43,846 nucleotides of DNA, from assembly GCA_903906315.1 (NCBI GenBank), contig CAIVJW010000096.1, positions 1 to 43,846 on the forward strand. The letters are read 5' to 3'. Both the position numbers and the translations under genes were made by a program. Positions 1-43,846 of the stretch are shown here, one piece after another. The first letter of the stretch is position 1. Every line of letters starts with the position of its first letter. Under the pieces are notes generated by a model. The model was given only the letters and a program-made list of their open reading frames with translations, searched no databases and was not told where the DNA came from. The stretch comes from an uncultured delta proteobacterium. Its GTDB lineage: Bacteria; Myxococcota_A; Polyangia; Polyangiales; Polyangiaceae.

Positions 1-1
1 C

Positions 2-223
2 CCCGGCGGCCTCGGCGGCGCCGACCCGGGCCCAGGCCCCGGTCCCGACCCGGGTCCGGGCCCCGACCCGGCGCAGTGCAACGGCCTCGACCTCGTCGGC
101 ACCTGCAACGGCGACGTGCTGCGCTACTGCGAATACGGCTTCGCCTTCGAGGTCGACTGCAGCATGTTCGGCGCCAACTGCGCCTTCGACCCCGCCTTCG
201 GCCTCCACGACTGCGCGTTCTGA
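2..223 (+). CDS. C-terminal end of a secreted Cys-rich protein (partial)
   Basis: An open frame enters from the left edge and stops with TGA at 221-223, giving 73 residues. The first ~22 are a low-complexity Gly/Pro/Asp linker with repeated Pro-Gly-Pro-Asp steps. The rest is a compact tail with six cysteines. Linker plus Cys-rich tail is typical of exported myxobacterial proteins with disulphide-stabilised modules, so an extracytoplasmic location is likely. The N-terminus and any signal peptide lie outside the window, and no family can be named. Confidence 0.6.
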   Translation, partial: PGGLGGADPGPGPGPDPGPGPDPAQCNGLDLVGTCNGDVLRYCEYGFAFEVDCSMFGANCAFDPAFGLHDCAF

Positions 224-275
224 CCCGGTCGCCGCGGTCGCGGCGGCCCCGGCCCCCGCGACCGCGCGCGACCCG

Positions 276-281
276 CTATGA
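276..281 (+). promoter_or_regulatory. -10-like hexamer TATGAT before the FHA-sigma54 gene
   Basis: TATGAT ends 9 nt before the GTG start at 291, and no Shine-Dalgarno sequence lies between. No convincing -35 is visible. If used, transcription would begin at or next to the start codon (leaderless mRNA). Similar spacing recurs at 8117, 15792, 36831 and 40662. Confidence 0.4.
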
Positions 282-290
282 TCACCCCCC

Positions 291-1682
291 GTGCCCCCGG
301 GTCCGCGCGTCCCCCCGCCCCCTCCCCCGCCCTCGCGCCGATTCGGCGACGAGACGGCCCCGCTCGCGCGCCCGGGCTCGCCGCTCCGGCCCGCGCCCCT
401 CGGCGCCGTCGTGCGCGTGCTCGACGCGCGCGCGACCCCGCCGACCTTCCGCCTGCGCCACGGCACCTGCGTCCTCGGATCGGCTCCCGACGCCGACCTC
501 GTCATCGACGAGGCCACCGTCTCGCGCAACCACGTCGAGCTCGGCCTCGTCGCCGAGGGCGTCACCGTGCGCGACCTCGGCAGCCGCAACGGCACCTTCT
601 ACCAGGGCCAGCGCGTCGAGAAGATGGTGCTCGGCCTCGGCGGGATGATCCAGGTCGGCGCCGCGACCGTCGTCCTCGAGGCCGACACCGAGGCGCTCGT
701 CCGCGGCCTCGAGTACTCGGGCACGAGCTACCGCGGCATGGTCGGCGCGTCGGCCGCGATGCGGCGGCTCTTCGCCTTGCTCACCCGGCTCGAGGGATCC
801 GTGGCCACCGTGCTCGTCGAGGGCGAGTCCGGGGTCGGCAAGGAGCTGGTCGCGAGCGCGCTGCACTCCGGATCCTCGGTCGCGGCGGGCCCGTTCGTGG
901 TGATCAACTGCGGCGCCATCCCGCGCGAGCTCGTCGCGAGCGAGCTCTTCGGCCACCGCCGCGGCGCGTTCTCGGGCGCGCACGAGGCCCGTCGCGGCGC
1001 GCTCGACAGCGCCGACGGCGGCACGCTCTTCCTCGACGAGATCGGTGAGCTGCCCGTCGACGTGCAGCCCGCGCTGCTCCGCGCCGTCGAGCTCGGCGAG
1101 GTCCGGTCCGTCGGCGACGACGCCGCGCACCGCGTGAAGGTCCGCATCGTCGCGGCCACGAACCGCGACCTCGAGGCCGAGGTGCGCGCCGGCCGCTTCC
1201 GACAGGATCTCTTCTACCGCCTCGCCGTCGTGCGGCTGAGGGTGCCGCCGCTCCGGGACCGCCCCGACGACGTCGAGCCCCTCGCGCGCAGGTTCGCCGC
1301 GTCCGTCGGCCTCGACGATCTGCCCTCCCACGTGATCGAGGAGCTGAAGGCCCGCGCCTGGACCGGCAACGCGCGCGAGCTCTCCAACGCCGTGCAGTCC
1401 TACGCGGCGCTCGGCCTGCTGCCCGGCGCGACGCTCGCCGGCGTCGAGGCCGTCGACGGCGCCTTCGCGCGGCTCGTGGACGTGCGGCGCCCGTACGCCG
1501 ACCAGAAGGAGGACGTGACGGACCGCTTCACGCGCGTCTACCTCGCCGCCTTGATCGCGCACACGGGCGGCAACCAGAGCGAAGCCGCGCGCCTCGCGGG
1601 GCTGAACCGCAGCTACCTCGGGAGGCTGCTCGTCAAGCACGGGCTCGCGCGCGGCGGCTCCGGCGGCGCCGGCGAGGACTAG
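291..1682 (+). CDS. FHA-domain sigma-54-dependent transcriptional activator
   Basis: A 463-residue enhancer-binding protein that should activate sigma-54 RNA polymerase in response to a phosphothreonine signal. After a proline-rich start, an FHA domain spans about 45-130, with the conserved Gly near 62 and SRNH near 79-82. The AAA+ domain (about 150-370) has Walker A GESGVGKE at 178-185, the sigma-54 contact loop GAFSGA at 225-230 (Ser in place of the usual Thr) and Walker B with D249-E250. A Fis-type helix-turn-helix closes the protein (GNQSEAARLAGLNRS). FHA replaces the usual receiver domain, so control is probably by phosphopeptide binding. The Ser/Thr kinase gene starts 2 nt downstream and is the obvious candidate partner. 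The start is GTG without a ribosome-binding site. Confidence 0.93.
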   Translation: MPPGPRVPPPPPPPSRRFGDETAPLARPGSPLRPAPLGAVVRVLDARATPPTFRLRHGTCVLGSAPDADLVIDEATVSRNHVELGLVAEGVTVRDLGSRNGTFYQGQRVEKMVLGLGGMIQVGAATVVLEADTEALVRGLEYSGTSYRGMVGASAAMRRLFALLTRLEGSVATVLVEGESGVGKELVASALHSGSSVAAGPFVVINCGAIPRELVASELFGHRRGAFSGAHEARRGALDSADGGTLFLDEIGELPVDVQPALLRAVELGEVRSVGDDAAHRVKVRIVAATNRDLEAEVRAGRFRQDLFYRLAVVRLRVPPLRDRPDDVEPLARRFAASVGLDDLPSHVIEELKARAWTGNARELSNAVQSYAALGLLPGATLAGVEAVDGAFARLVDVRRPYADQKEDVTDRFTRVYLAALIAHTGGNQSEAARLAGLNRSYLGRLLVKHGLARGGSGGAGED

Positions 1683-1684
1683 CC

Positions 1685-3184
1685 ATGGCCCCGCGCCCGC
1701 GCGCGCGCCGCGAGGTCATCCCGGGGTCGCGCTACGAGCTGGTCGCGCGCATCGGCGAGGGCGGGACCGCGACGGTGTGGCTCGGCCGGCTGCGCGCCGA
1801 CCTCGGGGGGCTCGCGCGCCTCGTCGCCGTGAAGCGCGCGCACCCGCACCTCGCGCGCGATCCCGAGGCCCGGCGCCTGCTGCTGCGCGAGGCGGCCGTC
1901 GCGTCGCGCGTCAACCACGCGAACGTGGTCTCGGTGCTCGACGTCGACGCGCCGGGCGAGGAGCTCCTGCTCGTGCTCGACTACGTCGAGGGCGCGTCGC
2001 TGGCGGAGCTGCTCGAGCCGGGCGAGGACGGTGCGGCCCCGCTGCCCGCGCCGGTCGCGCTGACGATCCTCCTCGACGCCTGCGCGGGCCTCGTCGCGGT
2101 GCACGAGCTCGACGACGACGCGGGGCGGCCGATGGGCCTGCTGCACCGCGATGTGTCGCCGCAGAACGTCCTCGTCGGCGTCGACGGCACCGCGCGCATC
2201 ACCGACTTCGGGCTGGCGAAGCTCGCGCAGGATCTATCCCGCGCGAGCGGCACGTTCGCCGGCAAGATGGCGTATTTGCCGCCCGAGCACGTCGATGGCG
2301 GGCCGTACGACGCGCGCGGCGAGGTGTTCGCGGCGGGCGTCGTGACGTGGGAGGCGCTCGCGGGGCGGCGGCTCTTCCGCGGCGCGGGCGATCACGACAC
2401 GCGGCTGCGCCTGCTGCGCGGCGACGCGCCGCGGCTATCGGAGGCCGCGCCGGCGCTCGGGCAGGCGCTCGACGCGGTCGTCGCGCGGGCGCTCGACCCG
2501 CAGCCGCGGTGCCGGTACCCGAGCGTGCGCGCCTTCGCCGCCGCGCTCGAGGCCGCGGCGAGAGAAGGCGGGCTGCTCGGGTCGGCGAGCGAGGTCGCGG
2601 CCACGGTGCAGCGCCTCGCGGGGCCGGCGCTGGCCGATCGGCGCGCGGCGGCGCGGACGGGCGCGGCCACGTCGGAAGGCGGCGGGCTGGCGCGGGACGC
2701 CGAGGTCGATCACACGCGCGAGCTCGTGCGGGCCGACGCGGGGCCCGCAGCCGGCGACGCGACGACCACGGAGGCGGCGCCGTCGGTCGCGGAGCGGCCC
2801 GCCTCGCCGGCGCGACGACGCGCGGCCGCGGCGCTCGCCTCGCTCGGCGCGGTCGCGATCGTGGGGTTCGTGATCGCCTCGCCGGACGCGCCCGCGCCCG
2901 CGCCCCCTCCGAGGGTCGGCAGCGCCCTCGGGGTCGAGGTCGCCCCTCCGCCGTCGCCGGTCGCGCCGACGACCGCCCCGATGGGCGGCGCCGACGCCGG
3001 CCGCTTCGCCGCGATCCCCGACGACCCGATCGTCCTCGACGCGACCGATCCGCCCGCGCCGCCGACCGACGTCACCCCCACCCCGCCTCGCGGGGCGCGC
3101 ACGAGGACCGCGCCGTCACGGCCGACCCGCGCACCGCCCGACGCGCCGCGCGGCCAGCGCCCCCCCGCAAACCCCTACAAATGA
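1685..3184 (+). CDS. Eukaryote-type Ser/Thr protein kinase with one membrane segment
   Basis: A 499-residue PknB-like kinase. The Gly-rich loop GEGGTATV is near 24-31, the ATP-binding lysine is K50 in VAVK, the catalytic loop is HRDVSPQN from 154, and DFG begins at 174. An Ala/Arg-rich linker leads to one hydrophobic segment at about 380-399. The last ~100 residues are Pro/Ala/Thr-rich with no recognised domain and probably lie outside the membrane. The gene starts 2 nt after the FHA-sigma54 gene, and its stop overlaps the next start (ATGA at 3181-3184), so the three genes look like one operon. A kinase that phosphorylates a target read by the neighbouring FHA domain is the simplest reading, but that is inference. 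Confidence 0.92.
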   Translation: MAPRPRARREVIPGSRYELVARIGEGGTATVWLGRLRADLGGLARLVAVKRAHPHLARDPEARRLLLREAAVASRVNHANVVSVLDVDAPGEELLLVLDYVEGASLAELLEPGEDGAAPLPAPVALTILLDACAGLVAVHELDDDAGRPMGLLHRDVSPQNVLVGVDGTARITDFGLAKLAQDLSRASGTFAGKMAYLPPEHVDGGPYDARGEVFAAGVVTWEALAGRRLFRGAGDHDTRLRLLRGDAPRLSEAAPALGQALDAVVARALDPQPRCRYPSVRAFAAALEAAAREGGLLGSASEVAATVQRLAGPALADRRAAARTGAATSEGGGLARDAEVDHTRELVRADAGPAAGDATTTEAAPSVAERPASPARRRAAAALASLGAVAIVGFVIASPDAPAPAPPPRVGSALGVEVAPPPSPVAPTTAPMGGADAGRFAAIPDDPIVLDATDPPAPPTDVTPTPPRGARTRTAPSRPTRAPPDAPRGQRPPANPYK

Positions 3185-4125
3185 AGCCCATTTCGCGTTC
3201 CGCACCGCGCGACGCCGCCGTCGCCCTGACGATCGCGATCGCGCTCTCGGCCCCGCGCGACGCCCGCGCCGACGAGACCGCTCGACAGCGCGCAGGGGCG
3301 CTGTACGACCGCGGGGCGGCGGCGCAGGCCCGGGGCGACCACGCCGAGGCCGCCCGCCTCTTCACCCGCGCCGACGACGCGCTCCCGAACGAGGTCGCGC
3401 TCGAGGCCGCCCTCGGCGCCGTCACGCTCGCCGACGAGGTCGCGCTCGGCATGGAGCTCGCGGAGCGGGCGGCCTCGCGCGTGATCGCCGGCAAGCTCGC
3501 GACGAAGGCCGCGGACGTGCGGCGCCGCTTCGCCCCGCGGGCCGGGCGCGTGATCATCGAGTGCCCGCCCGCCGTGCGCTGCGCCGCGCGGATCGACGGC
3601 GCCCACGCGCGGCCGGGCGACGCGCGCTGGGCGAGCGTCGGGATCCACCGCGTCGAGATCGACGCCGGAAGCCGCTCCGAGGCGAGCTTCGTCACCGTCG
3701 AGCCCGGCCGCACGGCGCGGGTCACGATCCGCGAGGTCGATCGCGCGGGTCCGGGCGCGCCGGGCGACCACGCCGTCGCCCCTGCCGCCTCGAGCGCGCC
3801 CGAGGGCCTCTCGCCGGGCTGGTTCTGGCTCGGCGCAGGGCTGACGGCCGCCGCGGGCCTCGCGACGGCCGCCTCCTACGCCGACACCGCCTCGCGGCAC
3901 GACGCCTTCGTCGCGCACCCTACGCGCGAGGCCGCCGCCGACGGCGAGGCCGCGCAGACCCGGTCGCTCGCCCTCCTCGGCGTCAGCGCGGGGCTCCTCG
4001 CCACCACGACCGTCGTCGGCGTCGCCTTCGTGCGCTGGACGGGCCCGGCGCGAACGGCGCCCGTCGCGCGCGCGGTCACGCTGGGCTTCGGCGCCGGCGG
4101 TTTCCTCGCCTCGGGCCGCTTCTGA
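3181..4125 (+). CDS. Exported TPR/PEGA-like membrane protein of the kinase operon
   Basis: A 314-residue protein whose ATG overlaps the kinase stop codon. A signal-like N-terminus with a hydrophobic stretch at 12-24 could be cleaved after ARA at about residue 30. The stretch from about 35 to 115 resembles tetratricopeptide helices. It is followed by a small beta-rich region (about 120-180) with a PEGA-like pattern (Cys pair ECPPAVRC, then IDGA, then WASVGIHRVEI). Two hydrophobic helices follow at about 213-233 and 262-283. Such proteins commonly follow kinase genes in myxobacteria, and the tight linkage suggests a membrane partner of the kinase. Its specific function is unknown. Confidence 0.75.
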   Translation: MKPISRSAPRDAAVALTIAIALSAPRDARADETARQRAGALYDRGAAAQARGDHAEAARLFTRADDALPNEVALEAALGAVTLADEVALGMELAERAASRVIAGKLATKAADVRRRFAPRAGRVIIECPPAVRCAARIDGAHARPGDARWASVGIHRVEIDAGSRSEASFVTVEPGRTARVTIREVDRAGPGAPGDHAVAPAASSAPEGLSPGWFWLGAGLTAAAGLATAASYADTASRHDAFVAHPTREAAADGEAAQTRSLALLGVSAGLLATTTVVGVAFVRWTGPARTAPVARAVTLGFGAGGFLASGRF

Positions 4126-4199
4126 CCGGCGCCCGGCGCGCGGACCTCGCGCGAGCCGACGCGATTGCGTCCGCCCGGCGCGTGGACCAGGATCGCGCG

Positions 4200-5138
4200 G
4201 TGCGCGGACACGCCCTCTTCGAGCAGGTTCCGGATCGCGTTTCCATCTTCGAGGTGAGCCCGCGCGACGGCCTCCAGAACGAGGCCGCGATGGTGCCGAT
4301 CGAGGGCAAGAAGCGCCTCGTCGAGGCGCTGGTCGCCGCGGGCCTCCGCCGCGTCGAGATCACGAGCTTCGTCTCGCCGAAATGGGTGCCTCAGCTCGGC
4401 GACGCCGAGGACCTCGCGGCCGCGCTCGTGCCGCCCGAGGGCGTGACGTACAGCGCCCTCTGCCCGAACGCGCGCGGCCTCGACCGCGCGCTCGCCGTGG
4501 GCCTGCGCGAGATCGCGGTCTTCATGAGCGCGAGCGAGACGCACAACCGGATGAACGTCAACAAGTCGATCGCCGACACGCTCCGCGTGTTCGAGGAGAT
4601 CGTGCCGCCCGCGCGCGAGGCGGGGATCGCGGTGCGCGCGTACGTCTCGACGGTGTGGGGCTGCCCGTACGAGGGCGCGGTCGACCCGGCCGGGGCACTC
4701 GCGATAGCGCAGCGCCTCGTCGCGCTCGGCTGCTACCAGGTCTCGCTCGGCGACACGATCGGCGTCGGCACCCCGGGACAGACGGCCGAGATCGTCCGGC
4801 GCTTCCGCGACGCGATGCCCGTCGAGCAGATCGCGCTGCACCTGCACGACACGCGCGGCACGGCGCTCGCGAACCTGCTCGTCGGGCTCGAGCTCGGCGT
4901 GCGCGACTTCGACGCCTCGGTCTCGGGCGTCGGCGGCTGCCCGTACGCGCCCGGCGCCGCGGGCAACGTCGCGACCGAGGACCTCGTCTACATGCTGCAC
5001 GGCCTCGGCATCGAGACGGGCATCGACCTCGACAAGCTCATCGAGGCCGGCAACGTCGCCGAGCAGGTCATCGGGCGCCCGCTCCCGGGCAAGGTGCACC
5101 GCGCCGGGCCGCTGCGCGTCCGCAAGCCGAAGGGCTGA
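4200..5138 (+). CDS. mvaB: Hydroxymethylglutaryl-CoA lyase
   Basis: A 312-residue DRE-TIM-type lyase that cleaves HMG-CoA to acetoacetate and acetyl-CoA, the last step of leucine breakdown. Seen in the sequence: the metal/catalytic motif SPRDGLQNE with D23, the metal-binding HLHDTRG with H214 and H216, the loop VSLGDTIGVGTP, and the signature GGCPYAPGAAGN with the catalytic Cys at 247. Two GTG starts are possible, at 4182 and 4200. The second is chosen because AGGA lies 8 nt upstream and the N-terminus then matches family length better. No other leucine-pathway gene is adjacent, and the gene stands alone before a convergent hairpin. Confidence 0.92.
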   Translation: MRGHALFEQVPDRVSIFEVSPRDGLQNEAAMVPIEGKKRLVEALVAAGLRRVEITSFVSPKWVPQLGDAEDLAAALVPPEGVTYSALCPNARGLDRALAVGLREIAVFMSASETHNRMNVNKSIADTLRVFEEIVPPAREAGIAVRAYVSTVWGCPYEGAVDPAGALAIAQRLVALGCYQVSLGDTIGVGTPGQTAEIVRRFRDAMPVEQIALHLHDTRGTALANLLVGLELGVRDFDASVSGVGGCPYAPGAAGNVATEDLVYMLHGLGIETGIDLDKLIEAGNVAEQVIGRPLPGKVHRAGPLRVRKPKG

Positions 5139-5152
5139 TCGGCCGCGTCGCG

Positions 5153-5169
5153 CGGGCGATCACCGCCCG
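5153..5169. terminator. Short hairpin between convergent genes
   Basis: CGGGCG-ATCAC-CGCCCG is a perfect 6-bp stem with a 5-nt loop, between the ends of the HMG-CoA lyase gene and the PAS-domain gene. There is no T-run, as is common in high-GC genomes. Its position between convergent stops suggests bidirectional termination. Confidence 0.4.
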
Positions 5170-5179
5170 ACGGCCCGGG

Positions 5180-5785
5180 TCACTTGCGCGAGCGCGAGGC
5201 GCGGTAGGCGCCGTAGTAATAGCCCATGCACAGGGCGCAGATCCCGTGGCTCACGCGAGCCGGCTGGTTCGACACCCACGCGGGCACCCAGTCCCACTGG
5301 GCCTGATCGGCGCGGCGGACGCGGCGGCAGTTGCTGCACATGGTCACGAGGCCCGTCGGCGCGCGGTAGGCGTCGTCGAGCGGCTCGCTGGCCGCGGCCT
5401 CGACAGGCTCCTCGACCACGAGCGAGTGCGACACGAGCAGCACGTGGTCGCCCGCCGGCAGCACGCGCATGCGAAACGTCCGGCGACTCGTCGGCGACGA
5501 GCACTCGTATTGCTGCTCGAAGGGCTCCTGACGGTCGGCGCAGTCGAGGACGACCTCCTCGTAGAACCCCCGCAGCGTGCCCGAAATGGCCTCGAAGTAG
5601 CTCGCGCCCACGCCGAAGCGGTCCGGCACGTCGTCGCCGCCATTCGCCCCGGCGAAGCGCCGCCAACCGGCGTTAAACCACAGGATCGTGCCGTCGTCGC
5701 GGATCGCCACAAGCGAGCCCGGATCGTCGGCGAGCGCCTTCGCGTCGAACGCGCCGAGCTCGCTCGGCAATGCGGGGATCGTCAC
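5180..5785 (-). CDS. PAS-domain protein with C-terminal paired CxxC motif
   Basis: A 201-residue soluble protein. Residues about 10-130 look like a PAS sensor fold (SLVAIRDDGTILWFNAGWRRF near the start, then a FRMRVLP strand). The C-terminal ~55 residues carry CSNC (C150, C153) and, 30 residues on, CALC (C183, C186), with the pattern CSxCRR...W...SHGICxxC. This Cys module occurs at the ends of PAS and response-regulator proteins and could bind a metal or sense redox, but its role is not settled. No output domain such as a kinase, GGDEF or HTH is present. The start is GTG at 5785 with AAGGAAGAG about 8 nt upstream. Confidence 0.8.
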   Translation of the reverse strand: MTIPALPSELGAFDAKALADDPGSLVAIRDDGTILWFNAGWRRFAGANGGDDVPDRFGVGASYFEAISGTLRGFYEEVVLDCADRQEPFEQQYECSSPTSRRTFRMRVLPAGDHVLLVSHSLVVEEPVEAAASEPLDDAYRAPTGLVTMCSNCRRVRRADQAQWDWVPAWVSNQPARVSHGICALCMGYYYGAYRASRSRK

Positions 5786-5844
5786 GGGAGAGCTCTTCCT
5801 TGCGCAGCCTCCGGTCGCGACGCGAGCGCGCGACCGGGCGACGG

Positions 5845-7557
5845 TTACGGCGGGCTGCCCGCCTGGCACGTGAGGCGCGTGAAGAACACGTGGTGCTCGC
5901 CCGCGTCGCGGTCGTCGCGGAACAGGATCGCGAGGTTGCCGTCGGGGCCGAAGGTCGCGGTCGGCAGGATGCTGTCGCGCGGCGCGTTGGTGAGGCGCTG
6001 CTCGGCCGAGAGCGGGTCGAGGCTCAGGTCGACCGTGCGCGAGTAGAGCTCGTAGCCGTCGTTCTGGTCGCGGTCGTCGGCGTACAGCACGATGACGCGA
6101 TCGCCGAGCGAGCGCAGGAACGGGTAGCGCGATCGGAACGCCCCGGGGCTCGTGACGGCGCGCGGCTTGACGATCACCTGCCCGTCCTCGGACAGCACGG
6201 TCGCGTAGATGGCCTTCGGGGCCGCGCTCTTGTCGTACCAGGCGACGATGTACGTGCCCGGCGCGCCGTCCCTCCCGGGGTTGTACGTGATGGCCGGACC
6301 GACCGCCTCGGTCGCGCCGTCGGTGAGGTCGATCGACGCCGCCATCGCGGGTGTCAGGTCCTGGTGGAGCAGCTGGAACTCGACGTAGTGCACGCCGGCG
6401 CTGCCCATCGTCCAGACGAGCCCGACGCCCTTCACGCCGACCGCGATCGCGGGCGACTCGTTGTCGAGCATGCCCGCGACCGACGCCGTGATCGGCACGT
6501 TGTCGCCGTGCGGGAGGGCGTCGACGCCGACGCGCTGGCCGTACAGGTTGAACACGCCGTCGCGGTTGTCCTGCCACGCGAGGAGGAACTCCTGGCCGTT
6601 GTAGCCGAGCGCCGGGCTGAGCGAGAAGCCGGCCGCCGCCGTGAGGCGCACGTCGGGCACGACCTTCTTGCCCGCGCCGTCGAGGAGCGTGAAGTAGAGC
6701 TCGTAGTCGGCGTCGCGGCGGTCCTCCCACGCGACGCCGTAGCGGTCGCCGATCCACATCACGGGGCCGCCGGCGGCGTCCGCGTTGACCATGGTGACGA
6801 GGTGCTCGCCGGGGGGGAGCTTCTCCCCGGTCGCGTCGAGGCTCGACGCGTAGACGGACGATCCGCCGTTCGTGCCCGTGTACGTGGCCACGTACGCGGT
6901 GCCGCTCCACGCGATGCCGCCGGGGGCCGCGGGCGCGAGGTCGCCCGAGATGCGCACCGGCTCGGCGTCGATGGGCACGTAGGACGCGTTCTCGTCGGCG
7001 ACGCCGTTGCAGTCGTTGTCGACGCCGTCGCAGGCCTCCTTCGCGCCCGGGTGCACCGCCGGGTTGGTGTCGTCGCAGTCGTCGCCGCACGCGCCCGGCG
7101 CGCCCGGCGCGAAGCCCGCGAGCGGGCCGGTGTGTCCGTCGCGATCGCGATCGGCGGTGCGGGGCGCGTGGCCGCAGATGCCGGTGTCGGGGTCGCAGCC
7201 GTCCTGCGTGCACTCGTCGCCGTCGTCGCAGTCGCGCGGGGCGAGCGTGACGCACACGCGGCCCTCGATCGATCCGGCCGCAGCGCCGGCGTCCGGCGAG
7301 CCGCCGTCCGCGCCCGCGTCGCCCGCGCCGCCGTCGAGCTGCGCGACGGAGGGCGCGCGGCAGACGACCGGGTAGCAAAGGTCGCCAAAGCCGGGGCAAT
7401 CGGCGTCGACGCGGCACTCGGGGTCGGGCGCGGCCGGCGGCGGCACGTTGAGCGACGTGCGCGCGCCGCACGCGGCGACGAGCGCGCCGACGACGACGGC
7501 GCCCGCCGCGCCGCGCGCGAGGGCGCGAGCGAGCCTCGATCGGTGGGGAGCGATCAC
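5845..7557 (-). CDS. MopE-type Cys-rich lipoprotein with repeat-rich C-terminal half
   Basis: A 570-residue predicted lipoprotein: hydrophobic leader and lipobox LVAAC with C30. Next comes a Cys-rich region with the CDDGDECTQDGCDPDTGICG pattern, then the MopE/putative metal-binding signature DDCDDTNPAVHPGAKEACDG continuing into VDNDCNG. The remaining ~400 residues contain recurring blocks such as AWEDRRDADYELY, AWQDNRDGVFNLY and YADDRDQNDGYELY, which suggests a beta-propeller-like fold. Probable location is the outer membrane or cell surface. MopE domains were named after a copper-binding protein, but metal binding here is unproven. The GTG start overlaps the upstream gene's stop by 4 nt (GTGA at 7554-7557), so the two are co-expressed. 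Confidence 0.8.
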   Translation of the reverse strand: MIAPHRSRLARALARGAAGAVVVGALVAACGARTSLNVPPPAAPDPECRVDADCPGFGDLCYPVVCRAPSVAQLDGGAGDAGADGGSPDAGAAAGSIEGRVCVTLAPRDCDDGDECTQDGCDPDTGICGHAPRTADRDRDGHTGPLAGFAPGAPGACGDDCDDTNPAVHPGAKEACDGVDNDCNGVADENASYVPIDAEPVRISGDLAPAAPGGIAWSGTAYVATYTGTNGGSSVYASSLDATGEKLPPGEHLVTMVNADAAGGPVMWIGDRYGVAWEDRRDADYELYFTLLDGAGKKVVPDVRLTAAAGFSLSPALGYNGQEFLLAWQDNRDGVFNLYGQRVGVDALPHGDNVPITASVAGMLDNESPAIAVGVKGVGLVWTMGSAGVHYVEFQLLHQDLTPAMAASIDLTDGATEAVGPAITYNPGRDGAPGTYIVAWYDKSAAPKAIYATVLSEDGQVIVKPRAVTSPGAFRSRYPFLRSLGDRVIVLYADDRDQNDGYELYSRTVDLSLDPLSAEQRLTNAPRDSILPTATFGPDGNLAILFRDDRDAGEHHVFFTRLTCQAGSPP

Positions 7558-8108
7558 AGGCACCCGCCGAAGCCCTCGACGTCGATCGGCTCGCACACCA
7601 GGCCCGGCGGGCACCCGTCGTTCCCCTTCAGGTTGCACAGACCGACGCACTGAATGCCCTCCCCCGAGACGACGCACACGAAGCCCGGCGCGCAGAGCTC
7701 CTGCTCGCACGAGTCGCCCTGCGTGGCGAGGCCGGCGGGCGCGCACGCGGCGCCGTAGACCTCCTGGGTGCAGGCGTCGGCCGGGTACTGCACGAAGATG
7801 TAGCAACCCTGGTCCGGCGCGCAGTCGCCGTTGCCCTGGTGATACGGGTCGCACTGCAGGTCCTGGATCGGTGGCCCCGCCTCGGGGCAGCCGGGATCGA
7901 CGTAGTCGTCGAAGGCGTCGTGGCTCGCGTCCTCGGGGCGCGCGTCCTCGGCGGGCATCCCCGAATCGCGCACCCGCGCGTCACGACCGGCGTCGCGCGC
8001 CGGCGCGATCGACGCCTCGTCCTCGACGACCGTCGTGCCGCACCCGAACCCGAGCCCCACCGAGGGAGCGGCGAGGCTCGAGGCCACGAGAAGCAAGCGC
8101 CAGCGCAT
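7554..8108 (-). CDS. Small Cys-rich exported protein, probable lipoprotein
   Basis: A 184-residue protein with a signal peptide ending near C23 (GLGFGC, an imperfect lipobox). An Asp/Ala/Arg-rich spacer leads to about 120 residues with 14 further cysteines in regular spacing (QGCYIFVQ, CEQELCAPGFVCV, CPPGLVCEP). That pattern indicates a disulphide-rich extracellular module. No enzyme motif is present. Its stop overlaps the start of the MopE-type lipoprotein, so a two-gene surface-protein operon is likely. The start is ATG with no ribosome-binding site, but with TACCAT 8 nt upstream. Confidence 0.75.
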   Translation of the reverse strand: MRWRLLLVASSLAAPSVGLGFGCGTTVVEDEASIAPARDAGRDARVRDSGMPAEDARPEDASHDAFDDYVDPGCPEAGPPIQDLQCDPYHQGNGDCAPDQGCYIFVQYPADACTQEVYGAACAPAGLATQGDSCEQELCAPGFVCVVSGEGIQCVGLCNLKGNDGCPPGLVCEPIDVEGFGGCL

Positions 8109-8116
8109 GGGCCGAC

Positions 8117-8122
8117 ATGGTA
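8117..8122 (-). promoter_or_regulatory. -10-like hexamer TACCAT 8 nt before a start codon
   Basis: On the minus strand TACCAT lies 8 nt before the ATG at 8108, with no Shine-Dalgarno between. No -35 is clear. The spacing fits a leaderless transcript for the two-gene lipoprotein operon. Confidence 0.35.
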
Positions 8123-8177
8123 CCGATTTGAGCGGGCGAGGCCAGAGCGCGACGCGAACAGGCCCCGCGCGCGCCGG

Positions 8178-8987
8178 TCACTTGCGGGTGATGGTGACCT
8201 TCTTGATCGCGACGGGGGTCCGCGGCTTCTCGCGGGCGACCTCGACGGACGCGATCTTGTGCACCAGGTCGACGGGCCCGCACTCGCCGAAGATCGTGTA
8301 GCTCACGTCGAGGTGCGCCGCGGCGTCGTCCGTGATGAAGAACTGCGCGCCGTTCGTGTTCGGGCCGCGGTTCGCCATGCAGAGCAGGCCGGCGCGGTCG
8401 TGGTTCGCGTCCTCCCAGATCTCGTCGGGCACGACGTAGCCCGGCTCGCCGGTGCCGTTCTTCCTCGAGTCGCCGCCCTGGATCATGAAGCCCTTGATGA
8501 TGCGGTGGAAGATGGTGCCGTCGTAGGCGGCCTTCTTCTCCCACTTGCCCTCGGGCGTCTTCCACGGCCGCGTGCCGCGGGCGAGGCCGACGAAGTTTGC
8601 CACCGTGAGGGGCGCCTTGTCGTCGAAGAGCTTGCACTCGAGCGAGCCGAGGTCGGTCTCGATCGTGGCCGAGATCGTCTTGCCCGCGGACAGGCCCTTG
8701 GTCGCGTCGTCGAGCGACCACTTGCCCTTGACCGGATCGTCCTCGGAGGGCTTGACCTCGGCGGTCGGCCGGGCGGCGACCTTGCGCTTCTGCGGCTTCG
8801 GCCGCTCGACCGGGGTCGTGTCGACGGGCTTGGCCGTGATCGCCGGCGACGCCGTCTGCTGCGCGGCGGCGACCTGGGTCTGATCCTTGACCGCGGAGGG
8901 CTCGGGCGCGGGCGACTGGCACGCGACGAGCCCCACGAGGGCCGGAAGGAGGACGAACGTGGAGTGGAGGAGGGTCTTCGTGGTCAC
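8178..8987 (-). CDS. Cyclophilin-type peptidyl-prolyl isomerase, lipoprotein
   Basis: A 269-residue lipoprotein that should catalyse cis-trans isomerisation of prolyl bonds in the cell envelope. The leader ends in lipobox LVAC with C23, followed by an Ala/Lys/Pro-rich tether to about residue 95. The cyclophilin domain fills the rest: FHRIIKGFMIQGGD carries the catalytic Arg, QFFIT lies in the active-site groove, and GECGPVDLVHKIASVEV is near the end. GTG at 8987 is chosen because the signal peptide then starts normally. A longer form from 9053 would add an Ala/Arg-rich extension. It is divergent from the DUF192 gene, with a 119-bp shared upstream region. Confidence 0.9.
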   Translation of the reverse strand: MTTKTLLHSTFVLLPALVGLVACQSPAPEPSAVKDQTQVAAAQQTASPAITAKPVDTTPVERPKPQKRKVAARPTAEVKPSEDDPVKGKWSLDDATKGLSAGKTISATIETDLGSLECKLFDDKAPLTVANFVGLARGTRPWKTPEGKWEKKAAYDGTIFHRIIKGFMIQGGDSRKNGTGEPGYVVPDEIWEDANHDRAGLLCMANRGPNTNGAQFFITDDAAAHLDVSYTIFGECGPVDLVHKIASVEVAREKPRTPVAIKKVTITRK

Positions 8988-9106
8988 GGGCGCCCGTGTT
9001 ACTAGCGCCCGCGCCGCGGTCAAGGGGGCCGTGGCGGCAGCCGGGGGCCGCACGATGGCGCGGCGACGCGCGCTCGGGTAGAAACGCCCGCGGGATGGAG
9101 GAAGCG

Positions 9107-9754
9107 GTGAAGATCGTCCGCGTGTGTGCGCTCTCGTTCGCCGTCCTGGCCGCGTGCGAGCCGCGCGTCGAGGAGCCGGTCCGGCCCGAGGTGACCACGG
9201 CGCCCGCGTCGGCCGGATCCGCGGCCGCTCCGACCACGCCGGCCACGCGAGCCGCGACGACCGCGATCGCCGCGCCCGCGCGCCCCGACCGCTGCATCCG
9301 CGCGACGCCGAAGGCGCCGGACCGCACGCTCGCGCGCGACGGCGGCGTCGACCCGGCCTGCCCGAAGGACCCGGACAAGGCGCCCAAGCTCCGCGCCGGG
9401 AAGGTGACCTTCGAGGGCGGCAAGGCCGCGGTCGCCGTCGAGATCGCGGCCGAGGACCACGATCGGCAGCGCGGCCTGATGTACCGGAAGAAGCTGGCCG
9501 AGGACGCCGGGATGATCTTCGCCTTCGAGGAGCGGCGAAACCACACGTTCTGGATGCACAACACGTGCATACCGCTCGACATGATCTTCCTCGACGGCGA
9601 CGGCACCATCGTCGGCATCGAGGAGAACGTGCCGACGATGGACGACTCGACGTTCGAGGTCGGCTGCCCCTCGCGCTACGTCCTCGAGGTGAACGCGGGC
9701 TACTCGCGGCGCCACGCCGTCGAGGCCGGGCAGCGCGTCACGCTCGATCTCTGA
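9107..9754 (+). CDS. DUF192-domain lipoprotein
   Basis: A 215-residue predicted lipoprotein with lipobox LAAC (C17) and an Ala/Thr/Pro linker. From about residue 95 it has a DUF192 domain: DRQRGLMYRKKL, GMIFAF, the hallmark FWMHNTCIPLDMIFLD, then GIEENVPTMDD and YVLEVNAG. DUF192 is a small beta-barrel family of unknown biochemical function, often exported. GTG at 9107 is preferred over ATG at 9095 because GGAGGA sits 4-5 nt upstream of the GTG and the signal peptide then begins with a normal VKIVR charge pattern. Confidence 0.9.
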   Translation: MKIVRVCALSFAVLAACEPRVEEPVRPEVTTAPASAGSAAAPTTPATRAATTAIAAPARPDRCIRATPKAPDRTLARDGGVDPACPKDPDKAPKLRAGKVTFEGGKAAVAVEIAAEDHDRQRGLMYRKKLAEDAGMIFAFEERRNHTFWMHNTCIPLDMIFLDGDGTIVGIEENVPTMDDSTFEVGCPSRYVLEVNAGYSRRHAVEAGQRVTLDL

Positions 9755-9769
9755 CCCCCCGGCCTGCGA

Positions 9770-10384
9770 TCAGCAGCCCGAGCCGGCGCCGTCGCAGCTC
9801 GCGTAGCAGTCGCCGCAGACGACGCACTGGGCGTAGTCGATGTAGAGCTGCGCGCCGAACGGGTACGCCATCTGGCAGTCGTCGACGCAGAAGCTGTCGC
9901 CGGGCGCGCAGCCCTGGAGGCAGTTGGCGAAATCGATGCAATCGAGGTCGTTCGAGCACGCGTCGTACTGCGCGGAGCAGCCGCTCTGCGCGGAGCACTC
10001 GGCGCAGATCTGGCAATCGCCGGCGGCGTCGCAGGATCCGGCGGTGGTGCTCGACGACGACGAGGTCGTCGACGTGGTGGTCGAGCTGGAGCTCGTCGTC
10101 GAGGTCGTCGAGGTCGTCGAGGTCGTGCTGCTCGTCGTCGACGAGGTCGTGGTCGTCGCCCCGCCGCCAGCGCCGGTCTGCGACGTCGTCGCGCCGCCCC
10201 CTTCGCCGCTCGTGCCCGTGGTCGTGACACCGGATCCGCCGCCGTAGCCTTCATCCCCCTCCCCGCCGCCGAAGGCGAGCGGGTCGAGCGGCTGCGCGCA
10301 CGCGAGGGGGGCCGCGGCGGCCGCCGCGATCAGCACCAGGGCGACGCGACCGAAACGCAGCCAGAGAGACGAACGAGCGTGCAT
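9770..10384 (-). CDS. Exported Cys-rich protein with Ser/Thr low-complexity linker
   Basis: A 204-residue protein with a signal peptide (hydrophobic 14-28, Cys at 29, weak lipobox). A Gly-rich patch is followed by about 60 residues made almost only of Ser and Thr (about 80-125). The ~80-residue tail holds 16 cysteines in CxxC-like spacing (CDAAGDCQICAEC, CVVCGDCYASC). The Ser/Thr tract is probably an extended, possibly glycosylated stalk that displays the disulphide-rich head. Related 'TTTSST' linkers are frequent in surface proteins of myxobacteria. The start is ATG with GGAGGAG about 6 nt upstream. No function can be assigned. Confidence 0.8.
   Translation of the reverse strand: MHARSSLWLRFGRVALVLIAAAAAAPLACAQPLDPLAFGGGEGDEGYGGGSGVTTTGTSGEGGGATTSQTGAGGGATTTTSSTTSSTTSTTSTTSTTSSSSTTTSTTSSSSSTTAGSCDAAGDCQICAECSAQSGCSAQYDACSNDLDCIDFANCLQGCAPGDSFCVDDCQMAYPFGAQLYIDYAQCVVCGDCYASCDGAGSGC
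10050..10160. repeat. Low-complexity (GTCGTCGAG)-like tract inside the Cys-rich protein gene
   Basis: About 110 bp built from short GTCGTC, GAGGTC and GTCGAG units encode, on the minus strand, the Ser/Thr stalk. The sequence is prone to slippage, so its length may vary between strains. Confidence 0.75.
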
Positions 10385-10467
10385 CGAAGACTCCTCCGGG
10401 CGAGCCCGGGCGTGGCAGAGTTGCCGGTGGGCCGATCGTCGCATGGATCGGGCCCCGGAGGCACGGC

Positions 10468-12009
10468 TTGGAGGGGATCGGCGCGGAGCTCTCGCGGCTC
10501 GTCGTCTGGCTCGGCGTGGCGGTCGAGGTGATCGCGCTCGCGCTCGTGCCGCTCGTGCTGCTCCGCCGCAAGGAGCCGGCGAGCACCGCGGCGTGGATCC
10601 TCGCGCTCGTGTTCCTCCCGGGGCTCGGCGCGACGCTCTTCCTCTTGTTCGGGCGCGATCGCGTGCACCTGCCCGCGCGCTGGAAGCGCGACGCCGACCG
10701 CGAGCTCGCCTTGCGGCGCCGGGCGCTCGCGGGGCCGACGCACCGGCGCCGTCCGACGCTGACCGAGCTGTTCCAGGCGCCGCCGGGCGATGAGGACGTC
10801 GCGCGGCGGCGCGCGGAGGCCCGGGTGGCCCGCGACCTGTTCCGCGTGGCCGCGTCGCTCGCGGGCACGGAGCCGACGGCGCACAACCGCGTCGGCTTGC
10901 TCGTCGACGGCGACGCGACCTACGAGGCGATCGGGCGCGCGATCGACGACGCCGAGTCGGACGTCTTCGCGGAGTACTACCTCGTGCGCGAGGACGGGAC
11001 GGCGGCGTGGCTGCGCGATCGCCTGCTCGCCGCGGCCGAGCGCGGCTGCGACGTCAAGCTCCTGCTCGACGGCTACGGCTGCTTCTGGCTGAGCCACCAC
11101 TTCCTCGCTCCGCTCCGCGCGGCGGGCGTCGAGGTCGCGTTCTTCCTGCCGGCCCGGATGATGTTCCTGCAGCCGATGAACCTCAGAAACCACCGGAAGA
11201 TCGTCGTCGTCGACCACGACGTCGCGTTCACGGGCGGCATCAACGTGGGCGACGAGTACCGGGGCAAGCACGGCCCGTGGCGAGACACGCACCTCCGCAT
11301 CGAGGGCCCCGCCGCGCGCGACCTCGGGCACGTGTTCGCCGAGGACTGGCACTTCGCGACCGGCCGCGTGATCCCGGGCGAGAGGCCGCACGGATCGCTC
11401 CCGCCCGGCGAGAGCCCCGCGGCCCTCGATCCGCCGACGGCCGGGCGTGGCGAGGCCATGGTGGCCGTCGTGCGGAGCGGTCCGGACCTCGAGGGGCCGC
11501 ACCGCGAGACGATCCACCGGCTGTTCTTCGTCGCGATCGCGCTCGCGCGGTCGAGCGTGCACATCACGACGCCGTACTTCATCCCGGACCGCGCGATCGC
11601 GGTCGCGCTCCAGACGGCGGCCGCGCGCGGCGTCGAGGTGACGCTGCTGCTGCCGAGCCGGTCGAACCACCGCGTCGTCGGCGAGGCGGGCCGGTCGTTT
11701 TACGAGGACCTGCTCGGCGCGGGCGTGCGCATCCTCGAGTACGGGCCCGGGATGATCCACGCAAAGACGATGGTCATCGACGGGGCCGTGTCGCTCGTCG
11801 GCAGCGCGAACATGGATCTCCGCAGCTTCCGGCTGAACTTCGAGGTGCACACGGTGGTGCGCGATCGCGCGCTCGCGCGCCGGCTCGAGGAGACCTTCGA
11901 GGCGGACCTCGCGGTGTCCGCCGAGGTCGATCTCGAGGCGTTCCGCGCGCGCCCGGCGCTGCGCAAGCTCGCGCAGGGCGCCGCGCGGCTGCTCGTGCCG
12001 CTGATGTGA
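10468..12009 (+). CDS. cls: Cardiolipin synthase (phospholipase D family)
   Basis: A 513-residue inner-membrane enzyme that condenses phosphatidylglycerol to cardiolipin. Two N-terminal membrane helices (about 10-31 and 38-60) precede two phospholipase D domains. The first HKD motif is H242-K244-D249 (NHRKIVVVDHD) followed by FTGGINVGDEY. The second is H431-K433-D438 (HAKTMVIDG) followed by GSANMDLRSF. Length and order match bacterial ClsA. The start is a TTG at 10468, supported by GGAGG about 7 nt upstream. An ATG at 10443 is in another frame. No other lipid gene is next to it. Confidence 0.94.
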   Translation: MEGIGAELSRLVVWLGVAVEVIALALVPLVLLRRKEPASTAAWILALVFLPGLGATLFLLFGRDRVHLPARWKRDADRELALRRRALAGPTHRRRPTLTELFQAPPGDEDVARRRAEARVARDLFRVAASLAGTEPTAHNRVGLLVDGDATYEAIGRAIDDAESDVFAEYYLVREDGTAAWLRDRLLAAAERGCDVKLLLDGYGCFWLSHHFLAPLRAAGVEVAFFLPARMMFLQPMNLRNHRKIVVVDHDVAFTGGINVGDEYRGKHGPWRDTHLRIEGPAARDLGHVFAEDWHFATGRVIPGERPHGSLPPGESPAALDPPTAGRGEAMVAVVRSGPDLEGPHRETIHRLFFVAIALARSSVHITTPYFIPDRAIAVALQTAAARGVEVTLLLPSRSNHRVVGEAGRSFYEDLLGAGVRILEYGPGMIHAKTMVIDGAVSLVGSANMDLRSFRLNFEVHTVVRDRALARRLEETFEADLAVSAEVDLEAFRARPALRKLAQGAARLLVPLM

Positions 12010-12103
12010 GGGCCGCGATCCGCCGGTCGACGCCCCGAGGCCCTCGCGATCCTCCCCGAGGGGCGGCGCCTGCCGGACGAGACGCGCGGCGCGTCCCGGC
12101 GGT

Positions 12104-12712
12104 TCAGCGAGCGGACTCGATCAGCCCGCGAAAGGCCTGACGCGCGGCCTGCACGGTCTCGTCGGGGCCGACCATGCGGAAGAACCAGGTGCCGCGATCC
12201 TTCGTTTTCACCGCCGCGCCGCGCATGCGCCAGCCGTGCTTCACCATCTGCACGGGCGACTGCTTCTTCGGCCCGACGGGCGGCGTGAGCGCGACCTTGA
12301 ACGTGCTCGGCGACGTCTCGACGAGGTCGACCTCGAGCCCGCCCTCCCCGGGGAAGCGCTCGCGCTTGGCCGCCGCGCCCACGTCGCCGTCGAACTGGCC
12401 GTACCACTCCTTGAAGTTCCTCTCGACGTCGCCCTTCGCGCCCGTGCCGAAGAAGAGCACGTCCACCGTCGCGTCCTCCTTGTCGGCGCCGACCTTGTCG
12501 ACCTTGTACGACGCCTTGCACGGGCCGCTTCGGGGGATGTCGACGACGGTCCACGTCGCCGGGACCGCCCAGCGCAGCGGGTCGACCGCCGGCGCGGGCG
12601 CGGACGCCGGGGGCGCGGGGGCGATCTCGTCGGGCTGCTTGTTGCAGCCGAGGAGCAGGACGATCGGCAGGACGGCGAGCGCAGGTCGGAGGGAGATCAA
12701 GGGGACGCCCAC
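12104..12712 (-). CDS. Lipoprotein of unknown function
   Basis: A 202-residue protein with a hydrophobic leader ending in lipobox LLGC (C23), then an Ala/Pro linker. The mature part (about 48-200) has a mixed alpha/beta pattern (WAVPATWTVVDIP, then ATVDVLFFGTGAKGDVERN, GTWFFRMVGPDETVQAA). It resembles small exported proteins common in Myxococcota and Planctomycetes that carry a PsbP-like fold, but that match is only by eye. The start is GTG at 12712. The nearby ATG at 12723 is out of frame. Confidence 0.75.
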   Translation of the reverse strand: MGVPLISLRPALAVLPIVLLLGCNKQPDEIAPAPPASAPAPAVDPLRWAVPATWTVVDIPRSGPCKASYKVDKVGADKEDATVDVLFFGTGAKGDVERNFKEWYGQFDGDVGAAAKRERFPGEGGLEVDLVETSPSTFKVALTPPVGPKKQSPVQMVKHGWRMRGAAVKTKDRGTWFFRMVGPDETVQAARQAFRGLIESAR

Positions 12713-12991
12713 CGGTACACCATTTCGACGCCCGCGGCCCCGGGGCGGGCGGCCGCGAGCGAGCCGGACGCGGCTGCGCGGGCTGGGGACCCCGGCGAGA
12801 CCTCGCGCGAGCCTCCGACGGGTGGGCCGAAACGCCGCGCAGCCACCGAGGCCGACGCGCCGACGAGGCGCCTTCCGGTCGGTCCCGCCTCGCGGGATCA
12901 CGCGGCCGCGCCGACCGCAGATCGAACGCCGGCCCCGCCCGTCGAAGCCCCTGCCCTTCCCGAGCCCTGTCACCGCCCCGGAGCGCCCCGC
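12713..12991. other. Divergent intergenic region, 279 bp
   Basis: This lies between the minus-strand lipoprotein gene and the VWA gene. The one structure seen is an inverted repeat at 12729-12751, CGCCCGC/GCGGGCG with a 9-nt GC loop, close to the lipoprotein start. No clear promoter hexamers and no supported ORF were found. Confidence 0.5.
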
Positions 12992-14521
12992 ATGAAGCCC
13001 ACGACCGTCGCCTTCCTCGCCGCCGCCGGCATGCTGCTCACGAGCCTCACCGTCTACTCGGTGACCCCGCCCGGCGGCTTCCACGGGGGCCCCCCGACCG
13101 AGGTCGCCGACGCGATCGGCGGCGAGAGCCCGCTCGCCGTCGCGACCGACGACCGCGACCGCGACCGCGACCGCGACCGCGGCGACGCGATCTCCCGCTT
13201 CGACGTGGGGTCCACCCTCCGCGTCGAGGGGCGCCTCGGCCACGCCCGCCTCGCCCGCGCGGGCCGCGGCGAGACCTTCGTCCTGCTCGAGATCCGCGGC
13301 GCCGACACCGGCGGCGTCTCGGCGCCCGCGCCCGTCAACCTCTCGATCCTCGTCGACCGATCGGGATCGATGAAGGGCGCGCGCCTCCGCAACGCGATCG
13401 CGGGCGCGGCCGGCGCGGTCGATCGCCTCCACGAGGGCGACGTCGTCTCCGTCGTCACGTTCGACACGACCACCCAGGTCGTCGTGCCCCCGACGCCCCT
13501 CGACCCGGCGAGCCGCGATCGCGTGATCGGCGCCATCCGCGGGATCACGCTCGGCAGCGACACGTGCATCTCGTGCGGCCTCGAGGAGGCCATGAGCCAG
13601 CTCGATCGCACGACCGGCCGGGTGAACCGCATGATCCTGCTCTCGGACGGCGACGCGAACCGCGGCGTGCGCGACGTCGCCGGCTTCCGCGCCATCGGCC
13701 GCCGCGCCCAGGCGCAGAACCTCGGCGTCACGACGATCGGCGTGGACGTCGACTACAACGAGAAGATCATGTCGGCGATCGCGCAGGAGTCGAACGGCCG
13801 CCATTTCTTCGTCGAGAACGACGCCGACCTCGCGCGCGTCTTCGCGACCGAGGCCGAGAGCGCGACCGCGGCCGTCGCGGCCGACGCCGAGGCCCGCATC
13901 GACCTCGGCCCCGACGTCGAGGTGGTTCGCGTGATCGACCGCTCCTCGCGCCGCGAGGGCCGCCGCGTCATCGTCCCGCTCGGCGCCTTCGCGCGCGGCG
14001 AGGAGAAGACCGTGCTGCTCCAGGTGCGGGTCCCCACGGGCCGCGAGGGCGTCGCCCCCGTGGCCTCGGTCGACCTCGCGTACCGCGACCTCCGCACCCG
14101 CGAGCCCGGCCGCTGCTCCGGTCGGCTCTCGGCCACCGTCACGGCCGACCCGCGCGACGCGAGCGACCTCGACCCCGTCGTCGCCGGCCGCGTCCAGCGC
14201 AGCGAGACGGCGTCCGTGCTGAACGAGGCGAACGACCTCTACGCCCAGGGCCGCGCCGACGAGGCGCAGCGCCGCCTGCGCGATCGGGTCCGCCTCCTCG
14301 ACGCCGCCGGCGCGACCGCGAGGAAGGCCGCCCCGGCCGCCCGATCGGCCGACGTGGCGCGGGACTTCGACGGCCAGCGCGCCGCGCTCGACCAGGCGAC
14401 CCGGGGCTTCGCGTCCCCGCCGGCGGCCGCCGCGCCGGGCGGCGGCCCGGTCGAGCCGAGCCGCGTCGCGAAGAGCGCTGCGAAGCGCAACGCGGAGAGC
14501 GCCGTCAACCTCGGCTTCTGA
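12992..14521 (+). CDS. Exported von Willebrand factor type A domain protein
   Basis: A 509-residue protein with an N-terminal hydrophobic segment (5-25) as signal or anchor. A short Asp-Arg repeat lies at about 53-63. The VWA domain (about 105-290) has the metal-ion-dependent adhesion site DRSGS at 122-126 (DxSxS), a later Thr in GSDTCISCG and LLSDGDANRG as the third MIDAS segment. A beta-rich region (to about 400) and a helical Ala/Arg tail follow. No second membrane helix, peptidase or ligase motif is visible. VWA proteins usually mediate metal-dependent protein contacts, and the partner is unknown. It stands alone with no ribosome-binding site seen before the ATG. Confidence 0.85.
   Translation: MKPTTVAFLAAAGMLLTSLTVYSVTPPGGFHGGPPTEVADAIGGESPLAVATDDRDRDRDRDRGDAISRFDVGSTLRVEGRLGHARLARAGRGETFVLLEIRGADTGGVSAPAPVNLSILVDRSGSMKGARLRNAIAGAAGAVDRLHEGDVVSVVTFDTTTQVVVPPTPLDPASRDRVIGAIRGITLGSDTCISCGLEEAMSQLDRTTGRVNRMILLSDGDANRGVRDVAGFRAIGRRAQAQNLGVTTIGVDVDYNEKIMSAIAQESNGRHFFVENDADLARVFATEAESATAAVAADAEARIDLGPDVEVVRVIDRSSRREGRRVIVPLGAFARGEEKTVLLQVRVPTGREGVAPVASVDLAYRDLRTREPGRCSGRLSATVTADPRDASDLDPVVAGRVQRSETASVLNEANDLYAQGRADEAQRRLRDRVRLLDAAGATARKAAPAARSADVARDFDGQRAALDQATRGFASPPAAAAPGGGPVEPSRVAKSAAKRNAESAVNLGF
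13151..13180. repeat. Five tandem GACCGC units
   Basis: Five perfect 6-bp copies encode Asp-Arg repeats in the VWA protein, just after its signal segment. They form a charged linker and a likely slippage site. Confidence 0.85.
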
Positions 14522-14677
14522 CCTCCCGGCGATCGCGCCGCATCGGCACGCCGAATCGGCGCGCCCGTCACGCCAAGCTGGCTCGCCGCGCCGAGACGGC
14601 GCCCGGCGGACGGCCCATCCGCTCACAAATTCGCCCTGATTCAAGCCATTTCGACGCAGGCGCAGGCCGCTCGGCGC

Positions 14678-14693
14678 TGGCCCCCCGCTTGCT
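14678..14693 (+). promoter_or_regulatory. Candidate sigma-54 (-24/-12) promoter
   Basis: TGGCCCCCCGCTTGCT matches the sigma-54 layout TGGC-N7-TTGCW with exact spacing. It lies 23 nt before the ATG of the ADYC lipoprotein, whose AGGAGG follows at 14706-14712. The stretch upstream is less GC-rich than its surroundings. Transcription would start near 14704. Confidence 0.4.
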
Positions 14694-14716
14694 CTAGGCA
14701 ACCGGCAGGAGGGAAC

Positions 14717-15727
14717 ATGAACCGAACTGCCCGCCTCGCCTCGCTCCTCTCGCTCGCGTCCGCGCTGACCGGCTGCGCCCTCGCGGCGCCGGAGGTCGGC
14801 GACGAGCGCGTCGGCAGCGCCGATCAGGCCTTCGAGCTCCAGTCCTCGTACCGGGTGCTCGGGTTCCTCGTCGAGGCGCTCGGCATCGGGCTGAACGGCA
14901 CCGCGCTGAACGGCGCGGTCCTCGACGGCCACAGCGTCGTGCACGCGAGCCTCCTCGGCGTGAAGAAGGGCGCCGCGGCCGTGGACCAGGTGTCGATCGA
15001 CGGCACCGAGCTCCTCGGCCGCCTCGCCGACGGCAAGCACATCCGCGGCAAGGCCTTCGAGGGCACGAGGTTCCCCGCCGTGCTCGAGGACGGCACCACG
15101 ATCCCCGTGACCCTCGACGCGGTCGAGCGGAGCAACGCGCAGGCCGACCGCGACGTCTGGCGCGTCCACGTCTCGTACGACACCCAGATCGGCCCGCAGC
15201 CCCTGTGCGGCCTCGACGCCGACGGTGCCCCCGTCGCGGCCATCCCCCTCGCCGGCCGCCCGGACACCAACCTCGGTACCCCCGGCGGCGGCGGCTGGGT
15301 GCACGACGCCTCCACGGTGACGTTCGCGTGCGAAGGCCACGTCCTCGCGAAGTGCGTCGAGCTCGGCTACAAGCCCTGGCGCCAGGGCAAGGTCTGCCAG
15401 CCGAAGGGCGGCTGCCAGACGGTGTCGCTCGCCGCGCACCACGAAGCGTGCACCCGCATGCTGCGCGCCGACTTCTGCGGCGACGGCGCCTCGCACACGG
15501 TCGACGGCGTGACGATCGGCATGTCCGACGCCTTCGGCATCCGCGTCGACGCCACCGCGTGGCCGTTCGAGGCGGAGTGGACCGCCGCCGGCGCTCGCTG
15601 CGCCGCCCGACCCCGCGTCGCGGGCCTCCCGCTGCCCGCTTGCTGGGCGAGCCTCGCGGACCCGACGTGCGGCGACGCCTCGCACTTCCAGTCGGGCACG
15701 CTGATCATGACCGAGGGCCTGCCGTGA
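14717..15727 (+). CDS. ADYC-domain lipoprotein
   Basis: A 336-residue predicted lipoprotein with lipobox LTGC (C20). A short pentapeptide-like patch (LNGTALNGAVLDG) lies near 56-68. The C-terminal part holds Cys pairs and RMLRADFCGDGASHTVDG near residue 250, which matches the A-D-Y/F-C signature of the ADYC family found mainly in Myxococcota. The following CWASLADPTCG fits the family's Cys-rich end. Function is unknown, and the location is probably the outer membrane or cell surface. A strong AGGAGG ribosome-binding site precedes the ATG, and a sigma-54-like promoter lies just upstream. Confidence 0.78.
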   Translation: MNRTARLASLLSLASALTGCALAAPEVGDERVGSADQAFELQSSYRVLGFLVEALGIGLNGTALNGAVLDGHSVVHASLLGVKKGAAAVDQVSIDGTELLGRLADGKHIRGKAFEGTRFPAVLEDGTTIPVTLDAVERSNAQADRDVWRVHVSYDTQIGPQPLCGLDADGAPVAAIPLAGRPDTNLGTPGGGGWVHDASTVTFACEGHVLAKCVELGYKPWRQGKVCQPKGGCQTVSLAAHHEACTRMLRADFCGDGASHTVDGVTIGMSDAFGIRVDATAWPFEAEWTAAGARCAARPRVAGLPLPACWASLADPTCGDASHFQSGTLIMTEGLP

Positions 15728-15768
15728 TCCGGCGCGCGATCGCGGCCCCGCGGCCGTAGCCCGACGCA

Positions 15769-15797
15769 TTGCCCTCCCCCGCCTCCGGGCCTACCGT
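15769..15797 (+). promoter_or_regulatory. Candidate sigma-70-type promoter, leaderless spacing
   Basis: TTGCCC at 15769-15774, 17 bp, then TACCGT at 15792-15797. The ATG at 15804 follows after only 6 nt, so the mRNA would start at or near the start codon. Spacing is ideal, but both hexamers are two mismatches from consensus. Confidence 0.5.
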
Positions 15798-15803
15798 CAC
15801 CGG

Positions 15804-16142
15804 ATGCCGAAGGCGCGAATGCTGGCGGGGGGCATCGTGGAGCCCGGCGCGGGGGCCTCGGGCGCGGTGGTCGCGTTCGTCGCCGTGAGCGGCTTCCCGG
15901 GCGGATCGCGCCTGTTCCGGATCGAGGGCCCGGCCAGCGCGCCCGCGGTGCGCGAGCTCGAGGCCGCCACCACGATCGACCTCGGCCGCTTCGACCGCGA
16001 CGCGCAGGAGGAGCTCGAGCCCGCCCTCGCCGAGATCGCAGCGCGCGGCGGCGTCGGCGCGATCGCGCGGCCCGCGCCCGCGTGGGTCGCCGCTCAGGTG
16101 CGCGCGTTCCTCGAGCGCACCGAGGGCCTCGTCATCGACTGA
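15804..16142 (+). CDS. Small conserved-looking protein upstream of glgA
   Basis: A 112-residue protein with no signal peptide or membrane segment, acidic C-terminal half, and a pattern suggesting alternating strands and helices. I do not recognise the family. It precedes glgA by 37 nt on the same strand and could be cotranscribed. Support comes from codon use, a promoter-like element with good spacing and the lack of any better gene here. Confidence 0.6.
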   Translation: MPKARMLAGGIVEPGAGASGAVVAFVAVSGFPGGSRLFRIEGPASAPAVRELEAATTIDLGRFDRDAQEELEPALAEIAARGGVGAIARPAPAWVAAQVRAFLERTEGLVID

Positions 16143-16179
16143 CGCACGGGGCCGCGATCGGGGGACGCGGCCCAGGCCC

Positions 16180-17640
16180 ATGAGAATCCTCCTCGTATCG
16201 CCCGAGATCGCGCCGATCGTGAAGGTCGGCGGCATCGCCGACGGCATCGCCGGCCTTGCCAAGGCGCTCGCGCGCGCCGGCCACGACGTGACCGTGGCCA
16301 TCCCGCACCACCGCCCGCGGGACCGCGATCCGATCGCGACCGAGCCGGTCGCCGAGGTCGTGCTCTCCGACGCGCCCCCGGGCGGCGCGACGGCGACGGT
16401 AACCATCTCCTCCGCGCGGCTCGACCACGGCGTGCAGCTCCTGATCGTCGACGTCCCGGGCGTCGATCCCCTGCTCGACGCCTACGGCGGGGACCTCGAG
16501 GACGAGCGCGGCAACTCCCGCCGCTTCGGCCTCTTCGCGCGCGCGGTCGTCGAGCTCCTCGCGGTCTCCGCCCGGGCCGGCACCCCCTACCCGCTCGTCC
16601 ACGCGCACGAGTGGCCGACCGCGCTCGTGCCCTACCTCGTGAGGCTGCGTCGCGCCGAGATCGGCGCCCCGCGCACGATCTTCACGACCCACACGCTCGC
16701 GCACCAGGGCATCTTCCCCGCCTCGGCGATGGCCCACCTCGGCGTCGGCCCGGACCACTTCCACCCCGGCGCGCTCGAGTTCCACGGCCACGTCAACCTG
16801 CTCAAGGCGGGCCTCGTCGCCGCCGACGCGGTGACGACCGTCTCGCCGACGTACGCGCGCGAGATCCTCGAGCCCGATCTCGGCGAGCTGCTCGACGGCG
16901 TGCTGCGCGCGCTCCCCGGCGGGGTCGCCGGCATCCTCAACGGCATCGACACGGACCTCTGGGATCCGCGCACCGACGCCGCGATCGCCACCCCCTTCGA
17001 CGCCGACGACCTCTCGGGCAAGGCCGAGTGCAAGCGCGCGCTGCTCGCCGAGGTCGGCCTCGAGGCCTCGCCCGATCGGCCGCTCGTGCTCTCGCTGGGG
17101 CGCATCTTCCACCAGAAGGGCAGCGACCTGCTCCTCGAGGCGCTGCCGGCGCTGGTCGACGCGGGCGCCAACGTGCTCGTGGCCGGCGCCGGCGACCCCG
17201 CGATCGTCGCCGCGATCCTCGCCGCGGCCGCGCGCGCGGCGGGGCGGATCGCGTACGTGGGCTTCGCCCGCGAGCCGCTCGCGCACCGCGCGATCGCGGG
17301 GGCCGACGTGCTCGTCATGCCCTCGCGCTTCGAGGCGTGCGGCCTCGTCCAGCTCTACGCGCAGCGCTACGGCACCGTCCCCGTCGCGCGCCGCACCGGC
17401 GGCCTCGCCGACACCATCGCGGACGCGAGCGCCGACCTCGCGACCGGCACCGGCTTCCTCTACGACGACTCGACGGCCGCCGCCCTCGCCGCCGCCACGA
17501 GGCGAGCTTTCGCCGCGAGGCGCGGCCCCGCCTGGGACGCGATCCGCCGGCGCATCATGCGCCTCGACGTCGGCTGGGCCGCGCCCGCGCGCCGCTACGA
17601 GCGCCTCTACGCGCGCCTGCTCGCGTCACCTACCCGGTGA
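16180..17640 (+). CDS. glgA: Glycogen synthase (ADP-glucose type, GT5)
   Basis: A 486-residue glycosyltransferase that extends alpha-1,4-glucan chains from ADP-glucose. The N-terminal sugar-nucleotide motif is KVGGIADGIAGL (residues 15-26; KTGGL in most homologues). Other GT5 features are HAHEWPTALVPYL, FTTHTLAHQGIF, GGVAGILNGIDTDLWDP, LGRIFHQKGSDLL, and the C-terminal motif RFEACGLVQLYAQRYGTVPV with the two acceptor-site residues, followed by RRTGGLADTI. Length is normal. The branching enzyme (34.3 kb) and glucokinase (31.9 kb) are in the same window but not in one operon. Confidence 0.93.
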   Translation: MRILLVSPEIAPIVKVGGIADGIAGLAKALARAGHDVTVAIPHHRPRDRDPIATEPVAEVVLSDAPPGGATATVTISSARLDHGVQLLIVDVPGVDPLLDAYGGDLEDERGNSRRFGLFARAVVELLAVSARAGTPYPLVHAHEWPTALVPYLVRLRRAEIGAPRTIFTTHTLAHQGIFPASAMAHLGVGPDHFHPGALEFHGHVNLLKAGLVAADAVTTVSPTYAREILEPDLGELLDGVLRALPGGVAGILNGIDTDLWDPRTDAAIATPFDADDLSGKAECKRALLAEVGLEASPDRPLVLSLGRIFHQKGSDLLLEALPALVDAGANVLVAGAGDPAIVAAILAAAARAAGRIAYVGFAREPLAHRAIAGADVLVMPSRFEACGLVQLYAQRYGTVPVARRTGGLADTIADASADLATGTGFLYDDSTAAALAAATRRAFAARRGPAWDAIRRRIMRLDVGWAAPARRYERLYARLLASPTR

Positions 17641-17651
17641 CGCCGAGACGA

Positions 17652-17686
17652 CGCGGCCGCCGCTCCCGTGGGGAGCCGCGGCCGCG
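17652..17686. terminator. Strong bidirectional hairpin between glgA and the bcr operon
   Basis: Two 16-nt arms (CGCGGCCGCCGCTCCC and GGGAGCCGCGGCCGCG) pair with one mismatch around a 3-nt loop. The hairpin lies between convergent gene ends, so it probably ends both glgA transcription and the eight-gene benzoyl-CoA operon. Confidence 0.7.
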
Positions 17687-17710
17687 CCAGGGAGCCTCGA
17701 CGGCCCCACG

Positions 17711-18199
17711 TCACCGATCGTCGATGTCCCGCTCCAGCACGAGCCGGTGGCCGGGGTGGAACCCCTCGCGGCTGAAGAACCGCACGAGCTCCAGCGCGTC
17801 CCACGCGACCTCGGTGCGGATCTTCTCCACGCCGAACGCGCGCGCGTTCATGACGAACTGCCGCATGAGCGCCGCGCCGACGTGCCGCCCGCGGAAGTCC
17901 TTGTGGACCGCGAGCGAGTCGATCACCGCCGACGGCTCGGCGCGCCCGAACTCGCCGTAGTGCATCTCGGACATCAGAAAGCCCACCACGAGCCCGTCGA
18001 CCTCGGCCACGAGCGACATGTGCAAGCGGCTGTCGCGCAGGCTCGCCGCGACCTTGTCGCGGTAGTACTCCCGCCGCGCACGCCCCGACGCCGTCGCGTC
18101 GATGCGGACCACGGCCTCCAGATCGGCCTCGTTCAGGGCGCGGACCAGGACGTCGTCCGTCTCGAGCTCGCCCGCCTTCAGCTCACGTTCCTCGCTCAT
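17711..18199 (-). CDS. GNAT-family N-acetyltransferase, last gene of the bcr operon
   Basis: A 162-residue acetyltransferase. The acetyl-CoA-binding motif A is visible as VIDSLAVHKDFRGRHVGAALMRQF (consensus R/Q-x-x-G-x-G/A), with motif B near ALELVRFFSREGF. The substrate cannot be read from sequence. Its ATG overlaps the bcrD stop (ATGA at 18196-18199), so it is translated with the reductase. It may acetylate a pathway enzyme or an amino-aromatic compound; Rhodopseudomonas palustris carries a GNAT enzyme, BadL, in its benzoate cluster. A link to benzoyl-CoA metabolism rests on position only. Confidence 0.88.
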   Translation of the reverse strand: MSEERELKAGELETDDVLVRALNEADLEAVVRIDATASGRARREYYRDKVAASLRDSRLHMSLVAEVDGLVVGFLMSEMHYGEFGRAEPSAVIDSLAVHKDFRGRHVGAALMRQFVMNARAFGVEKIRTEVAWDALELVRFFSREGFHPGHRLVLERDIDDR

Positions 18200-19080
18200 G
18201 TCGTAACCTCGCTCGGATCGAGCGCCGGCAGGAGCCCGCGCGCCTGCAGTTTCCGGTGCCTCGCGGCGCCCCAAAGCGCCGCGCCCATCGCCCCCGCGAA
18301 GATCGCGTCCGGGTGCGTCACCACGCGCAGCCCGACCGCCCGCTTGTCCGAGGCGATCGCCTGCTCGACCGCCCGCGTGAGGCCCACGTCGGCGGAGAGC
18401 CCGCCCGTCAGGACGACCGTGCCGCCGATCTTCGCCGATCGCAGGAGCTTGGCGAGGCGATCGGCCATCGACTGGTGGATGCCCTTGAGGATGTTCGCCG
18501 TCGAGATGCCGCGCGACACCATGTTGATGACGTCGGTCTCGGCGAGCACGGCGCAGATGCCGCTCACCTTCTCCGGCGCCGTCGCGGTGAGCGAGAGCGG
18601 CCCGACCTCGTTCACGGTCACGCCGAGGTAGCGCGCGATGTTCTCGATGAACTGCCCGCTGCCCGAAGCGCACTGGCTGGTCATCGCGTAGCCGAGCACC
18701 TTGGCACGCCCGTCCATGCGGATCGCGCGCGCGTGCAGCGCCCCGATGTCGAGCGCGCCGGTCGCGCCGGGGCAGAGGTACGCGGCGCCGCGCGCGTGGG
18801 TCGTCATGCCGTAGAAGTGCCCGCGCCGAAACTCGACGACGTGCCCCTCGCCGGTCGACGCGACGTACTCGACGTCGCCCTTGCCGAGCTTCGCCTCCTC
18901 GAGCGCGAGCTCGAAGCAGTGCTCGGCCACCTGCCGCGGATCGCGGCGACGGATGCGCTCGACGACCTTCGAGAGCAGCGTGCCCTCGCCGGTCGGGTCG
19001 ACGCGGAACACGCAGACCTTGATCGAGCTCGTGCCGACGTCGACGCCGCCGGTGACGACGTCCTTGGTTTCAGCGTTCAC
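18196..19080 (-). CDS. bcrD: Benzoyl-CoA reductase (ATP-dependent, class I), subunit D
   Basis: A 294-residue subunit of the electron-activating half of benzoyl-CoA reductase. The ASKHA ATPase fold shows GVDVGTSSIKV at 12-22 and TGGLSADVGL. C137 (SQCASGSGQFIEN) and C176 (SGICAVLAETDVI) fit the two Cys each activator subunit gives to the bridging [4Fe-4S] cluster. Length fits BcrD/BadG (about 280-290), not the longer BcrA. With BcrA it couples ATP hydrolysis to lowering the electron potential. GTG start overlaps the bcrA stop by 4 nt. Related activators of 2-hydroxyacyl-CoA dehydratases were considered, but those are single homodimeric proteins, whereas here two different ones sit with B and C. 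Confidence 0.92.
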   Translation of the reverse strand: MNAETKDVVTGGVDVGTSSIKVCVFRVDPTGEGTLLSKVVERIRRRDPRQVAEHCFELALEEAKLGKGDVEYVASTGEGHVVEFRRGHFYGMTTHARGAAYLCPGATGALDIGALHARAIRMDGRAKVLGYAMTSQCASGSGQFIENIARYLGVTVNEVGPLSLTATAPEKVSGICAVLAETDVINMVSRGISTANILKGIHQSMADRLAKLLRSAKIGGTVVLTGGLSADVGLTRAVEQAIASDKRAVGLRVVTHPDAIFAGAMGAALWGAARHRKLQARGLLPALDPSEVTT

Positions 19081-20456
19081 GCCTGCGCCTCCTGGAAGGT
19101 GTCCGCGCCGGCGGCCTCGCCGGCGGCCGCGTCCGCGGTCTGCGCGTCCCGCAGCGCGAACAGCGCCGCGCCGAGCGCGCCCGTGAAGATCGAGCTCGGC
19201 GAGATGTTGAGCCGCCGCTCGCCGTAGTTCTCGGCGATGAGGTCTCGCAGCGCGCGGACGGCCGCCGGGTTGTTCGCGACGCCGCCGGTGAAGGTGAACT
19301 CGTCCATCACGCCGCCGGATCGCGCGAGGATCGACATGGCGCGCAGGATGATCGCCCGGTGCAGGCCCGCGAGGATGTCCTCGCGCTTCTCGCCGAGCGC
19401 GAGCCGGTCGCGGAGCTCCGCGCCCGCGAACACGGTGCACGTCGACGAGATGCGCACGCGCCGCGTCGACAGCTCGGCCAGCGGGCCGAGCTCGTGCAGC
19501 CCGAGGTTCATCTCGTCGGCGATGTAGCCGAGGTAGCGACCGCAGCCGGCCGCGCATCGGTCGTTCATCTGGAAGCCCGTCACGATGCCGTCGCCGTCGA
19601 CCTGAATGGCCTTCGTGTCCTGACCGCCGATGTCGAGCACGGTGCGCGTGCCGGGGAACATCGCGTGCGCGCCGAGCCCGTGGCAAAGGATCTCCGACCG
19701 GATCTGCGCCTTCGGGAACGGCAGCCGCGCGCGGCCGTAGCCGGTGCCGACGCTGCAGCGCGTGACCGGCGGGTGCGCGAGCAGGTCGTCGAGCGCCGCG
19801 AGCGCCTGCGCGCGGATCTCGACCCCCTGCTTGCCGTAGCGATCGAGCGTGCGATCGAGCGCCTCGCGCGCGTTGCCCTCGAACGTGAGGTCGTCGGGCT
19901 CGTTCTCGACCTTCAGGATGGCCTTGTCGAAGACGCCGACGATGTCCTCGTACGGCAGCTTCTTCGGCTCGGCCTTGCCCTCGGCCAGCTTCTGGAACTG
20001 GGCGCCGGCGATGTCGCGGAAGAACTCGCTCTTCTTCGCGTCGGCGCCCGCGAGCCCGGAGAACATGCGCTCGGCGAGCACCTGCATCTCGTCGAGGATC
20101 GCCGTCAGCGCGGCTCGGAGCGCCTCCGTCTCACCGGAGAGCCCGAGGCACGATCGGCGCAGCGTCGCGAGCTGCCGGAGGTGCTGCCGATGGCGGAACG
20201 ATCGTTCCAGCGACGGCCCGAGCACCTTCGCGTGCGCGGCGAGCACCGGATCGGCCTCGAGCGCGCTCCGCAGCCGGCTCATCTGCGCGTCGACGAACGC
20301 CTCGCTGCGCGCGATCTCGCAGGCGAGGTCGTAGTTCGACCGGCTGTTGGTGATGCCCCGGCCGAGGATCGTGCCGGCCGCGTCGATGACCACGGCCTTC
20401 GTGGTCGTCGATCCGAGGTCGATCCCGACGAAGCACTCGAATGCCTCGACGCTCAC
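19077..20456 (-). CDS. bcrA: Benzoyl-CoA reductase (ATP-dependent, class I), subunit A
   Basis: A 459-residue partner of BcrD. The phosphate-binding loop GIDLGSTTTKAVV begins at 11, and a helical insertion at about 60-230 is typical of BcrA/BadF and absent from the shorter D subunit. The ATPase core continues with LDIGGQDTKAIQVDGDG. The cluster ligands are C301 in CAAGCGRYLG and C340 in SSTCTVFAGAEL. TGGVANNPAAVRAL closes the nucleotide site. An Ala-rich tail of about 20 residues is slightly longer than in characterised proteins. The GTG start overlaps the bcrB stop (20453-20456). Confidence 0.94.
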   Translation of the reverse strand: MSVEAFECFVGIDLGSTTTKAVVIDAAGTILGRGITNSRSNYDLACEIARSEAFVDAQMSRLRSALEADPVLAAHAKVLGPSLERSFRHRQHLRQLATLRRSCLGLSGETEALRAALTAILDEMQVLAERMFSGLAGADAKKSEFFRDIAGAQFQKLAEGKAEPKKLPYEDIVGVFDKAILKVENEPDDLTFEGNAREALDRTLDRYGKQGVEIRAQALAALDDLLAHPPVTRCSVGTGYGRARLPFPKAQIRSEILCHGLGAHAMFPGTRTVLDIGGQDTKAIQVDGDGIVTGFQMNDRCAAGCGRYLGYIADEMNLGLHELGPLAELSTRRVRISSTCTVFAGAELRDRLALGEKREDILAGLHRAIILRAMSILARSGGVMDEFTFTGGVANNPAAVRALRDLIAENYGERRLNISPSSIFTGALGAALFALRDAQTADAAAGEAAGADTFQEAQA

Positions 20457-21796
20457 GGCGACACCTCGCTCGCCGCGCCCACGCCGCCGCGCCGACGCTG
20501 CTCGATCATCTGGAAGTAGCTCTCCAGCCGGTTTTTCACGTTGGCCGCCGAGAAGTAGCGCGGGTCGACGAGGTCGCTCTCGATGAAGCCGCCCGGCACG
20601 CCCGTGCGCTTCTCGATCTCGCGCAGCATCAGGAGCTGCCCCGCGCTGAACGAGTTGCAGCTCTTGACCGAGTGCACGATGAACCCGTCGGCCTGATAGT
20701 CCTTCACGTACTTGGCGATCATGCCGGTCCGCGAGGGCAGGTTCAGGTTCGTGTAGCAGCCGAGGCAGTAGTCCGACAGCGTCTCGAACGGCCGCGTCGG
20801 GTCGTGCCGGAAGCCGAAGTCGTAGAGGCCGCCGACCTTCGTGTACGTGCTCGCGACGCAGACCGCGCCCTCGACCGCGAACATCTCCCAGAACTCGCGG
20901 AAGCTCGTCCAGTTGGGCGGCCCCTCGACGACGATGCGGTAGCGCTGGTCGTTCAGCGGCCCGAGCGGCGTGATCGGCCCCTCCTTGCGCGCGATCCGCC
21001 CGGCGACCTCCTCGCGCAGCACCTTGTAGTAGTGCTCGCCCTCCTCCGTGCCGCGGAACGCCGTGAAGATCGGCCCGATGTAGAAGACGCCTCCGAAGTA
21101 GCCGTCGATCGGCGACGGGTGGTGCTTGCCCGACTCGAGCACCCAGACGAGGTCCTCCTCGGCGCGGGCGGATCGCTCGAGCAGCCCCTTCAGCTTGTCC
21201 TCGTCGAGCTTCTTGCCCGTGAGCTTCTCGAGCTTCGGCACGATCTCGGTGCGCAGCTGCTTCACCACGTAGTCGCGCATCTCGGCCGTGACGATGCCGT
21301 CGCCCTGGTAGGGCACGTGCAGCATGGCGACCTCGGCGTTCGGGAACTCCTGCTTGAGCAGCTCGAACCACTTCATGAAGGTGAAGCAGCCCGTGTACGA
21401 GAGCAGCAGCATGTCGGGCGGCGGCATCTTCTTGCCCGTCGGGCCGAGGCCCGTGCGCGCCATGCCGATGTCGCACTTCACGTACGAGCACACGTCCTCG
21501 GAGTGCCCGAGCTTCTCGGCCTCCGTGATGTACGCGCCCGACTTCTTGCGCATGCCCGCCTGCAGGGCGTTGATCTCGGGCAGGACGGGCAGCACGTCGA
21601 ACGCGAGCAGGAGCTCGGTCAGGTTGCCCGGAACGAAGGTGTAGACGACCTTCTGCCCGCGCTCGTGCGCCTCGGCGAGCTTGTCGAAGTGGCCCGAGAT
21701 GAGCTCCTTTTGCAGGAGCATCGAGGGCTCCTTCGGGACCTCGACCTCCGTCGCCGCGTCGGTCTTGGCCTCTGATCGGGATCGCTGCTCGCTCAT
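20453..21796 (-). CDS. bcrB: Benzoyl-CoA reductase (ATP-dependent, class I), subunit B
   Basis: A 447-residue subunit of the substrate-reducing half, homologous to 2-hydroxyacyl-CoA dehydratase subunits. Candidate iron-sulphur ligands include C103, C108, C137 (SYTGCFTFMKW), then DYCLGCYTNLN and SVKSCNSFSAGQ. Other family landmarks are FVPGNLTELLLAFDVLPVLPE near the start and GYFGGVFYIGPIFTAFRG. With BcrC it binds benzoyl-CoA and carries out the two-electron ring reduction to cyclohexa-1,5-diene-1-carbonyl-CoA. Length matches BcrB/BadE. ATG overlaps the bcrC stop. Confidence 0.93.
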   Translation of the reverse strand: MSEQRSRSEAKTDAATEVEVPKEPSMLLQKELISGHFDKLAEAHERGQKVVYTFVPGNLTELLLAFDVLPVLPEINALQAGMRKKSGAYITEAEKLGHSEDVCSYVKCDIGMARTGLGPTGKKMPPPDMLLLSYTGCFTFMKWFELLKQEFPNAEVAMLHVPYQGDGIVTAEMRDYVVKQLRTEIVPKLEKLTGKKLDEDKLKGLLERSARAEEDLVWVLESGKHHPSPIDGYFGGVFYIGPIFTAFRGTEEGEHYYKVLREEVAGRIARKEGPITPLGPLNDQRYRIVVEGPPNWTSFREFWEMFAVEGAVCVASTYTKVGGLYDFGFRHDPTRPFETLSDYCLGCYTNLNLPSRTGMIAKYVKDYQADGFIVHSVKSCNSFSAGQLLMLREIEKRTGVPGGFIESDLVDPRYFSAANVKNRLESYFQMIEQRRRGGVGAASEVSP

Positions 21797-22959
21797 TGGT
21801 CCTCGCTCCAGAGGCGGATCGAATCCGAGAAGGTGCCGGCTTGCTCGTGGATGGCCTGAAACTGCGCCGTGTTCTCCGAGTAGCGGAAGCTCGTGTGCTG
21901 CACGTTGGCGGCCTCGAGCGCCGTCTGCAGCATGGGCTGCTCGAGCAGCGCCGGGTCGCAGAAGCTCGGCGCGCAGAAGACGACGCCCTCCGCCTTGCGC
22001 TTCTTGCAGAGGTCGATGAGATACTCGCCCTTCTGCTCGCCGGCGACGTAGCGCGACGACGTGTGGCTCCCGTGCGCGATGTACGCCCGCGCGAGCGCCT
22101 CCCACGGGTCGCCCGTCTCGTCGACGTCGCCGCGGAGGAAGCGCGCGCCGAGGACGAGGTCGTCGTCGACGATGTAGCAGCCGGCGCGCTCGAGCGTCTT
22201 GAGCAGGCCGAGCGGCGGCTGCTCGCAGAACGATCCGACGAGCACCACGCGCGACTGGTCGAGCGGCGCGCGCCCCGAGACCCTCGCCGCCTCGAGGTAC
22301 TCGCGCACGATCGCGCTGTGCTCCTCGACCGGCAGCTGGTAGCCGGCGCGCACGACGACGTACGCCTCCGCGGTCGGCACGAGGTGCGGCGCGCGAGCCC
22401 GGAGATCGTAGAGCGCGCGCAGGAGCCTGCGGTTCTCGTTGTGCAGCGCGATCGCCTCGCGCAGCCGATCGTCGCTCGGCGTGACGCCCGACACGCCCGC
22501 GAGCCCGCGCCCGAGCTCGCGGAGGTCGTGCACGTAGAACTTCCCGCCGACCTCCCAGTCGTGGTTGTGCGGCACGTCGATGTACCGCACGTACTTGTTC
22601 GGGAAGAGCAGCTGCCACATCCCCGACAGGTTGCGGATGACGTCGCAGATCGCCGGGAAGAGCATGCCGTCGAGGGCGTCGAGCTTGCCGGAGAGGCCCA
22701 TCTCGATGACGCTGCGCGGGAGCTGGCAGATGTACGACTGGAAGTAGGCGTCGCCGCGGATGATCTCGATCTGATCCCCGCCGCCGAGCACGCCGACCGA
22801 GAGCATGCCGGCGGCCTCGACGACCTCGCGGGGCGCGTAGATCGGGAGGAAGCCGATGGCCTTCTTGCCGGACTCGGCGCGGTGGCGCAGGACGCACGAC
22901 AGGCCGACGTCGAGGACGATCTCCTCGCAGACGGCCGCGATTTCGGCGGCGCTCCTCAT
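21793..22959 (-). CDS. bcrC: Benzoyl-CoA reductase (ATP-dependent, class I), subunit C
   Basis: A 388-residue partner of BcrB in the substrate-reducing half. Seen: KKAIGFLPIYAPREVVEAAG near 32-51, C78 (YICQLPRSVIEMG), C105 (FPAICDVIRNLSGMW), VGSFCEQPPLGLL and FCAPSFCDPALLEQPML; these Cys are in the positions expected for cluster binding in this family. Length fits BcrC/BadD (about 385) rather than BcrB. It overlaps dch upstream and bcrB downstream, each by 4 nt, so the order is C-B-A-D as in characterised class I operons. Confidence 0.93.
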   Translation of the reverse strand: MRSAAEIAAVCEEIVLDVGLSCVLRHRAESGKKAIGFLPIYAPREVVEAAGMLSVGVLGGGDQIEIIRGDAYFQSYICQLPRSVIEMGLSGKLDALDGMLFPAICDVIRNLSGMWQLLFPNKYVRYIDVPHNHDWEVGGKFYVHDLRELGRGLAGVSGVTPSDDRLREAIALHNENRRLLRALYDLRARAPHLVPTAEAYVVVRAGYQLPVEEHSAIVREYLEAARVSGRAPLDQSRVVLVGSFCEQPPLGLLKTLERAGCYIVDDDLVLGARFLRGDVDETGDPWEALARAYIAHGSHTSSRYVAGEQKGEYLIDLCKKRKAEGVVFCAPSFCDPALLEQPMLQTALEAANVQHTSFRYSENTAQFQAIHEQAGTFSDSIRLWSEDQ

Positions 22960-23732
22960 CGGTCCACCCACACCGGCGCGCGCCGCGCGAGGAAGGCGGC
23001 GATGCCCTCCTTCGCGTCGGCCGTCGCCATCAGCTCGGAGAGGTACAGCTTCTCGAGGCGATCGAGCCGCGCGCCGAGCGCCTCGGCGAAGGCCGCGCGC
23101 GCGGCCCGCGTGGCGAAGCGCACCGCGGCTCCCGAGAGCTCGAGGTACTTGTCGGCCCAGGCGAAGACGCGCGCGTCGACGTCGGCCGCGGGCGCCACCT
23201 CGTCGACGAGACCGAGCGCGAGCGCCTCGGCGCCCGAGACGGACTCGCCGAGCGTGACGAGCCGATCGACGACCGGCTGCCGGCACCGGAGCGGCAAGAC
23301 GGCCGCGAGCACCGGCGGGAACACGCCGAGCTTCACCTCGGGACACCCGAGCGTCGCGTCGTCCGCCGCGACGACGTGGTGACCCATCACGGCGAGCTCG
23401 AGCCCACCGCCGAGACAGCTGCCGCGCACGGCGACGCCGAGCGGCAGGCCGACGTCGACGATCGTGCGCATGAGCCCGTGGAACGCCGGGAGCATGGCGT
23501 CGACCTCGCCCGGCGCGTGCTCGGGCACGCTCGCGCCGAAGCTGAACGCGCGGCCCTCGGCCGTGAGCGCGACCGCGCGGACGCGCCCGTCGGCGCCGAG
23601 ATCGCGGAAGGCGCGGTCCAGGGCGACGATGACGGCGCGAGAGAGCACGTTGCCCTTGCCCGCCTGCAGGTGGACGCGCGCGACCTTGCCCTCCGCGAGG
23701 CGCGAGATCGCGATCGGTGCGGCCTCGATCAC
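22956..23732 (-). CDS. dch: Cyclohexa-1,5-dienecarbonyl-CoA hydratase
   Basis: A 258-residue crotonase-fold enzyme, predicted to add water to the dienoyl-CoA made by the reductase and give 6-hydroxycyclohex-1-ene-1-carbonyl-CoA. The oxyanion-hole segments are SFGASVPEH (in place of the CAGAD pattern of ordinary enoyl-CoA hydratases) and GSCLGGGLELAVMGH, followed by GCPEVKLGVFPP. Length equals that of known Dch proteins. The specific call rests on this variant pattern together with its place between oah and bcrC, both overlapped by 4 nt. A generic enoyl-CoA hydratase is the alternative. Confidence 0.88.
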   Translation of the reverse strand: MIEAAPIAISRLAEGKVARVHLQAGKGNVLSRAVIVALDRAFRDLGADGRVRAVALTAEGRAFSFGASVPEHAPGEVDAMLPAFHGLMRTIVDVGLPLGVAVRGSCLGGGLELAVMGHHVVAADDATLGCPEVKLGVFPPVLAAVLPLRCRQPVVDRLVTLGESVSGAEALALGLVDEVAPAADVDARVFAWADKYLELSGAAVRFATRAARAAFAEALGARLDRLEKLYLSELMATADAKEGIAAFLARRAPVWVDR

Positions 23733-24841
23733 TTCGACGCCTCCGGCTCCACGCACGAGGCGTCGTCGACGCCGAGCTCGCGCAGGAACTCCTCGTTCCA
23801 CGTCTTGCCCGAGGCGAGCCCGCGGCGCAGCGCGTAGAAGTCGAGCTCGCGCTTGCCGCCCGGCTTGAAGTGGAACGCGCGGAAGCCGGCCTTCGCCTCC
23901 GTCATCATGTTGAGCGCGAGCCACGCGCGGCTGCCCTCGCGGTTCTTGTCCCAGTGCGCGAGCTTGTGCTTGCGCATGCTCTCGAGCGTGCGCGTGAGGC
24001 AATCGGGCATCGTGGCCGCAAGGCGCGTCACCATGCGCTCGACGGCGACGTCGAGCTGCGAGAGGTCGACCTTGCCCTTGGCGAGGAGCTTCTTGCCTTC
24101 GTCGAGCGGGCCGCCCGCGAGCGACTCGCCGTAGACCATCCTGCCGGTGTCGGGGTCGATCCAGCGCTTGGTCTCGACGAGCGGGTTCGGCACGAAGGCG
24201 TCGTCGACCTTGAGCGAGGGCACGACCTCCGTGATGAGGCCGAGGCGGAGCGCCTTGTGCGCGCTCCAGGGCTCACAGAGCGTGCAGCTCTCGATCGCGC
24301 GCTCGATGCCGACGAAGAGCGGCAGGAAGTCCGTCGCACCGCCATCGGGCGCCGATCCGTGCTTCGGCCCCGCCTGCCCGAAGCGCGCCAGGTCCTGCGC
24401 GATCGAGAAGTCGCAGGCCATGCCGATCTCCTGGCCGCCGCCGACGCGCAGGCCGTTCACGCGGCAGATCGTGGGCTTGTCGCAGTGGAGGATGGCCGTG
24501 ACCATGTCGTTGAAGAGCCGCATGTACGCGCGGTACCGGTCCGGGAAGCCCGAGTAGTACGTCGCGTACTCGCGCGTGTTGCCGCCCGCGCAGAAGGCGC
24601 GGTCGCCCTCGCCGGTGAACACGGCCGCGACGACCGACGGATCCTCGCTCGCGCGGCGGAACGCGAGGATGACCTCGCGCACGGCCTCGGTCGTGTAGGC
24701 GTTCATCTCGCCCGGGTTGCAGAGCCAGATCCACGCGGACCAGAGGCCCTCGACCGGGCGCCCCGACGGGTCGCGCAGCGGCCTCTTCTCGTATCGAATC
24801 GCCTTGAACTCGAGTCCAGGAACCAGCTCGTGCACGCCCAT
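23729..24841 (-). CDS. oah: 6-oxocyclohex-1-ene-1-carbonyl-CoA hydrolase (ring opening)
   Basis: A 370-residue crotonase-superfamily hydrolase predicted to hydrate and cleave the oxidised ring to 3-hydroxypimelyl-CoA, the ring-opening step. It is about 100 residues longer than usual crotonases, as Oah/BzdY proteins are. Landmarks are WSAWIWLCNPGEMNAYTTE, FCAGGNTREYATYYSGFP, GLRVGGGQEIGMACDFSIAQD and the long C-terminal helical part with RKHKLAHWDKNREGSRAWL. GAGAGG lies about 9 nt before the ATG. It is preceded by a 192-bp gap with tandem repeats and overlaps dch by 4 nt. Presence of oah separates this route from the BadKHI route of Rhodopseudomonas. Confidence 0.92.
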   Translation of the reverse strand: MGVHELVPGLEFKAIRYEKRPLRDPSGRPVEGLWSAWIWLCNPGEMNAYTTEAVREVILAFRRASEDPSVVAAVFTGEGDRAFCAGGNTREYATYYSGFPDRYRAYMRLFNDMVTAILHCDKPTICRVNGLRVGGGQEIGMACDFSIAQDLARFGQAGPKHGSAPDGGATDFLPLFVGIERAIESCTLCEPWSAHKALRLGLITEVVPSLKVDDAFVPNPLVETKRWIDPDTGRMVYGESLAGGPLDEGKKLLAKGKVDLSQLDVAVERMVTRLAATMPDCLTRTLESMRKHKLAHWDKNREGSRAWLALNMMTEAKAGFRAFHFKPGGKRELDFYALRRGLASGKTWNEEFLRELGVDDASCVEPEASK

Positions 24842-24903
24842 GAGTGAGACCTCTCGCTAGCGCCGACCGCGCGGCATGGAGGGCCGGAGTTGCCGGCCCG
24901 GGG

Positions 24904-25039
24904 TTCGGGGCCGCTCGCGGCCCCGTGGAGACTACGGTTCGGGGCCGCTCGCGGCCCCGTCGAGACTACGGTGCGGGGACTATCGCGGCCCCGTCGAGAC
25001 TACGGTGCGGGGACGATCGCGGCCCCGTCGAGACTACGG
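24904..25039. repeat. Four tandem 34-bp units with palindromic cores between had and oah
   Basis: Units at 24904-24937, 24938-24971, 24972-25005 and 25006-25039 share the ends GCGGCCCCGT(G/C)GAG and ACTACGG. The first two contain GGGGCCGC-TC-GCGGCCCC, a perfect 8-bp stem. In the last two the left arm has diverged (GGGGACTATC, GGGGACGATC), so the hairpin is imperfect. The fourth unit runs through the had stop codon (TAG at 25034-25036 on the minus strand), so the array may have grown from the 3' end of had. It could attenuate or process mRNA between the two genes. Confidence 0.9.
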
Positions 25040-26119
25040 AACCAGGACCGCCAGCTTCGACATCGCGTGCGCGCGCACGGCGTCGAGGACGGCGTTGACG
25101 TCATCCATGGGGCGACGCTCGACGAAGGAGCGCACGGCCACCTTGCCGGAGAGCACCAGGTCGACGACCCCTGCGTAGAGCTCCGGCGCGCAGCCCCAGT
25201 TGCCGAAGATCTCGGCGTCGAGGGCCATCACGTTCGACAGGCGGACGGAGACCTTGTCGCGCGTGTAGCCGACGACCGAGAGGCTGCCGCCGCGGTCGAG
25301 CAGGTCGAACGCGGTCTCCTGCCCGGCGGTGGTGCCGCTCGTCTCGAACACGCGCAGCGGCGCGTCGGTCGCGCCCCACGCCTTGCGGCGCGCGCGGATC
25401 ACGTTGCGGAGGTCCTTCGAGGTCTGGCCGCGCGCGTCGATGCGCTCGTCGACCGCGTCGCCGAGGGCCTCGAGCCGCGCCGGGCTCACGTCGATGGCGA
25501 CGACCTTCGCGCCGAGCGCATGCGCGATCTGGGCGCCGAAGCCGCCGACTCCGCCCGCGCCGACGAACACCGCGACGTCGCCGGCGGCGAGGCCGGCGCG
25601 AACGACGGCCTGGTAGGCGGTCGTGGCCGCGTCGGCGACGGGCGCGATCTCCCAGGCCTCCAGGCCCGCGGCGCCGATGGGCCCGGACAGGCCGGGCGCG
25701 TCGTCGAGCGCGACGACGTCGCGGCCCGGGACGACCACGTGCGAGGCGAACCCGCCGTCGGCGTCGTTGCCCGGCATGAGCCCCTTCGGGCACGCCGTCG
25801 CGCGGCCGCTCTTGCACGCGCGGCACACGCCGCAGGGCGAGACGGCCGGCGCGAGGACGCGCTTTCCCGCGAGGTCCCCGCGCACACCGGCGCCCATCGC
25901 GAGGACGCGCCCGACGACCTCGTGGCCGAGCACGAGCGGCAGCGGCGCGCGGGGCGCCACGTCGCCGTCGGCAAAGCCGAGGTCGGTGTGGCAGACGCCG
26001 CAGCCGAGCACCTCGAGCAGCACCGCGCCATCCGGCGGATCGCCCCACGTTCGGTCGACGCGCACGAGCGGCGTCTTCGGAGCCTCGAGAACCCAGGCGT
26101 AGCCTCGCACCGTCATCAT
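25034..26119 (-). CDS. had: 6-hydroxycyclohex-1-ene-1-carbonyl-CoA dehydrogenase
   Basis: A 361-residue zinc-dependent alcohol dehydrogenase predicted to oxidise the Dch product with NAD+ to 6-oxocyclohex-1-ene-1-carbonyl-CoA. Catalytic zinc ligands are C43 (CGVCHTDLGF) and H66-E67 (LGHEVVG). The structural zinc site is C96, C99, C102 and C110. The nucleotide fold shows VFVGAGGVGGFGAQIAH and ends with the acidic residue in VVAIDVS. Sequence alone says medium-chain dehydrogenase; the substrate call comes from length, from WGCAPELYAGVVDLV-type C-terminal features and from linkage to oah-dch-bcr. GTG 26122, ATG 26119 or ATG 26116 could be the start; no strong ribosome-binding site decides it. 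Confidence 0.87.
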   Translation of the reverse strand: MMTVRGYAWVLEAPKTPLVRVDRTWGDPPDGAVLLEVLGCGVCHTDLGFADGDVAPRAPLPLVLGHEVVGRVLAMGAGVRGDLAGKRVLAPAVSPCGVCRACKSGRATACPKGLMPGNDADGGFASHVVVPGRDVVALDDAPGLSGPIGAAGLEAWEIAPVADAATTAYQAVVRAGLAAGDVAVFVGAGGVGGFGAQIAHALGAKVVAIDVSPARLEALGDAVDERIDARGQTSKDLRNVIRARRKAWGATDAPLRVFETSGTTAGQETAFDLLDRGGSLSVVGYTRDKVSVRLSNVMALDAEIFGNWGCAPELYAGVVDLVLSGKVAVRSFVERRPMDDVNAVLDAVRAHAMSKLAVLVP

Positions 26120-26186
26120 CACCCCAGCTCTGCGCCTGCCGGCGCGCTCGCCCGCCCCGCGGCGACGCGAGACGAGCCTGCCCTCT

Positions 26187-26210
26187 CGCGCTGCTTCACG
26201 ACGCAGCGCG
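26187..26210. promoter_or_regulatory. Inverted repeat in the had leader
   Basis: CGCGCTGC-TTCACGAC-GCAGCGCG has perfect 8-bp arms and an 8-nt spacer, 68 bp before the had start. It could be an operator or an mRNA hairpin. Confidence 0.45.
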
Positions 26211-26332
26211 CGATCTCAACCACCCGCACCCGTTGCAGCCCGCCTCACCCCTCGGCGCAGCGAGTGCGCCTCGAAGTCCCGCTCGAGCCTGAGCGCGTGC
26301 GCCCTGCAGCGTGCATGCCACGGCGGCGTCGA

Positions 26333-26350
26333 ACATGACGAGGATCATGT
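26333..26350. promoter_or_regulatory. Inverted repeat ACATGA-N6-TCATGT
   Basis: Perfect 6-bp arms about 215 bp upstream of had. Size and spacing fit a dimeric-repressor site. The right arm lies in one copy of the ATCATGTCGG direct repeat. Confidence 0.4.
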
Positions 26351-26433
26351 CGGGGCGAGGATTCGACGCTGCGTCAGGCCGACCCAAGGCCGGCCCACGC
26401 GACGCGACGCGCCCCCGAGGACCGCCGTTTCCC

Positions 26434-26453
26434 GAGACATTTCGCGGAATCTC
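26434..26453. promoter_or_regulatory. 20-bp imperfect palindrome
   Basis: GAGACATTTCGCGGAATCTC has symmetric ends (GAGA/TCTC) and a near-palindromic core ATTTCGCGGAAT with one mismatched pair. It is a candidate operator in the shared had/mltG upstream region. Confidence 0.35.
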
Positions 26454-26618
26454 GCGGTCGATCGCGCGTCCCACCGAGGGCGGAGGCGCCGAGGAGGTTG
26501 ACGGCCGGTCCGGTCGATGAATCATGTCGGCGGCCCGGCGAATGACGCACCCCGCCTCAACGCACGCGATGACCGCACGCCACGCCAGGCGCGGACCGTG
26601 CGCGCTCGGAGGCCAGCG

Positions 26619-27860
26619 ATGAGCGGTCGACGTCGCGATCCCTCCCCGCGTCCGACCCCGCCGCCGCGGTCCGGACCGCCTCCGCAGCGACGCCGCAAGC
26701 CCCCGGGCAAGCCCGCGGTGCTTCGGTCCCCGGGCGCGAAGATCCCGATCGGCGACCGCGTCGGCCCCCGCGCGCGCGCCGCCCTGTGGGCGGTCGTCAC
26801 GCTCGCGGCGATCGGCACGGTCGTCGGCCTCTCGCTGGTCGTCGGCTACGGGCGATCGAAGGTGTCGACGGGCGACAAGGTCGTCGACCTCGACTGGCCC
26901 GAGGGCCTCGACGCCGACGGCGCGGCGGAGCTCCTCGAGCGCCTCGGCCTCGTCGAGAGCCGGCGATCGATGGCGGTGTTCCTGCGCGCGACGGGCGGCG
27001 CCGGCGACTTCGCGCCGGGCCCTCACCTCGTCTCGCAGGGCGCGACGCCGTGGGAGCTGCGCACGCTCCTGTCGCGGTCGCTCATCCGGCGCGCCGTCCG
27101 CGTCACCATCCCCGAGGGCTTCCACCGCTACGACCTCGCCGCGAGGCTCGAGAAGCTCCGCGTCGCGAGCAAGCGCGCGTTCCTCGCGGCGAGCGCGGAC
27201 GGCAAGCTGCTCGAGGACGTCGGCATCGAGAAGGGCGGCAGCGTCGGCGCCGAGAGCGCCGAGGGCTACCTCTTCCCGGCCACGTACGACCTGCAGCTCG
27301 ACACCGACCCGCGCGAGGTCGTCAAGCGCCTCGTGTCGGAGTCCGACAAGCGCTGGGAGGCGATCGCCGGGCAGCACGCGGACGCCCTCGCGTCGCTCCG
27401 CGGCAGCCTGGGCTGGGGCCGGCGCGAGGTGCTGACGCTCGCGTCCGTGATCGAGAAGGAGGCCGTCGTCGACGACGAGCGCCCGATCATCGCGAGCGTG
27501 TTCCTGAACCGCCTCACGAGCGACGAGTTCCTCCCGAAGCACCGGCTGCAATCCGACCCGACGGCGTCGTACGGCTGCGTCGCGTTCCCGGCGGACGCGC
27601 CGTCCTGCGCGAGCTTCGCCGGCAAGCCGACGCCGGCGGTGAACTCCGACGCGAAGAACCGCTACAGCACCTACGCGCACGGGGGCCTGCCGCCGGGGCC
27701 GATCTGCAACCCGAGCACGAAGTCCATCGCGGCCGTGCTCGCGCCCACGCCGACGCGCTTCCTCTACTTCGTCGCGGCGGGCGGCGGGCGGCACACGTTC
27801 AGCGAGACGTTCGAGGCCCACAGCGAGGCGGTGCGCAAGCTGCGCGCCTCGAAGCCGTGA
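26619..27860 (+). CDS. mltG: Endolytic murein transglycosylase
   Basis: A 413-residue YceG/MltG-family enzyme that cuts nascent peptidoglycan strands at the inner membrane. A basic, Pro-rich cytoplasmic start is followed by one membrane helix at about 55-76 and a LysM-like region (SLIRRAVRVTIPEGF). The catalytic domain shows LASVIEKEAVVDDERPIIAS with conserved Glu at 279 and 281, then FLNRL, LQSDPTASYG, YSTYAHGGLPPGPICNPS and FLYFVA. ATG at 26619 is chosen because GGAGG lies 6 nt upstream. A start 34 codons earlier is open but unsupported. It overlaps the next gene by 4 nt. Confidence 0.93.
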   Translation: MSGRRRDPSPRPTPPPRSGPPPQRRRKPPGKPAVLRSPGAKIPIGDRVGPRARAALWAVVTLAAIGTVVGLSLVVGYGRSKVSTGDKVVDLDWPEGLDADGAAELLERLGLVESRRSMAVFLRATGGAGDFAPGPHLVSQGATPWELRTLLSRSLIRRAVRVTIPEGFHRYDLAARLEKLRVASKRAFLAASADGKLLEDVGIEKGGSVGAESAEGYLFPATYDLQLDTDPREVVKRLVSESDKRWEAIAGQHADALASLRGSLGWGRREVLTLASVIEKEAVVDDERPIIASVFLNRLTSDEFLPKHRLQSDPTASYGCVAFPADAPSCASFAGKPTPAVNSDAKNRYSTYAHGGLPPGPICNPSTKSIAAVLAPTPTRFLYFVAAGGGRHTFSETFEAHSEAVRKLRASKP

Positions 27861-28750
27861 CCGACGACGCAGCCCTCCCCCCGGCACAGACCGACGCGGG
27901 CGGGTCGCCGTGGTTTGCGGTCGGCCTGATCGCCGCGCCCGCGATCACGATCGCCGGGCTCGTCGTCGCGCCGCACCTCGCGATCGGCGAGGGCGCCGCC
28001 GCCCTGGTCACCTTCGTCGGCGGGGCGAGCACCGGGCTCGCGGCGCTCGCGATCGCGGCCCCCGGCAAGCTCTCGCCGCGCACCACGCTGACGCTCGCGG
28101 TCGGGAGCGCCGGGGCGCTCGGAGCCGCGGCGGCGATGGGCGTCGGATCGCGGTGGGCGCTCGTGCTCGTGAATGCGGCGATCGTGACGTTCGCGCACGC
28201 GGTGGGCGGCGCGGTGGGGCGTCGCGTCGCGCACCCCGGTCACCTCCTGCCCGCGTGCGTCGTGGCCGCGGCCGCGGACCTCGCGTCGGTGCTGCACCCC
28301 GCCGGGCCGTCGCACGCGATCGCCTCGAGCGACCGCGCCCTCGCCGTGCTCACCCTCGGCGCGGCCGTCCCCGGCACGCCGCACGTGGCCCCCGCGCTCG
28401 GCGCCGGCGATCTCCTCTTCCTCGCGCTGGTCCTCGGCGCCGCCGCGACCCACCGGATGTCGATCGCGCGCACCGCCGCCCTCGGCGCGGCGGGCGTGAT
28501 CGCCGCGGGGATCCTCTCCGCGATCGTCGGCGCGCCGGTGCCTGCGCTCGTCACGATCGGCGTCGCGATCGTCGCCGGCCTGCCCGCCGCGCGGCGGCTG
28601 CGCGCCGAGGACCGCCGCACCGCGGGGCTGTCGGTCGCGATCGCCGCCGCGGTGCTCGCGGCCCTCGGGATGCAGCGCCTCACGGCCCGCGAGCCCGCCG
28701 CCGAGGCCCCGGCCGACGCGGGCGCCGACGACGGCTCCACGCCGCGCTGA
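27857..28750 (+). CDS. Polytopic membrane protein of unknown function
   Basis: A 297-residue, Ala/Gly/Val-rich protein with about eight or nine hydrophobic helices from residue 18 to 275 and an acidic C-terminal tail. No transporter or enzyme motif is recognised. Its GTG overlaps the mltG stop (GTGA at 27857-27860), so it is probably made together with the transglycosylase, and a role in the envelope is a reasonable but unproven inference. Confidence 0.75.
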   Translation: MTDDAALPPAQTDAGGSPWFAVGLIAAPAITIAGLVVAPHLAIGEGAAALVTFVGGASTGLAALAIAAPGKLSPRTTLTLAVGSAGALGAAAAMGVGSRWALVLVNAAIVTFAHAVGGAVGRRVAHPGHLLPACVVAAAADLASVLHPAGPSHAIASSDRALAVLTLGAAVPGTPHVAPALGAGDLLFLALVLGAAATHRMSIARTAALGAAGVIAAGILSAIVGAPVPALVTIGVAIVAGLPAARRLRAEDRRTAGLSVAIAAAVLAALGMQRLTAREPAAEAPADAGADDGSTPR

Positions 28751-28820
28751 CGGGCCGGCGAGGTCGCTCGACCCGACCTGGCTTCCCCCGTGCGCCGCGT
28801 CATGGCAGCGTCCCGCCACC

Positions 28821-29816
28821 ATGCGCTTGGCCCCCCTGCTCCCTCTCGTCTCGCTGATCCCGCTGCTGCTCGCCGCGTGCGACAAGGAAGCGCCTCCGGC
28901 TCCGCCGACCGAGAAGCCCCTCGAGAAGGCCGCCGCGACGGCCAGCGCCAAGGCGACGGCCAGCGCCAAGGCGACGGCCAGCGCGGCCGCGCCGCCCGGC
29001 GAGGTGCCCGCCTACGCCGCGCACAAGGTGCCCGCCGGCAGCGCTTCCGACGGCACGTGGACAGGGCCGTTCGAGGTCGTCCGCGAGAAGGGCCACCTCG
29101 GGCTCGACTACGTGAAGGCGATGGACGAGTGCGTGAAGGAGGGCAAGGCGCTCTGCACCGAGACGCAGTGGTCGCGCGCCTGCGAGGCCGATCCGGCCCT
29201 CGGGAAGATCGAGACGTGGACGGCCTCGGCCAACCCCGACGGGCGCCTGGTCGTGCGCGGGGCGGCCGACGGGACGTGCGGCACGCGCACCCTCTCCGAG
29301 GTGAACGCGAGCGTGCCCGCGCGCGGCGCCGTCTGCTGCGACCGCGCGCTCGGCATCAAGACGAGCAACAAGAACGAGGCGTTCCTCAAGGCCTCGTCCA
29401 AGCACATGCTCGACTACGAGAAGGCCGTCCGCGACCGCGACGCGATCGCGCTCGCCGCCGTCTATGCGGACACGGTCAGCTTCATGGGCAAGGATTACCC
29501 GCGCGAGGCGCTCCTCAAGGTGCACCAGAAGTACTGGGCAGCCGCGCCGGACCAGTGGACGATCTTCGACACCTGCGACATCTCCATCGACAAGTCGCAG
29601 ACCGACCCGCGCCTGCTCACCGACTGCCGCACGATCTTCCACAAGGGCGGCAAGATCTTCGTCGCGGTCCAGCGCTTCCTCCGCGGCGGCAGCCCGATGA
29701 AGGTGCAGGTCATCGGCGACGTGAACAGCCTGGTCGGCGGCGCCGACAGCCCGCAGGACAGCGCCGGCGGCAAGGAGACGAAGGAGCGCGTCGGCATCCT
29801 GCTGCTCACCGAGTGA
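28821..29816 (+). CDS. Lipoprotein with sulfatase-modifying-factor-like and NTF2-like parts
   Basis: A 331-residue predicted lipoprotein (LLAAC, C20) with an Ala/Lys repeat linker. Residues about 85-175 contain MDECVKEGKALCTETQWSRACE and RGAVCC, which resemble the core of formylglycine-generating-enzyme-like (SUMF1) domains, but the region is far too short for an active enzyme. From about 190 a helical start and the strands AAVYADTVSFMGKDYPREALL suggest an NTF2-like domain. Both domain readings are by pattern only. It stands between mltG's partner and the next lipoprotein on the same strand. Confidence 0.75.
   Translation: MRLAPLLPLVSLIPLLLAACDKEAPPAPPTEKPLEKAAATASAKATASAKATASAAAPPGEVPAYAAHKVPAGSASDGTWTGPFEVVREKGHLGLDYVKAMDECVKEGKALCTETQWSRACEADPALGKIETWTASANPDGRLVVRGAADGTCGTRTLSEVNASVPARGAVCCDRALGIKTSNKNEAFLKASSKHMLDYEKAVRDRDAIALAAVYADTVSFMGKDYPREALLKVHQKYWAAAPDQWTIFDTCDISIDKSQTDPRLLTDCRTIFHKGGKIFVAVQRFLRGGSPMKVQVIGDVNSLVGGADSPQDSAGGKETKERVGILLLTE
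28935..28985. repeat. 18-bp tandem repeat in a lipoprotein linker
   Basis: Two full copies and most of a third of GCGACGGCCAGCGCCAAG encode Ala-Thr-Ala-Ser-Ala-Lys. The flexible tether lies after the lipidated Cys. Confidence 0.85.
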
Positions 29817-29889
29817 GCGAGCTCACGGGCGCTTCCGCCGCACGTTCCGGGCCGAATGGATGTAGCCTCCGCGCCCCGGAGCCCCCCGC

Positions 29890-30585
29890 GTGAGCCGTTC
29901 ATCCACCCTCCCCGCCCCGTCCAAGCCCATCCGGCTCGCGATCACCGCCGCGATCGCCGGCCTCGCCGCGTGCGCCGGGCCGGCGACCACCGCCTCCACG
30001 GACGGCAACCCGCCTCCCGCGGTAGCCGCCTCGGCCGCCTCGGCCCCGGTCGGCGCGACGACCGCCCCCGCGACGATCGCGAGCGCGCCGGCGCCGTCGA
30101 CGACCACCGAGGCCGCCCCGATCGCCCCCGACGCGCCCACGCCTGCCGCCGCCGCCCTGGGCCGCGCCGAGTCGCCGGCGCGTGCCTCCGCCGCGCCGCT
30201 CCCCGACGTGAAGGTCGGCAACATCGGCATGCACATCGGCGGAGGGCCGAACGACGCCCCGACCAAGGAGCCGATCAAGAAGTCCGTCGAGCCGCACTTC
30301 GAGGCGTTCCGCGCGTGCTTCGGCGAGCTCGACGACAAGGACAAGGGGGGCGACTTCGGCGTCGACCTGCGCATCGAGCGCGGCGGCGGCAAGGCCAACG
30401 TCAGCCACCCGCGCACCGCCCTCAAGGGCAAGGCCTTCGAGGCGTGCGTCGTGCGGACGTTCGAGGCGATCGAGTTCCTGCCCCCCAAGGGTGGCACGAC
30501 GACGGTCAGCTACTCGCTGCGCTTCACGCCCGCGAAGGGCGCCGGATCGACGTCGCGGAAGGCCCCGAAGGCGCCGTCGCGTTGA
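29890..30585 (+). CDS. Lipoprotein with AgmX/PglI-type C-terminal domain
   Basis: A 231-residue predicted lipoprotein (LAAC, C28). About 80 residues of Ala/Pro/Thr-rich linker lead to a C-terminal domain of ~100 residues: IKKSVEPHFEAFRACFGE, then VDLRIERGGGKANV, then FEACVVRTFEAIEFLPP and VSYSLRF. The helix plus TonB-like strand layout with two Cys matches the tail domain shared by AgmX and PglI, which act in gliding motility and related surface machines in myxobacteria. The role of this copy is unknown. GTG start; a TAGCCT hexamer lies at 29863. Confidence 0.78.
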   Translation: MSRSSTLPAPSKPIRLAITAAIAGLAACAGPATTASTDGNPPPAVAASAASAPVGATTAPATIASAPAPSTTTEAAPIAPDAPTPAAAALGRAESPARASAAPLPDVKVGNIGMHIGGGPNDAPTKEPIKKSVEPHFEAFRACFGELDDKDKGGDFGVDLRIERGGGKANVSHPRTALKGKAFEACVVRTFEAIEFLPPKGGTTTVSYSLRFTPAKGAGSTSRKAPKAPSR

Positions 30586-30591
30586 GGCCCC

Positions 30592-30617
30592 GATCTCGGC
30601 CGAAAAGTGCCGAGATC
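30592..30617. terminator. Perfect 9-bp hairpin after the AgmX-tail lipoprotein gene
   Basis: GATCTCGGC-CGAAAAGT-GCCGAGATC begins 6 nt after the stop codon. There is no T-run after it. A terminator is most likely, but an operator for the downstream gene at 30674 is possible. Confidence 0.5.
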
Positions 30618-30673
30618 ACACAGGTTGGTGGTAGTCATCCAGGGCGTCGCGAGGACGCCGGAGGAAGCGGAGC

Positions 30674-31873
30674 ATGAGAACAGCGCTCGTGGCGGTTTTC
30701 GGGTTGGCGTTGGGCACGTGGACGACCTCGGCTTTCGCGCACGGTGGCGAGGGGCCCGCGTCCGCCGGAGCCGCCGAGCCCGCGCCGGCCCCCGTCGCGC
30801 CGCCCACGCCAGCGGCCACGCCAGCGGCGCCCCCTGCCGCCGGCGCTCACGCCGCCCCGGCCGCTGCGCCGGCGGGCGCCCCCGGGCCGCATCACGGGGG
30901 CGCGCACGGCCACGGTCACCACGGTCACCACGGCGCCCAGGCCGGCGAAGGCCACCACGGCGATCACGCAGGCCACGACGGCGAGCACGAGGAAGAGGAG
31001 GAGGGCGACCACCTAACGGCCGGCGCCGACGTCGTCTTCGGCTTCGGCCGCCAGGAAGTGGGCCTCGAGCGCACCTTCGTCACGTCGGTCCTGCTCGGCG
31101 CCCAGTACCACTTCGCGCCGTGGTTCAACCTCGGGTTGAAGTGGCCGGTGACGGTCGGCAGCCTCGCCGGCGAGACCGGCCGGACCGCGATCGGCAACGT
31201 GGGCAACGTCGAGATCGGCCCCGAGGTCGAGCTCGAGATCGCCCACGGCCTCAAGCTGCCGATCGAGCTCGGGCTCGCGCTCCCCACCGCGGGCGGCGAC
31301 CCGTTCCACCCGACCGACGAGGGTGCTCGCCGGCAGGCCGCGATCAACGAGATCGCCTCCGCCACCCGCGGCGGCGAGGTGAGCGCGCTGTTCGCGGCGG
31401 GTCGCTTCGGCCTGGTCCCGCGCATCGCCCTCGAGCTCGAGCGCGGGCCGATCGAGGCCGGCCTCTACACGAAGGCCGAGCTGCTCTTCAAGTCGGGCGG
31501 CGAGGACCCGTCGGCCGCGCTGCACCTCGAGCGCAAGTCCCCGGGCGTCGAGTGGGTCACGGGCGCGAGCCTGTTCTGGCGGGCCGTGCCGAACCACTTC
31601 TCGATCGGCACGCGCGCGTGGGTCAACTACGCAGCGGTCGAGGGCGCGACGAAGACGGAGCTGCCGGAATGCGCCGGCCCGGTCACGACCGACTGCACGA
31701 AGGCGGGCGCGGCGCCCGTCGAGCCCTCCAAGGTGCAGGCCGTCCTCGAGCCCGGCGTGAAGTTCCGGTCGGGCGCCTTCCGCTCGTCGCTCGGCTACAT
31801 CCTGCCTCTCGGCGGCCCGCTCGCCGACAAGGGCTACGGCGGCGTGCGGCTCGCGCTCGGCGCGGTCTACTGA
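30674..31873 (+). CDS. Outer-membrane beta-barrel-like protein with His-rich N-terminal region
   Basis: A 399-residue exported protein with a signal peptide cleaved after AFA (residue 22). An Ala/Pro linker leads to about 35 residues holding over a dozen His plus a run of Glu/Asp (about 73-108), a strong candidate for metal binding. From about 112 to the end, alternating amphipathic strands and a terminal aromatic residue (GGVRLALGAVY) suggest an outer-membrane barrel. No known transporter family is recognised. GGAGGAAG and GGAG precede the ATG. Glucokinase starts 10 nt downstream, so the two may share an mRNA. Confidence 0.78.
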   Translation: MRTALVAVFGLALGTWTTSAFAHGGEGPASAGAAEPAPAPVAPPTPAATPAAPPAAGAHAAPAAAPAGAPGPHHGGAHGHGHHGHHGAQAGEGHHGDHAGHDGEHEEEEEGDHLTAGADVVFGFGRQEVGLERTFVTSVLLGAQYHFAPWFNLGLKWPVTVGSLAGETGRTAIGNVGNVEIGPEVELEIAHGLKLPIELGLALPTAGGDPFHPTDEGARRQAAINEIASATRGGEVSALFAAGRFGLVPRIALELERGPIEAGLYTKAELLFKSGGEDPSAALHLERKSPGVEWVTGASLFWRAVPNHFSIGTRAWVNYAAVEGATKTELPECAGPVTTDCTKAGAAPVEPSKVQAVLEPGVKFRSGAFRSSLGYILPLGGPLADKGYGGVRLALGAVY

Positions 31874-31883
31874 CGGGACCGTC

Positions 31884-32888
31884 ATGGCAGCGGGGGGCAC
31901 CGGCATCCTGGTCGGCGACGTCGGGGGGACGCGCACCCGGCTCGCCTTGTACGGCCGATCCACGGCCGCGCCTCGCGCCGAGGCGGTCTACTCGAGCCGC
32001 GACCACGCCGGCCTCGAGGAGATCGTCGACGCCTTCCTGGCGAGCTCGAAGGCGAAGCGGCCCGCCGTCGCCGTCATCGGCATCGCCGGCCCGGTGCGCG
32101 GCGGCGTCGCCGTCGTCACCAACCTTCCCTGGCGACTCGACGAGCGCGCGCTCGCGCGCCACCTCGGCATCCCCCAGGTCGTGCTCCTCAACGACCTCGC
32201 GGTCGCGGCGCGCGGCTGCCTCGAGCTCCCCGACGACGCCCAGATCCCGCTGACCGCGTCCCGCCCCGCGAAGCGCGGCGATCACCTCGCCGTGATCGCC
32301 GCGGGCACCGGGCTCGGCGAGGCCTTCCTCGTGTGGGCCGGCGACCGCCACGTCGCCGTGCCCACGGAGGGCGGCCACGGCGATTTCGCCCCGCAGTCCC
32401 CGATCGAGATCGAGCTGTGGCACTTCCTCCAGAAACGCTACCCCGACCACGTCAGCTACGAGCGCATCGTCTCGGGCGACGGACTCGGCGCCCTCTACGA
32501 CTTCTTCCTCTCGCGCGGGCCCCGCGAGCCGCGCACGGTCACGCGCCGCCTCTGCGACGGCGACCGCAACGCCGCCATCGCCGAGCTCGGCCTCACCCGC
32601 GCGTTCCGCCCGGCGACGCTCGCCGTCGACCTCTTCGCGTCGATCTACGGGGCCGAGGCCGGCAACATGGCCCTGCGGCAGCTCGCGATCGGCGGCGTGT
32701 TCGTCGCGGGCAACATCGCGCAGCGGATCGTGCCCGACCGGCGCGCGATCTTCCTCGCCGCCTTCCGCCGCAAGGGCCGCTTCTCCGCGCTGCTCGGTGA
32801 GATCCCGATCGCCGTCGTGACCGATCCGATGGTCGGGGTCCTCGGCGCGATCGCCGTCGCGCGCGACCTCCGCAAGGCGAAGCGCTGA
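31884..32888 (+). CDS. glk: Glucokinase
   Basis: A 334-residue hexokinase of the bacterial Glk family that phosphorylates glucose with ATP in the cytoplasm. Seen: phosphate loop GDVGGTRTRLALY near 11-23, LNDLAVAARG (sugar site Asp), AAGTGLGEAFLV, EGGHGDFAP with the conserved Glu and His, and GGVFVAGNIAQRI. Length matches Glk rather than the ROK family, whose zinc-binding Cys motif is absent. It follows the His-rich barrel gene closely and ends before a hairpin with three T residues. Confidence 0.93.
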   Translation: MAAGGTGILVGDVGGTRTRLALYGRSTAAPRAEAVYSSRDHAGLEEIVDAFLASSKAKRPAVAVIGIAGPVRGGVAVVTNLPWRLDERALARHLGIPQVVLLNDLAVAARGCLELPDDAQIPLTASRPAKRGDHLAVIAAGTGLGEAFLVWAGDRHVAVPTEGGHGDFAPQSPIEIELWHFLQKRYPDHVSYERIVSGDGLGALYDFFLSRGPREPRTVTRRLCDGDRNAAIAELGLTRAFRPATLAVDLFASIYGAEAGNMALRQLAIGGVFVAGNIAQRIVPDRRAIFLAAFRRKGRFSALLGEIPIAVVTDPMVGVLGAIAVARDLRKAKR

Positions 32889-32894
32889 CCGGCC

Positions 32895-32918
32895 CGAGGG
32901 CGCCGAACGCCCTCGTTT
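32895..32918 (+). terminator. Rho-independent-like terminator after glk
   Basis: CGAGGGCG-CCGAA-CGCCCTCG is a perfect 8-bp stem followed by TTT, 7 nt after the glk stop codon. Confidence 0.65.
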
Positions 32919-33018
32919 CGCCGGCGCGGCGCGCACCTTCGTGCGGCGTGGACCCTTGTCAGCGCCGCTCCGGATCCCCACCCTCAAGGGAGGATCCGCG
33001 AACAGAAGGGGTGATCCG

Positions 33019-34272
33019 ATGTCGCGACCGCACGAGGCCGACGTGGTGGTGGCCGGCGCCGGGCCGGTGGGGCTGATGACCGCGCTCATGCTCGCCGATC
33101 GCGGCGTCGCGGTGGAGGTCGTCGACCAGGAGCCGCAGGGAGGCCTGCACGACTTCGCGCTGACGTTGCACCCGGAGGCGCTTCGCCTGCTCGACGACGT
33201 CGGCGTCGCGAGCGCGCTCATCGATCGCGGGGTCAAGGTCGACACCGTGGCGCTCTACGGCCCCGACGGGCGGAAGGCCGAGCTGCGCATCGACAAGCTG
33301 GACGGCGACTTCCCGTTCCTGCTCGTGCTGCCGCAGGGCACGCTCGACGACGTGCTCGAGCGACGCCTCGCGCAGCGCGACGTGCGCGTGCGCTGGGACC
33401 ACCGCCTCGCGGCCGTCGAACCGGCGGCCGACCGCGTCGGGCTGACCATCGAGAAGCTCGAGCTCGAGACGGGCGGCTACGCCGTGCAGACCACGTTCTA
33501 CGTCGTCGGGAAGGTCACCGAGACGCGCGCGAGGTTCGTGGTCGGCGCCGACGGCTTCCACTCGATCGTCCGGCGCCGCGTCGGCCTCGACATGGTCCCC
33601 GCCGGCGAGGCGCTGACCTACGCGGCCATCGAGTACGCGACGACCGACGGGCCCGGCGGGCAGGGCTGCCTCATCCTCGGCGATCACGGCGTCGACGCCT
33701 TCTGGCCGCTGCCGAACGGCGGCGGACGCTGGAGCGTCGCGCTGCCCGCGACGCCTGCCGCCGCGCAGCGCGAGCACCTGCGCGTGCAGATCGGCCACCG
33801 CGCCTACCCGCACGTGAAGGAGGAGCGCGTCCACGCGATGCTGCGCGCCCGCGCCCCGTGGTTCGACGGCATGGTCGCCACCAGCGGCCGCAGCATGAGC
33901 GTGCGCTTCGAGCGCGCGATGGCGTCACGCTTCGGCGCGGGGCGAGCCTGGCTCGTCGGCGACGCCGGCCACGTGACCGGGCCGGTCGGCGGACACAGCG
34001 TCAACGTCGGCCTGCGCGAGGCCCACGACCTCGGATCGCGCCTCGCGCGCGTCCTCGGCGGCGCGTCGACCTCGCTGCTCGACGCGTACGCGGCCGAGCG
34101 CCACGCCGAGTGGCAGAAGCTCCTCGGCGTCACCGCCGCGATCACCCCCGGCGAGGGCGCGAGCGCGTGGGCCCGCGGTCAGGCGGCGAGGCTCCTGCCT
34201 TGCCTGCCGGGGTCCGGAAAGAGCCTCGACGCGCTCGCGGCGCAGCTCGGGCTGACGATCGGGCCGCGCTGA
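33019..34272 (+). CDS. FAD-dependent monooxygenase (aromatic-hydroxylase type)
   Basis: A 417-residue flavoprotein of the p-hydroxybenzoate hydroxylase superfamily. The FAD-binding fold starts with VVVAGAGPVGLMTALML and ends its second strand in VEVVDQEP. VVGADGFHSIVRR is the DG motif, and LVGDAGHVTGPVGGHSVNVGLREAHDL is the third flavin-binding signature. The substrate is not predictable; aromatic rings are common, but antibiotic or quinone modification is possible. ATG at 33019 is chosen because a longer form lacks a ribosome-binding site and begins outside the flavin fold. It stands alone and ends at a hairpin shared with glgB. Confidence 0.88.
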   Translation: MSRPHEADVVVAGAGPVGLMTALMLADRGVAVEVVDQEPQGGLHDFALTLHPEALRLLDDVGVASALIDRGVKVDTVALYGPDGRKAELRIDKLDGDFPFLLVLPQGTLDDVLERRLAQRDVRVRWDHRLAAVEPAADRVGLTIEKLELETGGYAVQTTFYVVGKVTETRARFVVGADGFHSIVRRRVGLDMVPAGEALTYAAIEYATTDGPGGQGCLILGDHGVDAFWPLPNGGGRWSVALPATPAAAQREHLRVQIGHRAYPHVKEERVHAMLRARAPWFDGMVATSGRSMSVRFERAMASRFGAGRAWLVGDAGHVTGPVGGHSVNVGLREAHDLGSRLARVLGGASTSLLDAYAAERHAEWQKLLGVTAAITPGEGASAWARGQAARLLPCLPGSGKSLDALAAQLGLTIGPR

Positions 34273-34314
34273 TCGGCCGCCGGCCTCGCCCCGCAGGCGC
34301 CGGCCAGCGGCCGA
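34273..34314. terminator. Bidirectional hairpin between the monooxygenase gene and glgB
   Basis: Arms TCGGCCGCCGGCC and GGCCAGCGGCCGA pair over 13 positions with one mismatch around a 16-nt loop. The hairpin lies between two convergent stop codons. Confidence 0.6.
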
Positions 34315-34317
34315 GCG

Positions 34318-36708
<2,391 letters not shown>

Positions 36709-36830
36709 GCCCGCCTCGATAGCCGGGACCCGGGCGGACGTCACGAGCCTGCGGCCCGCGGCCGCCCTCGCGACGATCGCCCTGCGGAACGGTCTGGCCG
36801 CGCGGCGCGCCCGCCGCCTCGAGGCCGGGG

Positions 36831-36836
36831 TAGTCT
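36831..36836 (+). promoter_or_regulatory. -10-like hexamer TAGTCT 9 nt before a GTG start
   Basis: It lies in the 137-bp divergent region between glgB and the DTW gene. There is no ribosome-binding site and no clear -35. The spacing fits a leaderless mRNA. Confidence 0.35.
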
Positions 36837-36845
36837 CACCCCCAC

Positions 36846-37529
36846 GTGAGCCGCCGCGACAACCCCCACCTCCGCTGCGCCCTCTGCCGCATGCACGAGA
36901 GCCTCTGCGTCTGCCCGCTCCTGCCCGATCCGCCGATCGCGACCCGCACCCGCCTCGTCCTCCTGATCCACCGCCTGGAGCACCGAAAGCCGACCAACAC
37001 CGGGCTCCTCGCGGCCGCGTGCCTCGCCAACCGCGAGGTCATCGTCCGCGGGCACGAGGCGCAGCCGACGGCGCCGATCGCCTGGGAGCCCGGGTCGCGG
37101 CCGGTCCTCCTCTTCCCCTTCGAGGGCGCGACCCCGCTCGCCGACCTCGCGCCGTCCGAGAAGCCCGTGACGCTCGTGGTGCCCGACGGCACCTGGCGGC
37201 AGGCGTCCAAGGCCAGGAGCCGCGTCCCGGGCCTGCGCGAGGTGCCGTGCGTGTCGCTGCCGCCGGGCGACCCGTCGAGCTACCGCCTGCGCGGCGAGGC
37301 CCACCCGACCGGGCTCGCGACGATCGAGGCGATCGCCCGGGCCCTGGGCCTGCTGGAGGGCGAGATGGTGCGCCGCGCCCTCGAGCGGGTGTTCCGCGCG
37401 ATGGTCGAGCGCACCCTCTGGCTGCGCGGAACGATCCCGACCCGCGACGTGGAGGGTGGCATTCCCGAGGCCGCGCTCGCGCACGACCCGCGCGGTGCAA
37501 TGGCAGGCTCCGGCGTCCGGATCGATTGA
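36846..37529 (+). CDS. tapT: DTW-domain tRNA-uridine aminocarboxypropyltransferase
   Basis: A 227-residue DTW-family enzyme, expected to transfer the aminocarboxypropyl group of S-adenosylmethionine to a uridine in tRNA (acp3U). The N-terminal zinc-like cluster is C11, C14, C21, C23 (CALCRMHESLCVC). LLIHRLEHRKPTNTG follows, and the family hallmark is DGTW at 114-117 in VPDGTWRQASK, followed by SYRLRGEAHPTGLATIEAIA. Length is normal. The start is GTG at 36846 without ribosome-binding site. The precise uridine position modified is not deducible, and the symbol is by family. Confidence 0.88.
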   Translation: MSRRDNPHLRCALCRMHESLCVCPLLPDPPIATRTRLVLLIHRLEHRKPTNTGLLAAACLANREVIVRGHEAQPTAPIAWEPGSRPVLLFPFEGATPLADLAPSEKPVTLVVPDGTWRQASKARSRVPGLREVPCVSLPPGDPSSYRLRGEAHPTGLATIEAIARALGLLEGEMVRRALERVFRAMVERTLWLRGTIPTRDVEGGIPEAALAHDPRGAMAGSGVRID

Positions 37530-37688
37530 CGGCGCGTGCCGCGGCGCTCGCGACGCCCGCGGACGCACGCCCCGCCGCACAGCGACCGTCGCGGAGCGGT
37601 CCTTGGCCCCACTCTCTCGTTGACGCCCCCCGCCCGGCTCGGCGATCCTCCCGACCTTCGCAGTCTTCCCCTGCCCCCCAGGAGCCCG

Positions 37689-38534
37689 ATGCCCAAGAAG
37701 CCCGCCCCCGACAAGGCCTCTCCCACGAAGACCCCCTCCGCCGCCAAGCGCGGCCTCGGCGCCGACCCGCCCGCCGCCGACCCGACGTCGGCCGCCGCCC
37801 TGATCGCCCTGCCGGCGAGCTACGCCGACCCGCCCGACCTGCCCGTGGACGTCGCGATCGCCGAGCTGGGGTCGCTCGCGCGCCTGGCGAAGACCTCGGC
37901 GACCGCGCTCGCCGCCGTCGGCCTCGGCGCCGATCACACCGAACGCCTCGCGCGCTTCGGTCGCAAGCTCGCCGCCTACGAGGACGCCTGGCAAGCGGCG
38001 CGCGGCGGCGTGAAGCTCACGGCCAAGGAGCGCGCGCTCCTCGCCGAGGCCGAGGCGCTCGACGACAAGCTCGTCGCGGGCGGCCGCTGGGCCTGCCGCG
38101 GGGACGCCGACGCGCAGGCCGAGCTCACCGACATCGCCGAGGACAGCGGCCTCGCCGACACGGTCAGCGACCTGCGGCGAGGCGTGGACTTCTGGGGCCG
38201 CCACGCCACCGCGCGCAAGGACACCGACGTCACCGACGGCGACCTGAAGCGCGCGATCGCCCTCGCCGACGCCCTCGACGCCGCCGCGCAGAAAGAGGCC
38301 GCCGACCTCGGCGCCGCTCACGCGCTCGAGCTGCGCAACCGCTGCTTCTGGGCCGCCGACGAGCTGGCCAAAGAGCTCCGCGAGGGCGGCCGCTACGCGT
38401 TCAGGGGGCAGCCCAAGGTCGCGACGCGCTTCACCTCGCGCTACCGGGCCGACGCGAACCGCCGCTCGCGAAAGAAGGCGAAGGCCAAGGCGGCGCAGCC
38501 CGAGGCAAAGCCAAACGGCGCCTCGCCGAGCTGA
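37689..38534 (+). CDS. Conserved-looking helical protein with basic tail, unknown function
   Basis: A 281-residue soluble protein. After a Lys/Pro/Ala-rich start (1-40) it is predicted almost wholly helical, with charged heptad-like stretches (about 60-250), and ends in a strongly basic tail (RRSRKKAKAKAAQ). The tail could contact nucleic acid or be a simple spacer. No signal peptide, membrane helix or known domain is seen. AGGAG lies 5 nt before the ATG. It is followed by about 500 bp without a gene. Confidence 0.7.
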   Translation: MPKKPAPDKASPTKTPSAAKRGLGADPPAADPTSAAALIALPASYADPPDLPVDVAIAELGSLARLAKTSATALAAVGLGADHTERLARFGRKLAAYEDAWQAARGGVKLTAKERALLAEAEALDDKLVAGGRWACRGDADAQAELTDIAEDSGLADTVSDLRRGVDFWGRHATARKDTDVTDGDLKRAIALADALDAAAQKEAADLGAAHALELRNRCFWAADELAKELREGGRYAFRGQPKVATRFTSRYRADANRRSRKKAKAKAAQPEAKPNGASPS

Positions 38535-38555
38535 GCCCGCGGGCGCCCGCGCCGG

Positions 38556-38635
38556 ATCCTCGCGCCCCCCACGCCGATCTTCGCGCCCCCATCGAGGATC
38601 TTCGCGCCCCCCACGCCGATCTTCGCGCCCCCTCC
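38556..38635. repeat. 21-bp tandem repeat, about 3.8 units
   Basis: Units at 38556-38576, 38577-38597, 38598-38618 and 38619-38635 (partial) follow ATCTTCGCGCCCCCCACGCCG with small changes; units 1 and 3 are nearly identical. The array begins 21 bp after the stop of the helical-protein gene and is not in a coding frame I can support. Confidence 0.85.
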
Positions 38636-38739
38636 CTCCCCCCTTTCCCCCCTTCCGCGCGTCCGCCCTTCCCATTCCTCTCCTCTCGATCCGCCGAAGC
38701 ACCGTCCAGAGCGGCAGAGCCCAAGCGCGATAGGACGCC

Positions 38740-38760
38740 CTGGCGCGCAGAACGCGCCAG
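38740..38760. repeat. Perfect 8-bp hairpin, intergenic
   Basis: CTGGCGCG-CAGAA-CGCGCCAG. There is no T-run after it, and it is too far from the upstream stop (206 bp) for a simple terminator. Confidence 0.6.
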
Positions 38761-38808
38761 AGGCGGATCGCGCAAGGAAGGGCCCGCGCAGAGACAAGAG
38801 AAGGGGTC

Positions 38809-38867
38809 ACCTGGAGACGAGGAGGCAGGAAGTCCGTTCAGCCCTCCCCGGCTCCTCGCCTCCAGGT
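38809..38867. repeat. Long inverted repeat, 16-nt arms with one mismatch
   Basis: ACCTGGAGACGAGGAG (38809-38824) and CTCCTCGCCTCCAGGT (38852-38867) pair at 15 of 16 positions around a 27-nt loop, which could form a very stable stem-loop RNA. It lies 184 bp before the aldehyde dehydrogenase start. It could be a small-RNA structure, a remnant mobile element end or a regulatory leader. Confidence 0.75.
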
Positions 38868-39050
38868 TTCGCTTGTACTGGTCGCGGATCCAAGGGGGCC
38901 CCGGGGCCGCGACCGATCCCCGCGACGCCGCGACGGCGCCGCCTCGCCCCGCGCGGATTGCTGGCCTCGGCCGCGGGCGCTAGCTTCCCGACGCGAGGCG
39001 ATCGGGGCGCGCGGACGGCGCCCCGGGGCAAGGCTCCGAGGGAGGACGAC

Positions 39051-40628
39051 ATGGGACAGATGGCGACGGATCGGGCGACGGGCAGCGCCGCGCAGCGGGC
39101 CGCGACGGACGGGCAGGCCGCGACGAGGATCAAGAGCTACGCCCCGGCGACGGGCGACCTCCTCGGCGACGCGCCGAACACGACGCCCGCCGAGGTGCGC
39201 GCGATGGTGGCGCGGGCGCGCGTCGCCCAGCAGGCGTGGGGCGCGCTGCCGATCGAGGAGCGCTGCGCGCGCGTGCTGCGGTTCCGCGACGCCGTGGTCG
39301 ACCGGTCCGACGAGGTGATCGACCTCCTCGTGCGCGAGTGCGGCAAGCCCAAGCACGAGGCGCTGCTGCACGAGGTGGCCGTGGTCGCGGACCTCGTCAC
39401 GTACTTCGCGAAGCACGCGCCGCGCATCCTGCGCGCGCGCGACGTGCCGCTCCACCTGATGAAGCAGCGCCGCAGCACCGTGCACTACGTGCCGCGCGGC
39501 GTGGTCGGCGTGATCTCGCCGTGGAACTTCCCCTTCCAGCTCCCGCTGCGCGACGTGCTGACGGCGGTGATCGCGGGCAACGCCGTCGTGCTGAAGCCGA
39601 GCGAGGTCACCCCGCTCATCGCGCTGAAGGCCAAGGAGATCTGGGACGCCGCCGGCCTGCCCGAGGACGTCTTCCAGGTGGCCACCGGCTACGGCCCCAC
39701 CGGCGCGGCGCTCATCGACGCCGGCATCCAGTTTCTCGTGTTCACGGGCGGCGTCTCGACGGGCCGGCGCGTCGCGGCGGCGTGCGGCGAGCGGCTCATC
39801 CCGTGCTTGATGGAGCTCGGCGGCAAGGCCCCGCTCATCGTGTGCGCGGACGCCGACCTCGAGCGCGCGGCGCGCGGCGCGGTCTTCGGCGGGTTCTCGA
39901 ACTCGGGGCAGGTCTGCATCTCGGTCGAGCGCGTCTACGCGCACGCCGAGATCCACGACCGCTTCGTCGACCGCGTGGTCGAGCTCACGCGCGAGCTGCG
40001 CCAGGGCGACCCGAGCCGCGCCTCGGTCGACCTCGGCGCGATCATCTTCCCGCAGCAGATCGAGATCGCCGAGCGCCACCTCGCCGACGCCGTCGCGAAG
40101 GGCGCGGTCGTGCGCTGCGGCGGGCGCCGCGTGGACGGCCCGGGGCAGATGTTCGAGCCGACGGTGATCGCGGGCTGCGATCCCACGATGACCGTGATGA
40201 CGCAGGAGATCTTCGGGCCGATCGTGCCCATCATGCGCGTCGCCTCCGACGACGAGGCCGTGCGCCTCGCGAACGACTCGCACCTCGGCCTCAACGCGTA
40301 CGTGTTCTCCGGCGACCGCGACCACGGCGAGCGCCTCGCCGAGCGCGTGCAGGCCGGGAGCGTCCTGGTCAACGACGTGCTCTCGAACGCCGGCTGCCCC
40401 GAGGTGCCCTTCGGCGGCATCAAGCAGAGCGGCTTCGGGCGCGCGATGGGCGACGACGCGCTGCGCGACATGTGCGACCCGAAGCACATCAGCGTCGACC
40501 GCGTGGCGACGTCGCGAGACCCGCTGTGGTTCCCCTACACGGACGGGAGCTACGCCTGGTTCCAGCGAGGCCTCCGCGCCCTCTACTCGGGCAGCGGCCT
40601 CGTGCGCCGCGTGCTCGACCTGTTCTGA
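39051..40628 (+). CDS. NAD(P)-dependent aldehyde dehydrogenase
   Basis: A 525-residue aldehyde dehydrogenase. Landmarks are the cofactor and active-site motif SPWNFPFQLPL, KPSEVTPL, FTGGVSTGRRV, the general base E255 in MELGGKAP, the catalytic C289 in SGQVCIS, EIFGPIVPI, and PFGGIKQSGFGR. It has an N-terminal extension of about 30 residues and a C-terminal tail (WFPYTDGSYAWFQRGLRALY) seen in some succinate-semialdehyde/benzaldehyde-type family members. The substrate is not fixed by sequence. The ATG has GGGAGGA 7 nt upstream. It is monocistronic as far as can be seen. Confidence 0.92.
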   Translation: MGQMATDRATGSAAQRAATDGQAATRIKSYAPATGDLLGDAPNTTPAEVRAMVARARVAQQAWGALPIEERCARVLRFRDAVVDRSDEVIDLLVRECGKPKHEALLHEVAVVADLVTYFAKHAPRILRARDVPLHLMKQRRSTVHYVPRGVVGVISPWNFPFQLPLRDVLTAVIAGNAVVLKPSEVTPLIALKAKEIWDAAGLPEDVFQVATGYGPTGAALIDAGIQFLVFTGGVSTGRRVAAACGERLIPCLMELGGKAPLIVCADADLERAARGAVFGGFSNSGQVCISVERVYAHAEIHDRFVDRVVELTRELRQGDPSRASVDLGAIIFPQQIEIAERHLADAVAKGAVVRCGGRRVDGPGQMFEPTVIAGCDPTMTVMTQEIFGPIVPIMRVASDDEAVRLANDSHLGLNAYVFSGDRDHGERLAERVQAGSVLVNDVLSNAGCPEVPFGGIKQSGFGRAMGDDALRDMCDPKHISVDRVATSRDPLWFPYTDGSYAWFQRGLRALYSGSGLVRRVLDLF

Positions 40629-40637
40629 CCCGCGGCG

Positions 40638-40667
40638 TTGACCGGCCCCGCGGCCGGCCCGTAGAGT
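40638..40667 (+). promoter_or_regulatory. Candidate sigma-70-type promoter of the second kinase gene
   Basis: TTGACC at 40638-40643, 18 bp, then TAGAGT at 40662-40667; the ATG at 40680 follows after 12 nt. There is no ribosome-binding site, so the mRNA would have almost no leader. It is the best hexamer pair in the window. Confidence 0.55.
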
Positions 40668-40679
40668 GAGGGGCCCCGC

Positions 40680-42377
<1,698 letters not shown>

Positions 42378-42397
42378 CGCCCGCGCGGGGACGTTCG

Positions 42398-43846
42398 GTG
42401 CGGAGCTCCGGCACGACCCCTCGGCTCCTCGGCCGGATCGCGCGCGCGCTGCGCGGGATCGGGGCGGCGGCCGTCGTCGGCGCCGGCTTCGCGAGCGCGT
42501 CGGTCGGCGCGGTGGCCCTGCACCTGGACCTGCCGCCCACGCGCCGGGTCGTGCGCGAGGTCGTGAACGAGGTCCTGGCGTCGCTGTTCCAGGGCGCCAT
42601 CGTCGTCGACGCGATCGACCACGTGCGCCTGACCGGCGTCGAGGTCGGTGAGGCCCACGTCGTCGGTCCGCGCGGCGACGTCGTGATCCGGGCGCGCGGC
42701 ATCCACGCGCGCGCGGACGTGCCGGCGATCGTCGCCGCGGTGATCGGCCGCGGGCAGGACCTCACCATCACCATCGCGCGCGTGCGCGTCGACGACGCCG
42801 AGGTGGTCGTCGAGCCGACGGCGACCGGGGCGATCGGCATCGCGGAGGCGTTCTTTCCGAAGCCCGCGGCGCGCACGCCCGATCCGCCGCGACCGGGCGC
42901 GGCGCGGGCCGTGCGGGTCTTCCTGCCGGCGATCGAGGTCGGTCACGGATCGGTGCGCGGGCTGCTCGCGGCGCCGCGCGCGCTCGACGCGGACGTGACC
43001 CGGCTCGCGGCGTCGATCCGGATCGAGCCGGAGGGCTTCACGCTCGACGTCGGCCGCACGGGGGTCGTCGACCGCGCGTTCCTCCCCGCGAAGACGGTCG
43101 GCACGGCCGACTACCACCTGCGCGTGCTGCCCGCGCGCGCCGGGGGCGATCCGCCCGTCGTGCGGATGTGGACCGAGCTGGTCGCGCAGATCGGCGCGGT
43201 GCAGACCCAGGCGCGCGCGACCCTCGAAAACGGCTGGCTGACGGCGACGATCGACGTGCCCTACGCGAGCCCCGCCGAGCTCTCGTCGATCGTGCCCGGG
43301 ATCGGCGTCGTGGAGCCCGTCACGCTGCGCGGCGAGATCGACGGGCCGATCCCGAGCTTCGACGTGAAGGTGGCCGCCTTGCTCCACCCGGGCTGGGGCG
43401 CGCCGCGGGAGATCCACGCCGAGGGGCGGGTCGAGGCCTCGAGCCCGCTGCGGGTGGACGCCGAGTTCACGCTGCGCGACCTGGACCCGAGCGCGGTGGA
43501 CGTGCGCCTCCCGGTCGGTCGCATCGCCGCCGAAGGGCGCGTGGTCGGCGAGATCGGGCCCGTGCCGCGCCTCTCGGTCGACGCGCGCACGTCGGCGGGC
43601 ATCATCGCCGACCAGCTCGTGCCGCCGGCCACGGTGCACCTCGACCTCGTCCACGGCGGCCTCGTCGCGGGCGTGACGCTGGACGAGCCCGGCGCGCCGA
43701 TCGAAGGCTTCGTCGATCTCGCGCCGGGCGGCGCCCTCGCCTTCGAAGGGGGCGCGGAGATCCCGTCGATCGGCGCGGCGCCGCGCCTGGGCCGCGTCGC
43801 CGAGGGCGCGGCCTGGCTGCGCGTGAGCGGCACGCTGCGCGAGGGC
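42398..43846 (+). CDS. TamB-like translocation/assembly protein, N-terminal part (runs off the edge)
   Basis: An open frame of 483 codons from GTG at 42398 to the right edge without a stop. A basic start and one hydrophobic helix (about 18-40, GIGAAAVVGAGFASASVG) anchor it in the inner membrane. The next ~100 residues (VVNEVLASLFQGAIVVDAIDHVRLTG, then VVGPRGDVVIRARGIHARADV) have the pattern of the N-terminus of TamB/AsmA-like proteins, in which bulk beta-strands form a periplasmic lipid-transfer bridge. The later part continues as repeating strands (GEIDGPIPSFDVKV, GRIAAEGRVVGEIG). It follows the kinase gene by 20 nt. The C-terminal TamB domain would lie outside the window. Confidence 0.75.
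   Translation, partial: MRSSGTTPRLLGRIARALRGIGAAAVVGAGFASASVGAVALHLDLPPTRRVVREVVNEVLASLFQGAIVVDAIDHVRLTGVEVGEAHVVGPRGDVVIRARGIHARADVPAIVAAVIGRGQDLTITIARVRVDDAEVVVEPTATGAIGIAEAFFPKPAARTPDPPRPGAARAVRVFLPAIEVGHGSVRGLLAAPRALDADVTRLAASIRIEPEGFTLDVGRTGVVDRAFLPAKTVGTADYHLRVLPARAGGDPPVVRMWTELVAQIGAVQTQARATLENGWLTATIDVPYASPAELSSIVPGIGVVEPVTLRGEIDGPIPSFDVKVAALLHPGWGAPREIHAEGRVEASSPLRVDAEFTLRDLDPSAVDVRLPVGRIAAEGRVVGEIGPVPRLSVDARTSAGIIADQLVPPATVHLDLVHGGLVAGVTLDEPGAPIEGFVDLAPGGALAFEGGAEIPSIGAAPRLGRVAEGAAWLRVSGTLREG

Follow-up and report, generated by a model that had tools for sequence, protein, structure and literature searches.

A bcr-type class I benzoyl-CoA reductase operon predicted in a myxobacterial genome that also carries box genes

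Myxococcota are known mainly as aerobic predators and polymer degraders, and class I benzoyl-CoA reductase (Bcr) is regarded as a strictly anaerobic enzyme. Genes resembling those of this reductase on a contig classified in the Polyangiaceae raise the questions of whether the enzyme is indeed of class I, what it may do in such a host and how it came to be there. The window, as the term is used here, is the whole analyzed stretch of 43,846 nucleotides, which belongs to a draft genome of 455 contigs and 8.79 Mb.

The operon and its reductase

An eight-gene unit on the minus strand (17711-26122) comprises had-oah-dch-bcrCBAD and a gene for a GNAT acetyltransferase (Table 1). An earlier note on this DNA had described the seven reductase and ring-opening genes as intact and facing one direction, which the gene calls bear out; the span given there (18196-26119) takes in these seven genes but omits the eighth, and the 34-base repeat went unmentioned. 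Genes overlap by 4 bases at every junction from Oah through BcrD, as do bcrD and the GNAT gene. The seven genes keep an identical order in 42 of the 53 named loci with room for them, from several phyla. A GNAT homologue lies downstream of bcrD on the same strand, at a distance of up to 2.6 kb, at 41 of 89 related loci, is missing despite sufficient room at 40, and 8 loci are too short. The 19-base core of the had-oah repeat was found in 0 of 200 loci, and the RNA fold of the had-oah gap has a z-score of -1.91, with 8 of 200 shuffles equally good. No dedicated ferredoxin gene was called in the operon.

Table 1. Features of the operon, in window coordinates
Feature	Position	Strand	Evidence
Had, 6-hydroxycyclohex-1-ene-1-carbonyl-CoA dehydrogenase	25034-26122	-	TIGR03201, 371 bits (cut-off 338.65)
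34-base tandem repeat, 4.1 copies	24902-25039		Tandem Repeats Finder; end of had into had-oah gap
Oah, 6-oxocyclohex-1-ene-1-carbonyl-CoA hydratase, ring opening	23729-24841	-	TIGR03200, 516.6 bits (cut-off 464.45)
Dch, cyclohexa-1,5-dienecarbonyl-CoA hydratase, divergent	22956-23732	-	Best match TIGR03189, 212.1 bits (below cut-off 292.5)
BcrC, benzoyl-CoA reductase subunit C	21793-22959	-	TIGR02263, 494.5 bits (cut-off 421.15)
BcrB, benzoyl-CoA reductase subunit B	20453-21796	-	TIGR02260, 675.9 bits (cut-off 486.55)
BcrA, ATPase/activator subunit A	19077-20456	-	Best match TIGR02259, 556.3 bits (below cut-off 578)
BcrD, ATPase/activator subunit D	18196-19080	-	TIGR02261, 363.6 bits (cut-off 312.85)
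GNAT acetyltransferase, final gene of unit, possibly BadL-like	17711-18199	-	PF00583, 48.7 bits

Subunits and pathway enzymes were assigned with curated NCBIfam models and their cut-offs. BcrB, BcrC, BcrD, Oah and Had exceed these, and BcrA (22 bits short) and Dch fall below them with the right family as the top match; within these limits, the best matches support the earlier proposal that a class I reductase and all steps of the ring-opening route are encoded here. Dch is likewise under its cut-off (229.8 versus 292.5 bits) in the related operon of genome G027. The best PDB match of Had is 7quy, a 6-hydroxycyclohex-1-ene-1-carbonyl-CoA dehydrogenase (E 1.7e-99). BcrB and BcrC both contain PF06050 (HGD-D type), and BcrA and BcrD both contain PF01869 (BadF/BadG/BcrA/BcrD type ATPase). 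As the note had held, the subunits are those of Bcr and not of a 2-hydroxyacyl-CoA dehydratase, an identity that is rejected by scores of 675.9 versus 150.8 bits for BcrB and 494.5 versus 185.5 bits for BcrC on the reductase and dehydratase models, respectively, the dehydratase cut-offs being 750 and 700. The bzd-type models also score far lower, at 69.8 bits for BcrB.

The cysteines numbered in the note, C301 and C340 of BcrA and C137 and C176 of BcrD, which we take to be the ligands of the bridging 4Fe-4S cluster, are exact in the translations and invariant in all 110 (BcrA) and all 87 (BcrD) aligned rows, window included. Similarly, C103, C137, C347 and C380 of BcrB are present in all 117 aligned rows, and in BcrC the cysteine C78 occurs in 107/107 rows and C105, C245, C261 and C334 in 108/108. 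These sequence features identify a class I benzoyl-CoA reductase of the bcr type, its substrate and activity being predicted.

The box pathway and the possible role of the operon

The genome encodes BoxB on another contig (736.2 bits, cut-off 499.1) and likewise BoxC (794.9 bits, cut-off 712.3), and adjoining them is a protein that combines a helix-turn-helix with a shikimate-kinase domain, which is the architecture of BoxR. Across the sampled Myxococcota, boxB was identified in 54 of 57 bcr-positive genomes versus 119 of 320 others, a comparison uncorrected for relatedness, genome size and completeness. Genome G168, with a BcrB of 223.7 bits (less than half the cut-off), was dropped from this count, and its inclusion gives 55/58 versus 118/319; among the 173 genomes counted as having boxB, six that score below the BoxB cut-off were retained. 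One bcr-positive genome without boxB, G009, is 97% complete. The neighbors of bcrCBAD in G355, another genome of this family, include boxB/boxC and a 4-hydroxybenzoyl-CoA-reductase-like trio. The presence of BoxB and BoxC alongside bcr in this genome and the bcr-box association across the sampled Myxococcota are new here; the link in the sampled genomes raises the possibility that the class I enzyme is retained as a low-oxygen partner of the aerobic route.

Control of the bcr operon by BoxR was considered and rejected. The published BoxR/BzdR operator consists of TGCA repeats 1, 6 or 15 bases apart, according to the available parts of PMC6449761 and PMC6678401. Repeats at these spacings were detected within 400 bases upstream of had at none of 70 loci, window included, and the available part of PMC6449761 reports that the Thauera MZ1T operon is not preceded by such a site either. 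The 6-base form is located between boxC and boxR (L180:11907). A TGCA-N3-TGCA site lies at 26305-26315, some 180 bases ahead of the start of had, and another copy is found between boxC and boxR. BoxR control is not claimed because the N3 spacing was picked after the site had been seen and is not a published one, and because it is found upstream of had in the window only, among the 70 operon loci; moreover, one of the 36 such sites in the 8.79-Mb genome falls inside an unrelated called gene, 8 kb from an HcrA-like gene.

With regard to the supply of benzoyl-CoA, none of the 19 genome matches to the benzoate-CoA ligase model TIGR02262 exceeds the cut-off (best 209.1 versus 375.25 bits). A pair of 4-hydroxybenzoyl-CoA-reductase-like A and B genes, both sub-cut-off (812.6 versus 994.55 and 269.7 versus 404.55 bits) and next to which a gamma-subunit gene was not called, may feed a benzoyl-CoA hub. 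A 2-oxoacid:acceptor oxidoreductase is encoded elsewhere in the genome (alpha 646.3 bits, cut-off 482.75; beta 262.2 bits, cut-off 261.9). The only two heme-copper oxidase matches are terminal oxidases of the cbb3 and CtaD (aa3) types, both over cut-off, and no clear nitrate reductase was seen in the two scanned of four molybdopterin oxidoreductases, a PhsA-like one scoring 467.2 bits versus a cut-off of 694. When the locus was first described, a contrast was drawn with former deltaproteobacteria that are strict anaerobes; it does not fit this genome, in which BoxB, BoxC and two terminal oxidases are encoded.

As bcr and BoxB/BoxC occur together with cbb3- and aa3-type oxidases, the gene content suggests a facultative degrader with a benzoyl-CoA hub, whose substrate, direction, expression and oxygen conditions are predicted. 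The preferred reading, to which we assign a probability of about 0.75, is that a Thauera-type class I Bcr operon, horizontally acquired as a block, forms the low-oxygen arm of a two-arm benzoyl-CoA hub with box. From knowledge of the enzyme family, ATP hydrolysis by BcrA and BcrD would drive electrons from reduced ferredoxin to BcrB-BcrC, which would convert benzoyl-CoA to the cyclic 1,5-dienoyl-CoA. This product would be hydrated by Dch and then oxidized by Had, and ring opening by Oah would yield 3-hydroxypimelyl-CoA for beta-oxidation. In the two-arm hub, benzoyl-CoA would be processed by Box with oxygen and by Bcr when oxygen is scarce. It is a rather doubtful extension that, in myxobacteria respiring oxygen, Bcr works under micro-oxic conditions beside the box epoxidase, is fed by 4-hydroxybenzoyl-CoA, is driven by a cbb3-type oxidase chain and not by nitrate respiration or by fermentation, and is possibly oxygen-tolerant. 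If the operon is active, Myxococcota would join in lignin-type aromatic breakdown once oxygen runs out.

An unlikely alternative is that the enzyme is an aryl-CoA reductase of class I, from this same family, whose main substrate is another acyl-CoA such as hydroxy- or methylbenzoyl-CoA. The divergence of BcrA and Dch from the curated models is in its favor, as are the absence from the genome of a benzoate-CoA ligase over cut-off and the fact that, by sequence, each of the four subunits has a 3-methylbenzoyl-CoA reductase as its closest match among solved structures; however, this solved enzyme is distant (BcrB 192 bits), and the B, C and D subunits pass the benzoyl-CoA reductase models, with the bzd type scoring far lower. 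Oah and Had, which usually act on substrates lacking a further ring substituent, are also over their cut-offs, and boxB with boxC implies a benzoyl-CoA pool.

The biosynthetic or detoxifying use offered as an option in the earlier note, for instance the provision of alicyclic CoA units for a secondary metabolite, appears improbable, because Oah and Had carry the product beyond ring opening. In its favor are the abundant secondary metabolism of myxobacteria, the lack of a clearly identified anaerobic respiratory chain in the genome, and weak sub-cut-off matches, polyketide hydroxylases among them, of an FAD monooxygenase on the opposite strand 7 kb away (33019-34272). However, 0 of 10 scanned flanking proteins (30 called) exceed the cut-off of a secondary-metabolite biosynthetic family, and the conservation of the seven-gene order across several phyla also argues against this use.

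Host, origin and distribution

As had been supposed, the host is myxobacterial and not a member of another phylum, since the genome groups with Myxococcota, in the RpoB tree included. That tree places the genome (G000) together with same-family genomes and G234, in a set supported at 100/100 from which G027 is excluded, whereas in the Bcr tree the window and G027 are joined at 100/100. A single clade of the 11 same-family Bcr rows is rejected (p-AU 1e-6), leading us to reject vertical inheritance within the family. Because the window operon groups with that of another family, contrary to the RpoB tree, it was probably obtained whole through horizontal transfer. For the Bcr trees, 15 short loci duplicating the window or longer loci were excluded; of the 117 rows left, 10 that covered fewer than three subunits were dropped as well, giving 107, of which 44 were chosen by hand for the careful tree. 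These trees contain no named Thauera, Magnetospirillum or Rhodopseudomonas row, as the eight records from the plasmid search for named references were too dissimilar (best-place identity below 60% each, and 22-27% among the matches listed). That the operon is a foreign contig misbinned into this genome is very improbable: the assembly is a draft of 455 contigs and the Bcr phylogeny conflicts with RpoB, but the operon sits within a 43.8-kb contig, the flanking GlgB (the single flanking gene compared) is closest to same-family G376 (939.6 bits) among 20 other genomes while the operon is closest to G027, and the family member G102 has bcr on a 3.2-Mb contig.

The rarity of class I Bcr implied by the earlier note was overstated. 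The BcrB cut-off is passed by 53 of 377 Myxococcota genomes, or about one in seven sampled, which rules out a unique acquisition in one genome, and close relatives of the operon were identified in Planctomycetota, Acidobacteriota, Krumholzibacteriota and other phyla. If the operon is active, surveys that treat class I Bcr as an alpha- or betaproteobacterial mark would overlook much of its diversity. No earlier report of class I Bcr in Myxococcota was found in the limited set of literature searched; for instance, "benzo-" is absent from the main text of a 2024 paper on activated-sludge Myxococcota (PMC11821767).

Comparison with known systems

The operon of Thauera aromatica, given as had-oah-dch-bcrCBAD-fdx in the available part of PMC6449761, has the same genes in the same order as the window, a likeness drawn from published order and curated models. 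It differs in that the window has a GNAT gene after bcrD instead of fdx and belongs to a Myxococcota host, that its BcrA and Dch score below cut-offs, and that a 34-base repeat separates had from oah. According to the same text, Thauera also possesses the box pathway.

In Krumholzibacteriota, for which class I Bcr has already been published, the bcrABCD genes described in the available part of PMC10936416 likewise represent a class I Bcr outside Pseudomonadota, with a route that is complete or nearly so. Their phylum is another than that of the window, and "Myxococc-" occurs 0 times in the main text of that paper. Benzoyl-CoA reductase genes are associated with a GNAT acetyltransferase, BadL, in Rhodopseudomonas palustris as well, with BadM as a regulator (PMC6191541, in part); the window GNAT is similarly joined to bcr genes and is assigned to the general GNAT family only. 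One member of a small-protein cluster from 12 of 80 named loci scans as Rrf2, the regulator type of BadM, whereas no Rrf2 gene was seen by eye beside the window operon. Finally, although the window scores far weaker on bzd models and its BcrA is longer than MbdQ, with an insert of about 170 residues, superfamily and subunit make-up are common to the window and the class I reductases bzdNOPQ and mbd of Azoarcus, with PDB entries 9g87 and 9gai matching all four window subunits and 8s02 matching B and C.

The operon and its products

Gene calls recovered all seven genes claimed by the earlier note, intact and on a single strand. Judged by its sequence, the operon in the window is a real and complete class I benzoyl-CoA reductase operon of the Thauera type in a myxobacterium, that is, an ordinary mechanism in a less ordinary host. 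Overlaps of 4 bases occur at all junctions from oah through bcrD, and a GNAT acetyltransferase gene is the eighth of the unit. A 34-base tandem repeat (4.1 copies) sets had apart from the remaining, tightly overlapping genes; its 19-base core was found in none of the 200 loci examined, including 13 larger stretches of the same genome. In two related loci the space between dch and bcrC holds a gene of some 220 codons that by eye resembles TetR (L053:6086-6748 and L129:6118-6801, the latter without a match in an NCBIfam scan); genes of similar size occupy this place in other same-family operons, with none in the window or in G027, a genome from another family of the same order.

Features of the operon region in the window
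Feature	Position	Strand	Remark
Had	25034-26122	minus	intact
Oah	23729-24841	minus	intact
Dch	22956-23732	minus	intact
BcrC	21793-22959	minus	intact
BcrB	20453-21796	minus	intact
BcrA	19077-20456	minus	intact
BcrD	18196-19080	minus	intact
GNAT acetyltransferase	17711-18199	minus	4-base overlap with bcrD
34-base repeat	24902-25039		between had and oah
TGCA-N3-TGCA	26305-26315		upstream of had

BcrB, BcrC, BcrD, Oah and Had scored above the curated NCBIfam cut-offs of bcr-type or ring-opening families, and the expected family was the best match, under its cut-off, for BcrA (556.3 bits, cut-off 578) and Dch (212.1 bits, cut-off 292.5). Scores on the bzd-type models were much lower than on the bcr models. 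Models of 2-hydroxyacyl-CoA dehydratases, the alternative that would count against a class I reductase, scored far lower, and the class I call stands. Among solved structures, BcrB and BcrC matched the class I reductases Mbd and Bzd as well as members of the dehydratase family, and BcrA and BcrD matched Mbd subunits and dehydratase activators, all distantly; Had closely matched two 6-hydroxycyclohexene-carbonyl-CoA dehydrogenases. The putative cluster cysteines listed previously (BcrA C301/C340, BcrD C137/C176) were placed exactly, and across alignments with 87 to 117 rows, window included, they were invariant together with C258 of BcrA, C103, C137, C347 and C380 of BcrB, and C78, C105, C245, C261 and C334 of BcrC.

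Host, distribution and probable exchange

The window is contig C96 of a genome (G000) of 8.79 Mb in 455 contigs, 98.55% complete. An RpoB tree of 22 rows bears out the supposed myxobacterial host: G000 shares a 100/100 set with seven genomes of its own family and with G234, from another family of the same order, and the rows from planctomycetes, Krumholzibacteriota, SAR324 and proteobacteria stand separately. GlgB, encoded beside the operon, has its top match among 20 other genomes in G376, of the same family.

BcrB was detected at E 1e-60 in 58 of 377 Myxococcota genomes, with matches in 37 of 234 genera, and in none of 14 control genomes. Of the 377 genomes, 53 pass the cut-off, which rejects a unique acquisition in this one genome. 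A tblastn search of GTDB contigs at E 1e-3 returned at least 579 related stretches, which at so loose a threshold is not a count of reductases. The best 80 of these (64-73% identity) belong mostly to Planctomycetota, Acidobacteriota, Pseudomonadota and Myxococcota, with one or a few each from Krumholzibacteriota, Gemmatimonadota, Eisenbacteria and SAR324. The bcrCBAD order is kept in 69 of the 80; all seven genes follow the window's order on one strand in 42 of the 53 loci with room for them and not in 11, the other 27 being too short for this check. A beta-eliminating lyase gene is present at six of the 80 loci (L041, L042, L047, L051, L057, L087; four in Planctomycetota); the type is tryptophanase or tyrosine phenol-lyase (one member scanned), and the enzyme might supply phenol or indole.

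In trees built from concatenated BcrC, BcrB, BcrA and BcrD (107 rows, then a careful tree of 44 of them), the window pairs with G027 (support 100 and 100/100), which falls outside the G000 set in the RpoB tree; a single clade of the eleven same-family rows was rejected in the 44-row tree (p-AU 1e-6). The kinship extends over the entire operon, with identities to G027 of 65% for Had, 74% Oah, 61% Dch, 63% BcrC, 77% BcrB, 72% BcrA and 72% BcrD. Counted on the starred branches of the 107-row tree, the nine Myxococcota-labelled rows imply no fewer than four changes, and repeated exchange is therefore likely; wrongly binned contigs could also lie behind these scattered rows. The operon in the window was probably acquired horizontally.

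The box route in the same genome and phylum

The G000 genome encodes BoxB (736.2 bits, cut-off 499.1) and BoxC (794.9 bits, cut-off 712.3) in adjoining genes on contig C219. A divergent gene beside them encodes a helix-turn-helix with a shikimate-kinase domain, which is the BoxR architecture (PMC6449761), and the boxC-boxR gap holds the published 6-base-spaced TGCA operator (L180:11907). The TGCA-N3-TGCA motif upstream of had has a spacing also present in that gap; there are 36 such sites in the genome, and among 70 operon loci the window alone has one, the spacing having been picked after being seen.

BoxB was found at E 1e-60 in 173 of the 377 Myxococcota genomes, 167 of them over the cut-off. 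It accompanies bcr in 54 of 57 bcr-positive genomes versus 119 of 320 others (Fisher p 3e-17, uncorrected for relatedness, genome size and completeness; G168 left out). Two of the three bcr-positive genomes lacking boxB are 80 and 83% complete, and the third, G009, 97%. Within the window's family the counts are 11 of 11 versus 13 of 24 (p 0.007). In L129, on contig C46 of the same-family genome G355, three molybdenum hydroxylase genes come after bcrCBAD, and beyond them stand boxB and boxC in convergent orientation; operon, trio and box genes lie inside 17 kb, as a benzoyl-CoA hub cluster. The trio is nearest to 4-hydroxybenzoyl-CoA reductase, under the cut-offs (A 862.5 against 994.55, B 302.4 against 404.55, gamma 195.0 against 257.8, the last tied with a glyceraldehyde dehydrogenase model).

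Possible regulation and feeding, and known systems

Among 89 related loci that have bcrD, 41 carry a GNAT homologue on its strand no more than 2.6 kb after it, 40 lack one although the sequence extends far enough, and 8 end too soon to tell; there is none beside the nearest operon, that of G027. In R. palustris, acetamidobenzoates made by the GNAT BadL release the Rrf2 repressor BadM (PMC6191541). A BadL-like role for the operon's GNAT is a reasonable guess. Twelve of the 80 relatives' loci contribute to a protein cluster with one member identified as Rrf2 by a scan, and these proteins may be the GNAT's partner in those loci.

No benzoate-CoA ligase passes the cut-off in G000 (best 209.1 against 375.25). 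Contig C67 carries a gene with 67% identity to subunit A of the G355 hydroxylase (the other five matches 31-39%), adjoined by a B-subunit-like gene, and both match 4-hydroxybenzoyl-CoA reductase models best, under the cut-offs. Given these models and the lack of a ligase over the cut-off, 4-hydroxybenzoyl-CoA would be the likeliest, but unproved, source of benzoyl-CoA. A 2-oxoacid:acceptor oxidoreductase pair exceeds its subfamily cut-offs, and there are only two heme-copper oxidases (cbb3 and CtaD types). Two of four molybdopterin oxidoreductase matches were scanned; neither is a clear nitrate reductase, one being PhsA-like, below the cut-off, and the other unassigned. Contig C251 encodes a candidate sulfur-compound reductase (L182:7558-11258) made up of a PhsA-like molybdoenzyme, a 4Fe-4S subunit and a membrane subunit resembling NrfD, with PhsA and NrfD scores below cut-offs. 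On the same contig, a formate-dehydrogenase-like molybdoprotein frame (L176, 24306-25577) is interrupted by a single in-frame TGA, which by its context may be a selenocysteine site.

The interest lies in the phylum rather than in a single genome: class I Bcr is frequent in Myxococcota, and the genomes that have it nearly always carry the aerobic box route as well. Thauera has the same had-oah-dch-bcrCBAD order as the window (PMC6449761), and both routes are known within single genomes of Thauera, Magnetospirillum and Azoarcus (PMC6449761, PMC10803450).
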